Shown piece after piece: positions 1-64,000 of a DNA stretch of 64,000 nt. The stretch's first letter is position 1. Every line of letters starts with the position of its first letter. Position numbers and translations under genes: made by a program. A model generated the notes under the pieces. That model worked only from the letters and a program-made list of their open reading frames with translations, had not been told where the DNA came from and searched no databases. The stretch comes from Deltaproteobacteria bacterium (GTDB taxonomy: Bacteria > SAR324 > JACQKK01): positions 66,520 through 130,519 of the forward strand of contig JAOUEW010000004.1 of the NCBI GenBank assembly GCA_029858505.1, written 5' to 3'.

Positions 1-65
1 AGGCCCGCAAGCCCGATTGCGCGGGCTGCGTGATCCGTCAGGAATGCGGATGGGAGGGAAAGTGA
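1..65 (+). CDS. nth: Endonuclease III, C-terminal end only (partial)
   Basis: Only the last 20 codons are in the window, read in frame from base 3 to a TGA at 63-65. They begin ARKPDCAGC and carry Cys-x2-Cys-x5-Cys, the last three ligands of the C-x6-C-x2-C-x5-C [4Fe-4S] loop that closes endonuclease III. The surrounding residues also fit Nth (ARKP before the second Cys, a short basic tail after the last). The first Cys would lie two residues beyond the left edge. Endonuclease III is a base-excision glycosylase/AP lyase acting on oxidised pyrimidines. MutY has a similar loop but normally continues into another domain, so Nth is preferred. Confidence 0.75.
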   Translation, partial: ARKPDCAGCVIRQECGWEGK

Positions 66-78
66 TTCTCGTGAGGAA

Positions 79-363
79 TTAGGATTGTTTGAGATAGGCG
101 GCCAGGGCGCCCAGCAGGGGCAGCAACAGGGTGAAATACCAGATCAATTGCTGGCGGAGGTCTCGTTGAATGTCACCCCGCATGGCTTGAATTTCCATTC
201 GGAGCGTTTGAATTTCAGCATGAACAAAATCTTTGGTCGCCAAGTCCTCCCGGGCGGAATGAGCCCCGGCTTCGATGACCTCGGCCAGAGTTTGGGCCTG
301 GGCATGGTTGAATCCGGCAGACTCTAAGCGCCGGGCGTTTTCCAGGGTTTCGGTGACAGGCAT
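79..363 (-). CDS. Small coiled-coil membrane protein (DUF1640/CCDC90-like)
   Basis: This 94-residue protein has the order seen in DUF1640-like proteins: an N-terminal helical part (residues 1-35), a DLATK motif, a heptad-rich amphipathic stretch (about 45-70) and one C-terminal hydrophobic segment (about 72-90) ending in a short charged tail. The start is supported by a GGAGAA ribosome site five bases before the ATG at 361-363. It lies 88 bases downstream of the CheX-DUF2225 gene on the same strand and may be co-transcribed with it. The family is usually a C-terminal-anchored oligomeric coiled coil; no enzymatic function is suggested by the sequence. Confidence 0.7.
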   Translation of the reverse strand: MPVTETLENARRLESAGFNHAQAQTLAEVIEAGAHSAREDLATKDFVHAEIQTLRMEIQAMRGDIQRDLRQQLIWYFTLLLPLLGALAAYLKQS

Positions 364-451
364 GGGGTTCTCCAGGTGGTTGTTTTCAAGTTAAACGGGA
401 ACCGTGTTGGGGTCAACCGCCGGGAACATGGGGCTGGGTGTGCGCCGGGGC

Positions 452-1768
452 TTAAAAGAACGAATATCCCGCGCTGGCGCCAGGGGCGCCGATGCGGATG
501 TGCTCTCGCTTGCTCCACAGGCGGGCTCCCATCTCTAGATAGCGGGGAACTTTTTCCAGGCCTCGCCGCTGGCTTTCGGGGAGGGACTCTACGGTTTTGG
601 CCCGCTGGGCCAGGGTTTGCAGCTGCTTGCCGCCCTTTTGGTGGTTGCCCAGGTAAATGGCAATGGCGGCCAGCCGATACAGCGAGCGGAACTCGGCTTC
701 TTTTTGCTGGTGCAGCAGACGTTTCATCAGAAACCGGTCGGCCAGGGTCAGCATTTTCTGCTCGCCCGCTTGGTCGCCGATGACTCGGTTCATCAGGGCG
801 GCCCCCAGGGCATATTCGGCCAGCAGGTCGTTCTCTTGGGCAAAGTCGGCGCCCCCGTGGGCGGCCAGGGCCTCGGAGGAAATAATGGCCAGCACAAAGG
901 CGGTGCGGGCCAGCTCTGGGCTGCGGGCCGGGTCGTTGATGATGTCTTTCAACGATACGTTCAGCATTTTTTCTTCCAGGTGCTTTTTCAGTTCGTCGCG
1001 GAACTCGTTGCGGATAAACAGTTTGGGGAAGTTTTTCCCCGGCTCGGGAAAGTGCTCCAAGCGAGAGGACGAAAACATGCACTTGGGGCAAACCATCACC
1101 GACTGGGCCACCTGCTGCCACACGGGCAGCACGCCCTCGGAAAATTCCGCCTTGGGCAGCAGGAACAAATCTTCACCCACTTTAGACGCATGGGTCATGT
1201 CTAACCGGTTGGCCATGAAGGGCAGGGGCTGGCTGTGGATGGGGCAGCACTGGGTGGTTTGCTGCCAAAAATGAACGTGGCTGTCTTGGGCCCGGGGCAT
1301 CAGCGCCCCGCCAGTCACGCCCTGAATGGCCAGCTGAATGCAAAAACTTCCCGCGGGGGTGCTGAAGGGCACAAACACGGGAGACTCGGTGTTTTTCAGC
1401 AACTCCCAGCCGGTAGACTGGATGGGGATTCCCCCCGTGATATGGTATCCCTGAGAGTACAGCCGCTTGCGGGCCTCTCCGCAAATCATGTTCGCCATTT
1501 CTCCGGCGGTGTCTAGCACCTGGGGAGACAATTGGCGGGGGTCTTCTCCCAGCATGTTTTTGTACACGGAAAACAGCACTTCGCTGGTAAAGCCGATGGC
1601 GAACTGACCGGTGACTTGGCCGGTGAAGGGAATGCGGGCAAAGGCCCGGTCGCCCGCGGGGGCCTGCCAGTTCAGCACGGGCGGCTCGGGGGTGGCGCTC
1701 ACCTGGGCCATGGTTTTTAGCACATGGGCGGTGGCGGAGGTGAAAGCGGAAAGGTAATCTGTACTCAT
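452..1768 (-). CDS. CheX-type phosphatase domain fused to a DUF2225-like domain
   Basis: The 438-residue protein begins MSTDYLSAF, typical of CheX, and keeps the CheC/CheX catalytic pattern D86-x3-E90-x2-N93-x3-G97 used to dephosphorylate CheY-type receivers. From about residue 170 it changes to a DUF2225-like region, with paired cysteines (C174/C175 and C227/C230, CPKC) suggesting a zinc site, followed by a helical TPR-like tail. An in-frame ATG 25 codons upstream (1843) exists, but the CheX fold starts at the internal Met, so 1768 is chosen. A short membrane coiled-coil gene follows on the same strand. Likely role: a phospho-signalling or motility component; the combined architecture is unusual and the DUF2225 part has no known activity. 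Confidence 0.75.
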   Translation of the reverse strand: MSTDYLSAFTSATAHVLKTMAQVSATPEPPVLNWQAPAGDRAFARIPFTGQVTGQFAIGFTSEVLFSVYKNMLGEDPRQLSPQVLDTAGEMANMICGEARKRLYSQGYHITGGIPIQSTGWELLKNTESPVFVPFSTPAGSFCIQLAIQGVTGGALMPRAQDSHVHFWQQTTQCCPIHSQPLPFMANRLDMTHASKVGEDLFLLPKAEFSEGVLPVWQQVAQSVMVCPKCMFSSSRLEHFPEPGKNFPKLFIRNEFRDELKKHLEEKMLNVSLKDIINDPARSPELARTAFVLAIISSEALAAHGGADFAQENDLLAEYALGAALMNRVIGDQAGEQKMLTLADRFLMKRLLHQQKEAEFRSLYRLAAIAIYLGNHQKGGKQLQTLAQRAKTVESLPESQRRGLEKVPRYLEMGARLWSKREHIRIGAPGASAGYSFF

Positions 1769-1864
1769 GGCGAGTATCTCGGGTGCCTGTTTTAGGGGGG
1801 GGTGTCTTTCTCTTTTTTTAGACAGTTCGGTGGCGACTTGCAAGGATTAAACTTGGGAGACGAA

Positions 1865-2278
1865 ATGCGGAAACTGATCGTGGGATTGGTGGCCATTCTC
1901 AGCCTGACCGGCATGGCTCTTACTGGGTCGGGGGAGTCCTGGGGGTTTGGATCGGGGTTCTCGGAACAGGGCAGCAAGGCCGCGTCTCTGGGGCATATTT
2001 GGCTGGGGCTGCTGTTTACCCTGCTGTTCCCCCTGTATTTGGCCGATCACCTGAAAAAAAACCGGGCCTGGCTGCGCCGCTTTTGCTGGCTGACGGGTTC
2101 CGGGTTGACCCAATTGGCGGCGGGCAGCCTGCTGGTGCTCACCGGATTGGGGCTGCTGCTGTATGGCCAAGCCGCCTGGGAGGCCCTGCGGGAGGCCCAT
2201 GAATGGCTGACCTGGCCCATGGCGGGGGCCATGACCCTGCACTTTCTTTCTCCCAAAACCTGGAAGAAATCCCCATGA
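1865..2278 (+). CDS. Small multi-pass membrane protein, possibly DUF4405/cytochrome b-like
   Basis: The gene encodes 137 residues with a hydrophobic N-terminal segment and three more membrane-like segments. Histidines sit at segment ends (GHIWLG, ADHLKK, EAHEWL, TLHFL), as in small cytochrome-b-like or DUF4405 proteins, but the match is loose. The ATG at 1865 follows a GGGAGA ribosome site; a start further upstream at 1802 would add an unlikely 21-residue leader. Its stop overlaps the start of the next gene (ATGA at 2275-2278), so the two are translationally coupled. That links an unknown membrane protein to the aminotransferase/Mur-ligase-like fusion downstream. Confidence 0.65.
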   Translation: MRKLIVGLVAILSLTGMALTGSGESWGFGSGFSEQGSKAASLGHIWLGLLFTLLFPLYLADHLKKNRAWLRRFCWLTGSGLTQLAAGSLLVLTGLGLLLYGQAAWEALREAHEWLTWPMAGAMTLHFLSPKTWKKSP

Positions 2279-4395
2279 GCCGTTCCTTTCGCAGCCAAGC
2301 GCTGCAATTGTCTCCCATCAAAGAAATCGAGCTGGCGGCGTCTCGGGTGGCGGGGGTGATCTCCATGGCCCAGGGCATTCCCAGCTTCGACACCCCAGAG
2401 ACCATTAAGCGAGCCGTGGCCGAGCGCATGGCCGAAGGGCTGACGGCCAAGTATTCCCTTCCCCTGGGCTTGCGGGCGCTGCGAGAGCGGGTGGCGGTGT
2501 CGCTGGCCGACCAGGGAATGCACTACGACCCGGACTCGGAGATCATCATCACGGCGGGGGCCATCGAGGCCATCTCGGCAACGCTGCTGGCCTTAACCCG
2601 CCCCGGCGATGAAATTATTCTCCCCACCCCCAGTTACGCCAGCTATCAGCAGGTCATTCGGCTGGCGGGCTGCAAGCCGGTGTTCGTTCCGCTGGATGAA
2701 GAACGGAACTTCGACCTGGACGTGGAGGCCATCCGAAAAAAAATCACCCCGGCCACCCGGGCGATTTTTTACTGCAACCCCAACAATCCCACCGGCACCA
2801 TTTATTCCAAGGCCCAGTCGCTGGCCATGATGGAACTGGCCCGCCGCCACGATTTGTTCATCATTACCGATGAGGTGTATAAAGATTTTTGTTTTACGCC
2901 AGAGCCTTACTTTACACCGGCCATGGTGGAGGGTTTTCGCGAGCGGGTGATCCGGGTGTTTTCGTTTTCCAAGGCCTTCGCCATGACCGGCTGGCGGGTG
3001 GGGTATTTGCACACCGGGGAAGCCGTGGCCAAGGAAATTCTGAAGGTTCACGATTCGCTGGTGACCTGCGCCCCGGTGGTGTCTCAGTACGCCGCCCTGG
3101 CGGCCCTGGAACTGGGCGATTCCGCCGTGGCAGAATTCAAAGCGGCCTTTCGGCGGCGGCGGGACCTCACCCTGTCGCGGCTAGACGCCCTTTCACACGT
3201 GTTCGATTATCAAAAACCCAACGCGGCCTATTTTGTGTTTCCCCGGGTGAAAGACACCGTGCCCCTGGCCCACGATTCGCGGGCGTTGGCTTTTGATTTG
3301 CTGCACAAAGCTGGGGTGGCCCTGGTGCCGGGGGTGGCCTTTGGTCCCACGGGAGAGCAGCACCTGCGCTTTTCGTTTGGCCGGGAAGACCGGGAAATTG
3401 AGGAAGCCTTCCACCGGGTGGAGGGGTATTTTTCCAAGGCTGCCCGCCGGGCCGGGAGCCGTTCTGGGGGGGGGTCGGGAGCAGCAACGGGTGAGCCGGT
3501 GTTTCTGGCGGAGGCACCCTATGCTCCCCCTCGCCGCAACCGGTTGCTCCGGCGGCTGGCGGTGGGGTATTTGAATCTGGCGGCAAGGGTGTTTTTGGCC
3601 CACCGGGGACCCCAGGTCATCGCCATTGCTGGCGACCAGGGAAAAACCGTGCTGAAGCGGGCCATCACCGACCTGCTGTCCACGGCCTTTCGGGCCAGGG
3701 CCAACCCACGTTCTTACAACACCGAAATTGGCCTGCCCCTGGGGGTGTTGGGCATGGAAATCAACCCCCGCTCGGTTTGGTCCATTGGGTTGACCCTGGC
3801 CCTGGCGGGGTGGCGGGCCCTGGCCGGGCGGGAACGGTTGGAGGTGCTGGTGGTGGAATTGGGCACCCGCTCCCCTGGAGACATGGCCCGGCTGTTGGCT
3901 ACCGTGCGGCCCACTTGGGCGGTGGTCACCAATTTTTCCTACGGCGGAGAAAACCAACCCCCCCCGGCCCATTTGTTGGATGAAGTGCGGACCTTGGGGC
4001 GGGTGGTGGCCCCAGAGCGCATGCTCATCAGCCAGGATGATCCTTTGCTGAGGCTGTACGCGAAAGAAACCCCAGGCACGGCTATTCCACTGGCTTTGGG
4101 GCGCATGGTTCCCCTGGGCAAGGCCCAACCGGGGCAGCCCGCCCCAGGGTGGACCCTGCAAGGAGAGCGGGCCCTGTACCGAATGGGAGGAGACTTGGCC
4201 GGGGACTCGGCCTTTTATGCCATGCAGGGGGCCGTGGCCCTGGGAGAACGGCTGGGCATGGCGCCGGAAGACATCCAGGCCTTTCTTACCCGCCAAACGG
4301 GAGCCACCGAGCCGGGCGCCCCATCCACCAGGGCCAAGAAGCCAGCAGAAAAAAAGATCGTGAAGAAGACGGGAAAAACCACCAGGAAAAAATAA
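2275..4395 (+). CDS. Class I/II aminotransferase fused to a MurF-like (Mur ligase middle) domain
   Basis: The 706-residue protein has two parts. Residues 1-390 are a complete fold-type I aminotransferase of the aspartate family: NPNNPTG at 168-174, the cofactor Asp in ITDEVY (199), the PLP lysine K233 in SFSKAF, and the carboxylate-binding Arg in HLRFSFG (365). Residues about 430-680 resemble the central ATP-binding domain of MurF: a P-loop variant GDQGKT (453-458), YNTEIGLPL (481-489) and ELGTRSPGD near 528, followed by a VVTN strand. The usual His after that strand and the C-terminal ligase domain are missing, and the tail is Lys-rich. The start overlaps the previous stop (ATGA). Substrates are unknown; the aminotransferase is probably active, the ligase part uncertain. 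Confidence 0.85.
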   Translation: MSRSFRSQALQLSPIKEIELAASRVAGVISMAQGIPSFDTPETIKRAVAERMAEGLTAKYSLPLGLRALRERVAVSLADQGMHYDPDSEIIITAGAIEAISATLLALTRPGDEIILPTPSYASYQQVIRLAGCKPVFVPLDEERNFDLDVEAIRKKITPATRAIFYCNPNNPTGTIYSKAQSLAMMELARRHDLFIITDEVYKDFCFTPEPYFTPAMVEGFRERVIRVFSFSKAFAMTGWRVGYLHTGEAVAKEILKVHDSLVTCAPVVSQYAALAALELGDSAVAEFKAAFRRRRDLTLSRLDALSHVFDYQKPNAAYFVFPRVKDTVPLAHDSRALAFDLLHKAGVALVPGVAFGPTGEQHLRFSFGREDREIEEAFHRVEGYFSKAARRAGSRSGGGSGAATGEPVFLAEAPYAPPRRNRLLRRLAVGYLNLAARVFLAHRGPQVIAIAGDQGKTVLKRAITDLLSTAFRARANPRSYNTEIGLPLGVLGMEINPRSVWSIGLTLALAGWRALAGRERLEVLVVELGTRSPGDMARLLATVRPTWAVVTNFSYGGENQPPPAHLLDEVRTLGRVVAPERMLISQDDPLLRLYAKETPGTAIPLALGRMVPLGKAQPGQPAPGWTLQGERALYRMGGDLAGDSAFYAMQGAVALGERLGMAPEDIQAFLTRQTGATEPGAPSTRAKKPAEKKIVKKTGKTTRKK

Positions 4396-4428
4396 GCCCC
4401 CTGCGGCACCAACGGAACGCCTCCCCAG

Positions 4429-4500
4429 CGAGATTGAATCCGACAAGTGATGCGCTGACTTCCGCTCGATGTTTACAAATCGAACGGTTGGATTGAATGG
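4429..4500 (-). repeat. Dispersed repeat element A, copy 1 (minus orientation)
   Basis: Read on the minus strand this segment matches the other element A copies: a CAATCCAACCG start, an internal hairpin (CCG-TCGAT paired with ATCGA-CGG), then GCGGAAG and a CTTGTCGGATTC end. It lies between the convergent aminotransferase-MurF fusion and yqgE. The rest of the 280-base gap (4396-4675) holds only a short direct repeat of GGCAAAGCCCCA near 4520-4555. Confidence 0.65.
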
Positions 4501-4675
4501 CCGATGGATTTGAGTACAGTGGGCAAAGCCCCAGAAAAGAGGGCAAAGCCCCAAAGAAGGGGCACTGTTGGGGAGAGGCGCGCTGTCGGGAAGAGGTGGC
4601 GTGAGGGAGGCCAACCGCCAGGGCTAACCAGGGAAGTCTAAAGGCGGAGGGAGATTCTGGCTGGGGAAACGGAAC

Positions 4676-5431
4676 CTACGCCAGCCGGTAAGACGCATAG
4701 GGGGTGTTCAGCCCCAGTTTTTCCATCACGTAATCCCAGCGGTCTTCGGCGTTGAGTTCCATCAGCTCACGGGGGTCCATTTCGGCCAGCCACCAAGCGC
4801 CCCGCTCAATCTCTTGATCGAGCTGACCCGGCCCCCAACCGGCATAGCCCACCCCCATCATGTATTGCCGGGGGATGTTTCCGCCCACCACGCCAGTCAG
4901 CACTTCTTGGGCCGAGGTGAGGGCCAGGTGGTCTCCCAGGGGGCTGGTGGATTGCCCTTGGAAATCGGGGGAGTGCAGCACCCAGCATAGGTCGGCCTGC
5001 ACGGGGCCGCCGATCATGATCTTTTTTTCTTGGTGGGTTTGAACGTTGATGCCGATTTCAGACAGAAGGTCGTTGATGGAAGTGGCGGAGGGCGAGTTGA
5101 TGACGAAGCCCATGGCTCCGTTGTCGTCGTACTCACACAGCAAAATCACCGACCGGTCGAAGTAGCCGTCTTTCAGGGTGGGCATGGCCACCAGCACCCG
5201 TGGCGGGGTGGATTTGGCTTTGGTTTTGGCTTTGAAGGAATCGGTCAGGGGTTCGGGGGTGGGGGCGGAATCGGCGGGGGAGTTTTGATACTCTTGGGGG
5301 GCGCCAGCCCCTTGGGCCAGCGTGCCGTCCATCAGGCCGTTTTCCTTGATTCGCTCTACGGTTCGTTCTACTTTACCACCGTAAAATCCAGCAATGGTTC
5401 CAGCCATTCTTCCGGCGATTTTCCCTACCAT
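4676..5431 (-). CDS. yqgE: UPF0301 / YqgE (AlgH) family protein
   Basis: The C-terminal 185 residues are a typical YqgE/AlgH protein: VLVAMPTLKDGYFDRSV, GAMGFVINSP, IGGPV and GVGYAGWGPGQLDQE are all present. The family is widespread in Gram-negative bacteria and has no settled biochemical function, although AlgH was linked to alginate expression in Pseudomonas. The chosen start (MVGKIAGRMAG) gives a 251-residue product with an unusual extension of about 75 residues containing a Gly/Ala-rich helix. The frame stays open further upstream to 5839 but that part is not protein-like. No clear ribosome site distinguishes the candidate starts, so the N-terminus is uncertain. Confidence 0.85.
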   Translation of the reverse strand: MVGKIAGRMAGTIAGFYGGKVERTVERIKENGLMDGTLAQGAGAPQEYQNSPADSAPTPEPLTDSFKAKTKAKSTPPRVLVAMPTLKDGYFDRSVILLCEYDDNGAMGFVINSPSATSINDLLSEIGINVQTHQEKKIMIGGPVQADLCWVLHSPDFQGQSTSPLGDHLALTSAQEVLTGVVGGNIPRQYMMGVGYAGWGPGQLDQEIERGAWWLAEMDPRELMELNAEDRWDYVMEKLGLNTPYASYRLA

Positions 5432-5576
5432 TGGCCCCTGCTTGAGGAAATGGAGAATCGAAAAAAAGTGAACCCATCGGGTGTGGTCGTCCATCCAAAA
5501 AAAAACCACGCGAGGAGGTAAAAACCAAACCTGGTGTGGTGAGCAAGAGTGTCTGATTGAATACGACTTTAATATA

Positions 5577-6836
5577 TCATTTTGGCCGGATGGGAGCAAG
5601 CCCCAAACAAGCGGGCAGCCGAATGGAGCCATCGGCCTGTTGGCCGTTTTCAATGAGCGCAATGAGTGTGCGGCTGACGGCGATGGCGGTTCCATTGAGC
5701 ATGTGTGCAAAGCGGGTGCCTTTTTTCCCCGGCTCTTTGAAGCGGATATCCAGGCGGCGGGCTTGGTAGTCGGTGCAGTTGGAGGCGGAGGTAACTTCTC
5801 CCCACTTGCCGCGGCCGGGCATCCAGGCTTCCAGGTCATACTTGCGGAAGGCGGGGGCCCCCAGGTCGCCAGCGCACACGTCCACCACCCGATAAGGAAT
5901 GCCCAGTTGCTGGTAGATTTTTTCTTCGATACTCACGATTTTTTCGTGGAGGGCTTCGGACTGTTCCGGGGGGCAGAAGGCGAACATTTCCACCTTGGTG
6001 AACTGGTGCACCCGGTACAAACCCTTCGACTCGCGCCCATGGCTGCCGGCCTCGGTGCGGAAGCAGTGAGACACGCCCGCATACAGCAGGGGCAGCTGCT
6101 CGGCCTCTAGCACCGACCCGGCCAGCAGCCCCCCCAGGGTAATCTCGGCGGTGGCCACCAGCGACAGGTCGGTGTTCTCGATGTTGTAAATCTGGGCGCT
6201 GTCTCCCCGGGGGTTAAAGCCAATGCCCTGCAAGATTTCTTGCCGGGCCAAGTCGGGGGTAATGTGCAGAACAAAGCCTTCCTCTCGCAGCAAGTTGCAG
6301 GCAAAGGTCACCAGGGCCAGTTCCAGCAGCACCGCTTCGTTCTTTAAGTAATAAAACTTCTGCCCCGTTACCCGGGCGGCTCCCTCAAAGTCGATCAGGT
6401 CCAGGCTTTCCATCAATTCCAAATGGTCTTTGGGGGCAAAATCCAGTTGGGGAATATCTCCCCAGCGGCGCACCTCTCGGTTTTGGGTGTCGTCCACCCC
6501 GTTGGGGGCCTGGGGGTGGGTCAGGTTGGGCACCCCCCGCAGCAGTTCGTCACGGCGGGCATCGGCCTGGGCCAGCTGGGCGGCCAGCCCGGCTTCGGTT
6601 TCTTTCAGGGCGCGGCCTTCTTCCACCAGGGCTTGGCGGGCGGGGGCCTCCATGGGGCCCTTCATGCTTTTGCCAATTTCGTTCTGGCGTTGGCGCACCC
6701 GCTCCAGCTCTTTCTGCAGGTCCAGGGCCTGCTGGTCCGCGGCCAGCAGGGCGTCCAGCTCCACGGTCATGTTGCGGCGGCGGATGTTTTCCCGCACGGT
6801 GTCGGGCTGTTCACGAATCAGGCGGATATCCAACAT
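5577..6836 (-). CDS. serS: Seryl-tRNA synthetase
   Basis: The protein has 419 residues, close to the usual length of bacterial SerRS. The first 110 residues are the long antiparallel coiled-coil tRNA-binding arm (MLDIRLIREQPDTV start, heptad-rich to about 105). The class II catalytic core follows, with motif 2 in HCFRTEAGSHG and motif 3 near the C-terminus (NGQQADGSIRLP, preceded by AVSRTLIALIE). It charges tRNA-Ser with serine (and tRNA-Sec where present). It stands alone on the minus strand, with a 145-base gap to yqgE and a gene-free 319-base region upstream that must contain its promoter. Confidence 0.97.
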   Translation of the reverse strand: MLDIRLIREQPDTVRENIRRRNMTVELDALLAADQQALDLQKELERVRQRQNEIGKSMKGPMEAPARQALVEEGRALKETEAGLAAQLAQADARRDELLRGVPNLTHPQAPNGVDDTQNREVRRWGDIPQLDFAPKDHLELMESLDLIDFEGAARVTGQKFYYLKNEAVLLELALVTFACNLLREEGFVLHITPDLARQEILQGIGFNPRGDSAQIYNIENTDLSLVATAEITLGGLLAGSVLEAEQLPLLYAGVSHCFRTEAGSHGRESKGLYRVHQFTKVEMFAFCPPEQSEALHEKIVSIEEKIYQQLGIPYRVVDVCAGDLGAPAFRKYDLEAWMPGRGKWGEVTSASNCTDYQARRLDIRFKEPGKKGTRFAHMLNGTAIAVSRTLIALIENGQQADGSIRLPACLGLAPIRPK

Positions 6837-7155
6837 GGGCGGGGTAGAAAGAGATTGCGCGGAAGGGCAGGGTGCTGCCGGGCCGGTTTATTCCAGCCGG
6901 GGTTATTCTAACGTTGGCCGGGGGCGGGCGCAAACGGGGGATGATTTTATGGGGGCGGCTTCGCCCCCCACCCCCCCTTTCACGGCAAAAACACGGGTTA
7001 GGCAGAGGTCTCAGTCATTTAGTAAGGCGGTCTCAGCAATACAGGATCTGTAATTCAGGAGCAGTGAGAAGGAGAAAGCATTGCGGGCAAAACGGGGGGA
7101 GCCAGCGGAACAAGGGGGGCCGGGCGGCCCCCCGTGAAGCATAGTCTAACAGGGA
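6837..7155. other. Intergenic region upstream of serS with GC-rich hairpins
   Basis: No coding sequence is supported here. It contains an element B copy (6942-6991) and, near 7113-7136, a GGGGGGCC/GGCCCCCC inverted repeat followed by GTGAAG that resembles part of the same family. The serS promoter should lie near the left side on the minus strand, but no convincing -35/-10 pair was seen. Confidence 0.5.
6942..6991 (-). repeat. Dispersed GC-hairpin element B, copy in minus orientation
   Basis: On the minus strand it reads TTTTTGCCGTGAAAG, then a G-run, then GGGGGGCGAAGC closing a hairpin (stem GGGGGCG at 6951-6957 with CGCCCCC at 6962-6968), then CATAAAATC. The copy at 39626-39676 shares both the GCCGTGA box and the final TAAAATC. 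Confidence 0.6.
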
Positions 7156-7395
7156 TTAATGATTTTCCCCAATGGATTCAAATGCGCCCTCTTGGCTGAG
7201 CGACACGCGGTCCCGGCGGATGGCCACCTGGGGGGGCAGTTTAGAAATGAGACCGCCCCGGTTCTGAAAGTTCAGAATGGCTTGGGCGATTTCGTCTTGG
7301 GAAATTTGACGGGTGGCTTTCTTGGGCCGGACAAAGCGCTCGGACTTCCGTTGGGGCGCGTTGGGCTGTTGGGGGATCGACATCGGCGTATCCAT
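7156..7395 (-). CDS. Hypothetical 79-residue protein
   Basis: This is a short basic protein with an unstructured Pro/Gln/Arg-rich N-terminus and a plausible folded part, ISQDEIAQAILNFQNRGG followed by LISKLPPQ. The 'gly-gly ... kLPP' ending of a helix resembles short DNA- or translation-associated proteins of unknown function in proteobacteria, but I cannot assign a family. The first ATG (7395) lacks a clear ribosome site; a second ATG four codons in is equally possible. It stands alone between serS and relA. The coding call rests on its protein-like composition only. Confidence 0.5.
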   Translation of the reverse strand: MDTPMSIPQQPNAPQRKSERFVRPKKATRQISQDEIAQAILNFQNRGGLISKLPPQVAIRRDRVSLSQEGAFESIGENH

Positions 7396-7807
7396 GAGGA
7401 AAAAGTTGGGTGTAGGTGACCAGCCCCCCTTGGGGCTGGATGAGTGAACCGAAACCTAAACCAAGTCTAAACCAAGTTCTGAAGCGATACCTTGGGTGAT
7501 GGAACGGCAATCCCCCGCTGGAAACAAATAGGCCCCAATCAATGAATCAATCGATCAAACAATATAAACCAGTAAAACGAGAGAACAAACTTACCGAGAA
7601 CATGCAGGGAACAGACTGGCACCCCGCTTTGAAAATCGGGTATTTAGGGCCAAATATGGAAAATATTATAATCCCTCTTCCTAAAAAAGCAACATTTTTT
7701 TGAAAACGCCGGAAAGTTTGTTCCGTCACAATGAGATCCTTATTCGTTCGGATTTTCCCCCATGGTGGGGTATCGGTTTTTTTGGGGGATTCGGGTAAAA
7801 TGCCTCC
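7396..7807. other. Intergenic region upstream of the RelA/SpoT gene
   Basis: No gene is supported in these 412 bases, which are clearly more AT-rich than the flanks. A TATAAT hexamer at 7667-7672 could be a -10 box for the downstream gene, but the matching -35 is weak. A short AATCAATGAATCAATC direct repeat occurs near 7540. Confidence 0.45.
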
Positions 7808-9961
7808 ATGATCCGCCTCCAGGAATTGATGGACAAGGCGACATCTTACCTGCCGCCAGAAACCGATCTTCGCCGCATCCGTCAGGCCTTCGAGTATTCG
7901 GCCCGGCTGCACGGCGACCGCCTGCACCCCTCCGGTGTGCCCCGCCTGCAATATGCCCTGAACGTTGCCGTGCAATTGGCGCGCATGCGCATGGACGTCA
8001 CCTCCATTTTGGCGGGGCTGCTCCACGACGTGTTCCAAGAGGAGCTGGCCCGCCCCGCCGAGCTGACCGAGGCCATGGGGCCAGAGGTGACGGGTCTGCT
8101 GGAGGAATTGTCACGCATCAGCCGGGCGACCTATCACTCCAGCGAAGAATCCAGGGCCGTGCACATGCGCCAGATGATTCTGGCCACCACCCGGGACCTG
8201 CGGGTGATTTTGGTGCTGCTGGCCGAACGGCTGGTGCTGGCCAGGGCGCTCAGCGGGCTGCCCCCCCAGGACCGCCGGTCGGTGGCCCGTGAACTGCGAA
8301 AGATTTATGCCCCCCTGGCCCACCGCCTGGGGATTCACTCGGTGAAGGCCGAGCTGGAAGACCTGGCATTTCAAGAACTGGAGCCAGAGGATTATGCCCG
8401 GCTGAAAGCCCTGGTCGACGCCCGTCTGACCAACCAAGAGCGCTCCATGGAGCGGATTAACCGGGAACTGGCGGGACTGCTGGAGCGGGAGGGCCTGCCG
8501 GGGGAGGTGCTGGGGCGCACCAAGCACTATTATTCCATCAAGACCAAGATGGAAAAAACCGGCGCGGGGCTGGACCAAATCTACGACCTGATCGCCACCC
8601 GGATGATTTTGGACACCAAGGACCAGTGCTACAAGGCCCTAGGGCTGATTCACCAACACTACACCCCCCTGCCGGGGCGGTTTAAAGATTACGTGGCCCT
8701 GCCCAAAGAAAACGGCTATCAGTCTTTGCACACCACGGTGATTGGGCGGGGAGGAGAATTTTTCGAAGTGCAGATCCGCACCCGAGATATGCACCGCCAG
8801 GCCGACTGGGGGGTGGCCGCTCACTTTTTATACAAAGCCGGCCAAGAGCCCGACGAAGAAGAACGAGCCAACCTGGCTTGGTTCCGCCAGTTGTTGGCCA
8901 ACCTGGAAAGCGGCCAGAACCACGCCGAGTCCATGGAGATGGTCTCCCGCGACTTGGCGGCGGAGCAGATTTACGTGTTTACCCCCACGGGAGAGGTGAT
9001 TAAACTTCCCGCCCGGGCCACCCCCATCGATTTCGCCTATTCCATTCACACCGAGGTGGGCAACCGCTGCGTGGGGGCCCGCATGGACGGCCGGATGATT
9101 CCCATCCGCACCCCCCTGCGCAACGGGTCGGTGGTGGAAATCATCACTTCGGCCAAGCAAGAGCCCCACAAAGACTGGCTGAAGTTCGCCCACACATCCA
9201 AGGCCCTGGCCAAAATTCGCAGCCACCTGCGCGAGCAGGAAGAGTCGGCGGCCCGCCGCACTGGCCGGGAGCGGCTGACCCGAGAGCTGCGCAAGGCGGG
9301 TGTTCGGGTGGAGGAAATGCTGGAGCGGGAGGAGTTCAAAACCTGGATGAGCCGCAACGGGCTGCAAAGCCCCGACGAACTGTTTCAAATGGCGGGCTTT
9401 GGAAAGATGGACGCCCGCACCCTGCTGGAAAAAACCGGGCTGGTGAAGGGAGCGCCCAGGGCGCCCCGCCCACAGGCCAGTGCCGCGGCGGCAAGCAAAG
9501 GGTCCAACGGCTCCCACGGGCCGGGGGTGCTGGTGGCGGGCATGGGCAACATCGTCACCCGGCTGGCCCGCTGCTGCCAGCCCGTGTTCGGCGATCCCAT
9601 CACCGGGCTAATTACCCGCACCCGGGGGGTGTCGGTGCACAACCAGGGCTGCCCCAACCTGCTGCGGGAAAGCCCCCACCCCGACCGGTTGATTCCGGTG
9701 CAATGGGCTGGAGACACCCCAGGGGCCAAGCCCGTGCGGTTGGAATTGAAAACGGATTCTTCGCAGAAAGCCCTGGCCCAAGCGGCCGGGTGGCTGGAGG
9801 AAGCGGGATACGAGGTTCAGCCGGGGGTCATCCTTCCCGTGGCGGGGGGCTATGCCCAAAACGTCACCGTGATGGTGGACCCGTCACGGGATGTGGAGAC
9901 CATCCTTCACCGGCTCAACGCCATGGCGGGGGTGCGGGCGGCGCTGTCGGCGGTGGACTGA
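7808..9961 (+). CDS. relA: RelA/SpoT family (p)ppGpp synthetase with a degenerate hydrolase domain
   Basis: The 717-residue protein has the full RSH order: HD domain (about 25-175), synthetase (about 235-345), TGS (about 387-450), a conserved Cys region (CCQPVFGD near 580) and a C-terminal ACT domain. The synthetase is intact: RFKDY at 291-295 (the RxKD form), GYQSLHTTV and EVQIRT. The hydrolase pocket is not. The His of the HPxxVA motif is Tyr49, HD73-74 remains, the following ED pair is QE (77-78), and the DRxHNMRTL motif reads ERLVLARAL (140-148). The protein is therefore expected to make, but not break, the alarmone. Another RSH would be needed for hydrolysis. The start is the ATG seven bases after an AAAATGCC stretch, without a strong ribosome site. 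Confidence 0.92.
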   Translation: MIRLQELMDKATSYLPPETDLRRIRQAFEYSARLHGDRLHPSGVPRLQYALNVAVQLARMRMDVTSILAGLLHDVFQEELARPAELTEAMGPEVTGLLEELSRISRATYHSSEESRAVHMRQMILATTRDLRVILVLLAERLVLARALSGLPPQDRRSVARELRKIYAPLAHRLGIHSVKAELEDLAFQELEPEDYARLKALVDARLTNQERSMERINRELAGLLEREGLPGEVLGRTKHYYSIKTKMEKTGAGLDQIYDLIATRMILDTKDQCYKALGLIHQHYTPLPGRFKDYVALPKENGYQSLHTTVIGRGGEFFEVQIRTRDMHRQADWGVAAHFLYKAGQEPDEEERANLAWFRQLLANLESGQNHAESMEMVSRDLAAEQIYVFTPTGEVIKLPARATPIDFAYSIHTEVGNRCVGARMDGRMIPIRTPLRNGSVVEIITSAKQEPHKDWLKFAHTSKALAKIRSHLREQEESAARRTGRERLTRELRKAGVRVEEMLEREEFKTWMSRNGLQSPDELFQMAGFGKMDARTLLEKTGLVKGAPRAPRPQASAAAASKGSNGSHGPGVLVAGMGNIVTRLARCCQPVFGDPITGLITRTRGVSVHNQGCPNLLRESPHPDRLIPVQWAGDTPGAKPVRLELKTDSSQKALAQAAGWLEEAGYEVQPGVILPVAGGYAQNVTVMVDPSRDVETILHRLNAMAGVRAALSAVD

Positions 9962-10218
9962 CCCTGCCGAGAAGTCATTTCTTGGGCGCATTCCCTCATC
10001 ACTTCCACCACCACCAGTTCTTCAATGGTGCGGGCGTGGGCGGCCAACAGGTCGAAGGAGCGGCTGACGGGAACATCGTGGCTGGCCAGAACTTCCAATT
10101 TTTTGGCCATGGATTTAACGGTTTGGTAGACCATAGGGCCCCTGGGGAGTTGATGAGCGGTTTGCATGGTTTTTTTCACGTCGGGGGTGGGGGTCGTTGC
10201 CCGCCGGAACCATCCCAT
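9907..10218 (-). CDS. Hypothetical protein, convergent with relA
   Basis: It encodes 103 residues (MGWFRRATTP start) with predicted helices (KKTMQTAHQL, VYQTVKSMAKKLEVLA, FDLLAAHARTIEELVVVEVMREC). The last 18 codons overlap the 3' end of relA on the other strand. A GTG at 10251 would add 11 residues but has no ribosome site; the ATG at 10218 has a weak GAG nine bases ahead. No family is recognised. The amino-acid composition looks like a real small helical protein, but the call is not certain. Confidence 0.5.
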   Translation of the reverse strand: MGWFRRATTPTPDVKKTMQTAHQLPRGPMVYQTVKSMAKKLEVLASHDVPVSRSFDLLAAHARTIEELVVVEVMRECAQEMTSRQGQSTADSAARTPAMALSR

Positions 10219-10855
10219 GGTTCCAGACTCGTCGGCACGGCCTATGCTCACGAATAATGCACTTTTTGGGCCACGTTGTATAAGCGTGTAATATCAGATA
10301 ATTAACCAGACGATCCCCGGCAAAATCCCCCGCGGGGAAAGCAAAACCCCCTGCTGAAAATAGGGGAAGGGCCCGGTTGTACGGTTTTTATTGCTTGAAA
10401 GAACAAGGAATGTTAGAACTGGAGTTTACATGGTTCGGAAAGGATGATTTTCCGCCAACACACGAGACGCTTCATCATCCGATCGTTGTTCGCTGGACCG
10501 GCCCGCGGGCCCCGGAGGTTGTTCTCCGGTTGGCCCGAAACCGCAGGGGTTTCTTCGGGAAAGTCCGGGGAAATCGGCGGGTTTTCCGGTCTGGTTGGGC
10601 GGTAGGGTGGGCGTTTCCGCCAAGCGCACCCCCCTTGAACAATGTTGCTCGCAGGCGGCTTCCTGGCACCCCAGGAAGGCTGGTGGTTACTGGGGGAAGG
10701 TTTATATCTTAAGTTTTGGTGATTGGTTGTGGATGGGATGGCAGATTCCACGGCCTTCATTTCTATGGTGTCAGCCAAGGGTTGGGCGGGCAGGGGGGCT
10801 TAAGTAAAAAGCCAGAAAAATTCAGCGGGTTTGGTGAAAGGGAGTGGACACGGGA
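10219..10855. other. Long gene-free leader region upstream of rimP
   Basis: No convincing coding sequence is present. The central part (10506-10678) is packed with inverted repeats and is listed separately. The left part (10252-10400) is AT-richer and may hold promoters for the genes on either side. Confidence 0.5.
10506..10678 (+). ncRNA. Candidate structured RNA or leader: series of hairpins before rimP
   Basis: At least four stems follow one another. (1) CGGGCC 10506-10511 pairs with GGCCCG 10532-10537, and inside it CCGGAG 10512-10517 pairs with CTCCGG 10524-10529. (2) GAAACC pairs with GGTTTC (10537-10553). (3) GGCGG 10598-10602 pairs with CCGCC 10617-10621. (4) CTTCCTGG 10659-10666 pairs with CCAGGAAG 10671-10678 around a CACC loop. 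No T-run follows the last stem, so it is not a simple terminator. The region sits 180 bases before the rimP-nusA-infB block and could be a transcribed leader. I do not recognise an RNA family, and the strand is inferred from the downstream genes. Confidence 0.4.
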
Positions 10856-11446
10856 ATGAGCCAAAACCGCCCGGAGAACAAAGGCCGATCCGCCAGTGGG
10901 TCAGAGAACAGGCCGAAAAGTAAGCAAGAAAATGGGCCTGAAAATAATGAACCGGAAAATACGGTCGCGCAAAAGATTGAACAACTGGTGGAAGGCCCCC
11001 TGACCCACCTGGGCCTGCAACTGTTGGATGTGGATTACCGCCAAGAAGGCGGCTGGGTGGTGCGGTTGGTCATCGACCAGCCCCAGGGGGTGACCCTGGA
11101 AGACTGCCAGGCGGCCAGCCGCTTGGCAGAAACCCTGCTGGACGAAGCCGACCCGGTGCCCCACGAGTTTCGGCTGGAGGTGACCTCCCCCGGCTTGTTC
11201 CGGCCCCTGACCCGGCCCCGGCACTTTCAGCAAAGTGTCGGCCGAACCATTCGCCTGACCCTGGGGGAAGGGATCTTCCCCGAGCGCAAGCAGCGCCTGG
11301 TGCGGGGCGCGCTGGAGCAGGCCGGAGAAGAAACCCTGCTGCTGGTGCTGGAGGACGGCCAGCGGTTAGAGATTCCCTACGGCGGGGCCCGCAAGGCCCG
11401 GCTGGACCCGGATCTGACCAAAGATTTTAAAAGCAGCGGAAAATAG
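10856..11446 (+). CDS. rimP: Ribosome maturation factor RimP
   Basis: RimP (DUF150) is needed for 30S subunit assembly. The core from about residue 36 is typical: EGPLTHLGLQLLDVDY, the VRLVIDQPQGVTLEDC strand-helix unit, LEVTSPGLFRPLTR and the C-terminal SH3-like half ending RKARLDPDL. The N-terminal 35 residues are a polar, Asn/Lys/Glu-rich extension not usual for the family. I start at the ATG at 10856, which follows AGGGAG at 10839-10844; a GTG at 10844 would add four residues. It is first in the conserved rimP-nusA-infB order, 240 bases before nusA. Confidence 0.93.
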   Translation: MSQNRPENKGRSASGSENRPKSKQENGPENNEPENTVAQKIEQLVEGPLTHLGLQLLDVDYRQEGGWVVRLVIDQPQGVTLEDCQAASRLAETLLDEADPVPHEFRLEVTSPGLFRPLTRPRHFQQSVGRTIRLTLGEGIFPERKQRLVRGALEQAGEETLLLVLEDGQRLEIPYGGARKARLDPDLTKDFKSSGK

Positions 11447-11521
11447 CCGGAAACCCCGGCAGGTGACCAGCAAGACGACAGACATGGATTGCAGCCAAGA
11501 CCACGGTTGATCAAATGACGG

Positions 11522-11556
11522 TTTATAAAATGACAAACTTTATAAAATGACAAAAC
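11522..11556. repeat. Tandem direct repeat, two 17-18 base units
   Basis: TTTATAAAATGACAAAC (11522-11538) is followed at once by TTTATAAAATGACAAAAC (11539-11556), and a partial copy (TCAAATGACGG) precedes it. It lies in the AT-rich 240-base gap between rimP and nusA, where nothing else was seen. Confidence 0.8.
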
Positions 11557-11688
11557 GGAAACGAAGAGAATAAAAGAATAATTCAAGAGAATGGGAAAAG
11601 AGCCACGGTCCGTTGAGGCAGACCCTAACTCTTCAAAATTTAATCAACCACCCGCACAAAAACCCAGAACAGACCGCACGGAACACCC

Positions 11689-12912
11689 ATGGCAACCAAA
11701 TCATCTCACATGAAAGACAACCTGCTCGACGCCATTGGCGATGTGGCCCGGGAAAAAGGTCTGCCCCGCGACAAAGTGATGCAGGTGGTTCAAGAAGCCG
11801 TCTCGGCGGCGGCCAAGAAAAAATTCAAAGACTTCGACGACGTGGAAGCCCGCCTGAACGCCAAAACCGGCGCCCTGGAAGTGTTCCGCTACAAACGGGT
11901 GGTCGACTCGGACGACATTGACGACGACAACGAAATCTCTCTGAAGCACGCCCGGTCTTTGGATAGCCTGGCGGAAGAGGGAGACGAAGTGGAATACGAA
12001 ATTGACAACATAGAGCTGCGCCGGGTGATTGCCCAAACGGCCCGCCAGATGGTGTTTCAAAAAATCCGCGAAGCGGAACGGGAAAACATTTTCGAAAGCT
12101 TTAAAGACCGCAAGGGAGAAATTATTTCCGGCATGGTCAGCCGCTCTGAGCGGGGCCGCACCATTCTGACCCTGAACAATTTCGAGGCCACCTTGTTTGG
12201 CCGGGAAAGCATTCCCGGCGAGCGGCTGTCTCCCGGCGAGCACGTGCGGGTGGTGCTGCTAGACGTGCTGAACGAGCCCCGCGAACGCTCTCAACTGGTC
12301 ATCTCTCGCACCCATCCGCTGCTGCTGATTAAACTGTTCGAGATGGAAGTGCCGGAAGTGTACGACGGCATCGTGGAGATTGTGGCGGCCGCCCGCGAGC
12401 CCGGACGCCGGGCCAAGGTGGCGGTGAAGTCCAACGATCCCGACGTGGATCCGGTGGGGGCCTGCGTGGGCATGCGGGGCAGCCGGGTGCAAACCATCAT
12501 TTCTGAACTGAAGGGAGAAAAGGTCGACATCATCAAGTTTTCCGACGACCTGCCCACCTACGTGGCCAACGCCCTGGCGCCCTCGGAAATCTCTCGGATT
12601 AAAATTGACGAGGCCACCCAGCAGATTGACGTGGAGGTGGAGCCCGACCAGCTTTCCCTGGCCATTGGGCGTCAGGGGCAAAACGTGCGGCTGGCCTCTA
12701 AACTGACCGGCTACAAAATCAACGTGTCGTCCTCTCGCGAGCAGGCGCTGTCGTTGGAAGAGCAAATCCGCGAGCGGTTGATGGCCTCTCAGGCCCAGCT
12801 GGCCGCCGCCGCCAAGGCCGCGGATGAAGCCCAAGAAGAAAGCGCGTCCCAGGAGGAAGAAGCCCCCCAGGAAGCGGCAGAGACAACCGAAGATCACAAA
12901 GAGCAGGTTTGA
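11689..12912 (+). CDS. nusA: Transcription termination/antitermination factor NusA
   Basis: NusA binds RNA polymerase and nascent RNA and modulates pausing, termination and antitermination. The 407-residue protein shows the N-terminal polymerase-binding domain (1-130), an S1 domain (about 135-200, EIISGMVSRSERGRTILTL), and two KH domains (about 230-345, with VGACVGMRGSRVQTI and LAIGRQGQNVRLASKLTG). The C-terminal acidic repeats of gamma-proteobacterial NusA are absent, replaced by a short Ala/Glu-rich acidic tail. No strong ribosome site precedes the ATG at 11689; a second Met is seven codons in. It ends 28 bases before infB; the usual ylxR gene between the two is missing. Confidence 0.96.
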   Translation: MATKSSHMKDNLLDAIGDVAREKGLPRDKVMQVVQEAVSAAAKKKFKDFDDVEARLNAKTGALEVFRYKRVVDSDDIDDDNEISLKHARSLDSLAEEGDEVEYEIDNIELRRVIAQTARQMVFQKIREAERENIFESFKDRKGEIISGMVSRSERGRTILTLNNFEATLFGRESIPGERLSPGEHVRVVLLDVLNEPRERSQLVISRTHPLLLIKLFEMEVPEVYDGIVEIVAAAREPGRRAKVAVKSNDPDVDPVGACVGMRGSRVQTIISELKGEKVDIIKFSDDLPTYVANALAPSEISRIKIDEATQQIDVEVEPDQLSLAIGRQGQNVRLASKLTGYKINVSSSREQALSLEEQIRERLMASQAQLAAAAKAADEAQEESASQEEEAPQEAAETTEDHKEQV

Positions 12913-12940
12913 AGTACCCCTAGGAGAACCGGGAATCGAC

Positions 12941-15382
12941 ATGAGCAAGGTGCGGGTGTTTGAATTGGCCAGAGAGTTGAATATTCCCGGCAAGGAATTG
13001 CTGGCGCGGATGAAAGCGCTCGGCTTCCAGGTAGACGGTAACTTCAACGTGATGGATGAAGACCTGGTGGCCCAGGTCAAGGCCAAAATGCTGGAGCCGA
13101 TGTCTCGGGTGGAAAAGCAGGCCGGGGGCCGCCCCGATCAACCGGGCGAAACCCCAGAGGCCGCAGGTGCCTTGCGCAAGCGGCGGATCATCTCCGCCCG
13201 CCGTTCCGAGGAAGTGCACAAAATTCAAGAATCCCTGGGGGTCAGCGGCCCCCTGCCGGAAGACGAGCAGACCCGGGAAGAACTGAACCGGGTGGAAGAA
13301 CCCCCCCCACCGGTGGAACCCCCGCCCCCCCCGCCCGTGGTGGAAATTGTCCGCCCCAAGCCCCGGGTGGAAGAAGAGGACACCCGAGGAAAAGCCAAGC
13401 CCGGAAAAAAACGCGAGCTGGAGCCGGAGAAATCGAGCTGGCGAGACGTGAAGCGCCCCGGAAACCGCGGCGCCCCAGGGGCCGGAGACAAGGGCCGCTG
13501 GCGCGACATGAAGCAGGTGGTGCCCACCCCGGATGGAGACGAATGGGTGCGGCAGCGCCGCCGCCGCGGTGACAAACGCCGCAAGACCCCCCAGCAGGAA
13601 GAACACCAGCCCATTACGGCGGTGCGGAAAAAGGCGATTAAGATCGGGCCCACCATTACCGTGGCCGAACTGGCCGGGGCCATTGGGGTGAAATCCGGCG
13701 AGATCATCAAAAAACTGATGGAGCTGGGCGTGGTGGCCACCATCAACCAGCCCCTGGACGGCACGGTTTCCGAGCTGTTGGCTTCGGCGTTCAACATGGA
13801 AGTGGAGGTGGACACCCGCAACCTGGAAGACCTGGTGAAGGAAGAAGCCGCGGCCCCGGAAGACTTAGAGCCCCGGGTGCCCATCGTGACCGTGATGGGT
13901 CACGTGGACCATGGGAAAACTTCGCTGCTGGATTCCATTCGCAAGACCGACGTGACCCGCGGCGAGGCCGGGGGCATTACCCAGCACATTGGGGCCTATT
14001 ACGTGAAGCACCCCTCGGGAGACGTGGTGTTCCTCGACACCCCTGGTCACGAGGCGTTTACCTCCCTGCGGGCCCGGGGGGCCGACATCACCGACCTGGT
14101 GATTCTGGTGGTGGCCGCCGACGACGGGGTGATGCCCCAAACCATAGAGGCCATCGACCACGCCAAAGCCGCCAAGGTGCCCATCATGGTGGCCATCAAC
14201 AAAATCGACAAACCAGGGGCCAACCCCGAGCGGATCAAAACCCAGCTGATGGAACACGGCTTGGTCTCCGAAGAATTTGGGGGAGACACGGTGTTTGTTC
14301 CCGTGTCGGCCAAAACCGGCCAGGGCATGGACAGCCTGCTGGAAATGATTCACCTGCAAGCCGAAATGCTGGCCCTGAAGGCCTCTCGCAAGGGGCTGCC
14401 CAGGGGGTACGTCATCGAAAGCGGCATGGACCGCCAGCGGGGGCCGGTGGCCACCGTGCTGATGCAGCGGGGCGTGATGAAAGTGGGCGACCATTTCGTG
14501 GCCGGGGCCACTTTTGGCCGGGTGCGGGCCATGTTCAACGACCGGGGCAAGCAAATTGCCGAAGCGGGTCCTTCCGAGCCGGTGGAAATTTTAGGCTGCA
14601 ACGAGCCCCCCCAGGCCGGCGACCTGTTTGTGGTGATGGAAGACGAAAAGGTGGCCCGCCAAATTGCCACCGTGCGGGCCAACCAGCGCCGCACCACCGA
14701 AAACGCCGCGCGCCGCCACGTGCACCTGGAAGACTTCCTCCAGGGCGCCAAAGAAAACGAGACCGCCACCCTCAACCTGGTCATCAAGACCGATGCCCAG
14801 GGTTCGCTGGAGGCCATCAAGGGCTCTCTGTCGAAAATGAGCGGCGACCGGGTGCGGGTGGCCTTTGTTCGCTCGGCGGTGGGGGGCATTACCGAAACCG
14901 ATATCTCCCTGGCCGCCACCACCGACGCCATCATTATCGGCTTCTGCGTGCGGCCCGAAGCCAAGGCCCGGGAACTGGCCCTGCGGGAGGGCATTGACAT
15001 CAAGCAATACACCGTGATCTACGACCTGATCAACGACGTGAAGGCCGCCATGGAAGGGCTGCTGAAGCCGGTGGTGCGGGAGGAAGTGGTGGGTCACTTC
15101 GAGGTCCGCCGGGTGTTCTCGCCCCAAAAGGGCGGGGCGGTGCTGGGGGGCATGGTCACCAGCGGCAAACTGGTGCGGGCCAACGCCTTCATCCGGGTGT
15201 ACCGAGACAACGTTTTGGTACACACCGGCCAACTGGCTTCTCTGCGGCGCTTCACCGAAGACGTGAACGAAGTGGCCGAGGGTTACGAATGCGGGTTGCG
15301 CCTGGCCAACTACACCGACGTGAAAATGGGCGATGCCCTGGAAGCCTTTGTGAAGGTGGAGGAAACCCAGTCGTTGTCGTAG
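12941..15382 (+). CDS. infB: Translation initiation factor IF-2
   Basis: IF-2 is the GTPase that places initiator tRNA on the ribosome. The 813-residue protein starts with the IF2-N domain ([20 protein letters not shown]), then a long charged, Pro-rich linker (about 70-220), a second IF2-N-like helix region, and the GTPase: G1 in [12 protein letters not shown]3 DTPGHEAF, G4 NKID, followed by domains II-IV ending in the fMet-tRNA-binding C2 domain. The reading frame is open further upstream inside nusA, but the start at 12941 matches the family and follows AGGAGA at 12922-12927. It is followed by a 501-base gap before rbfA, unusually long for this cluster. Confidence 0.97.
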
Positions 15383-15883
15383 CGGTTTGAACCACGGCGG
15401 GCGGTTTGGCGTTTCTTCTTGGGTTCTCGAATGGCTCCAGCACCTGTTTTTCTGGGGGCCACGGAGATCTCTTGGAAATATTTCTGGGGATTTGGGGAGA
15501 CCCTCACCGTATCCTACTCCCAGCCTTCGGCGGAAAGACGCGTCCGTTCGGAAAACATAGACTGAACGGAAGCTAGCGATGAACCTGTCGGCTTCGAGTT
15601 ACTCCCCTCCACGAAGGGATGCCCAGGGGGCAGGGGAGGGGGGCCGTTGGGATATCCGAAGGACAGGGTGATTTGAAGAGCCGTGGAATTGAGCCGGGAA
15701 ACTGGGAAACCAGGATATCCGCTGTACCGGAGACCTCTGCATCGCCAAGTTATTTGCGGTAAATAAAAATGGGGAGTGGGGGGCGAAGCCCCTCGATCGA
15801 ATTAACTTCCGGTTTTTCTCCGTTTCGCTCTCGTTGGCGCCCTTCATGTGGTTCCTTTTTCATCTTCGTTTTTCTGCCCCCCT
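15383..15883. other. Gap between infB and rbfA filled with repeat elements
   Basis: No gene is supported in these 501 bases. The gap holds element A copy 2, a reversed S-type hairpin directly after it (15601-15642, CTCCCCT ... AGGGGAG), and a weak element B copy (about 15754-15796, hairpin GGGGC-GAA-GCCCC). The repeats separate two halves of an otherwise compact translation operon. Confidence 0.6.
15541..15600 (+). repeat. Dispersed repeat element A, copy 2 (3' two-thirds)
   Basis: It shares with the 45312-45391 copy the block CCGTTCGGAAAACA, the hairpin partner GAACGG (6-bp stem CCGTTC/GAACGG), GGAAGC-AGCG and the CTGTCGGCTTCGAGT end. The 5' end (CGAAGCC) is not recognisable. Confidence 0.65.
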
Positions 15884-16249
15884 ATGAAACCCCGGAAATC
15901 GCAGCACCTGGAAACCCGTATTCAGCAATTGCTGGCCCAGATTCTGCTGCGCGACGTGGACGACGCCCGGCTGCGGGCGGTGACCTTCACCGGGGTGAAA
16001 CTTTCTCCCGACAAATCCCACGCCACCGTGCGGTTTTGCAGTTACCTGCCCGATGCCGACCCGGAAGCCCTGGAAGAGGGGTTGAACAAGGCCTCTGGGT
16101 TTTTTGGCCAGGGGATGATCCATGCCCTGGCGGTGCGGCGCACCCCCCGCCTGCATTTTGTGTACGACCGGGGCTTCGACCACGCCCAACGGGTGGACGA
16201 CCTGCTGAATCAAGCCCGGGGCAAATCCGGAGAGACCGATGAACCCTGA
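15884..16249 (+). CDS. rbfA: 30S ribosome-binding factor RbfA
   Basis: RbfA is a small KH-like cold-shock factor for late 30S maturation. The 121-residue product matches the family: the LETRIQQLLAQILLRDVDDARL helix, VTFTGVKLSPDKSHATVRF strands and the C-terminal RTPRLHFVYDRGFDHAQRVDDLL. An upstream GTG (15848) would add a Ser/Phe-rich leader not seen in the family, so the ATG at 15884 is chosen although no ribosome site is visible. Its last codons overlap the start of truB (16239), so the two are translationally coupled. Confidence 0.93.
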   Translation: MKPRKSQHLETRIQQLLAQILLRDVDDARLRAVTFTGVKLSPDKSHATVRFCSYLPDADPEALEEGLNKASGFFGQGMIHALAVRRTPRLHFVYDRGFDHAQRVDDLLNQARGKSGETDEP

Positions 16250-17360
16250 GCGGCGGACGGCGGACCCGGTGGTCTCTCTTTCCATCTCCCTGGACCCCAA
16301 CGCCCAGGGGTTGGCGCCCAGCCTGCCTTTGCCCAATGGAATTGTGGTGGTGAACAAACCCGCGGGGATGTCCTCCAACGGGGTGTTGAATCGCCTGAAG
16401 GAAGCCTTGGCCGCCCGGCCTGGCGCCCCCAAGGGCAAGGCGGGCCGGGTGAAAATGGGATTTCTCGGAACCCTGGACCCCATGGCCACGGGGGTGCTGC
16501 CGGTGTTTTTGGGCAAGGCCACCGGGTTGATCTCTCTGTTTGAGGGCTTAGACAAAGAATACCGGGTGGGGTTGGAACTGGGGGTGGAGACCGATACCCA
16601 CGACCTGGAGGGGGCCGTGACCGCCCGCCATGACCCGTCGGGGGTGACGGCCCAGGCCCTGGGGGCGGCCTTGGCCCGCTATCAGGGAGAAATGATTCAG
16701 GCCACCCCGGCCTATTCCGCGGTGAAAACCGACGGCGTGCCCGCCTACAAGCGGGCCCGTCGGGGGGAAACTCCGCCCCCCAAAACCAGAACCATTCGGC
16801 TGACGGCCCCCCAACTGGAGGACATCTCCTTGCCGCGGGCGGTGTTTCGGGTGGGGTGTTCGTCGGGCACCTACATGCGGGTGCTGGTCCACGACCTGGG
16901 GCGGGATTTGGGGGTGGGGGCCGCCGCCTTTCTCATACAGCGGCTGCGGGTGGGTGCCTTGTTTCTTTTGGAAAAGTCCTATACCCTCGATACGTTAACC
17001 TCTATGCTGCGGGAGGGCCGTTTTCAGGCCGTGGAATCCCCCGTGGGGTTTCTGAAACCGTCTGGATTCCAGGCCCTGACCTTGGATGGGCCCATGGAAC
17101 AGAAAATTCGGCAGGGTGCCCGGGTGGAAATTCCCCCAGGTCTGCTGAGCGATCCCAACCGTTTGCCCGTAGAGCGCCAACCCTGGATGGCCCTGCGGCC
17201 CGACGGTACCCTGGTGGCGGTGGGTGTGGCCGTAAGAATTGAAACCACGGGGAACACGGGCATGCCTCTGAAAGCATCGGGGGAATTCCAGAATGAATCT
17301 TCGAGTGAACTTTTAAATACCGGATGGGCTTTTCAGCCCCAACGGGTGCTGGTCGAATAA
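16239..17360 (+). CDS. truB: tRNA pseudouridine(55) synthase TruB
   Basis: TruB makes pseudouridine 55 in the T-loop of tRNAs. The 373-residue protein has NGIVVVNKPAGMSS, the catalytic motif GTLDPMATGVLP (Asp nucleophile), KEYRVGLELGVETDTHD and the SCSSGTYMRVLVHDLG-like motif (here GCSSGTYMRVLVHDLG). It carries a longer N-terminal leader (about 25 residues) and a C-terminal extension past the PUA-like region, ending in a Ser/Asn-rich tail, so it is about 60 residues longer than E. coli TruB. The start overlaps the rbfA stop. An element B copy and a 210-base gap follow before rpsO. Confidence 0.95.
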   Translation: MNPERRTADPVVSLSISLDPNAQGLAPSLPLPNGIVVVNKPAGMSSNGVLNRLKEALAARPGAPKGKAGRVKMGFLGTLDPMATGVLPVFLGKATGLISLFEGLDKEYRVGLELGVETDTHDLEGAVTARHDPSGVTAQALGAALARYQGEMIQATPAYSAVKTDGVPAYKRARRGETPPPKTRTIRLTAPQLEDISLPRAVFRVGCSSGTYMRVLVHDLGRDLGVGAAAFLIQRLRVGALFLLEKSYTLDTLTSMLREGRFQAVESPVGFLKPSGFQALTLDGPMEQKIRQGARVEIPPGLLSDPNRLPVERQPWMALRPDGTLVAVGVAVRIETTGNTGMPLKASGEFQNESSSELLNTGWAFQPQRVLVE

Positions 17361-17473
17361 AGTCGAAGAAAAAAAAGTAGAAAACAAGGGAAGAGATTGC
17401 TGAATGGTTTGGAGTCATTTGGAATTAAGAAAAAAGGAACGCCTGAAGAATTAGAGTTAAGGTTTTAGACATA

Positions 17474-17516
17474 GGTTTTTTTCCGTGAAAAAGGGGTACG
17501 GGGGTCTGGCCCCCAG
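17474..17516 (+). repeat. Dispersed GC-hairpin element B, diverged copy
   Basis: It reads TTTTTTCCGTGAAAAAGGGG, then GGGGGTCTGGCCCCC (hairpin GGGGG/CCCCC) and AGAAACC. The CCGTGAAA box and hairpin match the copies at 6942 and 39626. It lies between truB and rpsO. Confidence 0.5.
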
Positions 17517-17570
17517 AAACCTAGCAAAAAAATAACCAACCAGAACACATTGGAGCATGCTCGATTTATG

Positions 17571-17834
17571 ATGAACGCTGAACGCAAACAAGACCTGATC
17601 AAAACCCATCGCCGGAACGACCAAGACACCGGCTCTCCCGAAGTGCAGATTTCTCTGCTGACCGAACGGATCAACGGCCTGACCAGCCATTTCAAAGCCC
17701 ACGAAAAAGACATGCACTCTCGCCGTGGCCTGCTGCAAATGGTCAGCCGCCGCCGCCGCCTGCTGGATTACCTGAGCAGCAAGGATCCATCCCGCTACAA
17801 GGACATCATTCAGAAACTGGACCTCCGGAAATAA
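17571..17834 (+). CDS. rpsO: 30S ribosomal protein S15
   Basis: The 87-residue product is full length for S15 and shows the family signature: [41 protein letters not shown] and the basic [10 protein letters not shown] helix. S15 binds 16S rRNA early in small-subunit assembly. Two ATGs are adjacent (17568 and 17571); MNAERKQDL fits the family best. The TGGAG at 17551-17555 is rather far upstream, and an inverted GCATGC lies between it and the start. That arrangement could allow the translational autoregulation known for S15, but this is only inference. pnp follows, as is usual. Confidence 0.95.
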
Positions 17835-18003
17835 CTCCCGGGGGTTTTCCCTCGGCTCCGCGGCGTCCACCGCTCCTTTTGGGATGCAAACGGAACTTAG
17901 GCCAAGGCATCGGCCCGGCCTGAAGTTCTCTTTGGATCCCAAACGGCAAGCAGGGTGGAACAACACGGGGCCGGTCATCCGATTTTTGTTTTGGAGACAC
18001 CCT

Positions 18004-20091
18004 ATGCATTCCATCACCGCCGATTTGGGCGGACGCCCCATTACCATCGAAACCGGCAAAATGGCCCGCCAAGCCGGCGGGTCGGCCCTGGTGCGCTACG
18101 GAGACACCGTGGTGCTGGTGGCCGCCACCGCGGAAAAAAAGCCCAAGCCCGGCTTGGATTTCTTCCCCCTGTCAGTGCATTACATTGAAAAGTTTTATGC
18201 CGCAGGGCGCATTCCCGGCAGCTTCTTTCGCCGCGAAGGCCGCCTGACCGAGCACGAGACCCTCATCTCCCGCTTTATCGACCGCCCCATCCGCCCGCTG
18301 TTCCCCAAAGGTTACCGCTACGAAACCCAGGTCATCGCCACGGTGATGTCGGCGGATCCGGAATACTCTACCGACGTGGCCGCCATGCTGGGGGCCTCCG
18401 CCGCCTTGACCCTGTCGGATATTCCCTTCGACGGCCCAGTGGCCGGCGTGCGCATGGGCCGGGTGAATGGCCAGTTCATCGTGAACCCCACCTCCGCCCA
18501 GTTGGATGAATCGGAACTGGACTTCTTCGTGGCGGGCACCAAAGACGCCATCTTGATGGTGGAAGGGGAATCCCAAGAGGTTTCGGAAGACGTGGCCCTG
18601 GAAGCCATCTTAACCGCTCACCGGGCCATTCAGCCGGTGATCGCCGCCCAGGTGGAACTGGCCCAGAAGGCGGGCAAACCCAAGCGCCCGGTGGAAGTGA
18701 AGAAGAACGACCCGGCGTTGGAAGAAGCCGTGAAATCCGCCGTGGGTGGAAAACTGGACCAGGCCCTGCGTATTCAAGACAAAATGGAGCGCTATGCCGC
18801 CCTGGACGCCCTGGGTGAAGAAGTGACGACCCAGGTGGACAAACCCGCCGAGGGCCAGGAAAGCCGTAAGGGAGAAATCTCCTCGATTTTCTCTTCGCTG
18901 AAAAAGAACGCCATGCGGCAAATGATTTTGAAGGAAGGCAAACGAATCGACGGTCGTTCCACCACCGACGTTCGCCCCATCACCATCGAAACCGGCGTGC
19001 TGCCCCGCACCCATGGTTCGGCCCTGTTTACCCGGGGCGAAACCCAAGCCCTGGTGACCGTGACCCTGGGGGCCCGCACCGACGAACAATTGATGGACAC
19101 CCTGAAGGGCGTGTTCTTCAAAGACTTCCTGTTCCACTATAATTTTCCCTCCTTCTCGGTGGGCGAGGTTTCTCCGCTGCGGGGGCCCGGCCGCCGCGAG
19201 GTGGGCCATGGCTACCTGGCCGAAAAAGGCGTGACGGCCCTGCTGCCCAGCAAAGAGCAATTTCCCTACACCCTGCGGGTGGTTTCGGAAATTTTGGAAT
19301 CCAACGGTTCGTCTTCCATGGCATCGGTGTGCGGGGCCAGCTTGGCCATGATGGATGCCGGTGTTCCCCTGCCCACCCACGCGGCGGGGATTGCCATGGG
19401 GCTGATTCAAGAAGGCAGCGACACCGCCGTGTTGTCCGACATTTTGGGTGATGAAGATCACCTGGGAGACATGGACTTCAAGGTGGCCGGAACCCGCGAG
19501 GGCATCACCGCCTTGCAGATGGACATGAAAATCACCGGCATTGACCGCGCCGTGCTGGAAAAGGCCCTGACCCAGGCCAAAGACGGACGGATGCACATTC
19601 TGTCCAAAATGGAAGCGGCCTTGGCCGCCCCCCGCAAGGCCCTTTCTCCCTTCGCGCCCCGCTTCATTGCCTACAAAATCAACCCCGACCGCATCCGGGA
19701 CGTCATCGGGCCGGGCGGCAAGGTCATCAAGGGCATTGTGGAAAAAACCGGCGTGAAGATGGACGTGGCCGACGACGGCGTGGTGTCTATTTCCGGGCTG
19801 GACCACCGCATGGTGGAAGAAGCCCTGAACATGGTGAAGTCCCTCACCGCCGAAATCGAGGTCGGCAGCGTGTACACGGGCCCCGTGAAGAAAATCATGG
19901 ACTTTGGAGCCTTCGTGGAGCTGACCCCCGGCACCGACGGGTTGGTGCATATTTCTCAAATGGGCACCGGCCGGGTGGAAAACGTGACCGACGTGATGCA
20001 AGAAGGCGATGTGGTGACTGTGAAGGTGATCGGCTTCGACAAACGCGGCAAGTTGAAGCTCTCGCTGCTGGAGCCCGGCGCCACGGCCTAA
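18004..20091 (+). CDS. pnp: Polyribonucleotide nucleotidyltransferase (PNPase)
   Basis: PNPase degrades RNA from the 3' end with phosphate and is a core of the RNA degradosome. The 695-residue protein has two RNase PH-like halves (about 1-215 and 310-545) with FFRREGR and RGPGRREVGHG motifs, an all-alpha linker, a KH domain (about 555-615, VIGPGGKVIKGIVEKTG) and an S1 domain (about 620-690), then stops after only a few residues. An in-frame ATG 40 codons upstream (17884) is not family-like; the start at 18004 follows TGGAGAC. A strong terminator follows, ending the rimP-to-pnp block. Confidence 0.97.
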   Translation: MHSITADLGGRPITIETGKMARQAGGSALVRYGDTVVLVAATAEKKPKPGLDFFPLSVHYIEKFYAAGRIPGSFFRREGRLTEHETLISRFIDRPIRPLFPKGYRYETQVIATVMSADPEYSTDVAAMLGASAALTLSDIPFDGPVAGVRMGRVNGQFIVNPTSAQLDESELDFFVAGTKDAILMVEGESQEVSEDVALEAILTAHRAIQPVIAAQVELAQKAGKPKRPVEVKKNDPALEEAVKSAVGGKLDQALRIQDKMERYAALDALGEEVTTQVDKPAEGQESRKGEISSIFSSLKKNAMRQMILKEGKRIDGRSTTDVRPITIETGVLPRTHGSALFTRGETQALVTVTLGARTDEQLMDTLKGVFFKDFLFHYNFPSFSVGEVSPLRGPGRREVGHGYLAEKGVTALLPSKEQFPYTLRVVSEILESNGSSSMASVCGASLAMMDAGVPLPTHAAGIAMGLIQEGSDTAVLSDILGDEDHLGDMDFKVAGTREGITALQMDMKITGIDRAVLEKALTQAKDGRMHILSKMEAALAAPRKALSPFAPRFIAYKINPDRIRDVIGPGGKVIKGIVEKTGVKMDVADDGVVSISGLDHRMVEEALNMVKSLTAEIEVGSVYTGPVKKIMDFGAFVELTPGTDGLVHISQMGTGRVENVTDVMQEGDVVTVKVIGFDKRGKLKLSLLEPGATA

Positions 20092-20113
20092 TCTGGGTCG
20101 GCTTGGTATCTTC

Positions 20114-20148
20114 AAAACCCCCGTCGGGAAACCGGCGGGGGTTTTTTA
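20114..20148 (+). terminator. Rho-independent terminator after pnp
   Basis: ACCCCCGTCGG (20117-20127) pairs with CCGGCGGGGGT (20132-20142) around a GAAA tetraloop and is followed by a run of T (TTTTTT). A flanking A-run makes it partly bidirectional, but the T-tract is on the plus strand, matching pnp. Confidence 0.92.
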
Positions 20149-20325
20149 TTGGCGGGTGTTTGAATCGCGGGGGGTTGATGTGAAACGCCTGCCGTGAAAT
20201 ATGGATGTCAAGTTGCCATCCCTTTGGGAGTGTGATTTGTTGTGAGCCGGGGAATGGCACGGGCAGATTTGCAGCCAGGATCCATAACATCCTTCTAACC
20301 CGTGTTATTTTTCTGGAGAATACGT

Positions 20326-21162
20326 TTGAACGGACACGAAATGAAGCTGGCCATGGGCCGGGGCGAACGGCTGCTGGGGAGCATGTTCGTGACCGCCCGC
20401 ACCGGCCGCTGGGACCACACCATCCGGGAGGCCGGGTTTGATTTTTTGGTGATCGACAACGAGCACGCGCCCTACTCCCGCACCGAAACCGCCGACTGGA
20501 TGGCCAAACTGACCGAAATGGGGATTTGCCCCTTTATCCGCGTGCCGAACCGTTCTCCGCACCACGTGTTGATGGCCCTGGACGGCGGTGCCCAGGGTGT
20601 GATTGTGCCCTATGTGGAAACCCCGGAGCAGGTGCGCGAGACGGTGTGGGCGGCCAAATTCCGCCCGCTGCAGGGGCGAATGCTGGAAGAAGCGGCTGCG
20701 GGCCGGTTCCCCAGCGAGGAAACCCGTTTGTATTTGGAAGAGCTGAACCGCAACAACCTGCTGTTCATCAGCGTGGAAAGCGTGGCCGCGGTGGAGCGGG
20801 TGGAGGAACTGCTGGCGGTAAAGGGGGTGGATGGGGTGTTGATCGGATCCTACGACTTGTCCATTCAATTGGGCCTGCCGAACCAATACCAAAGCGAGGC
20901 ATTTGTGAAGACCGCCCGCCGGGTGATTGCCGCCTGCCGCCAGCACCGGGTACCGGTGATGATTCATGGCTTTAATTTGGACATGGCCCGGATGTGGATT
21001 GAGGAGGGCGTGAACCTGGTGCTGTTTGGCACCGACCGGCGCACCTTTAGCGAGGGCTTTGTGACCGATTTTGCCTTTTTGCGAGATGTGGGAGAAGGCA
21101 AACCCGCCGAACGGCCACGGCTGCGGCTGGTGCGCACCGAGGGCAAAACCCCGGAACGCTGA
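20326..21162 (+). CDS. HpcH/HpaI family aldolase (class II pyruvate/2-oxoacid aldolase)
   Basis: The 278-residue protein matches 2-oxoacid aldolases that cleave 2-keto-4-hydroxy acids to pyruvate plus an aldehyde. Catalytic and metal residues are visible: H47 in DNEHAPY, R72 in IRVPNRS, and the metal ligands E151 and D177 (ISVES and GSYDLS). GAQGVIVPYVET is the usual substrate-loop region. The TTG at 20326 sits five bases after GGAGAA, a better signal than the ATG at 20341, so I choose it; the difference is five residues. It stands alone after the pnp terminator and ends two bases before the convergent gene. The physiological substrate cannot be told from sequence. Confidence 0.85.
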   Translation: MNGHEMKLAMGRGERLLGSMFVTARTGRWDHTIREAGFDFLVIDNEHAPYSRTETADWMAKLTEMGICPFIRVPNRSPHHVLMALDGGAQGVIVPYVETPEQVRETVWAAKFRPLQGRMLEEAAAGRFPSEETRLYLEELNRNNLLFISVESVAAVERVEELLAVKGVDGVLIGSYDLSIQLGLPNQYQSEAFVKTARRVIAACRQHRVPVMIHGFNLDMARMWIEEGVNLVLFGTDRRTFSEGFVTDFAFLRDVGEGKPAERPRLRLVRTEGKTPER

Positions 21163-21163
21163 C

Positions 21164-22360
21164 CTACATCAAAGACCGCCCTTCCCGCATCAGCCGAGAA
21201 ATTTCTTTGCCCATTTCTTCGGCCCGGGCGTCCATGTCCATTTCTTTGTACAGGTTATACAGCGATTCCATCAATTTTAATTTTTCCGAGTTTTTCTGCT
21301 TGGGGGTCATTCGCGAGAGGTCCACTTCTTTCATCCCGTTGGCCAGCGACAACACGGCCTGCTTGGGAGATTCAAACCGCTGTTGATTGCGCGCGATTAA
21401 AAACCAGCCCTTGTGCTTTCCGGCATAGCGTTCATCTTTAATGGCCTCGTGATAAAACGCGTTGGCGATGGTGGCTAAGCTGGCCAGGGTTTTCATCACG
21501 TCGGCGGGGGCTTTTCCCGTGAGTGGCACAATGGCATGGTGCCGGTTGTCGCGGTTAAACCGGGTGGTAAAGGCTTTCAGCTTACCCATGTTGTCTATCT
21601 GTTCGGCTTCTTTCCCGCTGCCAGCCACCACTCCTTCGTAAAAATCGATGATGGCCTGAAACACCTGGGCCTTGCGGAAGGCAATGTCTCCCTTTTTTTG
21701 CTGGTACAGCGACTTGCTGGAGGTCTTCATGGATTTTTCGTATTCGGCCAGCTGCACCAGGGCGTCATAATAGCGGCCCCCTTGCAGGTAAAACTGCACG
21801 ATTTTTTCCCGAGAATTGAAGTCGTTGGGATTTTTCTTCACCCCCACCATGGTCATCATTTCTTTGTGCACGGCGGCTTCGGCCCAGGCCATGTCTCGGA
21901 AGTCTGGCCCCAATAGTTTGGCCACCGACACCATCACCCCCTGGGCCGAAAGGTTTAGGGAATGGTCTCCCTTTTGGATGGAGGTGGACAGGGCATCCAC
22001 CGCCTGAAACAGAAAAATTTGTTGCAGGTGGGGGTCGTGGGCGGCCTTGGAGGCGCTTTGCAGCAACAAGCGCCCCAGGGCCTCGAAAAACAGCGAGGCC
22101 TGGGGGTGGTTATAGTAAAAAGTCAGGAATTCTTGTTCGGCTTCGGCCAGGGCGCTTTCGGGGGTGGAGCGCCCCAGCAGTTGCTCCATGTCTTTCAGGC
22201 CCACCTTGGGTTTTTTGCCAAACAATTTCCCCTGGGCTTTTTCCTCCAGGGCCAGGGCTTGTTCCAGCTGGGGTTTGGAGCGGGCATCGAAGGCAAAGGT
22301 GATGGGCCCCGGCATGTAGGATTTGCTGGCAGGTTTTCCGCGAAGTGGGGGTTGGGCCAT
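21164..22360 (-). CDS. Unrecognised 398-residue helical protein
   Basis: I do not recognise a family. From MAQPPLRGKP the protein is almost entirely predicted helix, with repeated helix-turn-helix pairs (EFLTFYYNHPQASLFFEALGRLLLQ, YYDALVQLAEYEKS, DIAFRKAQVFQAIIDFYEGVV) that suggest a TPR-like or alpha-solenoid fold. There is no signal peptide or membrane segment, so it is probably cytoplasmic. The frame is open 51 codons further upstream, but that part runs through an element B-like hairpin and is not protein-like. It is third in a minus-strand run after the DUF2333 gene and the 1136-residue gene and may work with them. Confidence 0.7.
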   Translation of the reverse strand: MAQPPLRGKPASKSYMPGPITFAFDARSKPQLEQALALEEKAQGKLFGKKPKVGLKDMEQLLGRSTPESALAEAEQEFLTFYYNHPQASLFFEALGRLLLQSASKAAHDPHLQQIFLFQAVDALSTSIQKGDHSLNLSAQGVMVSVAKLLGPDFRDMAWAEAAVHKEMMTMVGVKKNPNDFNSREKIVQFYLQGGRYYDALVQLAEYEKSMKTSSKSLYQQKKGDIAFRKAQVFQAIIDFYEGVVAGSGKEAEQIDNMGKLKAFTTRFNRDNRHHAIVPLTGKAPADVMKTLASLATIANAFYHEAIKDERYAGKHKGWFLIARNQQRFESPKQAVLSLANGMKEVDLSRMTPKQKNSEKLKLMESLYNLYKEMDMDARAEEMGKEISRLMREGRSLM

Positions 22361-22443
22361 GGTGGATTCGTTGGAGTGAAAGGTGAACAAAGAGAAGTTC
22401 TTTCGAAGCAACAATTGAAACAATGAAACAAAAAGGGTTCCTT

Positions 22444-22483
22444 TGTTGTATCGGTTTTTGGGGGGGGATGTCACCCCCCAGTA
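22444..22483 (+). repeat. GC-hairpin at the 3' end of the 1136-residue gene, element B-like
   Basis: GGGGGG-ATGTCA-CCCCCC followed by AGTAAG lies exactly over the stop codon (22471-22473, minus strand) of the large unknown gene. The CCCCCCAGTAA ending matches the element B copy at 39626-39676, so the last residues (TGG) of the protein derive from the repeat. Confidence 0.5.
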
Positions 22484-25400
22484 AGTTCGATCAGCCGATG
22501 GGGGGGAATCCACCCCCGCAGTTCATCGGCCAGGCTGTCGGCGTTGGAAATGTCTACCCAGATCACGGTGAACAGGCCCTTCAACCGGTACAATTGTTCC
22601 ACCAGCCCCAGGGTCATGGCCCGCTGGTTGGCCAGGGGGGCCAGCACGAACACGGTTTTTTTCTCCAGCCGATGGCGGATGGCGAGCACTTCTTTGGATC
22701 GCAGGGTGAAGGTTTGGTGGTCGGCCTCTTCGGCGAACAAGTCTTCCATGAAATTCAGCCGTCCCTCCGGCCGCACGGCTTTGATCCGCAGGGAAAGGCG
22801 GGTCATCCAACGGTCTCGCATCCGCAAGCCTTGCTCTTTTTGGTGGTTTTCCCGGGCCATCACGGCGGCTTGGCGGGCGGCTTGTTGAATGGCCGTCAGC
22901 CCGGCTTCGTCGAGAAACTCCGGGGCCACCGCCAGAGCCTGGGCCAGGGTTTCCAGCCGGCTGGCCCAGGCGGCCATGTGGGGGGCCTCCCACAGCGACA
23001 ACCCGAACCGGCGGTATTGTTCCAACACTTCCTCCACCTGGGTGCGGTACAGGTCGAATTCTTCCTCTAACCGGGGAAAGCGGGCCAGCCAACTGGCCAC
23101 TTCCGACAGGGTGGCCAAGCTTTCCCGGTTTTTGTGGGACGGGTGCACTTCTTTAAACCGGCCATGGTCGGAGGATGTGGCGGCCAACAGCAGCACTTGT
23201 TCGGCGGGCAGTCGGGCGGTGTCTTCCAGGGTGGGGGGGCCTGGGCGGCTGAGTTTCAGCACGGTTTCGGCCAGCAAGGCCCCCAACAAGGACAGGCTGG
23301 TTGTCCGCACCAGGGCCGCCCAATCTTCTCGCCAGCCAGTCAGGGCGGCCAGGGCCTGGGCGGTGGGGCCGCCCTCGGGGCGGGAAAGGGCCGCGGCCAG
23401 CCCCGTGGCCAGCCGGGCGGAGGCCGGGGGAAGCTCCTCCGGGCGTTCTGCCCAATGGGGTGAGAGTTCCACCGTCCAGCTGGCTTCTCCCAGGCGCAGG
23501 GTGCGCGAGGAACACAGCCAGGCCAAGGGTGCCAGGGGGCGGGGCAGAAAGAATTCGGCTTCCCCTGGGCTGTCTCCCTGGGGCGGGGAGCCGGGCATGC
23601 TTTGGGCCAGGGGGGCCAGCTGCTTTTCAATCAGGGCCCACAGGGCGTCGGCCTGGGGGGTGGCGGCCAGCCGGTGGGCCGCCCGGGTTTCCGCCGGGTT
23701 GGGGGTTCCGCTTTCCGCCAGCAACACCAACACGGCGTTCACGCCTTCCTGCCCCTGTTTGCCTTCTTGCAGGGCCCTGGCCCGGGTGTCGGCCAGCCGC
23801 TGGGTAAAGGCTTCCAGGGCGCGGCGGTGGGCTTCTTCCAGCCGGGCGGAATGAAACCGGGGGTCTTCCGCGCCTTCTTCTTGCCGCTGGGGCAAAAGAA
23901 AAGGGTCTTCGTGGCGGCGTCCTCGTTCCTGGGCTTGCGGCTCGGTTTCTCCCGGATGGAGGCTGCCGGGATCGAACCCATAGGCTTTCAGCCGGACTTT
24001 ATCGAACACACCCTGGCGGAACAGCAGCAGAGCCAGTTGATTCCGGGAGACGTTCAATCCCTTCTCCCACACCAAGTGATGGTGAATGCGGTCGAACAAT
24101 TGATTTTGATGGGTTTTGAACAGGCTCTCCAGCCGATGGGCAATGAACCGCCGGGTCAGTTGAACGATGCGCCGGGTCATCAGGGCTTGATAGGCCGGGG
24201 CCAGCACCGCGGAGGGGGTTTTGGCCCCCAGCAAAGTGCCGATTTCATGGCGGCTTAGGTCCACCACCCCTCGGCCGAGTTTGTTTTCTTCCAGGGGATG
24301 GGCTGGGCCATCGCTCCCCACCGACAGCCCCAACAGCTGCCCCGCCGCCGCCACGGCGTGATCTGCCGGGGTGGTGCCCCTGGCCAGCCGATAGTTGGTG
24401 AGGGGCAGCAGGTGGTGCGCTCCAGTAAGGAACCGCCGCATCTGTCCGGTTTTTTCTTGCTGGCTGCGGGCGCTTTGGGCCTGGGTCAGCTGCTCGGCCA
24501 GGGTTTTTTCCCAGCCGTCTTTGCCGAACAACATTTCACCCAGACGGGTGACCACCTGTTCCAGGTCTTCCGCGGTGAGGGGAATTTTTTGGGCAAAATT
24601 TTTGGCCACCCCGGTGGAGGGCACCTTGGGGTTCAGGCTGTGCAGCTTGGTGATGTCGAAATGTTTCAGCAAGAAGCCCCCCAGCAGGCTGCGGGCCGCC
24701 ATAGCCCGGGGGGGGAGCTGATCCATTGGCCGTCGGTTGCCGTAATCCCCCAGGTAGGTTAGTTCCACCGTTTGCTTCATCAGGTCAAAACGGGTTTCGT
24801 CTTGCAACACCCGATTGGCCGGGGGGCGGGGGGTGCGCTCCAGCTTCACCAAAAACTTGCGCAGGGGAGACGCCACCTCCAGATATTCCAACGTGGGGTG
24901 GGCCAGGGGCACCGTTCGGGCGTACAGGTAGGGGTCCCGGTCCAGCCGTTTGCGCAACACCAGCAGTTCCAACTGGCGGAGAAACCGGTCTCGTTCAGGT
25001 TCCATTTGCAGCAGGCCAATCCGCAGTTCGTGGGCCAGGGTTTTTTTGTCGGCCACCAGGGCGGCCCGGCCGGGCAGCAAAAAGTCTCCCAGCCGCAGCT
25101 TTAACTCCACCAAAGACACCCCCTGGGTCAGCAGGTCCAGCAGGGGGGCTGTTTCTGCCGAGTTTTCATCTTCCAGCAGGGCTTCTAAAAACTGGGCGAA
25201 CAGCAGGGCGTAGCGGTCGCGGGTTTCGGCCAGCAGCAACAGGTTCACCACCTCGCCTTCGGTAAGCCCGCCCTCGGCCTCCAGGCTGGCCGCGTCGGCC
25301 ATGCGGGTAAATTTTTTGCGGGCTTCTTCCGGCAGAAAATCCACCTCGGCCATGTCTCTCAGCAGGGGGAGCATCGAGGCCGCGCGGGCCCCCCGCTCCA

Positions 25401-25881
25401 TAAAATCCTGTTTCAGGGCAGTGCTGCGGCGGATGGTTTTGGGGGCCTGGGCCAGGGTCAGGTCCACCGGGCTGATCAGCCGCTCCCACAGGCCGTTCTC
25501 CACCCCGCTGATAAACGCCCACTGGTTGTGCTTCAACAGGGGCTCCAGCAGCAGCACCCCCCCGTTGGTGGCGCGGATGCCGTTGAAGTCCAAATGCATC
25601 CCCCGTTCGGGGCGGGGTCCCACCGCCCGCAGCCATTCCAGGCTGCCTTTCAAAAAAGATTCCGGGCGCAGGTGTTTTAGGGTGGTGGTTTTGGCGGTGA
25701 CCCCTTTGCCGTATTTTTCGTTGGCCAGGTTGATTTCGCCGGTTTGCTGATAGCGCTGCAGATGGATAAAGGTTTCTACCCCCCGGGCGGCCAGGCGGTC
25801 CACCAGGTCCATTAACCAAGGGGTGTTCACCAGCCCCTGATCGCTCGACGCCGCGTTGGAATATAATTCGTAGCGGATCAT
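22471..25881 (-). CDS. Unrecognised large protein (1136 residues)
   Basis: I cannot place this protein in any family. It is long, Leu-, Arg- and Glu-rich and largely helical, without signal peptide, membrane segment or an obvious nucleotide-binding loop. The first 170 residues (MIRYELYSNAASSDQGLVN ..., GGVLLLEPLLKHNQWAF) look more mixed alpha/beta. The last 70 (KTVFVLAPLANQRAMTL, TVIWVDISNADSLADEL) look like alternating strands and helices. A Glu/Gln/Arg-rich linker lies near 640-680. It starts 14 bases after the DUF2333 gene and is followed by the 398-residue helical protein, suggesting one operon. Its frame is intact over 3.4 kb, so it is under selection. Function unknown. Confidence 0.8.
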   Translation of the reverse strand: MIRYELYSNAASSDQGLVNTPWLMDLVDRLAARGVETFIHLQRYQQTGEINLANEKYGKGVTAKTTTLKHLRPESFLKGSLEWLRAVGPRPERGMHLDFNGIRATNGGVLLLEPLLKHNQWAFISGVENGLWERLISPVDLTLAQAPKTIRRSTALKQDFMERGARAASMLPLLRDMAEVDFLPEEARKKFTRMADAASLEAEGGLTEGEVVNLLLLAETRDRYALLFAQFLEALLEDENSAETAPLLDLLTQGVSLVELKLRLGDFLLPGRAALVADKKTLAHELRIGLLQMEPERDRFLRQLELLVLRKRLDRDPYLYARTVPLAHPTLEYLEVASPLRKFLVKLERTPRPPANRVLQDETRFDLMKQTVELTYLGDYGNRRPMDQLPPRAMAARSLLGGFLLKHFDITKLHSLNPKVPSTGVAKNFAQKIPLTAEDLEQVVTRLGEMLFGKDGWEKTLAEQLTQAQSARSQQEKTGQMRRFLTGAHHLLPLTNYRLARGTTPADHAVAAAGQLLGLSVGSDGPAHPLEENKLGRGVVDLSRHEIGTLLGAKTPSAVLAPAYQALMTRRIVQLTRRFIAHRLESLFKTHQNQLFDRIHHHLVWEKGLNVSRNQLALLLFRQGVFDKVRLKAYGFDPGSLHPGETEPQAQERGRRHEDPFLLPQRQEEGAEDPRFHSARLEEAHRRALEAFTQRLADTRARALQEGKQGQEGVNAVLVLLAESGTPNPAETRAAHRLAATPQADALWALIEKQLAPLAQSMPGSPPQGDSPGEAEFFLPRPLAPLAWLCSSRTLRLGEASWTVELSPHWAERPEELPPASARLATGLAAALSRPEGGPTAQALAALTGWREDWAALVRTTSLSLLGALLAETVLKLSRPGPPTLEDTARLPAEQVLLLAATSSDHGRFKEVHPSHKNRESLATLSEVASWLARFPRLEEEFDLYRTQVEEVLEQYRRFGLSLWEAPHMAAWASRLETLAQALAVAPEFLDEAGLTAIQQAARQAAVMARENHQKEQGLRMRDRWMTRLSLRIKAVRPEGRLNFMEDLFAEEADHQTFTLRSKEVLAIRHRLEKKTVFVLAPLANQRAMTLGLVEQLYRLKGLFTVIWVDISNADSLADELRGWIPPHRLIELTGG

Positions 25882-25894
25882 GGGGTGTTCCCCG

Positions 25895-26827
25895 TTACCC
25901 TTGTTTCAGCATGGAGATGAGGGAATTGATTTTTTGGCGGGCGTCATCCAGATAGGCCTTCAGGTTGTTGGAGTGATTGGCCAGCAGCCCCGCTTTGTCT
26001 CCGTTGGTCACCAACCAGGGATTGAATTGGCTTTCTTCCAGGGAGGTGATGATCATTCCGGTGATTTCCACGGCGTGTTTGTCGGCCAGTACATCGCGAA
26101 AATCGCTCTTCACGGCTTTCATTTCCCACAGCAAGGCTTGGGCCACCCCTTGGGCGTAATAAAAATTGTTGTCGATGGCAAACCAAGACACCAGGTTGGG
26201 GTCCTTCGACTGCAACAGGCGAGAGTTCACCGCCCCCAGTTCGGAAGAATAGGCCTCTAACAGTTGCACCAAGTTGTCGGCCCGGGGGTCGAAATGGGTG
26301 GTGTCGTTCAGGTGGGCTCGCAGGGTTTTTAAAGAAGCGGCCCCCGTTCGGTAGCGGCTTTCTACCTCGGGGAACACCCACGATTCGGGGTCGTTGGCAA
26401 AGGCGGTGTAGGCTTGGTCGGCTTCGGGCAGCACGGCGTCCGAGGTGCGCTGGCGAGTGAGGTGGTCTCGCAGCACCCGGGTGGTGTGGCGGATGACCTG
26501 CAGCACCCCCCGCTGATGATGGGGCAGGTTGTCCAGAAACCGGCCGGGGCTAAGCAGAGAATCGTTGGGCAGCCAGCCCCCCTGTCCGTCCAGTTGGGTT
26601 TCCATCAGGGCGGCGGTGGTGGTGAGCATGGCGTTGCCCGCGGGGGCCTTGGGGTCAAAGGAGATGGCGGGTTGGGCGGGCTGGCTTTGATACACCCCCA
26701 CCCCGGCCCACAACAGGGCCCCCAGGGCCGCGGCCGTGGCCGCCAGGGTACCCCGCCGCCCCAGCCGAGAAAAACCCAACCGAGAGAAAACTTGAAAGAC
26801 CGATAGCATTTTCCGAATGCGCCCCAT
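25895..26827 (-). CDS. DUF2333 family protein, N-terminally membrane anchored
   Basis: The 310-residue product has one hydrophobic segment near residues 28-46 after a basic start, then a periplasmic helical domain. The family hallmark is in the second half: an FYYAQGVAQALLWEMKAV helix, DVLADKHAVEI, and SLEESQFNPWLVTNGDKAGLLANHSNNL, which match DUF2333 proteins of gamma-proteobacteria. No function is known for the family. It is first in the minus-strand run with the 1136- and 398-residue proteins, and the 14-base gap to the former makes co-expression likely. The short region upstream (26828-26897) separates it from the sco1 stop. Confidence 0.75.
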   Translation of the reverse strand: MGRIRKMLSVFQVFSRLGFSRLGRRGTLAATAAALGALLWAGVGVYQSQPAQPAISFDPKAPAGNAMLTTTAALMETQLDGQGGWLPNDSLLSPGRFLDNLPHHQRGVLQVIRHTTRVLRDHLTRQRTSDAVLPEADQAYTAFANDPESWVFPEVESRYRTGAASLKTLRAHLNDTTHFDPRADNLVQLLEAYSSELGAVNSRLLQSKDPNLVSWFAIDNNFYYAQGVAQALLWEMKAVKSDFRDVLADKHAVEITGMIITSLEESQFNPWLVTNGDKAGLLANHSNNLKAYLDDARQKINSLISMLKQG

Positions 26828-26897
26828 GGAACTCTCTGCTGTGAAGGTGATGGAGGATGCGAAACCTTGGAGTGACGTGGAAGTGAGCGAATATCGT

Positions 26898-27536
26898 TTA
26901 GTTCAACGCATGTTGAATCTGAAAGTTCAGGGTGTTGGGATCTTTAAAGTCGAACATAATCCGGTCTTTGATTAACCCTGTATCATCCACCACCCCGACC
27001 ATTTTGTGGTGTTCAAAATGATGAATCTTGTCTTCCATGGGTTTGATTAAAAAGTAAAACAACCCGGCTACTTTTTTAATGGGCAGTTCCTCGCCCCGCA
27101 GCAGGTGCCATTGGTGCGGGTCCAACCCCAATTTTTTAGCGTAGGCCTTCATGGCCTGGGGGGTGTCTTTTTCCGGGTCCATGGAAATCATGATGACCTG
27201 AAGCCTGGTTTTCAACGGTCCGGATAGTTTGGGCATGGCGTTGGACAATTCCTTCACCGTCACCGGGCAGACATCCGGGCAGTTGGTGTAGAAAAACACC
27301 ACCGCGCTGGGAGACCCCCGGAATTGGGCCAGGGTGAATTGCTTGCCGTCTTGGTCCGTCCATATTCCTGGCACATCATAAATGTTGCCTTCTTGATAAT
27401 CGGCATTGCCCGAAATCTCGTGCAGGTTCAATCCTTCTTCAGGGGTAAAGAAGCCGTGGCGGGCCAGCATGACGGTGAGACCCAGGGCCACAATGCCGGA
27501 AAACAACATCACTTTCAAAATTTGACCTTTGGACAT
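26898..27536 (-). CDS. SCO1/SenC family copper chaperone
   Basis: The protein (212 residues) has an N-terminal membrane anchor (about 6-24) and a thioredoxin-like domain with the copper site CPDVC (C86, C90) and the His ligand region HHFEHHK (172-178). SCO proteins deliver copper to, or reduce, the CuA site of cytochrome c oxidase on the outer face of the inner membrane. The frame continues upstream to 27743, but the chosen Met begins a typical MSKGQILKVML anchor. The gene is divergent from a His-rich multi-pass membrane protein, sharing a 200-base promoter region, which suggests a respiratory role for both. Confidence 0.9.
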   Translation of the reverse strand: MSKGQILKVMLFSGIVALGLTVMLARHGFFTPEEGLNLHEISGNADYQEGNIYDVPGIWTDQDGKQFTLAQFRGSPSAVVFFYTNCPDVCPVTVKELSNAMPKLSGPLKTRLQVIMISMDPEKDTPQAMKAYAKKLGLDPHQWHLLRGEELPIKKVAGLFYFLIKPMEDKIHHFEHHKMVGVVDDTGLIKDRIMFDFKDPNTLNFQIQHALN

Positions 27537-27736
27537 GGTTCGATTTTCTCGCCAAAGCAGGGTTCTACGTGTCCGGGCAGCCTTGAGCCGCCGGAGGGTT
27601 AGCCTCACACTTCTATTATGCGGGATATCTGGGGGATAGAACAACCAGGGCTTGGCCCTGACCCGGAATGAATGGATAATGGAGAAAACCGGCCCTGTCC
27701 GGAAGACGATTCCATGACCGCGAGGAGAACTGGAAA

Positions 27737-28927
27737 ATGGCATACGGAGACGATGAGTTGGCGTTTCGCAGGATGATCTGGGTGCTGTGGGGGCTTTCCA
27801 TGGCCTTTCCGTTGGCGGGAATGGTGATGCTGGCCATGGACCCGTCTCTGGGGCAAATTTTTTACGGGGCCCCGGCCCGGCCGGGGTTGGTTCATCTGTT
27901 GACCCTGGGGGGCGTGCTGGGGTGCTTTCATGCGTTGTATGCCGTGTGGCTGCGCCGGCTGTATGGGGTGTGCCGCTGGCAGGACCGGCTGCTGCCCTGG
28001 CTGGCGGGGCTGCATGGGACCGGGGTGGCGGTGCTGGCGGCGGGGTTCATGGCCCAAGACGCCCTGTGGCTGTATGTGGGGGGGCATTATCTGGTGCCCA
28101 TGGGGGTGGGGGCCGCGGCGGTGACCGGCGTGCTGGCCAGCTGGCAGCGCGAGCCGGGCCTGCCCCGAAACTTGTTGGCGCATTTGCCCCTGGCGGGGCT
28201 GTTTGTTACCGCGGGCTTTGGGGTGATGATGGTAACCGTGGTGTTTAAAGGGGGCTACCATTTCGAATTTCCTCACGCGGTGCTGATGCACGCCTTGTCG
28301 GCGGGGTTTTTGTTTGCCTTGCCCCTGTTGATGGTGGCGGACAGGATGGAAGACGGGCAGGTGAACCCCCGGTTGGGCGGGGTGTTGTGGAGCACGCTGC
28401 CCGGAGGGCTGGGGGTGGTGGTGATGGCCGTTGGGCTGTGGGCGCAACCTGCCGCCCCCTGGTATCAGGCCGGGTTGGGGCTGGCCGCCCTGGGGGCGGT
28501 GCTGGCGGCCCGCCCGCGCGCGGCAGACGTTCAGCCACTGCGGTCGTTTCAGCGGCTGCCCTGGCTGGCGGTGGCGGTGATGTTGGTGTTTGCCGCCATA
28601 AGCCTGAGCGATGACATCGCGCCGGACGGGGCCTATACCCTATCGTTTTTCATCATTACGTTGATGCTGTTGGGGGTGGTTCTGCCGCCCTTGATGCTGC
28701 ATGGCTGGGCGCTGCCCCGGGGCCAAGCCCCCTTTGTTTACCCCTGGGAGCCTGGCTTGTATGCCCTGATGCAATGGACCGGCACCGGCATGGTGCTGGC
28801 GGGGCAAACCACGGGCATGGGGGGGTTGATTCGAAGCGGCGGGGTGTTTTGGGCGGCGGCCCTGGGGGCCATGGCTTGGCGAACGCTGGACAGCGCGGGG
28901 ATTAAGATACGGCGGCGGTGGCTTTAA
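27737..28927 (+). CDS. Multi-pass membrane protein with conserved-looking histidines, unassigned
   Basis: The 396-residue product has about eleven hydrophobic segments. Several carry histidines in positions that could bind haem or metal: VHLLTLGGVLGCFHA, LHGTG, GGHYLVPMG, LAHLPLAG and FPHAVLMHALSAGF. The 'HLxTLG' helix recalls NnrS and haem-copper oxidase subunit I-like families, but I cannot make a firm assignment. ATG 27737 follows GAGGAGAAC at 27721-27729. It is divergent from the SCO1/SenC gene, and its last 26 bases overlap the convergent phosphodiesterase gene. A role in respiratory-chain assembly or haem/copper handling is inference from context. Confidence 0.7.
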   Translation: MAYGDDELAFRRMIWVLWGLSMAFPLAGMVMLAMDPSLGQIFYGAPARPGLVHLLTLGGVLGCFHALYAVWLRRLYGVCRWQDRLLPWLAGLHGTGVAVLAAGFMAQDALWLYVGGHYLVPMGVGAAAVTGVLASWQREPGLPRNLLAHLPLAGLFVTAGFGVMMVTVVFKGGYHFEFPHAVLMHALSAGFLFALPLLMVADRMEDGQVNPRLGGVLWSTLPGGLGVVVMAVGLWAQPAAPWYQAGLGLAALGAVLAARPRAADVQPLRSFQRLPWLAVAVMLVFAAISLSDDIAPDGAYTLSFFIITLMLLGVVLPPLMLHGWALPRGQAPFVYPWEPGLYALMQWTGTGMVLAGQTTGMGGLIRSGGVFWAAALGAMAWRTLDSAGIKIRRRWL

Positions 28928-29843
28928 TCCGGGCGGCTTCTTGCTCGTAGGTGGTTTGGTTATGGGCCAGCGAGGCCACAATTTCGCCGACCCCCGGTTC
29001 AACTTTGGCCAACAGTTGAAACAATTCCAGCACCTGAATTTTAATGAACCCCGCTTGGGCAGCGTGCAGTTCTACTTTCTCCCGGTCGTTCAGCATGCCC
29101 ACCGGCAGGTTGTGCTTTTTCTCCATCTGGCCCTGGGCCAGAAACTCTTGAATCACCCGGTCGGCCCATTGCTTGGCCTGCTGAAAGTCTTTTCCAGGGT
29201 TGGAGATGTCGGCGGCCTTCAGCAAACAGCGCTCTACCAGCAGAAGAAAATCGGTGTCGGCAAAGGACCAGGGCTTGGAAAGGGTCTTTCCCAGATCATC
29301 CAGAAAGGCCCGGTGCTGGGCAAAGTCGGTGGCCAAAATGGCGTGGCCCAGCAGTGTGCGGGCTTCTAGGCGGGATTCTTCCGTCAGGGGCGCCAGAAAA
29401 TCCATCCGGGGTTCTTCCATCAGCCGCAGGGTTTCGTCCAGCGAGTGGTTTTCCAGCACCGCCCGGAAGTCGTAACGCTGGGCGCGATCGGAGCGGATAT
29501 TGACCTCCCAGTTGTTGTCACGGCCAGGGTGCTCCAGGTCGTGGCACAGGGCGGCCACCATTAAAATAAACCCGTGAAGCGGAGGAATGTTTTCCCGCAA
29601 CGTGGGGAGAAACAGCATCCAGGCCAGGGTGTTGGTGGTATCTACGGCGTGATACAGGTTGTGGTAGGAGTTGTCGAGATAATGGCGGCTGACTTCTTCG
29701 ATGAACAAATCCAGCTTGATCCGATCAATGCCCAGACGCTGGGGAAACTTGGTGGTTTTAAACAAATCTTTGGTGAACGCCACCAAACCTTCCCTCGAAT
29801 CGAGGTCGAAAACGGGATAATTCCTTTGGAATGGGTTGGTCAT
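28902..29843 (-). CDS. Class I (eukaryotic-type) 3',5'-cyclic nucleotide phosphodiesterase
   Basis: The 313-residue protein is a clear PDEase_I catalytic domain, the fold of animal cAMP/cGMP phosphodiesterases. The order and ligands are all visible: YHNLYHAVD (H61 general acid, H65 metal), HDLEHPGRDN (H101 and D102), ENHSLDET (131-138), ILATDF, AADISNP with D212, and the invariant Gln263 in AQAGFIK that holds the purine. There is no regulatory GAF or PAS domain and no membrane segment. The Met at 29843 is chosen; one 14 codons upstream has its AGGA touching the ATG. It overlaps the convergent membrane gene by 26 bases. It should hydrolyse cAMP and/or cGMP; specificity cannot be read. Such enzymes are rare in bacteria. 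Confidence 0.9.
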   Translation of the reverse strand: MTNPFQRNYPVFDLDSREGLVAFTKDLFKTTKFPQRLGIDRIKLDLFIEEVSRHYLDNSYHNLYHAVDTTNTLAWMLFLPTLRENIPPLHGFILMVAALCHDLEHPGRDNNWEVNIRSDRAQRYDFRAVLENHSLDETLRLMEEPRMDFLAPLTEESRLEARTLLGHAILATDFAQHRAFLDDLGKTLSKPWSFADTDFLLLVERCLLKAADISNPGKDFQQAKQWADRVIQEFLAQGQMEKKHNLPVGMLNDREKVELHAAQAGFIKIQVLELFQLLAKVEPGVGEIVASLAHNQTTYEQEAARIKATAAVS

Positions 29844-30373
29844 GCCCGCTCGCTGGAATCTGGTCAGGGGTTGGTGGTTTACCATTCCTGTTCAGAGTGA
29901 CCCCTGAGCCGGAAGATGCTGCTGCTGTTTGATGCCGCGGAAAAGCGGGGCGTTTTCCCGTCCACGACAGGTGTTTCTATGATGTTGTTTTTCTAATCTG
30001 TTCCGATACGCCACCCCCCTACGGTCTCTGGATTCAGTCTTTTATTTGGATTCTCTAGATCTTACCTAGCCCAGGTCTCTATAGAAATCATGTTTTTCCT
30101 ATTCTGACAGAATACACCAAATGAATATAAAATCAAGAAAAATTCCAAGGGGTTCCGCTCTCCGGCTTCATCATTTTCCAGAGTGAAAAGCGAATGATGT
30201 TTTCTGACTATTCTTGCATCCCTACCTGGAACAACGGGGTTAATCAAGTGAATCTATTTTAGACAATACCCCTGGCCGGTTCCCGCCCAGGGGTGGAAAA
30301 ACCCAGCGGTTTCCCGTAGGGTGTTTCAGGTCTTGGTTGTCTTCCTCACCCCCATTTTTCCCCCAAGGTTCCC
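29844..30373. other. Intergenic region upstream of acs
   Basis: No gene is supported over 530 bases. The middle (30000-30250) is distinctly AT-rich. A perfect 8-bp inverted repeat, ACCCCTGG (30268-30275) with CCAGGGGT (30287-30294), lies 80 bases before acs without a T-run and could be an operator or leader hairpin. Confidence 0.5.
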
Positions 30374-32308
30374 ATGAAGGATTCCCTGTTTCCCGTGCCG
30401 GCTGGATTTTCCCGCCCAGGCACCCTGGACTATGAAACCTATCAAAAAATGTACCAAGAATCAGTGGCCTACCCAGAAAAGTTCTGGGCCAAGCAGGCCG
30501 AACGCCTGCATTGGTATAAACGATGGGATCGGGTGCTGGAACACGACTATGCCCAGGCCCGCCACCAGTGGTTCATGGGGGGGCGGTTGAATGTGTCGGA
30601 CAACTGCCTGGACCGGCACCTGGCCCAAAAGGGAGACCAGCCCGCCTTGATTTGGGAGGGAGACGACCCGGGGGAGTCGAAAACCCTGACCTACCGTCAG
30701 TTGCATCAAGAGGTCAGCCGTTTTTCCAATGTGTTGAAAAAGAACGGCGTAAAAAAGGGCGACCGGGTGACCATTTACATGCCCATGATTCCAGAACTGC
30801 CCGTGGCCATGCTGGCCTGCACCCGGGTGGGGGCCATCCATTCGGTGGTATTCGGCGGGTTTTCTCCCGAATCGCTGAAAAACCGCATTGAAGACTGCCA
30901 GAGCCGGTTTGTGATTACCGCCGATGAAGGACTGCGGGGGGGGAAGAAAATTCCCCTGAAAGACAACGTGGACAAGGCCCTGGCGGGCTTGGGGGGAGAT
31001 CCGCGCTGCGTGGTGGTGCGCCGCACCGGGGGCCAAGTGCACTGGCAGGCCGGGCGAGATGTATGGTGGCATGAAGAAATGGCCTCGGTGGGTGCCGACT
31101 GCCCCCCGGAACCCATGGACGCGGAAGACCCCCTGTTTATTCTGTACACTTCCGGCTCTACCGGAAAACCCAAGGGCGTGCTGCACACCACGGGGGGATA
31201 TTTGCTGTACGCCTCCATGACCCATGAACTGGTGTTCGACTATCACCCGGGAGACGTGTACTGGTGCACCGCCGACTGCGGCTGGATTACCGGGCACTCT
31301 TATTTGGTGTATGGGCCCCTGGCCAATGGGGCGGTGACGGTGATGTTTGAAGGCATTCCCACCTATCCCGATGCCGGGCGGTTTTGGGACGTGATTGACA
31401 AGCACAAAGTGAACATTTTCTACACCGCCCCCACCGCCATCCGGGCCTTGATGCGGGAGGGAGATGATTTCGTCACCCGCCGCAAGCGCACGTCTTTGCG
31501 GCTGCTGGGCACCGTGGGAGAGCCCATCAACCCGGAAGCCTGGATGTGGTATCACAACGTGGTGGGGGGCGGCACCCGCCCCATTGTAGACACCTGGTGG
31601 CAAACGGAAACCGGGGGGATTTTGATTTCTCCCCTGCCGGGGGCCGTGCCCACCAAGCCTGGCTCTGCCACCCTGCCCTTCTTTGGCATTCGCCCGGTGA
31701 TTGTGGACGACCAGGGGAAAAAACTGGAGGGGGCCTGCCAGGGCAACCTGTGCATGGAGTTCCCCTGGCCGGGGCAGATGCGCCGGGTGTATGGGGATGA
31801 CAAGCGTTTCTTCAACACGTACTTCTCGCAGTTCCCCGGCTATTACTTTACCGGCGACGGCTGCCGCCGCGACGAAGACGGCTATTACTGGATCACTGGC
31901 CGGGTGGACGACGTGATCAACGTGTCGGGCCACCGCCTGGGCACCGCCGAGGTGGAAAGCGCCCTGGTGGGCCACCACGCCGTGGCGGAATCGGCGGTGG
32001 TGGGGGTGCCTCACTCCCTCACCGGCCAGGGCATTTACGCCTTCGTGACCCTGAAGGCGGGCCAAACCGAAAGCGATGCCCTGCGCAAGGAACTCATCCA
32101 GCACGTGCGCAAAGAAATCGGCGCCATTGCCACACCCAGCGCCTTGCAATGGGCCCCCGCCCTGCCCAAGACCCGCTCCGGCAAAATCATGCGCCGCATC
32201 CTGCGAAAAATCGCCGCCGGGCACATCGAGGAAATCGGCGATACCTCTACCCTGGCCGACCCCGCCGTGGTGGACAAACTGGTGCACGAACGGATTGTGG
32301 TGGGGTAG
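30374..32308 (+). CDS. acs: Acetyl-CoA synthetase (AMP-forming)
   Basis: Acs activates acetate to acetyl-CoA through an acetyl-AMP intermediate. At 644 residues it is full length. It contains the AMP-binding P-loop ([11 protein letters not shown] near 258), [31 protein letters not shown], and the C-terminal [11 protein letters not shown] motif whose lysine is the catalytic and acetylation-regulated residue. The N-terminal lid ([16 protein letters not shown]) is typical. It has its own promoter region upstream. The XRE-ImmA gene starts 35 bases after its stop in the same direction, so read-through is possible. Confidence 0.97.
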
Positions 32309-32343
32309 AATAAAGCAGGGGAATAAAACACTTGGTATGAGAG

Positions 32344-33564
32344 ATGGGTCCCGTGGAAAAGAGCAAGAAAAAACCAGAAAGTATCGCCCTCATTACCCCA
32401 GAGATACTTACCTGGGCGATGAAGCGCGCCCGGATGGAACCGTCTTCCCTTGCGAAGAAAATGAAGAAAATGGATATTTCCGAGAGTTCTATCCGTCAAT
32501 GGGAAGAGGGTTCGGGGAATCCAACGTTTAGTGAAGCGCAAGATTTGGCGAAAAGCCTTTACATTCCGTTTGGGTATCTTTACTTGTCGAAACCGCCCAA
32601 AGAAAACATTCCCATGCCCGATCTGCGGACGGTAAGAGGAGAACAGTTAGAATTTAGTGCCGAGTTACGCGATGTGGCGATAAACATTTTGGGAATGCAA
32701 GAGTGGTACAGAGAATACTTAAAAGAAGAGGGTGTAAAACCGCTGCCCTTTGTGGGGAAGTTCTCTTTGAGTACGGATACGAAGGTTATCGCGGAGGATA
32801 TCCGAAAAACTCTGGACCTGAGAGAGGAGGCCCGCAAGCAGTTTACGAAGGATGCTTTTTATAGTGGTCTTATTCAAAAAGCCGAAAATGCGGGAATCCT
32901 GGTGATGAAAAGTGGACGAGTGGGTGAGAATTACACTCGCCCATTGGATCTTGGCGAATTTCGTGGTTTTTCGTATTCAGATCCCTTGGCTCCCGTTGTT
33001 TTTATCAATGGCAAAGATTACGAAGCGGCTCAAATTTTCACCCTCATCCATGAGGTTGCCCATATCTGGCTAGGAGAAAGCGGAGTGTCGAACCTGGATA
33101 TTTTTCAAGGGATCGGCAACCGCAAAGACATTGAAAGAAAATGCAACCAAGTGGCGGCCGAGGTTCTTGTGCCCGAAGAAATCTTTTTAAAAAAATGGAA
33201 TGATGAATTTGACCGAGACAAAAACATAAAAAAACTTTCCATCTATTTTAGGGTCAGCCATGCGGTGATTGCATTAAGGGGAAAGGAGTTAGGGAAAATT
33301 TCACAAAGTGAGTTTTCTGGAGTTTACCAAGCGGATAAAAGAAAATGGGATGAAAAAAAGAAAAAACAAAAAGAGAGACAAAAAACCAAGAAAGGAGGCC
33401 CGAGTTCGAATAAGGTACTGGTTATCCAAAACAGCAGACTTTTTACTCGGACTGTATTGCAAAGCGTGTTTTCGGAAAGAACCCTTATTCGTGAGGGGGC
33501 TCAGTTGTTAGGTGCAGCTCCCGATAGATTGGGCAAACTGGCCCAAGAGGTTGGGCTGGCATGA
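32344..33564 (+). CDS. XRE-type HTH plus ImmA/IrrE metallopeptidase
   Basis: Residues about 20-75 are an XRE helix-turn-helix (LAKKMKKMDISESSIRQWEEG), followed by the IPMPDLRT motif typical of this fusion and an ImmA/IrrE peptidase with HEVAH at 236-240 and a downstream Glu-containing helix. The C-terminus has a Lys-rich stretch (about 330-355) and then a short helical end. Proteins of this type act as antitoxins or derepressors that cleave a partner under stress. Its stop overlaps the start of the DUF4411 gene (ATGA, 33561-33564). The gene is clearly AT-richer, with more AAA/GAA/TTT codons, than acs and hisC around it, a sign of recent acquisition. Confidence 0.88.
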   Translation: MGPVEKSKKKPESIALITPEILTWAMKRARMEPSSLAKKMKKMDISESSIRQWEEGSGNPTFSEAQDLAKSLYIPFGYLYLSKPPKENIPMPDLRTVRGEQLEFSAELRDVAINILGMQEWYREYLKEEGVKPLPFVGKFSLSTDTKVIAEDIRKTLDLREEARKQFTKDAFYSGLIQKAENAGILVMKSGRVGENYTRPLDLGEFRGFSYSDPLAPVVFINGKDYEAAQIFTLIHEVAHIWLGESGVSNLDIFQGIGNRKDIERKCNQVAAEVLVPEEIFLKKWNDEFDRDKNIKKLSIYFRVSHAVIALRGKELGKISQSEFSGVYQADKRKWDEKKKKQKERQKTKKGGPSSNKVLVIQNSRLFTRTVLQSVFSERTLIREGAQLLGAAPDRLGKLAQEVGLA

Positions 33565-34049
33565 GCCAACTCCTGTTTTTGGATGCGAATATTTTTATAC
33601 AGGGGGGCAGGCGTTATGCAAAAGACGTATTTCCGGGTCTTTGGGAAGGGTTGGAAAGAGAATTGCTAAGCGGAGAAATGGTTTGTTCGGTAATCCCCGT
33701 GTACGATGAAATAAAAGAAGGAAATGATTGGCTTGTCCCTTGGGTCAAGCGGGTGAAAAAGGGTTTTCTCTCTATTAAGGACAAGGAAACTCAACAACTT
33801 TATCAAAAAATTGCGGATTGGGTGGTAGAAAAATATCAACTCACACAAAACACACGCAGGTTTTTGGATGGCGCTGATCCTTGGTTGATTGCAAAGGCGA
33901 TGGTAATGGGAGCCACCGTGGTGACATATGAAACCTCGAAAGAAAGCAAGATCAATATTCCGGATGTGTGCCGTCATTTCAACTGCGAATACATATCTGG
34001 GCCAGAAGTAATGGTAGAACTCATGAGAAGACTCAATTTGAGATTTTAA
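33561..34049 (+). CDS. DUF4411 family protein (PIN-like, putative toxin)
   Basis: The 162-residue product is a small PIN-like protein of the DUF4411 type: LFLDANIFI with D8, E50 in VYDEIKEG, and FLDGADPWLIAKAM (D103, D106) are the acidic residues expected of a PIN ribonuclease site; VVTYETS follows. It is translationally coupled to the upstream XRE-ImmA/IrrE gene, an arrangement predicted to be a toxin-antitoxin module. If so, this is the RNase toxin and the upstream protein its antitoxin. Base composition is low-GC like its partner. Activity and target are unknown. Confidence 0.8.
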   Translation: MSQLLFLDANIFIQGGRRYAKDVFPGLWEGLERELLSGEMVCSVIPVYDEIKEGNDWLVPWVKRVKKGFLSIKDKETQQLYQKIADWVVEKYQLTQNTRRFLDGADPWLIAKAMVMGATVVTYETSKESKINIPDVCRHFNCEYISGPEVMVELMRRLNLRF

Positions 34050-34140
34050 ATTTACAAAAGAATGCGTAGGCCACCGCTGTGAATAAGAAGATGTATTCCA
34101 TCTCTACCTCCTCCCTCCCTTCTTTCTTTTTGTTCTCCCC

Positions 34141-35190
34141 ATGATGAAAATCCGCCAAGCCATTTTGCAGATGAAGCCCTACACCCCGCCGTTGGCGGGG
34201 CGGGACCCGGAGCGGCTGACCCTGCTCGACTTCAACGAATCGCTGGCGGACCCCGGCCCCCACGTGGCCGAAGCCCTGATCTCGTTCATACGTTCGGGGC
34301 GGCTGCGGTTGTATCCAGATTACGGCGATGTGTTGGAACGGCTGGGGAAAAGTTGGGGGGTTCCACCGGAGCGGCTGGCCCTGACCAACGGTAGTGACCA
34401 GGGCATTGAGATGGTGATGCGGGCGGTGTTAGAGCCGGGCTGCCGGATGATTCTCCCGGCCCCCACTTTTGCCATGTACGCCCAAATTGCCCGCAGCCTG
34501 GAAGCCGAGGTGTTCCCCGTGGCCAGCCCGCCAGACATGGCGGTTCCAGCGGAGGGAATGCTGGCGGCCCTGACCCCCCAGACCCGCATGGTGGTGCTGG
34601 CCCACCCCAACAACCCTACCGGGGCCCTGGTGCCGGGAGGCTTTTTGCGGGAACTGTTGGAAGCCCGCCCAGACGTGACGGTTCTGGTGGACGAAGCCTA
34701 CCACGAGTTTTCCGGGCAGACCTTTCTGCCCTGGCTGGACCGCCACGAAAACTTGGTGATTCTGCGAACGTTTTCCAAAGCCTTCGCTATGCCCGCCCTG
34801 CGGCTGGGGGTGGTGGCGGCCCATCCCCAGGTTATCGGGGAGCTGCTGAAGATTCGCGGGCCTTATGACGTGAACATGATGGCGGTGGTGGCGGCCCAGG
34901 CCCAACTGGAACACCCGGAAGCCTGGCGGGCTTATGTTCAACATGTGATGAAAGAAGCCAAACCCGTGGTAGAAACTTTTTTGCGGAAAAAGGGCCTGCC
35001 GTTTTATGCCAGCGCGGCCAATTTTTTGCTGATTCGCCCACCCCATGTGAAAAAAATGGTGGAGGGTTTGGCGGCCCAGGGCATTTTGGTGCGGCCCCAG
35101 GCGCCCCCCGCCCAAGATTGTTTCCGCTTGACGATTGGCCCCCTGGACGTGATGACCCCCGTGCTGGCCGCCATGGAAACCTGTTTGTAA
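34141..35190 (+). CDS. hisC: Histidinol-phosphate aminotransferase
   Basis: The 349-residue protein is a fold-type I aminotransferase of the HisC group: LDFNESLADPGP start, LYPDYGDVLERL, the TNGSDQGIEMV helix, HPNNPTGALV, VDEAYHEF and the PLP lysine in RTFSKAFAMPALRLG. It makes histidinol phosphate from imidazole-acetol phosphate; related enzymes act on aromatic amino acids, so specificity is not certain. It stands apart from other his genes. Two ATGs are adjacent (34141, 34144). No Shine-Dalgarno is present: the 40 bases upstream are an almost pure pyrimidine tract (34102-34140). Confidence 0.88.
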   Translation: MMKIRQAILQMKPYTPPLAGRDPERLTLLDFNESLADPGPHVAEALISFIRSGRLRLYPDYGDVLERLGKSWGVPPERLALTNGSDQGIEMVMRAVLEPGCRMILPAPTFAMYAQIARSLEAEVFPVASPPDMAVPAEGMLAALTPQTRMVVLAHPNNPTGALVPGGFLRELLEARPDVTVLVDEAYHEFSGQTFLPWLDRHENLVILRTFSKAFAMPALRLGVVAAHPQVIGELLKIRGPYDVNMMAVVAAQAQLEHPEAWRAYVQHVMKEAKPVVETFLRKKGLPFYASAANFLLIRPPHVKKMVEGLAAQGILVRPQAPPAQDCFRLTIGPLDVMTPVLAAMETCL

Positions 35191-35741
35191 AAAATCTTCG
35201 TCCCCATTCTCGGCAGCGCCCGCGCTCTCTATTCCTTCCTTTCACGCTAAAAACCGTGATTCATGCATCATGAAAAATATTCGTTCATTTATTTTAGGAA
35301 TAGTAAAACAAGCGCGGTTGAATACATTCACAGAAAAATGTTTCTGAGTGAATTGATGCTGTCTTGAATTTCATTTCATGTATTCCAATAACTTTGACGC
35401 GCTGTAAAAATGTATTGCCAAACGTTGTTTGTAATTATTTGCTATATGTGGATTCTCATGCTATGTTTTTATCGGATAGATGGAGAGGGGTGTATTTGAA
35501 TAATATTGAGTTTGTTTGTCTATCGTTGTGCAAGAAAAATATTCCTCTTCACAAATAAAACACAATGATTTGCGCGAATTACCCTTCGTTTTCTGAAAAA
35601 GAGAACGAAGGGTATAGGCGTTCTGTTGGTTTGTTCCTGACGTTGTTGTTGGCCGGGGGGTATCTTTGATCCGGCGAATTTGAGTTCAATTCATTTCAAT
35701 TGTTTTACACCACTGTTTAGCCACCCTTGTTCAAGGAAGCC
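35191..35741. other. AT-rich gene-free stretch between hisC and the HTH-AbrB gene
   Basis: From about 35255 to 35640 the sequence is strongly AT-rich, in sharp contrast to both flanks. Short open frames exist but have no protein-like composition or ribosome site. A 14-bp inverted repeat (35581-35613) is listed separately. The stretch may be a decayed mobile or phage fragment. Confidence 0.6.
35581..35613. repeat. Long inverted repeat with GAAAA loop
   Basis: ACCCTTCGTTTTCT (35581-35594) pairs over 14 positions, one of them G-T, with AGAGAACGAAGGGT (35600-35613) around a GAAAA loop. No T-run follows on either strand, so it is not a standard terminator; it could be a hairpin RNA or a remnant of a mobile element. 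Confidence 0.7.
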
Positions 35742-36128
35742 ATGAAAGCGAATAAAGAAGATTACGCCAAGTTGTTGGCCGAAGTAGAAAAACTGGCCGC
35801 GGAGGGAAAATCCCAAAAAGAAATTGCCAAAGAGATGGGAATCAAGACCACCCAAACCCTCACCAGCCGCTTGCTGAAGGCCTCTCAGGTAACGGGCCGC
35901 CCGGTACCTCCCTTTCGTGGAGAGCGTGGCGGCGCCCGCAAGGCGCGGGTGGTGAACCATGTCGAAGTCCGCCGCCGGGGCAAGGGAGACGCCTATGGGG
36001 TGAATGTGCCCCAAGAACCCCTGGAGCGGGCCGGCATTAAACCGGGAGACCGGCTGCGGTTGACCATTCGGGGCCGTTCCATTTCGCTGACCAAAGGCGA
36101 AGAGGGCGGCGAAGAAAACGCTGGCTAA
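35742..36128 (+). CDS. HTH plus AbrB-like DNA-binding protein
   Basis: The 128-residue protein combines a helix-turn-helix (about residues 20-50, GKSQKEIAKEMGIKTTQTLTSRLL) with a C-terminal swapped-hairpin AbrB/MraZ-like segment (about 74-115, KGDAYGVNVPQEPLERAGIKPGDRL). The start at 35742 follows AAGGA five bases upstream. Each half is small enough to dimerise on DNA, so it is probably a transcription regulator. It is convergent with rlmH (six bases between stops). Neighbouring targets cannot be inferred; the AT-rich region upstream may be its own control region. Confidence 0.7.
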   Translation: MKANKEDYAKLLAEVEKLAAEGKSQKEIAKEMGIKTTQTLTSRLLKASQVTGRPVPPFRGERGGARKARVVNHVEVRRRGKGDAYGVNVPQEPLERAGIKPGDRLRLTIRGRSISLTKGEEGGEENAG

Positions 36129-36134
36129 CGGGGG

Positions 36135-36608
36135 TCATTCTCCGTGGTGGTAGCCGTGCCCCGCCGACAAGGTGAGGGCACGGTAGATTTGCTCCAGCAA
36201 AATCACCCGCACCAACTGGTGAGGGAAGGTGAACCTGGAGAGCGACAACCGAAGCTTGGAGCGGGCCAACACCGCCTGGTCCAAGCCATAGGCCCCCCCA
36301 ATCACAAACGCCAGGCTGCCAGAACCGGTTTGCCCGGCACCTTCCATCCAGCGGCTGAAGCCCAGAGAGTCCAGGGTGTCCCCCCGCTCGTCCAGGGCAA
36401 TCAGCGTGTCTTCCGCTCCAACCCGCCGCAGAATGTCTTCTCCCTCTCGGGCCAGGGCGTCTTGGGGGTTTCGCCCGGAATGGCGGGCGGGGCGCAGTTC
36501 CACCAATTCCAGTTTGGCAAAAGGGGCAATGCGTTTTTGGTAATGTTCCACCCCCTGCCGGATGAATCCCTCCCCGGCTTTTCCCGTCCAGATCACTTTC
36601 AGCTTCAT
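36135..36608 (-). CDS. rlmH: 23S rRNA (pseudouridine1915-N3)-methyltransferase RlmH
   Basis: The 157-residue product is full length for this SPOUT methyltransferase, which modifies helix 69 of 23S rRNA. MKLKVIWTGK start, LDERGDTLDSLGFS, the knot motif FVIGGAYGLD and the C-terminal HQLVRVILLEQIYRAL with final YHHGE are all family features. The start overlaps the nadD stop (ATGA, 36605-36608). In many bacteria rsfS lies between nadD and rlmH; here it is absent from this place. Confidence 0.95.
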   Translation of the reverse strand: MKLKVIWTGKAGEGFIRQGVEHYQKRIAPFAKLELVELRPARHSGRNPQDALAREGEDILRRVGAEDTLIALDERGDTLDSLGFSRWMEGAGQTGSGSLAFVIGGAYGLDQAVLARSKLRLSLSRFTFPHQLVRVILLEQIYRALTLSAGHGYHHGE

Positions 36609-37339
36609 TGGCCCCCCCCATCCACGGGGTTGGTTGATTCTGCCCAGTGGCGGGCCAGTTGTTCCCTGGCGCCGGGGGGCACCCAATCCAACCGCCGTTC
36701 GGCCAGCAGCCGGGTGGAGGATACCGCCGGGGGGCGCGCCTGGAGGGGTTCGGCCAGCACCCGCCCCTCTTCCGTTTGCCAGCGGCCTTCGATGAACCGG
36801 GCCTGTTCGTTCCAGGGCGGGGGCAGTTTGTCTCCCCAGCGGGCTGGGGGCTCGGGCTGTGGGCCGGTTTCCTCCAACCGGGGGGCAATCAGCAGCCCCG
36901 CCAGCGACAAAATTTCTTCAGCGCCCTTCCACCGGGCGAATCCCTCCAGGGCATCCGAACCCATCACCCACCACAACAGGGCTTGGGGATGGCGCTGCCG
37001 GTAAGCCCGCAGGGTATGCAGGGTGTAGGAGGGTGGCGGCTGCTGGATTTCCAGGGGGTCCACCCACACCCGCTCTCGCCCCATCAGGGCGGCGGCGGTG
37101 AGGGCCAGCCGCAGGGAGGCCGGAAGGAACGTCTGACCGGTTTTGAACGGAGAGCAGGCAGCTGGAATTACCACCACCCCAGATACATCGGGCCGCAGGG
37201 TCAGGGCGTTGATCACCGCCAAATGCCCGATATGGAAGGGGTTAAAGGTCCCGCCAAACAGGGCCAGGGCCCCCGGCATATCCGCTGGCGGGGGGGCGGG
37301 GGCTTGAAACACATGGAATGGAGGAGAGGAGGAGGTCAT
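36605..37339 (-). CDS. nadD: Nicotinate-nucleotide adenylyltransferase
   Basis: NadD joins ATP and nicotinate mononucleotide in NAD synthesis. The 244-residue protein has the HxGH-type site GGTFNPFHIGHL, the WWVMGSDALEGFARWKG motif and the C-terminal SSTRLLAERR (ISSTxxR family motif). It carries a 20-residue Ser/Pro leader; a Met just before ALALFGGTFNP (37279) is a possible alternative start, but the upstream ATG has an AAAGGA site about eleven bases away. It is translationally coupled to rlmH. Confidence 0.93.
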   Translation of the reverse strand: MTSSSPPFHVFQAPAPPPADMPGALALFGGTFNPFHIGHLAVINALTLRPDVSGVVVIPAACSPFKTGQTFLPASLRLALTAAALMGRERVWVDPLEIQQPPPSYTLHTLRAYRQRHPQALLWWVMGSDALEGFARWKGAEEILSLAGLLIAPRLEETGPQPEPPARWGDKLPPPWNEQARFIEGRWQTEEGRVLAEPLQARPPAVSSTRLLAERRLDWVPPGAREQLARHWAESTNPVDGGGQ

Positions 37340-37571
37340 GCCAACAAAAATCCTTTCCAGCGGTGGGCTTGTTTTCCTGTTTGTTCTCTATTTTATTTTC
37401 TCTGTGTATTTTACCTTGGGGGAAAACGGCGGGAAATAAAAGCCCCGGAATTTAGCAACCCCTTGGCGCGGTTGATCTTCCCAATTCATGCCGGGTATAG
37501 TGGCTCAACAGGCCATCCCGGTTGCAAGGCCGGGGTGCTCTCAGGCTTTCCCAGACGCACGGGGGTAACCC

Positions 37572-38732
37572 ATGAATGTGTTGATGGCCGCCGGATTTGT
37601 TGTTTTGAACGGATTTCTGCTGCAAGCCAAGAAGGAATTCAACTTGGAAATGCTGCGCCCGGACGGCGGGGGGGGAGGAATGGAAGCGTCCTCCACCACC
37701 CGGCTGGTGTTGGGGTTATCGGCCCTGGCGGTGGTGCTGGCCTTTGCCGGATACGCCTTTGTTCAAAACCGGAGGGCTAAAGCGGGTTCGTCGGGTGTGG
37801 GGGGTCATGCGGGGGCGGGTGCCCCCGCGCCCTATCACCCGGCCCACAAAGACGAAGTGGACCTGGACGAAAAAACCCGGGACCTGCTGGTCACCTTCGC
37901 CGGCACAGAAAATCCCGCCATCATCGCCACCATGATCAACTCCAGGGTGAACTTTGAACAGGTGGTGGAGCGTTATCACCACGCCAACCCCACCAACATT
38001 GCCGCGGCCCAGATCAACATGGTGCGCCACCAGCTGGGCTTTGGGTTCGATAACCCCCGGGTGCCCTTCAACCATACCCGCATGCTGGCTCCCGGCACCA
38101 AAATGACCTGCATATTGCCCCTGCCCAAGCGCAAGGTCAGCTACACCACCACCGTGGTGTCGATTGATGAGAACGGGTTTCACATCATGCCCCCTCAGCA
38201 GCACGGCAAACCGGTGCTGGTGAAAAAACTTCACGATTTGGGATTTAAGATTACCCGCCAGCACGATTCTGAATACTCGTTTTCTTGCCACCTGCTGGAC
38301 CAAGACCATGATGGCCTGGGGGCGGTGAAAATGGCCCACGGCACGGAAATCCGCAAGATGCTTTACCGCAACGCCAAGCGGGTGCTGCTCGATTTCCCGG
38401 CGGAGTTTTCGGTGATTCACCGGGCCAAGGGTGCGGGCGGCGAGGCCAACTATAACTTTCGCGGCCGGTTTTTGGATATTTCCATGGGGGGCGTGTGCGT
38501 GATTGTGCCCCCTGGGGGGAGAATTCCCGAACCCCAAGACACGGTGATTTTCTTTTTGGTTCCGGCGGGCATTAAAGACAGCCTGTCTACCCGGGTGCTG
38601 TCGACCGAGGTGCTGGGCGAAACCATTCTGCTGCACTTAAAATTCACCGCCCTGCGAGAGATGACCCGCTTGAAACTGTCGAAACTGCTCGACAAAGCCA
38701 AGGACGGCCGGTTGACGCTTTCCGCCCAATAG
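37572..38732 (+). CDS. Membrane-anchored PilZ (c-di-GMP receptor) protein with YcgR-like N-domain
   Basis: The 386-residue protein has one membrane segment (about 44-63, LVLGLSALAVVLAFAGYAFV), a linker, a helical region, then a YcgR/flagellar-brake-type domain (about 170-245, APGTKMTCILPLPKRKVSYT) and a PilZ domain (about 262-375). The c-di-GMP motifs are present: R266-x3-R270 and D302-x-S304-x2-G307 (DISMGG). It should bind c-di-GMP at the membrane and adjust motility or surface behaviour. It is divergent from nadD and precedes apt by 33 bases. Confidence 0.85.
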   Translation: MNVLMAAGFVVLNGFLLQAKKEFNLEMLRPDGGGGGMEASSTTRLVLGLSALAVVLAFAGYAFVQNRRAKAGSSGVGGHAGAGAPAPYHPAHKDEVDLDEKTRDLLVTFAGTENPAIIATMINSRVNFEQVVERYHHANPTNIAAAQINMVRHQLGFGFDNPRVPFNHTRMLAPGTKMTCILPLPKRKVSYTTTVVSIDENGFHIMPPQQHGKPVLVKKLHDLGFKITRQHDSEYSFSCHLLDQDHDGLGAVKMAHGTEIRKMLYRNAKRVLLDFPAEFSVIHRAKGAGGEANYNFRGRFLDISMGGVCVIVPPGGRIPEPQDTVIFFLVPAGIKDSLSTRVLSTEVLGETILLHLKFTALREMTRLKLSKLLDKAKDGRLTLSAQ

Positions 38733-38765
38733 CCGCTTCCCCATCACACTCTTTCTTTCACATTC

Positions 38766-39290
38766 ATGGACCAGATTAAAAACCTTATCCGCACCATTCC
38801 CAATTTTCCCAAACCCGGCATTATGTTCCGGGATGTGACCACCCTGTTTTTGGACCCCCAGGGCTTGCGGCTGACCATTGAAGAGATGGCCAAGGCCTTT
38901 CGCGGCCACAAGATAGACATGGTGGTGGGGGTGGAATCCCGTGGGTTCATTTTGGGGGCGCCCCTGGCGGTGGCCCTGGGCACCGGGTTTGTGCCGGTGC
39001 GTAAACCGGGCAAGCTGCCGGGTGAAAAAATTGGGGTGGAATACGCGTTGGAATACGGAACCGACCGGCTGGAAATTCACACCAACGCTCTGGAAAAAGG
39101 CATGCGGGTGCTGATGGTGGATGACCTGATTGCCACCGGCGGCACCATGGCCGCCGCCTGCCACCTGGTGGAACAGGTGGGGGGTGAAGTGGCCCACCTG
39201 GCCTTTGTGGTGGAACTGCCCGACCTGAAGGGCCGAGACAAGTTGAAAAAGTATCCCATTTTCACCCTGGTGGAATTCGAGGGCGACTGA
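38766..39290 (+). CDS. apt: Adenine phosphoribosyltransferase
   Basis: Apt salvages adenine to AMP using PRPP. The 174-residue protein has PNFPKPGIMFRDVTTL at the start, VVGVESRGFILGAPLAVAL, RKPGKLPG and the PRPP-binding motif VLMVDDLIATGGTMAAA, all typical. The downstream small gene starts on its stop codon (TGATG), so it is translationally coupled. Confidence 0.97.
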   Translation: MDQIKNLIRTIPNFPKPGIMFRDVTTLFLDPQGLRLTIEEMAKAFRGHKIDMVVGVESRGFILGAPLAVALGTGFVPVRKPGKLPGEKIGVEYALEYGTDRLEIHTNALEKGMRVLMVDDLIATGGTMAAACHLVEQVGGEVAHLAFVVELPDLKGRDKLKKYPIFTLVEFEGD

Positions 39291-39526
39291 TGGACGTGAA
39301 CCTGACCCCCCATTCCGCCGCCCCCCGCCGGGTGGAGCAGGCCCGCTATCAGGCCCTGGTGGCCCGCAAGCAGGCTGGCTGGAGCCGCTGCGAGGAAGAA
39401 GAGGAATGGCTGGCCAAGCTGCATTACCTGCGGGATGGTTTGGCCAATGGCAAACTAGACCAAGCGGCCTTTGAGGAGAGGGAAGGGAAACTGGTGCTGG
39501 GCTGGCTGGCGCCGTTATGCCAATAA
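39290..39526 (+). CDS. Small hypothetical protein coupled to apt
   Basis: It encodes 78 residues rich in Glu, Arg and Ala with two clear helices (RRVEQARYQALVARKQAG and CEEEEEWLAKLHYLRDGL). The ATG overlaps the apt stop, which argues that it is translated. No family is recognised; it may be a short cytoplasmic helical-hairpin protein. Confidence 0.55.
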   Translation: MDVNLTPHSAAPRRVEQARYQALVARKQAGWSRCEEEEEWLAKLHYLRDGLANGKLDQAAFEEREGKLVLGWLAPLCQ

Positions 39527-39625
39527 CTGCGCCAATCAACGTGTAATTCATTGGGACAATGCCCGCGCCAATGATGTTACCCATGTGTTTTCGCCAATCA
39601 AGATGGAAGACCTTGGCGTAACCAG

Positions 39626-39676
39626 GGTTTATGCCGTGACACGGGGGAAAGGGGGGCGAAGCCCCCCAGTAAAATC
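39626..39676 (+). repeat. Dispersed GC-hairpin element B, best plus-strand copy
   Basis: It reads TTTATGCCGTGACACGGGGG, then GGGGGGC-GAA-GCCCCCC (perfect stem), then AGTAAAATC. It lies between the small gene after apt and the 2Fe-2S protein gene. Confidence 0.65.
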
Positions 39677-39724
39677 AAACTCAAAGGTTTTGATTCAACC
39701 ATCTCGGGGGATCTGTTGGACGCC

Positions 39725-40150
39725 ATGACCCATCCGCTAGAAAAATCGCCAGAAAAGCCGAAAAATAAGCTGAAAGAAAATGCGGGAAAAACCCCGGAAG
39801 ACATTTGGCGTGCCGCCGGGGGGGCTGCCGCCCGCATGCATGTGTTTTTATGCACGGGGCCCGACTGCGTTTCGGCGGAACAAGGAGAGCAGGCCTGGCA
39901 GGCCCTGAAGGGGGCCGTGAAAGAACGCTGCCCAGAGTTGGGGGCCGCGGCGGTGTATCGCACACGGGTGAAGTGTTTTCGCATCTGCCGCCAGGGGCCC
40001 ATTGTGGTGGCGTACCCCTGGGGGCGCTGGTTTCAACAGGTCACCCCAGGGGCCATGGGCCCCCTGCTGGACCATCTGCTCAGCGGTTCGGGAGAACCCC
40101 CCGTGCCGGAATTCGCCCAAAATTCTCTGGGCTGCGGCGAGGAAGGCTGA
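39725..40150 (+). CDS. Thioredoxin-like (2Fe-2S) ferredoxin family protein
   Basis: The 141-residue protein has a polar Lys/Pro-rich leader (1-35) and a thioredoxin-fold [2Fe-2S] ferredoxin domain: VFLCTGPDC supplies two Cys (near 43 and 48) and VKCFRICRQGP the other two (near 84 and 88), followed by VVAYPWGRWFQQVTP. Such proteins are electron carriers, often fused to or beside hydrogenases or cobalamin enzymes; no such partner is near here. ATG 39725 is preferred to a TTG three codons earlier. Confidence 0.82.
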   Translation: MTHPLEKSPEKPKNKLKENAGKTPEDIWRAAGGAAARMHVFLCTGPDCVSAEQGEQAWQALKGAVKERCPELGAAAVYRTRVKCFRICRQGPIVVAYPWGRWFQQVTPGAMGPLLDHLLSGSGEPPVPEFAQNSLGCGEEG

Positions 40151-40298
40151 AGCGATGAATTCGAGGATTGCCCAACTCTTCGGGGGAGGGGCATCCCGCG
40201 CCAGCGGGCGGGGTGAGGTGTTGTTCGGGAAATGAATCGGGCAGATGAAAGGCAGGAAGAGGGGGAGGGATAGTCGGGACGTAGGAAAGAGAAGAAAC

Positions 40299-42113
40299 CT
40301 AAGAGTTAAGAGTACGGATAGCCGAAGACGCCGGGTGAGCGGGAAGCAGAATGGAAAACACGGACCCCCGGCCCAATTCTGACTGCACCAGAATTTCTCC
40401 CCCATGGGCATGGACAATCTGCTTGCACAACGGCAGCCCCAAGCCGGTGCCCAGCTCTCCGGCGGTGCCCAGGGTAGAGGTTTTCATGTCTTTGCGGAAA
40501 AGATAGGGAATGGTGTCTGGGGGAATGCCCACCCCCGTATCGGACACCCGCAGCCCCGGCTGGCCATCGGGCAGCAGAGAAATTTCCACCCGCCCGCCGG
40601 GGGAAGTGAACTTGATGGCATTGCACACCAAGTTAACCACCACCTGTTGAAACAAAGTGGCGTCCGCCTGAAACAGGGTATCGGGGGGGACCAAGTTGAC
40701 CAAATCTACGCCCTTGGCCTTGGCCATGGGGCGGCAGCCCAACGCCGGAGACAGCAGGATCAGGGCTTCCACCGGGGCCAGCTCTAGCGCCATTTGCCCA
40801 GTTACCAACTGGTTCATGGTCAGCACTTTGCCAATCAGGTCCGTCATTTGCCGCAGGCGGGTCACCACGTCTTCCAGGTTGCCGCGGACGCCATGGGGGA
40901 TGGCCGGGTCGGTGAGGGTGATTTGGATGAGCCCCGATACTGCCGAGATGGGGGTACGCAGGTCGTGGGCCAGCAGAGAAACATAATCGTCTCTCAACCG
41001 GATGGCTTCTTCGGCTTGGGTGATGGCCTGGGCCAAGTTCTGATGCTCCACGGCCAGGGCCTGCTGGGTTTTTTTCAACAGGGAAATATCCCATGACACC
41101 CCGATGACCCCGGTGACCTGGCCATCGCCGTTCAACCGGGGGGTTACCCAGGTATCGAAGGTGTTGTCTTGCACGGTGACCATGTAACTGGCCGACTGAC
41201 CGTTCAGCCCGGCCTGGATGGCCCCGATGATCTCTGGAAAATCCTGATACATCTCCAACGCCGACTTGCCCACCACCTGCCCAGGCTTCAGCCCCAGGGC
41301 TTCCAGCCCTTTGCCCGTAGAGAGGGTAAACACGCCCTGCGAATCGGTGGCCCAGGTGACCATGGGGGTGTTGTCCACCACCACCTTCAGGGTTTCTCCC
41401 AGTTGCTTTTGGGGAGAGATATCCAAAAATGTGGTCATGCCAATCCACCCCTGCACGGGGTGGTTTTGCACGGAGGAAGACAACCGCAGGGGAAAGCTGC
41501 TGCCGTCCTTGCGGCGGCCGGTGGACTCTCCATGAAAGCCGATGTTTTCCCGGATTTTCCAATACAACCGCAGGGCTTCTTCCCGGCTGGAAAACAAGTC
41601 AGAGGCCGGGCGGCCCAGCAGTTCCTGGGGCGATTCGTACCCAAACAGGCTGGCCAGGGCTTGGTTCACGTAATTCAGAATGCCGTCGCGGCGGGCCAAG
41701 GTCACCGCCACCGGCAGGTGGTCCAGGGCGTTGGTTTTTTCGGTGAGCTCCAGGGAGAGCTGCTGGTCACGGTTGATCTCCTGCCAAAAGCCCGTCCGCA
41801 GGTTTCCCGCTTCTGGGGGAACACGCACGTCCAGCAAGGTCAGGGGGTCTCCATTGCGGCGGATCATGCGGTATTCCATCCGGCCCACGTCTTCTCCCCC
41901 CAGGTGGCGGCGGTGAAAGGCCAGGGCGGCCTCCCGGTCTTCCGGGTGCAGGCCCTTTTCCCAGGGGGAAAATGACGTCCATTCCCCTTGAGGGTATTCC
42001 GTCATTTGGGCCATGGATGCGGGAAAAAAAGTAAAAGCCTGCCGCTCCACGTGGTATTCCCACACCGCCAGGGGCAGTTTTTCCAGCAGCCTCCGGTGTT
42101 CGTTTAAAGACAT
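40299..42113 (-). CDS. PAS-domain sensor histidine kinase
   Basis: The protein (604 residues) has three PAS-like segments (about 10-125, 130-245 and 250-360) without membrane spans, then HisKA with the phospho-acceptor H383 in LLAHDLRTPIS and an HATPase_c domain (NLVCNAIKF N-box, SDTGVGIPP, GTGLGLPLC). It is probably a cytoplasmic sensor. It is divergent from an NtrC-type regulator across a 309-base intergenic region, so the two may form a signalling pair. Its C-terminal end, LFRKDMKTSTLGTAGE, closely matches the 7TMR-DISM kinase at 47672-49735, showing local relatedness. MSLNEHRRL is preferred to a Met 11 codons upstream. Confidence 0.92.
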   Translation of the reverse strand: MSLNEHRRLLEKLPLAVWEYHVERQAFTFFPASMAQMTEYPQGEWTSFSPWEKGLHPEDREAALAFHRRHLGGEDVGRMEYRMIRRNGDPLTLLDVRVPPEAGNLRTGFWQEINRDQQLSLELTEKTNALDHLPVAVTLARRDGILNYVNQALASLFGYESPQELLGRPASDLFSSREEALRLYWKIRENIGFHGESTGRRKDGSSFPLRLSSSVQNHPVQGWIGMTTFLDISPQKQLGETLKVVVDNTPMVTWATDSQGVFTLSTGKGLEALGLKPGQVVGKSALEMYQDFPEIIGAIQAGLNGQSASYMVTVQDNTFDTWVTPRLNGDGQVTGVIGVSWDISLLKKTQQALAVEHQNLAQAITQAEEAIRLRDDYVSLLAHDLRTPISAVSGLIQITLTDPAIPHGVRGNLEDVVTRLRQMTDLIGKVLTMNQLVTGQMALELAPVEALILLSPALGCRPMAKAKGVDLVNLVPPDTLFQADATLFQQVVVNLVCNAIKFTSPGGRVEISLLPDGQPGLRVSDTGVGIPPDTIPYLFRKDMKTSTLGTAGELGTGLGLPLCKQIVHAHGGEILVQSELGRGSVFSILLPAHPASSAIRTLNS

Positions 42114-42422
42114 GTGAAGCTCTTTGCGAGGCGTGGGATTTTTCAATCCCTAAGAAGGGGATTGACCCAGAGGAGCCTTTGGTTTGCTCATCCAAAATGT
42201 TGAAGGCCCGCTATCTTAAGGGAGGTTTTGTTTCAGCGGAAACACGGGTTTTCTTTGCGAAACCAAGGACCTGCCAACGTAAGGAAAATATGATTAATAC
42301 ATTACAGTACCTGGGGTGGTTTGAAAAGAGGTGCCCATACGTTATACTGTTTTTATCTCAGGTCGGCTGTTCCCCAGGCCTTCCCTTTTCGGGAAGCCGG
42401 GTTATTTCTCCTGGGAGATTCC
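42114..42422. other. Divergent promoter region between kinase and NtrC-type regulator
   Basis: No gene is present in these 309 bases. It contains the sigma-70-type promoter at 42321-42348 for the regulator; the promoter of the kinase should be near 42150-42230 but was not recognised. Confidence 0.5.
42321..42348 (+). promoter_or_regulatory. Probable sigma-70-type promoter of the NtrC-type regulator
   Basis: TTGAAA (42321-42326) and TATACT (42343-42348) are separated by 16 bases, both close to consensus. Transcription from near 42355 would leave a leader of about 68 bases before the ATG at 42423. Confidence 0.6.
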
Positions 42423-43940
42423 ATGCCCTCCGAAGTCCATCCCCCCCTGGGGGCCCCGCATGCCAAAAGCAAATCCGCTTCCCCCACCCATGTGCTGGTG
42501 CTGGACGATGAAGAAACCATCCGTTGGGTGTTTCAGCAAACCCTCCGTCAGCAGGGCTTCGTGGTGCATCCCGCTGCCAGCGCGGAAGATGCCGCTGTTA
42601 TTATGGAACACCAGCCGGTGGGGCTGGCCCTGGTCGACATCAACTTGCCGGGAGACGATGGCCTGACCTTCATGACCCAGCAGATGAAAAAACATCCGGG
42701 CCTGCTGGTGGCCATTATTACCGGCCAGGGCACCATGGACACGGCGGTGAAGGCCATGCAGATGGGGGCCTTTGATTACCTGACCAAACCCTTCGACATC
42801 AACGAAGTGGAAGAATTGGCCCGGCGGGCCGACCAAATATTAAAAACCACGGCCAGGGGTATTCAACCCCCTCCCGTGGGTGCTTCAACCGAGGGGGGGG
42901 CTGTTCTTATCGGCAAAAGCCGGGGGGTGCGAGAGGTGTACAAGGCCATCGGCCGGGTGGCCTCCACTGGCATGACGGTGCTGGTGCTGGGAGAGTCTGG
43001 CACGGGCAAAGAAATGATTGCCCGGGCCATTCACCACCACGCCGGAACCCGGTCCCGGCCCTTTGTGGGGGTGAACTGCGCGGCCATCCCCAAAGATCTG
43101 CTGGAGTCGGAACTGTTTGGTCACGAACGGGGGGCCTTCACCGGGGCCACCGACCGCAAACTTGGGCGCATCGAGCAGGCCCGGGGGGGCACGTTGTTTC
43201 TGGACGAGATTGGCGACATGCCCCTAAACCTACAGGCCAAGCTGCTGCGGGTGCTGCAAGAGCGGGAATACCAGCGGGTGGGGGGGCAAGAAACCCTGAA
43301 GGTCGAGGCCCGGATTGTGGCCGCCACCAACCAGCGGCTGGAAAAAATGGTGGCTGAGGAGCGGTTCCGGGAGGATTTGCTGTACCGGCTGAACGCCTTT
43401 ACCCTGTCCATTCCACCCCTGCGGGAACGCCGGGAAGACATTGCCCCCCTGACCGAGTATTTTTTACGAAAGGGGGCCAAGGAACTGGGGGTGAACCCGA
43501 GGGTGCTGACCCCAGAGGCTCTGCAGGCGCTGGAGGCTTATCCTTGGCCGGGCAATGTGCGGGAATTGGAAAACCTGATTAAGAGTTTGCTGATTACCTC
43601 GGCCGGGGCAGTGATTGACCGGACGGACCTGCCCCGCAATCTGACTGGAGAAGGGGTGGAAGACCTGTCTCATGGGGCGTTTCAACAGGCGGTGCTGGCC
43701 TATTGGGCGCCTCTGTCGGGGGCCTGGTGCCACCAAGGAAAAACCGGGCTGCTGGACCAAGCCCTGCAAGCCTTAGAAAAACCTCTCATCCGCCAAGTGC
43801 TGATGGACTGCGGGTGGAACCAAGTGCGGGCCGCCCAGGTGCTGGGGGTGAACCGAAACACCCTGCGGGTGAAAATCAAAGCCTTGGGAATCTCGCGGGG
43901 GGACCAACCCATGCAGGATGAAGACGATGACCACCCCTGA
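42423..43940 (+). CDS. NtrC-family sigma-54-dependent response regulator
   Basis: The 505-residue protein has a receiver domain (about 22-135, phospho-acceptor D72, conserved K122), a sigma-54 AAA+ domain (about 160-400) with Walker A GESGTGKE (190-197), the sigma-54 contact loop GAFTGA (237-242), Walker B GGTLFLDEIGD and the arginine-finger region, and a C-terminal Fis-type HTH (RAAQVLGVNRNTLRVKIK). It should activate sigma-54 promoters when phosphorylated. Start 42423 follows GGGAGA; 34 upstream open codons are not protein-like. The divergent PAS kinase is the likely partner. Confidence 0.93.
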   Translation: MPSEVHPPLGAPHAKSKSASPTHVLVLDDEETIRWVFQQTLRQQGFVVHPAASAEDAAVIMEHQPVGLALVDINLPGDDGLTFMTQQMKKHPGLLVAIITGQGTMDTAVKAMQMGAFDYLTKPFDINEVEELARRADQILKTTARGIQPPPVGASTEGGAVLIGKSRGVREVYKAIGRVASTGMTVLVLGESGTGKEMIARAIHHHAGTRSRPFVGVNCAAIPKDLLESELFGHERGAFTGATDRKLGRIEQARGGTLFLDEIGDMPLNLQAKLLRVLQEREYQRVGGQETLKVEARIVAATNQRLEKMVAEERFREDLLYRLNAFTLSIPPLRERREDIAPLTEYFLRKGAKELGVNPRVLTPEALQALEAYPWPGNVRELENLIKSLLITSAGAVIDRTDLPRNLTGEGVEDLSHGAFQQAVLAYWAPLSGAWCHQGKTGLLDQALQALEKPLIRQVLMDCGWNQVRAAQVLGVNRNTLRVKIKALGISRGDQPMQDEDDDHP

Positions 43941-44142
43941 ACCGCCGGCTCCTCAACCGGCCCCAACCAAGAAAAAAATTCTGTTGTGCCCCACCTGCGG
44001 CAACCTGACCACTTGGCAAGACAACCCCTGGCGGCCCTTTTGCTCTGAGCGGTGCAAAACCCTGGACCTGGCCGCCTGGGCCGAGGAAAAATACGCCATT
44101 CCGGGAGGGCACCCACCACAAAGTGATGAAGAAGAGGGGTGA
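43918..44142 (+). CDS. yacG: DNA gyrase inhibitor YacG (zinc-binding)
   Basis: The 74-residue protein has the four-Cys zinc knuckle of YacG, CPTCG and SERCK, with NPWRPFCSERCK and the LAAWAEEKYAIP tail typical of the family. YacG binds the GyrB C-terminal region and inhibits gyrase. It overlaps the last codons of the regulator gene; an alternative ATG three codons in (43927) is possible. The N-terminal Pro/Thr-rich leader is longer than in E. coli. Confidence 0.9.
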   Translation: MKTMTTPEPPAPQPAPTKKKILLCPTCGNLTTWQDNPWRPFCSERCKTLDLAAWAEEKYAIPGGHPPQSDEEEG

Positions 44143-44243
44143 TTGCTTTTTGGGGGAGAACTCCGTTAGGATGGGGTTGTTTTACGCCCATGGGGAGGAA
44201 AATTTCTTTACACGGCGGGGGATTGTCACCTAGGAGTGTTTTT

Positions 44244-45059
44244 ATGAAGCGAAATATCATGTTTAAACCAATGGGAAAAATTTCCCAGATGCTGTTGTTG
44301 GCCCTGTGTCTGCTGGCGGCTGGCAACTTGGCTTGGGCCCAAGAGGGCGGCCCTGAGGTGGATGAAAAAGAAGGTGTTTTGCAAGCCGATGCCGACTCGC
44401 CTCAAATTTTGACGTCGGATTTGTCGAAGAAACAAACGGTCATTGATCCCCAGGTTTCGGCTACCTTTATTTTTGTAGATACCGACAACGTGACCCGCGT
44501 GGTGATTGACGGGGAAGAGCAGAAATTTACCCCCAGCGGCACGGTGATGATTACCAAGACCTTTACGTTGGAGCCGGATGTTCCCACCACCATCCGGGTG
44601 GCGGCTCAAGACGAAAAAGGCCATGTGCGCCAGCGGGCCTTTCGGGTGAAATACCTGCCCGACCACTGGCTGTTTGGGCGGATGCCAGCCTACGACCGCT
44701 GGGTGTATTCGGAATATATTTACGGCGGTACCGCGCTGCTCATGGGGGCCATTACCATGATGGAAATTGATACCATCAAAAAGTCCAATACCAAGCAGCA
44801 AGACTTGGTGAATCAGGCCAACAACGCCACCAACTTACAGACCCGGATTCAACTGAACAGCCAGGTGAATGCCGAGCAGCAAAAAGCGCTTTCCGCGGCG
44901 GGCGTGGCCGTGGTGACCATGGGCATTGGCACGGTTGCCGCCCTGTGGTTCTCTTATGATTGGTTCGATAAACCGGAAATAGATGATGAAATGGAACTGG
45001 TGCCTTACATGAATCCGGTGAACGGAGAAACCGGGGTGCTGTACGCCTATCGGTTCTGA
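44244..45059 (+). CDS. Exported protein of unknown function with membrane segments
   Basis: The 271-residue product starts with a signal peptide (hydrophobic core LLLALCLLAAGNLAWA, cleavage near residue 33). The first half is a small beta-rich domain (ATFIFVDTDNVTRVVIDGEEQKF, TFTLEPDVPTTIRVAAQD), which looks like an extracytoplasmic Ig-like or PEGA-like fold. Two hydrophobic segments follow (GGTALLMGAITMMEI and LSAAGVAVVTMGIGTVAALWF) around a Gln/Asn-rich helix. No family is recognised. The start at 44244 has AGGAG seven bases ahead. A strong terminator follows, so it is last in its transcript. Confidence 0.7.
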   Translation: MKRNIMFKPMGKISQMLLLALCLLAAGNLAWAQEGGPEVDEKEGVLQADADSPQILTSDLSKKQTVIDPQVSATFIFVDTDNVTRVVIDGEEQKFTPSGTVMITKTFTLEPDVPTTIRVAAQDEKGHVRQRAFRVKYLPDHWLFGRMPAYDRWVYSEYIYGGTALLMGAITMMEIDTIKKSNTKQQDLVNQANNATNLQTRIQLNSQVNAEQQKALSAAGVAVVTMGIGTVAALWFSYDWFDKPEIDDEMELVPYMNPVNGETGVLYAYRF

Positions 45060-45124
45060 TCATCTGCCGAGAGGATTTCATCACCCCTTGTGTTGGTTGC
45101 GGGGGGTGAATCCACCGGTTGCTC

Positions 45125-45155
45125 AAACCCCCGCCCAATGGCGGGGGTTTTTTTA
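45125..45155 (+). terminator. Rho-independent terminator
   Basis: AAACCCCCGCC (45125-45135) pairs perfectly with GGCGGGGGTTT (45140-45150) around a CAAT loop and runs into TTTTATT. It ends the transcript of the exported protein. Confidence 0.92.
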
Positions 45156-45160
45156 TTCCT

Positions 45161-45391
45161 CGAAGCCAACGGTTGGTCTTTTCATCCGATTAGAAAACTT
45201 AGCCTGAGCGGATGCAAGTGCGTAACTTGTCGGATTCGAGTGGTTTCCAAAAACACCCCTCCCTGCCGCCCTTCAGGCGGCTGTCCCTCCCCATCGTGGA
45301 GGGACAATACTCGAAGCCAACGGTGATTCGATACATCCGTTCGGAAAACAAAAACTGGACGGAAGCAAGCGCGTAACTTGTCGGATTCGAG
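45161..45391 (+). repeat. Compound repeat A-S-A: element A copies 3 and 4 around an S spacer
   Basis: Two 80-base A units (45161-45240 and 45312-45391) both begin CGAAGCCAACGGT and end GCGTAACTTGTCGGATTCGAG. Each has an internal hairpin at the same place with different but matching bases (ATCCG/CGGAT in copy 3, TCCGT/ACGGA in copy 4). The 71-base spacer S holds two hairpins: GCCGCC-CTTCA-GGCGGC and TCCCTCC ... GGAGGGA. With 51852-52079 this shows the A-S-A order is itself repeated. The rest of the 45060-45424 gap contains the terminator and nothing else. Confidence 0.85.
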
Positions 45392-45424
45392 TAAAGGATG
45401 GGGGCGGGAGACAGTGCCAACCGT

Positions 45425-47482
45425 TTATTCCTTGGGGCCAGGGGGGAATTCAGCGAAGACCGTGGTGCCGCCCCCCAGGCGGGACTCCACCCGGATGCTT
45501 CCTCCCTGGGCGGCCATCAGTTCTCGGCACAGGGGCAGGCCCAGCCCCGCGCCGGGTTCTCCACGGGAGCCAGCCATGGTGGTCTTCACGTCGTCGCGGA
45601 ACAAGTCTGGCAGCATGGCGGGGGGAATGCCCGGACCGGTGTCCGAGACCCGCAGGGTGTTGGGGTGGTTTTTGTCGAGGGATATGAGAATGGTATCTCC
45701 CGAATCGCAGAACTTCACCGCGTTGGAAACCAAGTTGCGCAGCACTTCGGTGAACATTTCCGGGTCGGCCCACAGGCGGTCATGGTCGGTGATGTCGGAC
45801 TTGAGGGTGATTCCCTTGCGTTCCACTTCCTCCCGGCGCAGCATCACTTCCTCCACCCGCGGCCAGATGGGAATCCATCCCATATCCACCGGCATTTTTC
45901 CGGTTTGCACCCGGTTCAGCTGCAGCAGGCTGTCCATGGTTTTCAAAAACTCTTGACCCCGGGCCCATACCCGGCTCACGGTTTCTTTCTGGGTGGGGCT
46001 TAAGGGGTTGTCTGGCTCCAGATCCAGGGTTTGGGTCATGGTGAGAATGGCAATCAGGGGAGACCGGATTTCTTGGGTGACCAGAAACACGAACCGGTCT
46101 TTGAAGCGGGTGGCCTGTTCGGTTTTTTCTCTGCGGCGTTCGGCCTGCTGAAAGGCTTCCTCGGCCTGTTGGTGGGCAATCTTTAGTTCCGCTTGGGCCT
46201 GTTTCAGCGCTTCATTTTCTTGGGCTTTGGCCAGGGATTCTTGCAGGTGCTGCAGGCCCATATCCTGGGCCAGAGATTTTTCGGTTTGCAGAATTTGCAC
46301 CCGCCAGGCCAGCGCCAGGGAAAACAGCACCATGTCTACCCCAATGCCCATTTTCAGGCTGTTCAGGGACCAACTGTTGGCGGGAATCCAGCCTTCGCTC
46401 ACCAGAATGATGCCCAGCCCCCCCAGCAGCAGAAAGAGATACCCCCCCAGGAACAGCCAAGTGTAACGCACCCCCCGTTGGACAAAATACAACCCATACC
46501 CCGCCACCATGACCACCGCCAGAAAGGCCACCAAAAAGTTTAAGTGGGCCAGCGTAATGTAATATTCCTGCCCAGAGAACCAGTCGGCCAGGGTGACCAG
46601 TTGAAACGCCAGGGTAACGGCCAGAATCAGGTCCAGCCCCAGAGAAGTTCGTTTCACCGGAGAGCCGACCTTGTGGGAAAAGCGGAAGAATAGCACCACC
46701 AGCCCCGAAAGCAGAAAGCCCCCCCACAATAAAAACAATTGATCGAGATCCCCGTGGTTGGGGTACAGCAACGGCCGGGCGTAACCGTCGAGCACCAGCT
46801 GCAAAAAGGCCGCCGTTAGAATGAGCAGCAGATACACCGCGTAAGTACGGTCCCGCAGTAGCAGCAACAGCACCAGGTTGTAGATCACCATGGTTCCGAG
46901 CAGGCCGTAAAACAGCCCAAACACCCGGGCTTCTCTTACGCTGTGCTGGCGGAAGGCCTCTTCGTCAAACATGACCAGGGGAAGAATGACCCCCGAGCGG
47001 CCCTGGGCCCTCAGAAAAAATCGGTAGGTTTCTCCCGCTTTCAGCGGCAGGCGAAAGTAAATGCCGGGGTGAACGAAGGGCTGGTTTCCCTGGGGCAGAA
47101 TGCTGCCCAGGGAAAGGTGTTCCGTTTTGCCGCCGGGATGGGCGACGTACAAGTCCACCCGCTCCAGGGTGGGGATGATGTCCAGAATCCAGACGGGTTT
47201 GGTGGATTGGTTCTGCACCTCCCAGGCCACCCAATAGGCCGAGCGGGTGATGCCGAAATTGGGATTGACCCCCTGGTAGGGTTGAAACCGCTGGGCGGCG
47301 GCACCTTGGGAAACATCCTGGAAGGTCAGGGTTTCCTGGGGGTCTTCCAGCACCCGCAGGTGCTGCCCCAGGCGGTTCTCCTCCAGTGCGTCGGTTAACC
47401 GAACCGCTGCCGACTGGCCTAGGGCCGGAGAGGCCATCAGAGCGAGAAGAATAACCCAAGAAAAAATGCGATCCGAAGCCAC
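45425..47482 (-). CDS. 7TMR-DISM sensor kinase lacking the phospho-acceptor histidine
   Basis: The protein has a signal peptide (ILLALMASPALGQ), an extracytoplasmic 7TMR-DISM extracellular domain (about 30-170), seven membrane helices (about 185-390), a coiled coil and a HisKA/HATPase_c module. The H-box reads FLVTQEIRSPL: Gln470 stands where the phospho-acceptor His should be (codon CAA, 46073-46075). The ATP site looks intact (NLVSNAVKF, DTGPGIPP, GAGLGLPLC). The tandem gene upstream has a normal His. It may be a pseudokinase, phosphatase or hetero-dimer partner of the neighbour. A GTG start (47482) gives a clean signal peptide; the frame is open to 47614. Confidence 0.88.
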   Translation of the reverse strand: MASDRIFSWVILLALMASPALGQSAAVRLTDALEENRLGQHLRVLEDPQETLTFQDVSQGAAAQRFQPYQGVNPNFGITRSAYWVAWEVQNQSTKPVWILDIIPTLERVDLYVAHPGGKTEHLSLGSILPQGNQPFVHPGIYFRLPLKAGETYRFFLRAQGRSGVILPLVMFDEEAFRQHSVREARVFGLFYGLLGTMVIYNLVLLLLLRDRTYAVYLLLILTAAFLQLVLDGYARPLLYPNHGDLDQLFLLWGGFLLSGLVVLFFRFSHKVGSPVKRTSLGLDLILAVTLAFQLVTLADWFSGQEYYITLAHLNFLVAFLAVVMVAGYGLYFVQRGVRYTWLFLGGYLFLLLGGLGIILVSEGWIPANSWSLNSLKMGIGVDMVLFSLALAWRVQILQTEKSLAQDMGLQHLQESLAKAQENEALKQAQAELKIAHQQAEEAFQQAERRREKTEQATRFKDRFVFLVTQEIRSPLIAILTMTQTLDLEPDNPLSPTQKETVSRVWARGQEFLKTMDSLLQLNRVQTGKMPVDMGWIPIWPRVEEVMLRREEVERKGITLKSDITDHDRLWADPEMFTEVLRNLVSNAVKFCDSGDTILISLDKNHPNTLRVSDTGPGIPPAMLPDLFRDDVKTTMAGSRGEPGAGLGLPLCRELMAAQGGSIRVESRLGGGTTVFAEFPPGPKE

Positions 47483-47650
47483 GTCACTCGTTGGGGAAAA
47501 TATATCGAAAGAAATGGGATGACTGTTTGGACAAAGAATGCCTCTTTTTGACCAAAAAGGCCAGGAGGGAAGAGAAACCGATGCCCCATGTTTCCGGAGA
47601 AACAACTTGGTCAATAAAACGGCAGGAAATGGTGAAACCCCGGAGAATCG

Positions 47651-47695
47651 GTTTTACGGGTTTTACGGGTTTTACGGGTTTGACGGGTTGGACGG
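47651..47695. repeat. Five 9-base tandem repeats over a kinase stop codon
   Basis: Units on the plus strand are GTTTTACGG three times, then GTTTGACGG and GTTGGACGG. The stop codon of the minus-strand kinase gene (47672-47674) lies in unit 3, and the repeats encode its last residues SNPSNP. Confidence 0.9.
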
Positions 47696-49735
47696 GGGCG
47701 GGAAGAAGACGGTGAACACCGTGCCCTTCCCAGGGTGAGAGTCTACCGACAGGGTGCCCCCGTGGGCCGCCACGATTTCGTGGCACAGCGGCAGCCCCAG
47801 GCCGGTGCCGGGCTCTCCGGCGGTGCCGGGGGTAGAGGTTTTCACATCGTGGCGGAACAGGTTTGGAATGCGTTCGGGAGCGATGCCCAGGCCGTTGTCT
47901 TCCACCGTCAGGCAGCCGGGGTGCCTGTTAGAGGCCTTCACCCATACCTGACCCCCCGCCGAAGAAAACTTGATGGCGTTGGTGACCAAGTTCTGGGCCA
48001 GCTCGAACACCAGGGCCGGGTCTCCATACATTCGCACGCCGTCCTCCATTTCCATGTGCAGGGTCACGCCCTTTTCCTGGGCCATAAATCCCAAAAAGCC
48101 CACTTCTTCCAGGGTTTCCTTGGCGTTGAACCATTTTTTTTCGGGCACAATCGAGCCGGTTTGCAGCCGGTTCAAGCTCAGCAATGCCTCGACCATATGG
48201 ATGAAATGGTTGGTGCGGGTCATCACCCGGCCCAGGGTTTCTTTTTGGTGGGGGCTTAAGGGGTGCTCTGGCTCCATGTCTAGGGTGCTGGCCAGCCCCA
48301 GAATGGCGCTCATGGGGGCCCGCAGGTCGTGGGCCACCAGCGACACGAACTTGTCTTTGGTTTGGGTGGCGGCCTCGGCTTGTTCTTTGGCTTTTACCAG
48401 CAAGGCCTGGGTCCGGCGCAGTTCTTCGTTTTCGTCGGCTTGGGCCCACAGGGTTTTCAGGTGGTTGTTGGCCGCCACCTGGGCGGTGCGGGCGGCACGC
48501 ACCGCCAGGGCCTGCCCGGCGCGGGCCAGGTTCACCTGCCCAGCCAGCGCCAGGGAGAACAGCACCGTTTCCAAGGCCCCCCCGATTTTGAACATTTGCA
48601 AAATCATGAAATGGAACGGAATGACACCCATCATGCCGAACAGAAACACCAAGTGAAAGGTGACGAACCCGGCCTTGGCCGCCATGAAATAGCGGGCGGG
48701 GCGGTGGCCATGGGCCACCGACATGCCCCCCAGCACCATTACCCCCAGCAGCATGATGACCGTGGCCCACAGCCCCGGCAGCAGCACCATCTCGTGGCCA
48801 AAACGGGCCATCCACCAGTCGGTGAGGACCCCGGCGGTACCTAGGAACCACAGCCAGGCCAGCCGCCCCAGCCAGGGGTCCAGCTTGGGGTGGTTGATTT
48901 TGGTGGCCAGAAATTCTCTGGAAAACATAATCAGCACGCCCATAAACAGGGTGTTTAACCCCATCATGGCGTGGATGGTGTATTCCGTTTTGTCTGGCCA
49001 CAGCAGGGCATAGGCATAGCCGTCTTGCACAAAGGCCCCCAGCCCCAGCAGCAAAATGGCCCCGGTGTAATACAAGTAAATTCTGTCGTGGAGCTGCCAA
49101 TACACAAACAGGCTGTACAGGGCCATCACCGCCATCAGGCCGTAAAAGGCCCCCATGGCCATGTTTTCCCAAAACGATTGGGAATAAAACGCCTGGTTCG
49201 ATTCCACCCAGCCGTCCAGTTCCAGCCAGTCCCCCGCCGATTCGGCCCGCAGGTAAATCTCTACCTCCTCCCCGTTCATCAGGGAAAAGGGAAACACGAT
49301 GCTGGGGGTTTTCAGCGGGCGGTCTTCAAAGGGATAGCCCACCCCAGAGCGAAAGGCCTGGACTGCCCCCCTGGGGGAGCGGATGTACAGGTTCACCTTG
49401 CTCAGGTGAGGCAGGGCCATTCTCAGGGTCCACAGGTTTTCCGAGGAGCGGTTGGCGGCCCGCCAGCGGATCCAGTGGGGGTGCTGGGCCAGACCAAAAT
49501 TCAGCCCCATTTTTTGGGGGGGCTGAAAGCGGCCGACATATTCTGGGGAGGATACTTGGGTGAAGGTCAGGTTTCCATCGGGGTCTTCCAGCACTTCGGC
49601 ATAGGCGGCAATGGGGTAACTGCCCGCCATAGACAAATCCATCACCGGGAACTGCCCCCAAGCCGTGCCGAAAGACAGCCCCAGGGCCATTCCAGCCAGC
49701 CAGCCCAGCGTTTTGGTTGCCCAGGAAGAAGTCAT
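47672..49735 (-). CDS. 7TMR-DISM sensor histidine kinase
   Basis: The 687-residue protein has a signal peptide (cleavage after AWGQ, about 28), a 7TMR-DISM extracellular domain (about 35-180), seven membrane helices (about 190-395), a coiled coil with AKEQAEAATQTKDKF, HisKA with H469 in LVAHDLRAPMS, and HATPase_c (NLVTNAIKF, EDNGLGIAP, GTGLGLPLC). It should sense an external ligand, often a carbohydrate or other small molecule in this receptor class. It is the intact tandem paralogue of the downstream kinase that has lost its His. Its C-terminal PPSNPSNP is produced by a 9-base tandem repeat. No regulator gene is adjacent. Confidence 0.93.
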   Translation of the reverse strand: MTSSWATKTLGWLAGMALGLSFGTAWGQFPVMDLSMAGSYPIAAYAEVLEDPDGNLTFTQVSSPEYVGRFQPPQKMGLNFGLAQHPHWIRWRAANRSSENLWTLRMALPHLSKVNLYIRSPRGAVQAFRSGVGYPFEDRPLKTPSIVFPFSLMNGEEVEIYLRAESAGDWLELDGWVESNQAFYSQSFWENMAMGAFYGLMAVMALYSLFVYWQLHDRIYLYYTGAILLLGLGAFVQDGYAYALLWPDKTEYTIHAMMGLNTLFMGVLIMFSREFLATKINHPKLDPWLGRLAWLWFLGTAGVLTDWWMARFGHEMVLLPGLWATVIMLLGVMVLGGMSVAHGHRPARYFMAAKAGFVTFHLVFLFGMMGVIPFHFMILQMFKIGGALETVLFSLALAGQVNLARAGQALAVRAARTAQVAANNHLKTLWAQADENEELRRTQALLVKAKEQAEAATQTKDKFVSLVAHDLRAPMSAILGLASTLDMEPEHPLSPHQKETLGRVMTRTNHFIHMVEALLSLNRLQTGSIVPEKKWFNAKETLEEVGFLGFMAQEKGVTLHMEMEDGVRMYGDPALVFELAQNLVTNAIKFSSAGGQVWVKASNRHPGCLTVEDNGLGIAPERIPNLFRHDVKTSTPGTAGEPGTGLGLPLCHEIVAAHGGTLSVDSHPGKGTVFTVFFPPPSNPSNP

Positions 49736-49783
49736 ATTCCTTGGCTCAGGGGTAGAAACAAAGCGGTGAAAAGGATGCGGGGA

Positions 49784-50380
49784 TTATACGATTTCCGCGC
49801 CGGCAGCCCCCATTTCTTGAAACGCTTTTTCTCCATCTCCGGGCTGAAGGTTGACCGCCCGGCAGCCTGCTTTGAGCACTTTCACTTGAAAACCGTATCG
49901 CAGGGCGTCCAGCACGGTGAACTTCACGCAATAATCAGTGGCAAGCCCGGCCACGGTCAGGCGGGTCACGCCTTCATCCAGCAAAAAGTTCCGTAAGCCC
50001 GTTTCGTGAATCTTGTCGTTGTCCAAAAACCCGCTGTAACTATCCACCATGGGCAGGGTGCCCTTGCGGAAGACGTTGTCGGTGGGAAGGCGGGTTAGCT
50101 TTGGGTGAAACTCGGCCCCGGTGCTGTTTTGCACGCAGTGGTCGGGCCACAACACCTGCTGTTGGGCCCCCAGGGGCACCAGGTCATACACTTGCTTTCC
50201 GGGGTGGGCGCTGGCGAAACTTTTGTGCCCCGCCGGGTGCCAGTCTTGGGTCAGCACCACCCGCTTGAACGAACCCCGGGCGGCGTTGATCACTGGCACC
50301 ACCAAGTCGCCCTCTGGCACGGCCAGGGCACCCCCAGGGCAAAAGTCGTTCTGCACGTCTACAATAATCAAGGCTTCCAT
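49784..50380 (-). CDS. pncA: Nicotinamidase
   Basis: PncA deamidates nicotinamide to nicotinate for NAD recycling. The 198-residue protein contains the catalytic triad D8 (VDVQNDF), K106 (FRKGT) and C151 (DYCVKFT), plus the metal-binding DWHPAGH (D46, H48) and WPDHC (H81) motifs. MEALIIVDVQ is the family start; an upstream Met four codons earlier is less likely. It stands alone on the minus strand, with 212 bases to the next gene upstream. Confidence 0.95.
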   Translation of the reverse strand: MEALIIVDVQNDFCPGGALAVPEGDLVVPVINAARGSFKRVVLTQDWHPAGHKSFASAHPGKQVYDLVPLGAQQQVLWPDHCVQNSTGAEFHPKLTRLPTDNVFRKGTLPMVDSYSGFLDNDKIHETGLRNFLLDEGVTRLTVAGLATDYCVKFTVLDALRYGFQVKVLKAGCRAVNLQPGDGEKAFQEMGAAGAEIV

Positions 50381-50592
50381 GGCAGGGACCAATCATTGGA
50401 GGACAAAAGCGAAATAGATAACGATAAAGTTGGCGTATAGAAAGAAAAATAAAAAGTACGGGTATATGAAAGATATACGAAATAGGGTCTCTGAATAGGA
50501 TACGGGGAGCCGGAAAGAAGGGCAACGGGTGCCCCCGAAAGCCCCCTTCTTTCCGGCATAGTTGGGAATGTCACGGTGACAAGGATGAACCC

Positions 50593-51081
50593 TTAGAACG
50601 CAAGGCCCGCCGCAAAAATCCCTGGGCGAAAGCCCAGGTCAATGACCAAGTCGGAATCTTCCACGAACACCCGATAGCCAATGGCATAGGCGTATTGATC
50701 TAGAACGGGGGTTTTGGTTGGGCAGTATGTCGGGAGGTCTTCGTAAGTCGTGTCGGCTTTCATCACCCCCAGATACAGGCTATCTTTTTTATTCCCCGAG
50801 CCGTAATACAGCAGTGTTCCCACCGTTTGCACTTCCATGTAAGAACACCCCGCGGGATTGGTATATCCTCCCCCGTGATAGAATTTCACCATGGCGTATC
50901 TCACCGCCACGTGGCTATAGCTGAGTTCGACCTCGGAACTGGGGAACCACCCCGCTGGCAGCGCGTAGAAGCCAACCCCTAAACCACTGCCAGAGGAATC
51001 GTCTTCTCCCATGGAGGGAGACGCCAGCACACACATCATTCCGATCATCAATGCCAGACCCCACTTGCGAAAGATTTTCAT
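50593..51081 (-). CDS. Exported protein, possible small outer-membrane barrel (paralogue of next gene)
   Basis: The 162-residue precursor has a signal peptide (MKIFRKWGLALMIGMMCVLASPSMG). The mature part is beta-rich with alternating residues and ends DLGFRPGIFAAGLAF, with a C-terminal Phe as in outer-membrane beta-barrels. It shares an order of motifs with the gene at 51134-51733: VGTLLYYGSGNKKDSLYLGV against VGSLVYYAAGNRSDSLYLGV, and YAYAIGYRVFVED against YAYILGYRIFIED. AAGGA precedes the ATG by six bases. The family is unknown to me. A conserved Cys pair (GCSYMEV ... TYCPTK) may form a disulfide. Confidence 0.75.
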   Translation of the reverse strand: MKIFRKWGLALMIGMMCVLASPSMGEDDSSGSGLGVGFYALPAGWFPSSEVELSYSHVAVRYAMVKFYHGGGYTNPAGCSYMEVQTVGTLLYYGSGNKKDSLYLGVMKADTTYEDLPTYCPTKTPVLDQYAYAIGYRVFVEDSDLVIDLGFRPGIFAAGLAF

Positions 51082-51133
51082 GGCGGATCCTTTTTTTAGG
51101 TTAGATGAAAATGTGTGAGAAGTTGAGTATGGA

Positions 51134-51733
51134 TTAGAATGCCAACCCCATCCCGAGATAACCAGGGCGGAATCCAATATCCAGGGTCATGATGGTGTCT
51201 TCGATGAAAATTCGGTATCCCAAAATGTAGGCGTACTGCGCTTTTTTGTTGGTCTTGGTGCCGCAGTTTTTAACGTTGCTATACGCAATGTTGTAATCCG
51301 CCACGCCAAGATACAGGCTGTCCGATCTGTTTCCCGCCGCGTAATAGACCAGTGAACCCACGGTATAGGTTTCATCATAGGTGCAAGTTGGCCCAAAAAA
51401 AGCGTGAGAATCATAATGGTTCTTCCACTTGGAAAACCGTAAACCAGCCTTGCGATAATTGAATTCAATTTCAGAACTGAGGTCTTTCCCCAAGGGAAGA
51501 GCCACCAGGGAAAACCCAAATGAATTCCCAGAAGAGGTGGGTTTTTTCTCAGGCTGAGGTTCTGTTTGGGTTGTTGGGGTTTGGGTAGGAGAAGTTTGGT
51601 TAGCGGGTGTTTGGGCCGCGGGCTGCTCAGGGGTGGTTTGCTGTCCCCAGGCGGTCGTGGAGAGCGAAAGAAGGCAACCCAAAACCCATGCCATTGTCCA
51701 CGTCATGGACCAGTCGCGAATGCTGTGGCGCAT
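51134..51733 (-). CDS. Exported protein, possible small outer-membrane barrel (paralogue)
   Basis: The 199-residue precursor has a signal peptide (MAWVLGCLLSLSTTAWGQ), a Gln/Thr/Pro-rich linker of about 35 residues, and a beta-rich domain ending DIGFRPGYLGMGLAF with C-terminal Phe. It is a tandem paralogue of the gene 53 bases downstream, sharing the SDSLYLGV, YILGYRIF and FRPG motifs and a Cys pair (TCTYDE, KNCGTK). AAGGAA precedes the ATG. Function unknown; a surface or periplasmic role is inferred from export and the C-terminal signature. Confidence 0.75.
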   Translation of the reverse strand: MRHSIRDWSMTWTMAWVLGCLLSLSTTAWGQQTTPEQPAAQTPANQTSPTQTPTTQTEPQPEKKPTSSGNSFGFSLVALPLGKDLSSEIEFNYRKAGLRFSKWKNHYDSHAFFGPTCTYDETYTVGSLVYYAAGNRSDSLYLGVADYNIAYSNVKNCGTKTNKKAQYAYILGYRIFIEDTIMTLDIGFRPGYLGMGLAF

Positions 51734-52226
51734 ACGTTTCCTTGAAAGAAGTGGAAAATGTTGGATGCGTTGCAAGGCGGAGGGTAAAAAAATTTCCCCC
51801 TCGTACTTATTCTATCTCACGCTACTCGGGTTCGTCAAAAATCCCCCTACTCGAAGCCATCGGTGATTCTTTAAATTGGCTCAGAACATATAAACTGGAC
51901 GGAAGCAAACGCATCACACTGGGGCTTCGAGCGAATCCCCCAAAACACCCCACCCTGGCGGCTGCGCCGCCTGTCCCTCCCCGATGGGAAGGGACAATAC
52001 TCGAATCCACTGGTTATTCTCTCCAACTGTTTAGTTGATTCAGCCGGACGGAAGCAAGCGTATCACTTTTCGGATTCGTTTTAATCCCCTTCCCATCGGG
52101 GAGGGGATGCCTGCGTAGCAGGCAGGGGTTGGGTGCTGTGAACGCCGGGAGGAAAAAAATCACTTCCCCCCCCCGGCTTCGAGTGTGGCGATTGTCATTC
52201 TGTCTTTAAAAGCCGAAGATGCGGTC
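51734..52226. other. Intergenic region carrying an A-S-A-S' repeat array
   Basis: These 493 bases hold no gene. Apart from the array at 51852-52130, the right end (52172-52183, GGCTTCGAGT) is a short fragment of an A-element end directly before the AddB-like gene. A GTG start at 52185 would lie immediately after that fragment, so the ATG at 52227 is more likely the true start. Confidence 0.6.
51852..52130 (+). repeat. Compound repeat A-S-A-S': element A copies 5 and 6
   Basis: Copy 5 (51852-51931, 80 bases) has ends CGAAGCC/GGCTTCG; copy 6 (52002-52079) has CGAATCC/GGATTCG, a compensatory change that keeps the end pairing. Both share GGACGGAAGCAA. The spacer (51932-52001) repeats the 45241-45311 spacer with matching changes in its stems (GGCGGCTGCGCCGCC; TCCC ... 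GGGA). After copy 6 a reversed S follows: CCCCTTCCC (52086) with GGGGAGGGG, then TGCCTG with CAGGCA. Confidence 0.85.
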
Positions 52227-55124
52227 ATGGATTCTTTGTTCCAACAACTTCTGCAGGCGGCTCCTTCTTTGGGGGGGCATGGCCCCACGGTCACCGTGGT
52301 TACCGCCACCCGGCGGCTGTCTCGCGTGTTGCGGCGGGGGTATGGGGCCTGGCGCTTGGCCCGCGGCGACACCGTGTGGCCAGAGCCCGACATTCTGCCC
52401 TGGGAGGCCTGGGCCCGCCGGGCTTGGGAAGAGGGATGGGAAGTCCAGGTGAGCCGAGGGTTGGATGGGGGCCAGCCCTTTCAGCCCCCTCCCCGTCTGT
52501 TCACCCCCCTGCAGGAGGAACTGGTGTGGGCCGGGATCATCGCCCAGCAGCAACCGCCCCCGGCCAATGTGCCGGGCACGGCCAAACTGGCCGGTCAGGC
52601 TTGGAAAACCCTGGCCGACTGGGGCTTGGCGGAGGGGTGGGCCGCTCAATCTTCCGGCCTGTGGCCCTATGAGGCCAAGGCTTTTCAACAGTGGTGCCGG
52701 GCCTTTGGTCAGGTCTGCCGTCGGCAGGGCTGGGCCGTGGGGGGAGACGTGCTGCCCCGGCTGATCGAATGGCTGGCCGAACCCACCCCGTCGTTAACGG
52801 TGCCCCGCACTTTGGTGGCGGCGGGGTTCGATCAGCCCACCCCCATGCAAGAGCGGTTGTTCCAGGCCCTGGCTCAGGCCGGGGCGCGGGTGGAGCGTTG
52901 GCAGCCCCCCCTGGCCCAAGGGACCCCCCAGCGTTTGGCCCTGCCCACGGCGGCCCTGGAATTGGCGGCGGCAGCCCGCTGGGCGGCGGAGCGGCTGCGG
53001 CAAAACCCCCAGGCTCGTGTTGGGGTGGTGGTGGCGGGGCTGGGAGAACGGCGTGCCCTGGCCGAGCGGTTGTTTCTGGATACATTGCAGCCAGAGGGGC
53101 TGTTGGACCCCATTGCTCCCCGGCAGCGGTTGGTGAACGTGGCGGACCCGCCGCCCCTGGACCAGCAGCCCCTGGCGGCGGCGGCCCTGGGTTGGTTGGA
53201 GCGGCTGAGCCAGCCCGTATGGGAAGCCAAGGGGGGATATGTGCGTTCGCCGTTTTTGGGCGGGGCCGAGGAAGAACAAGCGGCCCGGGCCCTGCTGGAT
53301 GAATGGCTGGTGAGGGAGTGGGCCTGCACCCCCGGCTGGCTGGCGCGGGCGGCCAGGGGCTTTCCCGGAGAAGAGCGGAAGGAACGAGACCTGCCCCCGG
53401 CGGCCTGCCCCCGGCTGGCCGGGCTGCTGGAAGGCTTTCAGCGGGAAGCCCAGACTTTGCGGGGCCAGCGGATGTCTCCGCCGGAATGGGCCCGGGCCTT
53501 TGGCCGGGTGTGGCAATCCCTGGGGCTGCCGGGGGAGCGGCCTTTGGACAGCGAGGAATTCCAAACCTGGAACAAACTGCAAGACACCCTGGGCACCCTG
53601 GCTGGGCTGGAAGTGGTGGCCCCCCGCTGGAACCTGAGGGAGGCCCTGGAGATGCTGGGGAGGATTCTGCAAGACACGCCCTTTCAGCCCCAGTCGGCCG
53701 ATGCCCCGGTGGAAATGTTAGGCATGTTAGAGGCGGGGGGGCTGTCCTTCGATCACCTGTGGGTGGCGGGGCTGCACCATGCGGCCTGGCCCCCGCCCCC
53801 CCGGCCCAATCCCTACCTGCTGGGCACACCGGCCATCGCGGCGGGGGTGCCCCACGGCACGCCCGAACGAGAACTGGCTTTCGCTCAGCGTGAGTTGGAC
53901 CGGCTGCTGGCTTCGGCCCCGGAAGTGGTGGTGAGTTACCCCCGCACCCAGGACCAAGAAGCGTTGTCTCCCAGCCCCTTGATTGCCCACCTGCCCGTGA
54001 TGCTAGAAACAATGGTGCCAAAAACAATGGCCGCGGCGTGGAAAGGAGCCGGGGGGCTGTGGGCCCCCTGGCTGGGGGCCATGGCGGACCACCCGGCGGT
54101 GGAACCCCACCCCGCGGGAGAGGCCCCGCCCCTGGCCGAGGGTGACACGGTGGCGGGGGGCCAGGGGGTACTGGCCGACATGGCGGCCTGCCCCTTCCGG
54201 GCGTTTGTTCATCACCGGTTGGGGGTGTGGGCCGCCAGCCGCCCTGGCCCAGGGCTGACGCCCCTGGACCAGGGAAGTTTGCTCCATGGCACCCTGGAAG
54301 AAATTTGGAAAATCCTGGGCACCCAGGCCGCCCTGAAGACCCTGCCCACCCAGGCCCGGCGGGAACTGGCGGAGAGTTGCGCCCGGCGGGTGGTGGAACA
54401 AATGGCCCGCTGGAACCAAGCCCTGGAAAAACCCCTGGCCCAATCCCTGGAAATCAACCGGTTGGCGGGGCTGGCTGTGGAATGGCTGGCCCTGGAGGAA
54501 CAACGAACGCCGTTCCGGGTGCAGGCCCTGGAGCAAAAAATGGAAAGCACCCTGGGGGGGCTGACCTTGAACCTGCGGGTGGACCGCAGCGATGAGGTGG
54601 AGGGTTTGGGGCGGGTGATGCTGGATTACAAATCGGGGAAGGCCAGCGCGGGGTCTTGGCTGCCCCCCCGGCCCGATGCCCCCCAGCTCCCCTTGTATTT
54701 GCTGGTGGAGCAGCAAGCGGGCACCCCTGTGGCGGGCATTGGTTTTGCCAACTTAAAGCCGGGAGAAATGGGCTGGTCTGGTTTGTACGATGCCATGACC
54801 AATGCCGATGGGAATACGGATGTTGTTCCCCCCGCCCCTGGATGGGACCCGGTACCATCTCCATCGAAAAAAGAGCAACCCTTTGCCCAAAGCTGGGGCC
54901 AGGCCCTGGGGGGGTGGCGGGCCGAATTGGAGCGGCTGGCTCAAGACTTTCGCCGGGGTCAAGCCCCGGTGGACCCCAAGAAGGGTTCCCATACCTGCCA
55001 ATATTGCGGACTGGACCCTCTGTGCCGCAGACATTCGTTGGTTGAGATGGAAGCCGAGGAGGACCGAGACGAAGATGGGGAAGAGAATTCTGGCGAGGGA
55101 TTGGAAGGGGAGGGGGCGAGATGA
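52227..55124 (+). CDS. AddB-like DNA repair nuclease (PD-(D/E)XK)
   Basis: The 965-residue protein resembles the 'probable DNA repair protein' relatives of AddB that pair with a UvrD-like helicase in proteobacteria. The N-terminal helicase-like half lacks a Walker A loop (VTATRRLSRVL in its place). The C-terminal nuclease has MLDYKSG as the D-x-K motif and QLPLYLLV after it. The Fe-S staple of AddB is present: a Cys in ACPFRAFVHHRLG (near 654) and Cys-x2-Cys-x5-Cys in CQYCGLDPLC (near 923). It overlaps the next gene (ATGA, 55121-55124), so the two subunits are made together. It should process double-strand breaks for recombination. Confidence 0.88.
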   Translation: MDSLFQQLLQAAPSLGGHGPTVTVVTATRRLSRVLRRGYGAWRLARGDTVWPEPDILPWEAWARRAWEEGWEVQVSRGLDGGQPFQPPPRLFTPLQEELVWAGIIAQQQPPPANVPGTAKLAGQAWKTLADWGLAEGWAAQSSGLWPYEAKAFQQWCRAFGQVCRRQGWAVGGDVLPRLIEWLAEPTPSLTVPRTLVAAGFDQPTPMQERLFQALAQAGARVERWQPPLAQGTPQRLALPTAALELAAAARWAAERLRQNPQARVGVVVAGLGERRALAERLFLDTLQPEGLLDPIAPRQRLVNVADPPPLDQQPLAAAALGWLERLSQPVWEAKGGYVRSPFLGGAEEEQAARALLDEWLVREWACTPGWLARAARGFPGEERKERDLPPAACPRLAGLLEGFQREAQTLRGQRMSPPEWARAFGRVWQSLGLPGERPLDSEEFQTWNKLQDTLGTLAGLEVVAPRWNLREALEMLGRILQDTPFQPQSADAPVEMLGMLEAGGLSFDHLWVAGLHHAAWPPPPRPNPYLLGTPAIAAGVPHGTPERELAFAQRELDRLLASAPEVVVSYPRTQDQEALSPSPLIAHLPVMLETMVPKTMAAAWKGAGGLWAPWLGAMADHPAVEPHPAGEAPPLAEGDTVAGGQGVLADMAACPFRAFVHHRLGVWAASRPGPGLTPLDQGSLLHGTLEEIWKILGTQAALKTLPTQARRELAESCARRVVEQMARWNQALEKPLAQSLEINRLAGLAVEWLALEEQRTPFRVQALEQKMESTLGGLTLNLRVDRSDEVEGLGRVMLDYKSGKASAGSWLPPRPDAPQLPLYLLVEQQAGTPVAGIGFANLKPGEMGWSGLYDAMTNADGNTDVVPPAPGWDPVPSPSKKEQPFAQSWGQALGGWRAELERLAQDFRRGQAPVDPKKGSHTCQYCGLDPLCRRHSLVEMEAEEDRDEDGEENSGEGLEGEGAR

Positions 55125-58100
55125 GCAAGCAGATGACGATCCAAAGTGCTGAAGACCTGTTGCGGGAAGACCAACAGGCCCGCCAGCGGGCCCTGGATAC
55201 CACCCGCTCGTTTTTGGTGCGGGCCCCGGCGGGCTCGGGGAAAACCGCCCTGCTTACCCAGCGGATGCTGGCCCTGCTGGCGGGGCGCGGTTTGCCAGAG
55301 CCGCACAAGCCCAAGCGCCCCGAAGAAGTGACGGCCCTGACCTTCACCCGCAAGGCCGCGGAGGAGATGCGCCAGCGGCTGATGGGGGCCCTGGAGGACG
55401 CGGCCCAGCCGGAAGGGCCGCTGTCTCCCCACCAGGCCCTCACTCGGGAACTGGCCCGGGAGGTGAACGCCCGGGACCAACAATTGGGCTGGGGGCTGGC
55501 CCGCAATCCTCACCGGCTGCGGGCCCTGACCCTGGACGGCTTTGGGTTGGGGCTGGTGCGCCAAATGCCCCTGCTGGCCGGGCTGGGGGCCCCGCCGGGG
55601 CTGCTGGATGACCCCCAGCGGGAGGAAACCCTGGCCCAGGCCGCCGCCAAATCCTTGGAAGGGTTGGAGGAAGAAGGCCCGGAAGGGGCGGTGTTTACCC
55701 TGCTGACCCGGGGCAACAACCGGCAAGACACCCTGGCGGGCCACCTGGCCGAACTGCTGAAAAACCGAGACCAATGGCTGCGCCATTTGGAACGGCTGCA
55801 CGGAGAATCAGGAAACAACGGGGAGACCTTCCGCCAGGAAATGGAAGAGAACTACCAACGGCTGGCCACCACCCAGTTGACCCGGCTGCAGGCCCTGGCC
55901 CAGGACGCCCTGGGGGAGGGAACGGGGGGTAGTAGAGAGGGGGAAAGAGAGGGGGAAGAGAGGGCGGGAGCCGAGGCCCTGTTTGCTTGCGCCCGCTTTG
56001 CCGCCAGCCATGTGGCCGAAACATCGCCCATCCACGGGCTGAGTCACCTCTTCGAATGGCCGGGGACGGACCCCCAAGAGGACGGACCGCTGTGGGCAGG
56101 GCTGCGAACCCTGCTGCTCACCGGGAAGGATACCGATGGAGATTGGCGGAAAAAAGGAGGGTTGAACAAGAATGTGGGCTTTCCGGCCAAAGACAAAAAC
56201 CACCCCCAGTTTGCAGAAATGAAGGAGCGCATGGGGAGGGTGTTGGCCAACCTTTCCCAAGGGGAGGATGCAGAGTTGTTGGCCCAAAGTTTGTGTGACA
56301 CGGACCTGCTGACCGGCCCCCTGACGGAGGATACCTGGCGGGGGCTGCGGGCCGCGGCTGAGTTGTTGAAAGCCGCCGCGGGTCATTTGAACCAAGCCAT
56401 GGCCAGCCAAGGGGTCACCGACTTTAACGGCATGGCCATGGGGGCCCTGGAAGCCTTGGAGAAGCAAGCCCGCCAGCCCGTGGAAGGGAAGGGCGGAGAG
56501 ATTCGCCACTTGCTGGTGGATGAATTTCAAGACACCTCTTTGTTGCAGGCCCGGCTGCTGGAAAGCTTGACTGCCCAATGGACCCCCGAAGACGGCCGCA
56601 CCCTGTTTTTGGTGGGGGACCCCATGCAATCCATTTATCGGTTTCGCGAGGCCGAAGTGGGGTTGTTTTTAACGGCCTGGGAACGCCAACGGTTGGGTGT
56701 GGTGCCCCTGGAATGCCTGACCCTGCGGGTCAACTTCCGTTCGGGCGGGGGCATTGTGGATTGGGTGAACCGTTCTTTTCAGCGGGTGTTTCCTCTGGCC
56801 TCTCAACCCGAAACCGGTGCTGTGGCCTATGCCCCCTCCACCCCCCGGCCAGGTTCGGCCTTTGGCCCCGCGGTGTTCACCCATTGGTTTTGCTCCGAGA
56901 ACAAAACCCAGAACCTTCAAGACGAAGGGGAAACCGCCGCCTGGCTGGCCATGGAGGCCGTGGCGGCGGTGGCCCGCCTGGGGAAGGAAGCTCCAGAAAA
57001 CAAGGACGAGAAAGTAGCCTTGCTGGTGAACACCCGGGCCAAGGCCGTGGCGGTGCTGGCGGCCCTGCGGCGGCGGGGGCAGCCCTTTCAGGGGGTGGAG
57101 ATGGAACCCCTGGGAGAGCGCCCGGCGGTGCAGGACCTGGCCGCCCTCACCCGGGCCCTGCTGCACCCGGCGGACCGGGTGGCCTGGTGGGCCCTGGCGC
57201 GGGGGCCCTGGTGCGCGCTCACCCTGGAGGGCATGGCCCGGCTGGCGGAGGGGGCCACGGAATGGGCGGAGGTCCAGGGCCGCCCACCCACCCCCTGGGA
57301 ACTGTTTACTTCTCCTCAGGGCACCGCCCGCCTGGGGGAGAATGACCGGGCCCGGCTGGCGGCCTTCACCGGGCGGCTGGCCCCCTGGCTGGCCCGGCGG
57401 GAACGCCTGCCCCTGCGGCGAAGGGTGGAGGGGGCCTGGGCGGCTTTGGGGGGGGCTGCCTGCCACCAGCAGCCCGAACCGGAACGCCACTTAACGGAAG
57501 CCCTGGCTTTTTTAGATTTGCTGGATGATGAGGCTGGGATGGAACCGGAAGAGTTGGAGGCCAAACTGGCAACTTTGTATGTGCCTCCTTCTCCCCAGGA
57601 CCTGGCTGCCCCCCTGGTGGTGATGACCATCCACAAAGCCAAGGGGCTGGAGTTCCACACGGTGATTGTTCCGGGGCTGGATGGAAAGCCCCGCGGCAAT
57701 ACCCAACGGCTGTTGGAATGGGCCGAGGTGCCCCTGCCGGATCTGCAAGAACCGGTGCTGGTGATGGCCCCCGCCCCCGAAACCGGAGGCGAAAATCTCC
57801 ACGGGGGCATGATTCAGAAACTAAACCAGCGCCGGGAGGAAGAGGAACGCAAACGATTGGTGTACGTGGCATGTACCCGCCCCCGCCACACCTTGCATTT
57901 GTTGGGGAAGATCAAAGCCACGGCCCAGGGCGAACGGGGAGCCCCCACGGGGTTGTTGAAGGTGCTGGCCCCCGCCCTGGAGGACACGCTGGATACCCCG
58001 GCGGTGCTGCCGGTAGATCGGATGGAAAAGACACGGGAGAGCGAGCAGAAGGGGGAGCCAACGTTGGTCCGGCTGCCCCTGGGCTGGGCGCCCCCACCCC

Positions 58101-58765
58101 CGCCCGAGAGTTTGAGCCCCAGCATGTTGCCCCTGGCGGAAACAAGGGAAGAAGAGGGGGAAAAGGGAAAGAAAACGGAAGAGATCGTCACAGGGATACC
58201 GGAAGTGCCCCTGCCCTACGACTGGGCCGGGTTGGCCGCCCGCCACGTGGGCACGGTGGTGCACCGTGTGTTAGAGCAGATCGCCCGCCAGGGGGTGAAC
58301 GGGTGGAGCGCTGAGCGGGTGAATGCCCGCAAGGAGTGGTTTGCCCATCAACTGCGGGGGCTGGGGGTGCCAGAACAAGACTTGGCCGCCGCGGCGGAAC
58401 GGGTGCGAACGGCTCTGCTCAACACCCTGGCCGACCCCAGGGGGCAATGGGTGCTGGCCCCCCACCCCCAGGCCGCCTGCGAACTGGCCCTGGGAGGAAT
58501 GGAGGAGGGAACCTTGTTGAAGCGGGTGCTGGACCGCACCTTTGTGGACGACCAGGGCACCCGCTGGATTGTGGATTACAAAAGCACCGCTCACAAAGGG
58601 GCCGACCCGGCGGCCTTTGCCCGGGAGCAAACCTTTCTTCGTCACCGGCCCCAGTTGGAGGGCTATGCCCGCTGGATGGCGGCCCTGGAGCCCGGACGGG
58701 CCATTCGGATGGGGGTGTACTTTCCCCTGCTGACCCAATGGGTGGAGTGGGGGCTGGGAGAATGA
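55121..58765 (+). CDS. AddA-like UvrD-family helicase/nuclease
   Basis: The 1214-residue protein has all superfamily 1 helicase motifs: Walker A APAGSGKTALLTQ (near 36-48), TFTRKAAEEMR, DEFQDTSLLQ (motif II), VGDPMQSIYRFR (III), RVNFRSGGG (IV), TIHKAKGLEF (V) and RLVYVACTRPRH (VI). The C-terminal part has a RecB-like nuclease (HRVLEQIARQG, then WIVDYKSTAHKG). It forms the motor subunit of a two-subunit break-processing enzyme with the upstream AddB-like protein. A purine-rich low-complexity insertion encodes GSREGEREGEERAG near 270, and another Glu/Lys-rich linker lies near 1005-1025. Confidence 0.92.
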   Translation: MSKQMTIQSAEDLLREDQQARQRALDTTRSFLVRAPAGSGKTALLTQRMLALLAGRGLPEPHKPKRPEEVTALTFTRKAAEEMRQRLMGALEDAAQPEGPLSPHQALTRELAREVNARDQQLGWGLARNPHRLRALTLDGFGLGLVRQMPLLAGLGAPPGLLDDPQREETLAQAAAKSLEGLEEEGPEGAVFTLLTRGNNRQDTLAGHLAELLKNRDQWLRHLERLHGESGNNGETFRQEMEENYQRLATTQLTRLQALAQDALGEGTGGSREGEREGEERAGAEALFACARFAASHVAETSPIHGLSHLFEWPGTDPQEDGPLWAGLRTLLLTGKDTDGDWRKKGGLNKNVGFPAKDKNHPQFAEMKERMGRVLANLSQGEDAELLAQSLCDTDLLTGPLTEDTWRGLRAAAELLKAAAGHLNQAMASQGVTDFNGMAMGALEALEKQARQPVEGKGGEIRHLLVDEFQDTSLLQARLLESLTAQWTPEDGRTLFLVGDPMQSIYRFREAEVGLFLTAWERQRLGVVPLECLTLRVNFRSGGGIVDWVNRSFQRVFPLASQPETGAVAYAPSTPRPGSAFGPAVFTHWFCSENKTQNLQDEGETAAWLAMEAVAAVARLGKEAPENKDEKVALLVNTRAKAVAVLAALRRRGQPFQGVEMEPLGERPAVQDLAALTRALLHPADRVAWWALARGPWCALTLEGMARLAEGATEWAEVQGRPPTPWELFTSPQGTARLGENDRARLAAFTGRLAPWLARRERLPLRRRVEGAWAALGGAACHQQPEPERHLTEALAFLDLLDDEAGMEPEELEAKLATLYVPPSPQDLAAPLVVMTIHKAKGLEFHTVIVPGLDGKPRGNTQRLLEWAEVPLPDLQEPVLVMAPAPETGGENLHGGMIQKLNQRREEEERKRLVYVACTRPRHTLHLLGKIKATAQGERGAPTGLLKVLAPALEDTLDTPAVLPVDRMEKTRESEQKGEPTLVRLPLGWAPPPPPESLSPSMLPLAETREEEGEKGKKTEEIVTGIPEVPLPYDWAGLAARHVGTVVHRVLEQIARQGVNGWSAERVNARKEWFAHQLRGLGVPEQDLAAAAERVRTALLNTLADPRGQWVLAPHPQAACELALGGMEEGTLLKRVLDRTFVDDQGTRWIVDYKSTAHKGADPAAFAREQTFLRHRPQLEGYARWMAALEPGRAIRMGVYFPLLTQWVEWGLGE

Positions 58766-58864
58766 CCGGGACGTTTTTTGCCACACCCCCCCAGAACCCG
58801 ATACAATACGGAAGGCCCGAAACGGGCTGCCCTTGAAGCACGATTCAACTTTGCGGGTTTTTCC

Positions 58865-59164
58865 ATGGATTATCTGATTGAAGTGACCGAGGAGGAACTG
58901 CGCCGGGAACGGGCCAAGGCCAGGGAACTGCGAGAAACCCAATGGTGGAAAAACAAACGGGGCTCCGGGCGGTGTCACTACTGCCGCAAGGTTTTTCCTC
59001 CCAAGGAATTGACCATGGACCATGTGGTGCCGTTGATTCGGGGGGGCAAAACAGTGAAGTCGAACGTGGTGCCCTGCTGCAAAGAATGCAATCAACGCAA
59101 GCGCCACATGCTCCCCCACGAATGGGGAGAGTACATGGACGACTTGGCCCGCCGGAGCCCATGA
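58865..59164 (+). CDS. HNH endonuclease family protein
   Basis: The 99-residue protein has a compact HNH module: CHYC, then MDHVVPLIRGG (the metal-binding DH), NVVPCCKECNQRKRHM (Asn and second Cys pair) and a final helix. MDYLIEVTEEEL begins a charged helix before it. Zinc-stabilised HNH proteins of this size are common beside repair or restriction genes. It follows the AddA-like gene by 99 bases, and its stop overlaps the start of the next gene (ATGA, 59161-59164). The nuclease target is unknown. Confidence 0.85.
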   Translation: MDYLIEVTEEELRRERAKARELRETQWWKNKRGSGRCHYCRKVFPPKELTMDHVVPLIRGGKTVKSNVVPCCKECNQRKRHMLPHEWGEYMDDLARRSP

Positions 59165-62127
59165 ACTTCCCCCAGCACCAGGGCCCCAGGCGCGCGCGCT
59201 CTCGCAGAAGGGATTTTATTGCTCCTGGCCCGCGGGCGGGGGTTTTGCTGCTTGTGGGGTTATTGGTTGTGGGGGGCGCCCAAGGGTTGTGGGCCCCGGC
59301 GGTTCATGCCGAACAACCAGCATCCAAGCCATCCGGCGCACCGGCTTCAAACGAGATTTCACCGCAAAAACCATCCAGTTCTCCGTCGAATACCCCGCCT
59401 ACTTCTGCCGCTAGGTTTTCAACTGGGGGGCCAAGCGCCCCCCATTATCGGCTGACGGTGACCCTGGACCCGGAGCGCCACACCATCACCGGCATTGCCC
59501 GGGTGAGCTTGGCCCCCCAGGACCCCCGCCCCCGAGACAGCTGGTGGTTTATGCTGCCCCCCAACCGCTTTACCGAGCCGGACGCTCGGGGAGTGTTGGA
59601 GGAAAACACTCCTCTGCCCTATCAATGGGAAAAAAAAGTCCGCCCCCTGGAAGACATCTACTATCCAGACGGATTTGACCGGGGAGAAATTCAGGTGTTG
59701 GCGGTGACCGATGCCCAGGGAACTCCCCTCACCTGGTCCCTGGAACCGAACCCGAATCTTCAGACGGGCTATGCCGTGGCGGGGGGGCTGTTGCGGGTGA
59801 ATTTTCTCCCCGGCGCCCCCGGCGGAGAAGCGGTGATTTACTTTCGCACGGTGCTGCCCAAACGGCTGCAAGACGGCTGGACGGAGCAAGGGGTGTTTGC
59901 CCGGCAATGGCACCCGGTGCTGGCCCGCTGGCAAAACGGCCAATGGGCTTTCACGGACGGCCTGCCTTCTCCGGGGCGGTTTGAGGTGGACGTGTTTACC
60001 CTGGCGGAAGGCTGGCTGATCACCGCCCGCCGCGCTCCCCATTGGTTGTCTCCCAACACGCCTTTCCGCGACAACCAAGCCCTGTGGTCCGACGGGGCCT
60101 TTCCACTGGTGTTTTTGCCGGAACACCAGATTATCCAAGAAACCCACGACGGGGTGGAATATAGCATTTTGTTTTCTGGGGGAGACGCCGCCAAGGCCAT
60201 GTTTGTGTTGGAACTGGCCCCCCACTTCGTGAATCACATGACCACCCGCCAAGGGCTGGCGCTGCCTGCGCCCTCGGTGACCCTGGTGGAGGTGGAGGGT
60301 CCCCCCGGGCAGTTCACCACCTGGGGGCAAACGGTGTTCATTCCCCAGGAGTGGTACAGGAACAGCCGCCTACTGGACCGCCTGCTGATGGGCAAGCTTA
60401 CCGTGGCCATGGGGCACATGTGGTGGGGTGAAACCGTGTGGTCCGACCGGCTGCATTCGGCCTGGATTTCGGATGGGCTGGCCGGGTATTACTCTCTGGT
60501 ATATTTTCAAGAATTATACGGGTGGGATGCCCCCGTGCAGACCGTGGGAGACTGGCTGGCCCCCCGTTACCGAGAGCATTACTTCGAAGTCCCTTCCCGT
60601 CGGTTGATTCTGCAAGGCAAAGACCTGCCCCTGGACTTGGACTGGACCAGGGAGACCTACCGTTTGCACGCCCGGGTGGTGACCCACGCCAAGGCGCCGT
60701 TGTTTTTCCGATCGTTGGGGGCGGTGATGGGTCCGCCCGCGCTGCAACATACCCTAAGAGATGTGTACGCGCGCCAAGCCATGGGCGAATTGGATGAAGA
60801 GGGATTGAAGCAAAGCCTGCGAACAGCATCTCCCTTGCCGCTGGAGGACTATTTTCACTCCTGGCTGGAAGGCACCCCCCGCTATGATTACGCCTTGAGT
60901 GATTGGCGGGAAGAATGGGGCGGGGAGGGTTACCTGCTGAAGGTGGAGGTGGAGAGGCTGGGTCCCAGCGTGATGCCGGTGGAAGTCAGGGTAGAGTCGG
61001 TGACTGGGCAGACCCAAACGCAAACCTGGAGCGGACGGGAAGAAAAAACCGAGCTGACCTTTGCCTTGACCCAGCCGGTTAGCCGCATTGCCCTGGACCC
61101 GGAAGAAAACATTTTGGAGTTGGACCGGAAGAACAACGATTCTCAAACCCACCTTAAAATTCGCCCCTTGTTCGATTGGTACAAAGACCGCGAGATCATG
61201 GTTTCGGTGTTTATGGAGGGCGATGGAAACCCAGTGGATGGAAACATTTACTGGTTGGGGTTGAACACCGTGTTGGACTCAGACAATACCATCCAAACGG
61301 TATTGGGCTACGGCCAAACCAGCCATCAGACCGGGTATAAAGTGGGGTGGCTGCGCAAACGGTTTTTTCATCCTGCCCTTGCCATGAGTCTCTCTGTAAC
61401 CAAAACAGCCGGGAAAAAAGGAGAGAACATTGGATTCTCCTTTACGCCCAACTTGCCGGACGACCTGGGGTTGAAAACTACCCTGGGTTATACCCACGAA
61501 AAAGAAATTCAGGCCGCGGGGGGCAACAGCCAGCCCCTGCGGTCGAGCTTTCTATCTCTGGTTCAAGGATGGGATATGCGCTGGGTTTCTACCTATGTCA
61601 GCGTGATGGGCCAGCTGGATTATTCCTCCCCAGACTTGGACAGCGATTTTTCCTACCGGTCTCCCCAGCTCATATTGGAGGGAGGATGGCGCTGGAACGT
61701 GAATCATTTGTGGGTGCTGAAAGTCAGCCGCGCCTCGGCCGAGGGGTTGTTGCCGCCCCTCAGCCGCCATCCCCTGGGGGGGCCGGGGTATCTGGCGGGC
61801 TATCCCCGCAGCTTGGACCTTACCTTCTACGATACCGCTCTGTTGAGCGTGGATTACGAGTGGACGTTTTCTCATGAAGTGTGGGGCACGGGCGTTCAGT
61901 TTCGGAAGTGGGTGCTGGTGATGTCGGCTGGGGCCGGGGCCGGATGGAACACTGGGCAGAACCCGGCAGGGGTGCCCATCAAGAAAAACGCGGGCATTGG
62001 GTTGAATGTGGAGTTGTCGGTGATGAATCACCAAACATTCCCCCTGGACGTTCAGGTGGCCTGGCCCCTGGGGGACCCGGCCTATACCCAGGGCCGGTTG
62101 ATTCTGCTGGGGGACTTATCTTTTTAG
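59161..62127 (+). CDS. M1-peptidase-like domain fused to an outer-membrane beta-barrel (catalytic motif lost)
   Basis: The 988-residue protein has a signal sequence (VLLLVGLLVVGGAQGLW), a Ser/Pro linker (50-90), an aminopeptidase-N-like beta domain (YRLTVTLDPERHTITGIARV, 96-230) and a gluzincin-like domain. Where M1 enzymes have HExxH-W-G, it reads VAMGHMWWG (415-423): His and Glu are lost, and the WLNEG motif is WISDGL (D438). The peptidase is probably inactive. From about 670 a barrel-like region follows with LGGPGYLAGY (near 872), similar to the Omp85 LGG...RGY motif with Ala for Arg, and it ends LLGDLSF with Phe. It is translationally coupled to the HNH gene. Likely anchored in the outer membrane with a periplasmic binding domain; role unknown. 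Confidence 0.72.
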   Translation: MNFPQHQGPRRARSRRRDFIAPGPRAGVLLLVGLLVVGGAQGLWAPAVHAEQPASKPSGAPASNEISPQKPSSSPSNTPPTSAARFSTGGPSAPHYRLTVTLDPERHTITGIARVSLAPQDPRPRDSWWFMLPPNRFTEPDARGVLEENTPLPYQWEKKVRPLEDIYYPDGFDRGEIQVLAVTDAQGTPLTWSLEPNPNLQTGYAVAGGLLRVNFLPGAPGGEAVIYFRTVLPKRLQDGWTEQGVFARQWHPVLARWQNGQWAFTDGLPSPGRFEVDVFTLAEGWLITARRAPHWLSPNTPFRDNQALWSDGAFPLVFLPEHQIIQETHDGVEYSILFSGGDAAKAMFVLELAPHFVNHMTTRQGLALPAPSVTLVEVEGPPGQFTTWGQTVFIPQEWYRNSRLLDRLLMGKLTVAMGHMWWGETVWSDRLHSAWISDGLAGYYSLVYFQELYGWDAPVQTVGDWLAPRYREHYFEVPSRRLILQGKDLPLDLDWTRETYRLHARVVTHAKAPLFFRSLGAVMGPPALQHTLRDVYARQAMGELDEEGLKQSLRTASPLPLEDYFHSWLEGTPRYDYALSDWREEWGGEGYLLKVEVERLGPSVMPVEVRVESVTGQTQTQTWSGREEKTELTFALTQPVSRIALDPEENILELDRKNNDSQTHLKIRPLFDWYKDREIMVSVFMEGDGNPVDGNIYWLGLNTVLDSDNTIQTVLGYGQTSHQTGYKVGWLRKRFFHPALAMSLSVTKTAGKKGENIGFSFTPNLPDDLGLKTTLGYTHEKEIQAAGGNSQPLRSSFLSLVQGWDMRWVSTYVSVMGQLDYSSPDLDSDFSYRSPQLILEGGWRWNVNHLWVLKVSRASAEGLLPPLSRHPLGGPGYLAGYPRSLDLTFYDTALLSVDYEWTFSHEVWGTGVQFRKWVLVMSAGAGAGWNTGQNPAGVPIKKNAGIGLNVELSVMNHQTFPLDVQVAWPLGDPAYTQGRLILLGDLSF

Positions 62128-62171
62128 TTGGGGAATGGACTCGAACCCATGGGTGATGTCTCTATATCTTT

Positions 62172-62564
62172 TTAATCCAATATTCCAGACAGAATTTGGA
62201 TCAGACGGTCCAGCTCGTTTTTGCTGACCAACCCCAGGGAAAAAGCCTGAATAAATTCCATGGCGGGGGGTTCTAAAACAGCGGCCGACAGGCACACCAC
62301 TGGCAGATGGGTATAGTGGGGGTGATAGCGGATCATCTCTAGCACCTCAATGCCCGACCGGTCGGGCATCATGATGTCCAGCACCAGCGCGTCGGGCAGA
62401 GCGGTTTCCAATTGGATCATGGTTTCGGCGGCCCCCAGGGCCCCCCTTACTTGCCAGCCCCGCTGCTGAAACAAATCGGTGAGCATGGCCACCATGTCGG
62501 GGTTATCGTCCACCACCAGCACATCGGCAGAGCGCTTCCGGGTGGTATCGGGGGGCTGGGTCAT
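62172..62564 (-). CDS. Single-domain response regulator (CheY-like receiver)
   Basis: The 130-residue product is a lone receiver: acidic pair DD19-20 (VVDDNPD), phospho-acceptor D63 in LVLDIMMPD, Ser in CLSAA and the lysine in VSKNEL. No output domain is attached, so it acts through protein binding or as a phosphate shuttle. It lies ten bases downstream of pepA on the same strand and is probably co-transcribed. No kinase is adjacent; the orphan 7TMR-DISM kinases in this window are possible partners. MTQPPDTTRK is preferred over a Met 28 codons upstream inside pepA. Confidence 0.88.
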   Translation of the reverse strand: MTQPPDTTRKRSADVLVVDDNPDMVAMLTDLFQQRGWQVRGALGAAETMIQLETALPDALVLDIMMPDRSGIEVLEMIRYHPHYTHLPVVCLSAAVLEPPAMEFIQAFSLGLVSKNELDRLIQILSGILD

Positions 62565-62574
62565 AAGGCCTCGG

Positions 62575-64000
62575 TTAGTCTTTCCATTGAATGGCCAGGT
62601 CGGCCAGCAGGGCCACCCCCACGCCAGTGGCGCCCTCGTTTGGAACATGCCCCAGGCTTTTCACTCCCCAGGCGGTTCCCGCAATGTCGAGGTGCACCCA
62701 GGGGGTTTTCCCCACGAAGTGCTTAATGAACAGCCCGCCGGTGATGGTGCCCGCCCCATAGCCGCCAATGTTTTGAATGTCGGCCACTTTGCCTTTGATG
62801 GATTCTTCGTATTCCTCAAACGCGGGCAGGGGCCACACGGTGTCTCCGCTGGATTTTCCGGCCTGGACGACTTTTTTCTCCAGGGCGGGGTCGTTGGAGA
62901 TCAGCCCGCTGGCATAATGGCCCAGGGCCACCACGCAGGCCCCGGTTAAGGTGGCCATGTCCACCACCGCGTCGGGTTTATAAGTGTCAATGCCCCAGGC
63001 CATGGCATCGCCCAAAATCAGGCGCCCTTCCGCGTCGGTGTTCATCACCTCCACGGTTTTGCCATTGTAGGCCCGCACCACATCGCCCGGTTTTTGGGCC
63101 AAGCCCCCCGGCAGGTTTTCACAGGCGGGCATGACTGCCACTACGTTCACCGGGGGCTTGGCTTGGCCAATCAATTCCATGGCCCCCAACACCCCCGCTG
63201 CCCCGCACATGTCAAACTTCATTTCGTCCATCTGGGCGCTGGGCTTGATGGAAATCCCGCCGGAGTCGAACGTGATGCCCTTGCCCACGAACATCAAGGT
63301 GGTTTTGGCTCCCCGGGGCCGGTGCTCCAGCACGATGAGTTGGGGGGGCTGACGGCTGCCTTTGGCCACCCCCAGCAGCATATGCATGCCCTTTTTCTGC
63401 ATTTCTTTTTCGCCCAGCACGGTGCATTTCAGGCCCCGGCGCTTGGCCACGGCTTTGGCTTCGGCGGCCAACCGGGTGGGGGTGAGCACGTTGGAAGGGT
63501 GGTTTCCCAGGTCCCGGGTGAGGCAAATGGCCCGGGCCCGCTGCAGGCCCCATTCCACGCTGGCTTCTTTGGCCGCGCCGTGGGGGTCGAACAGGGTGAT
63601 GGTTTTCAGGGAGTCTTTCTTCTCGTTTTTTTCCGGCTTTTTGGTTTGGTAGTCTTCAAAGGTATAAGCCCCCAGGGCCAGCCCTTCGGCCAGGGTTTCT
63701 CCCAGGTCTACGCCCTTGCTGCCAATGCCCCGGGCCAGCAGCACCCCGGCGGTGGGAATTTTCAGTCCGGCCAAGGTTTTTCCCACGGTTCCAGCCGCCC
63801 GGCGGAAGGTTTCCCGCTCGGCTTTGTCGGCGGCGCCCAGCCCCACCAGCAGCAGCCGCTGCACATCACCCGAGGGTGGAAGCAGCATGCAGGTCTGCCC
63901 CTTGCCGCCGGTAAATTCTTTCAGTTCCACCGCTCGACGGGCCAGGGGGGCCAGGGCGGGGCTCAGCCCCAGGGCCGGGTCGCCATCCTCAAAGGCAAAC
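62575..64000 (-). CDS. pepA: Leucyl aminopeptidase (cytosol aminopeptidase), partial at the window edge
   Basis: The C-terminal 475 residues are a typical M17 aminopeptidase: VGKGITFDSGGISIKP, MKFDMCGAAGVLGAM, the signature NTDAEGRLILGDAM, and ATLTGACVVALG. The metal ligands and the catalytic Lys/Arg region are present. The frame stays open from the apparent start (a GTG at 63930) to the right edge, giving FAFEDGDPALGLSPALAPLARRAV, so the true start is outside the window. PepA hydrolyses N-terminal residues from peptides and, in some bacteria, also binds DNA at recombination sites. A receiver-domain gene follows ten bases downstream. Confidence 0.95.
   Translation of the reverse strand, partial: FAFEDGDPALGLSPALAPLARRAVELKEFTGGKGQTCMLLPPSGDVQRLLLVGLGAADKAERETFRRAAGTVGKTLAGLKIPTAGVLLARGIGSKGVDLGETLAEGLALGAYTFEDYQTKKPEKNEKKDSLKTITLFDPHGAAKEASVEWGLQRARAICLTRDLGNHPSNVLTPTRLAAEAKAVAKRRGLKCTVLGEKEMQKKGMHMLLGVAKGSRQPPQLIVLEHRPRGAKTTLMFVGKGITFDSGGISIKPSAQMDEMKFDMCGAAGVLGAMELIGQAKPPVNVVAVMPACENLPGGLAQKPGDVVRAYNGKTVEVMNTDAEGRLILGDAMAWGIDTYKPDAVVDMATLTGACVVALGHYASGLISNDPALEKKVVQAGKSSGDTVWPLPAFEEYEESIKGKVADIQNIGGYGAGTITGGLFIKHFVGKTPWVHLDIAGTAWGVKSLGHVPNEGATGVGVALLADLAIQWKD

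Follow-up and report, generated by a model that had tools for sequence, protein, structure and literature searches.

A gene on the minus strand of the window (the whole stretch of 64,000 nucleotides that was analysed, from a bacterium of the SAR324 lineage) encodes a class I (PDEase_I) cyclic-nucleotide phosphodiesterase (PDE) of 313 aa (28902-29843). We consider it probable that this protein is a soluble, cytosolic two-metal enzyme which converts cAMP to 5'-AMP and thereby ends cAMP signals, and that the ancestor of one family of uncultured SAR324 bacteria acquired the gene a single time, most likely from a eukaryotic donor, with vertical inheritance since. By family, the protein is an ordinary class I PDE; the unusual part is its host lineage and the complete conservation of the gene there. 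A whole bacterial family in which a complete, conserved single-domain class I PDE accompanies a standard bacterial cAMP inventory would be an example from nature of exchange between domains of life in the turnover of second messengers, and the protein, free of regulatory domains, could be studied as a minimal class I enzyme.

Family membership and catalytic residues

The ORF begins with an ATG at 29843 and ends with a TAA at 28904-28902. Another in-frame ATG upstream (29885) would extend the protein to 327 aa, and the family alignment starts at about residue 7, which is compatible with either start. A scan for promoter and terminator signals gave none better than those in shuffled sequences. 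A preliminary description of the locus, made from the sequence alone, regarded the protein as a class I PDE consisting of a bare 313-residue catalytic domain and proposed a PF00233 profile search as a check. This search gave a match of 209.7 bits (E 6.7e-62, cut-off 24.8 bits) over positions 1-236 of the 238 in the profile, and no other Pfam domain was found above its cut-off. Among PDB proteins, PDE9A was the best sequence relative (145 bits, E 3.6e-41), and both of these scores are far above chance; further matches were PDE4B/D, TcrPDE and PDE7A (122-124 bits) and TbrPDEB1 (113 bits). A profile of the SAR324 PDE family also ranked PDE9A first, followed by the same PDB groups (PDE4, kinetoplastid PDEs and PDE7A). 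The structure was predicted by AlphaFold with nine family sequences supplied alongside, and the model (pLDDT 92.9, pTM 0.92, 15 helices) has the all-helical class I catalytic fold. The closest structures to this model in Foldseek were those of PDE9A (TM 0.92-0.94, rmsd 1.6-1.8, 27-28% identity), while PDE4 reached a TM of about 0.89.

These results agree with the earlier reading. Placement in another HD-type phosphohydrolase family, which the preliminary description had named as the outcome that would speak against class I, was not borne out: PF00233, at about 210 bits, was the sole family above cut-off, no HD-family (PF01966) match to the protein was found up to E = 1, and the model folds like PDE9A and PDE4. 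The assignment to the bacterial HD phosphohydrolases was thus rejected. The Metallophos domain (PF00149) of class III PDEs (CpdA) was also absent from the protein in the Pfam search.

All the motifs quoted in the preliminary description were found in the translation, and they were compared across ten family members sharing 37-64% identity. The motif YHNLYH (residues 60-65; 29649-29666, minus strand) aligns with PDE9A and contains His61 and His65, which, by the roles usual in class I PDEs, we take to be the general acid and a metal ligand. HDLEH (residues 101-105; 29529-29543, minus strand) holds the metal ligands His101 and Asp102 as well as His105, and ENH lies at residues 131-133. AADISNP (residues 210-216; 29196-29216, minus strand) holds the metal ligand Asp212 and the nucleotide-pocket residue Asn215, and Gln263 and Phe266 (29046-29057, minus strand) align with the purine glutamine and the hydrophobic clamp Phe of PDE9A. 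Each of the single residues named here is invariant in the ten members, as are Glu131, Asp173 and Trp226. The metal ligands of PDE4B are His238, His274, Asp275 and Asp392 (PMC13095499), whose counterparts in the window protein are His65, His101, Asp102 and Asp212. The strict class I signature (PMC1431542) agrees at every position except the last, where Trp112 (29508-29510, minus strand) is a clade-specific departure present in nine of the ten members and replaced by Phe in L010. Since only a single position of a short motif deviates, and the profile, the fold and the metal ligands all agree with class I, the class I membership was kept.

Judged from the residues and the fold, 3',5'-cAMP would be hydrolysed to 5'-AMP by the standard two-metal class I mechanism, in which His65, His101, Asp102 and Asp212 would hold the two metals, His61 would act as proton donor, and the adenine would be held by Gln263, Phe266 and Asn215. 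As the protein has no regulatory domain, its activity probably depends on its expression and on substrate, or on partner molecules.

Cyclic-nucleotide signalling in the genome and the predicted substrate

The preliminary description had taken the gene to imply a cAMP or cGMP signal and had suggested a search for class III cyclases in the rest of the genome. In this genome (2.79 Mb, 14 contigs), where the window PDE is the only gene matching PF00233, two complete class III cyclases were found, one with GAF/PAS and the other with CHASE2 domains, together with nine cNMP-binding proteins. Both cyclases retain the metal-binding Asp and the Lys/Thr substrate residues (DKYIGD...NYTVIGD; DKYEGD...DYTMMGN). 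The Lys/Thr pair marks Thr-subtype adenylate cyclases (class IIIb), and guanylate-type residues were seen in neither cyclase. HisKA/HATPase modules are found in two of the cNMP-binding proteins and PAS in another; the set also includes a response regulator, a pentapeptide-repeat protein and a CRP/FNR-type regulator, and five of the nine carry a G-E...P-R-S-A phosphate cassette, the pattern expected for cAMP binding. Three proteins (L078, L079 and L080, on contigs C10 and C5 of the genome, G000) have an N-terminal cyclic-nucleotide-binding domain, joined in two of them to a histidine kinase and in the third to PAS, the rest of that protein being kinase-like; these architectures suggest putative cAMP-controlled phosphorelays. 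In the proposed scheme, the two adenylate cyclases would supply cAMP, its readers would be the cyclic-nucleotide-binding domains that are joined to histidine-kinase, receiver or pentapeptide modules, possibly also the CRP/FNR-type regulator, and the PDE would end the signal.

No class II PDE was found in the genome. It contains five metallophosphoesterases. L085 (G000 C4:90543-91211), whose motifs come nearest to those of class III PDEs and stand in the same order, scored 22.5 bits against the CpdA cut-off of 225; the other four were judged by eye. The top NCBIfam match of L085, below cut-off, was an anti-phage phosphoesterase model, and no PDB relatives of it were found. Because the genome has neither a class II PDE nor a recognisable CpdA, the class I PDE is the leading candidate for the enzyme that removes cAMP. 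Cyclases and cNMP-binding proteins were present in all 52 SAR324 genomes searched; the PDE therefore appears to have been added to an existing cAMP system in one family. Other SAR324 families have cyclases without it, so the cAMP system of the phylum does not depend on this enzyme. Three genomes of a sister SAR324 family (G012, G024 and G032) gave 45, 47 and 51 class III cyclase matches, yet have no class I PDE.

We favour cAMP over cGMP as the substrate because Asn215 is invariant, the Glu of PDE9A is missing at position 216 and the cyclases are of the adenylate type, with some uncertainty since the nearest solved relative, PDE9A, is cGMP-specific. An enzyme preferring cGMP as PDE9A does, or hydrolysing both nucleotides, would fit the rank of PDE9A as best match in both sequence and fold, but we regard it as unlikely. 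The position after the pocket Asn215, which is Glu in PDE9A, is Pro in the window protein and Pro, Thr or Ser across the family (Glu in 0/10), and the purine-pocket position 234, which is Tyr in PDE9A, is Phe in the window protein and in eight of the ten members, with Tyr in two. With Pro216 and Phe234, the window protein carries neither of the residues that mark the PDE9 subfamily. The Lys/Thr residues of both cyclases also speak against a cGMP substrate, and the likeness to PDE9A may only mean that both proteins are little derived.

Distribution, locus and origin

Exactly one copy of the class I PDE was found in each of the ten genomes, representing all ten sequenced genera, of the SAR324 family to which the window belongs, and none in 42 other SAR324 genomes (31 from the order's other family and 11 from elsewhere in the class). 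No full-length PF00233 match was found in about 1,000 distinct other bacterial genomes, sampled as 331 across the domain, 396 relatives of one genome with a weak match, a largely repeated sample of the domain and 195 of another phylum. The weak matches in other bacteria were HD-like fragments of 18-32 bits, and the single one examined was an ordinary HD domain; they were thus rejected as class I PDEs. Scanning 84,980 species by sequence pattern recovered eight loci only, all in SAR324-type MAGs, which carry the label SAR324 cluster or Candidatus Lambdaproteobacteria, or, for a single one, Deltaproteobacteria; the patterns were derived from the SAR324 PDE family, and more distant bacterial members could escape them. 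Plasmids, phages and viral contigs gave no match, and carriage by phage or plasmid was rejected. The confinement to one family holds for the sampled bacteria; other bacterial class I PDEs may exist, and annotations of them may already stand in protein databases. No published description of a SAR324 class I PDE was found in the part of the open-access literature that was covered. This distribution supports the earlier suggestion that the gene was acquired in an unusual way.

In the literature, class I counts as the PDE class of eukaryotes and class III as that of bacteria (PMC1431542, PMC8115329), and class I is present in almost all eukaryotes (PMC1431542). Given the one-family range in bacteria against this near-universal presence in eukaryotes, a single gain from a eukaryote is favoured, and the donor, argued from distribution alone, was most likely a eukaryote. 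The opposite direction, in which class I PDEs arose in bacteria and either passed from an ancient SAR324-like lineage to early eukaryotes or descended from a common bacterial ancestor with losses elsewhere, is improbable in our judgement. The deep divergence within the SAR324 family (37-64% identity) and the minimal single-domain architecture would agree with it, but the sampled bacteria point to one family of one phylum, almost all eukaryotes have class I (PMC1431542), and one gain is simpler than many losses. There is equally little chance that the SAR324 clade is bacterial in descent and branches off outside all class I PDEs of eukaryotes, the class having started as a bare bacterial domain that was transferred to early eukaryotes; if it were so, an enzyme class central to animal cyclic-nucleotide signalling would be bacterial in origin. 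The SAR324 clade could also help to root or date the class I PDEs.

After the favoured single gain from a eukaryote, the gene would have been kept by descent. Its conservation through the family at 37-64% identity, its usual single locus and its neighbour-like composition (GC 0.555 and GC3 0.697, inside the range of neighbouring genes) show that it has long been inherited vertically and came neither from contamination nor by a recent transfer into the window genome.

A TPR-like gene is divergent from the PDE gene in seven relatives (L015-L021), and a gene with an RNase-H-fold exonuclease domain (55-72% identity) is its convergent partner in seven loci (L014-L019 and L021); four relatives also have genes for an EF-G-like GTPase and a flavin oxidoreductase farther along the locus. 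The TPR-like family is uncharacterised, with about 30-59% identity among its members. Across family members, the distance correlation with the PDE was 0.60 for the TPR-like gene and 0.15 for the exonuclease. The setting in the window differs from that of the relatives. On one side lies a convergent gene for a 396-aa protein without any Pfam or NCBIfam match (27737-28927, plus strand), whose 3' end overlaps that of the PDE gene by 26 bases, and on the other a divergent gene for acetate-CoA ligase (Acs; 30374-32308, plus strand; NCBIfam TIGR02188, 1018.8 bits). The closest relative, L014 (53%), likewise has Acs beside the PDE, and in L021 Acs lies nearby. In enterobacteria, acs is cAMP-regulated. 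The Acs-PDE link, seen only in these three loci, is suggestive and not general. A functional operon with the PDE was rejected, as the gene stands alone on the strand opposite to its neighbours with no cyclase adjoining.

Other genes of the window were also inspected. A gene distantly related to the TPR-like neighbour (about 20-23% identity) lies at 21164-22513 on the minus strand, 7 kb from the PDE gene, in a run with a DUF2333 protein and a 1136-aa protein without Pfam or NCBIfam match (22471-25881, minus strand). At 32344-34049 (plus strand), an HTH and IrrE/M78-type protein is followed by a DUF4411 (PF14367) protein; their ORFs overlap, their GC is 0.45 and 0.43 compared with 0.60 for the window, and from these features they look like an acquired toxin-antitoxin-type pair.

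The conserved neighbours of the PDE (TPR-like gene, RNase-H-fold exonuclease and EF-G-like GTPase) are non-signalling genes, and the context names no pathway. Together with Trp112, which is specific to the clade and near a metal-binding motif, they would agree with a PDEase_I fold reused for another phosphodiester or nucleotide (a 2',3'-cyclic nucleotide, a cyclic dinucleotide or a metabolite), cAMP being a minor substrate. Such a reuse seems very unlikely, because all class I purine-binding and catalytic residues are invariant and the genome holds a cAMP-type signalling inventory; hydrolysis of cAMP is the reading that we prefer. Eukaryotic contamination, to which the description of class I PDEs as eukaryotic (PMC1431542, PMC8115329) and an assembly that appears to be a MAG might point, is hardly credible and was rejected, since the gene is intronless, matches its neighbours in GC and GC3, lies on a 208-kb contig with bacterial genes on either side, just as the preliminary description had placed it among bacterial neighbours in a bacterial genome, and recurs in ten genomes at one locus conserved in most of them, which makes it an inherited trait.

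Comparison with known phosphodiesterases

The catalytic domain of human PDE9A, a cGMP-specific class I enzyme, is the most similar known system by sequence and fold, and shares the metal ligands, the Gln and the Phe clamp with the window protein. The latter comes from a bacterial host and differs further in that no Glu stands beside the pocket Asn, the purine-pocket Tyr is replaced by Phe, and the signature ends in Trp112. Compared with the cAMP-specific class I enzymes (PDE4/PDE7, TbrPDEB1 and TcrPDE), it shares the pocket Phe and, as is known for PDE4, pairs Asn with Pro, but it is a bare domain of 313 aa without a UCR, GAF or FYVE regulatory domain. The bacterial HD-domain phosphohydrolases (PF01966) share a remote HD metal motif with it, whereas their PF00233 matches are only partial (18-32 bits), the one checked scoring 53.6 bits for HD and 29.3 bits for PF00233. 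The class III bacterial PDEs, such as CpdA and Rv0805, have the same presumed job in bacterial cAMP turnover, but they perform it with a metallophosphoesterase fold unrelated to that of the window protein.
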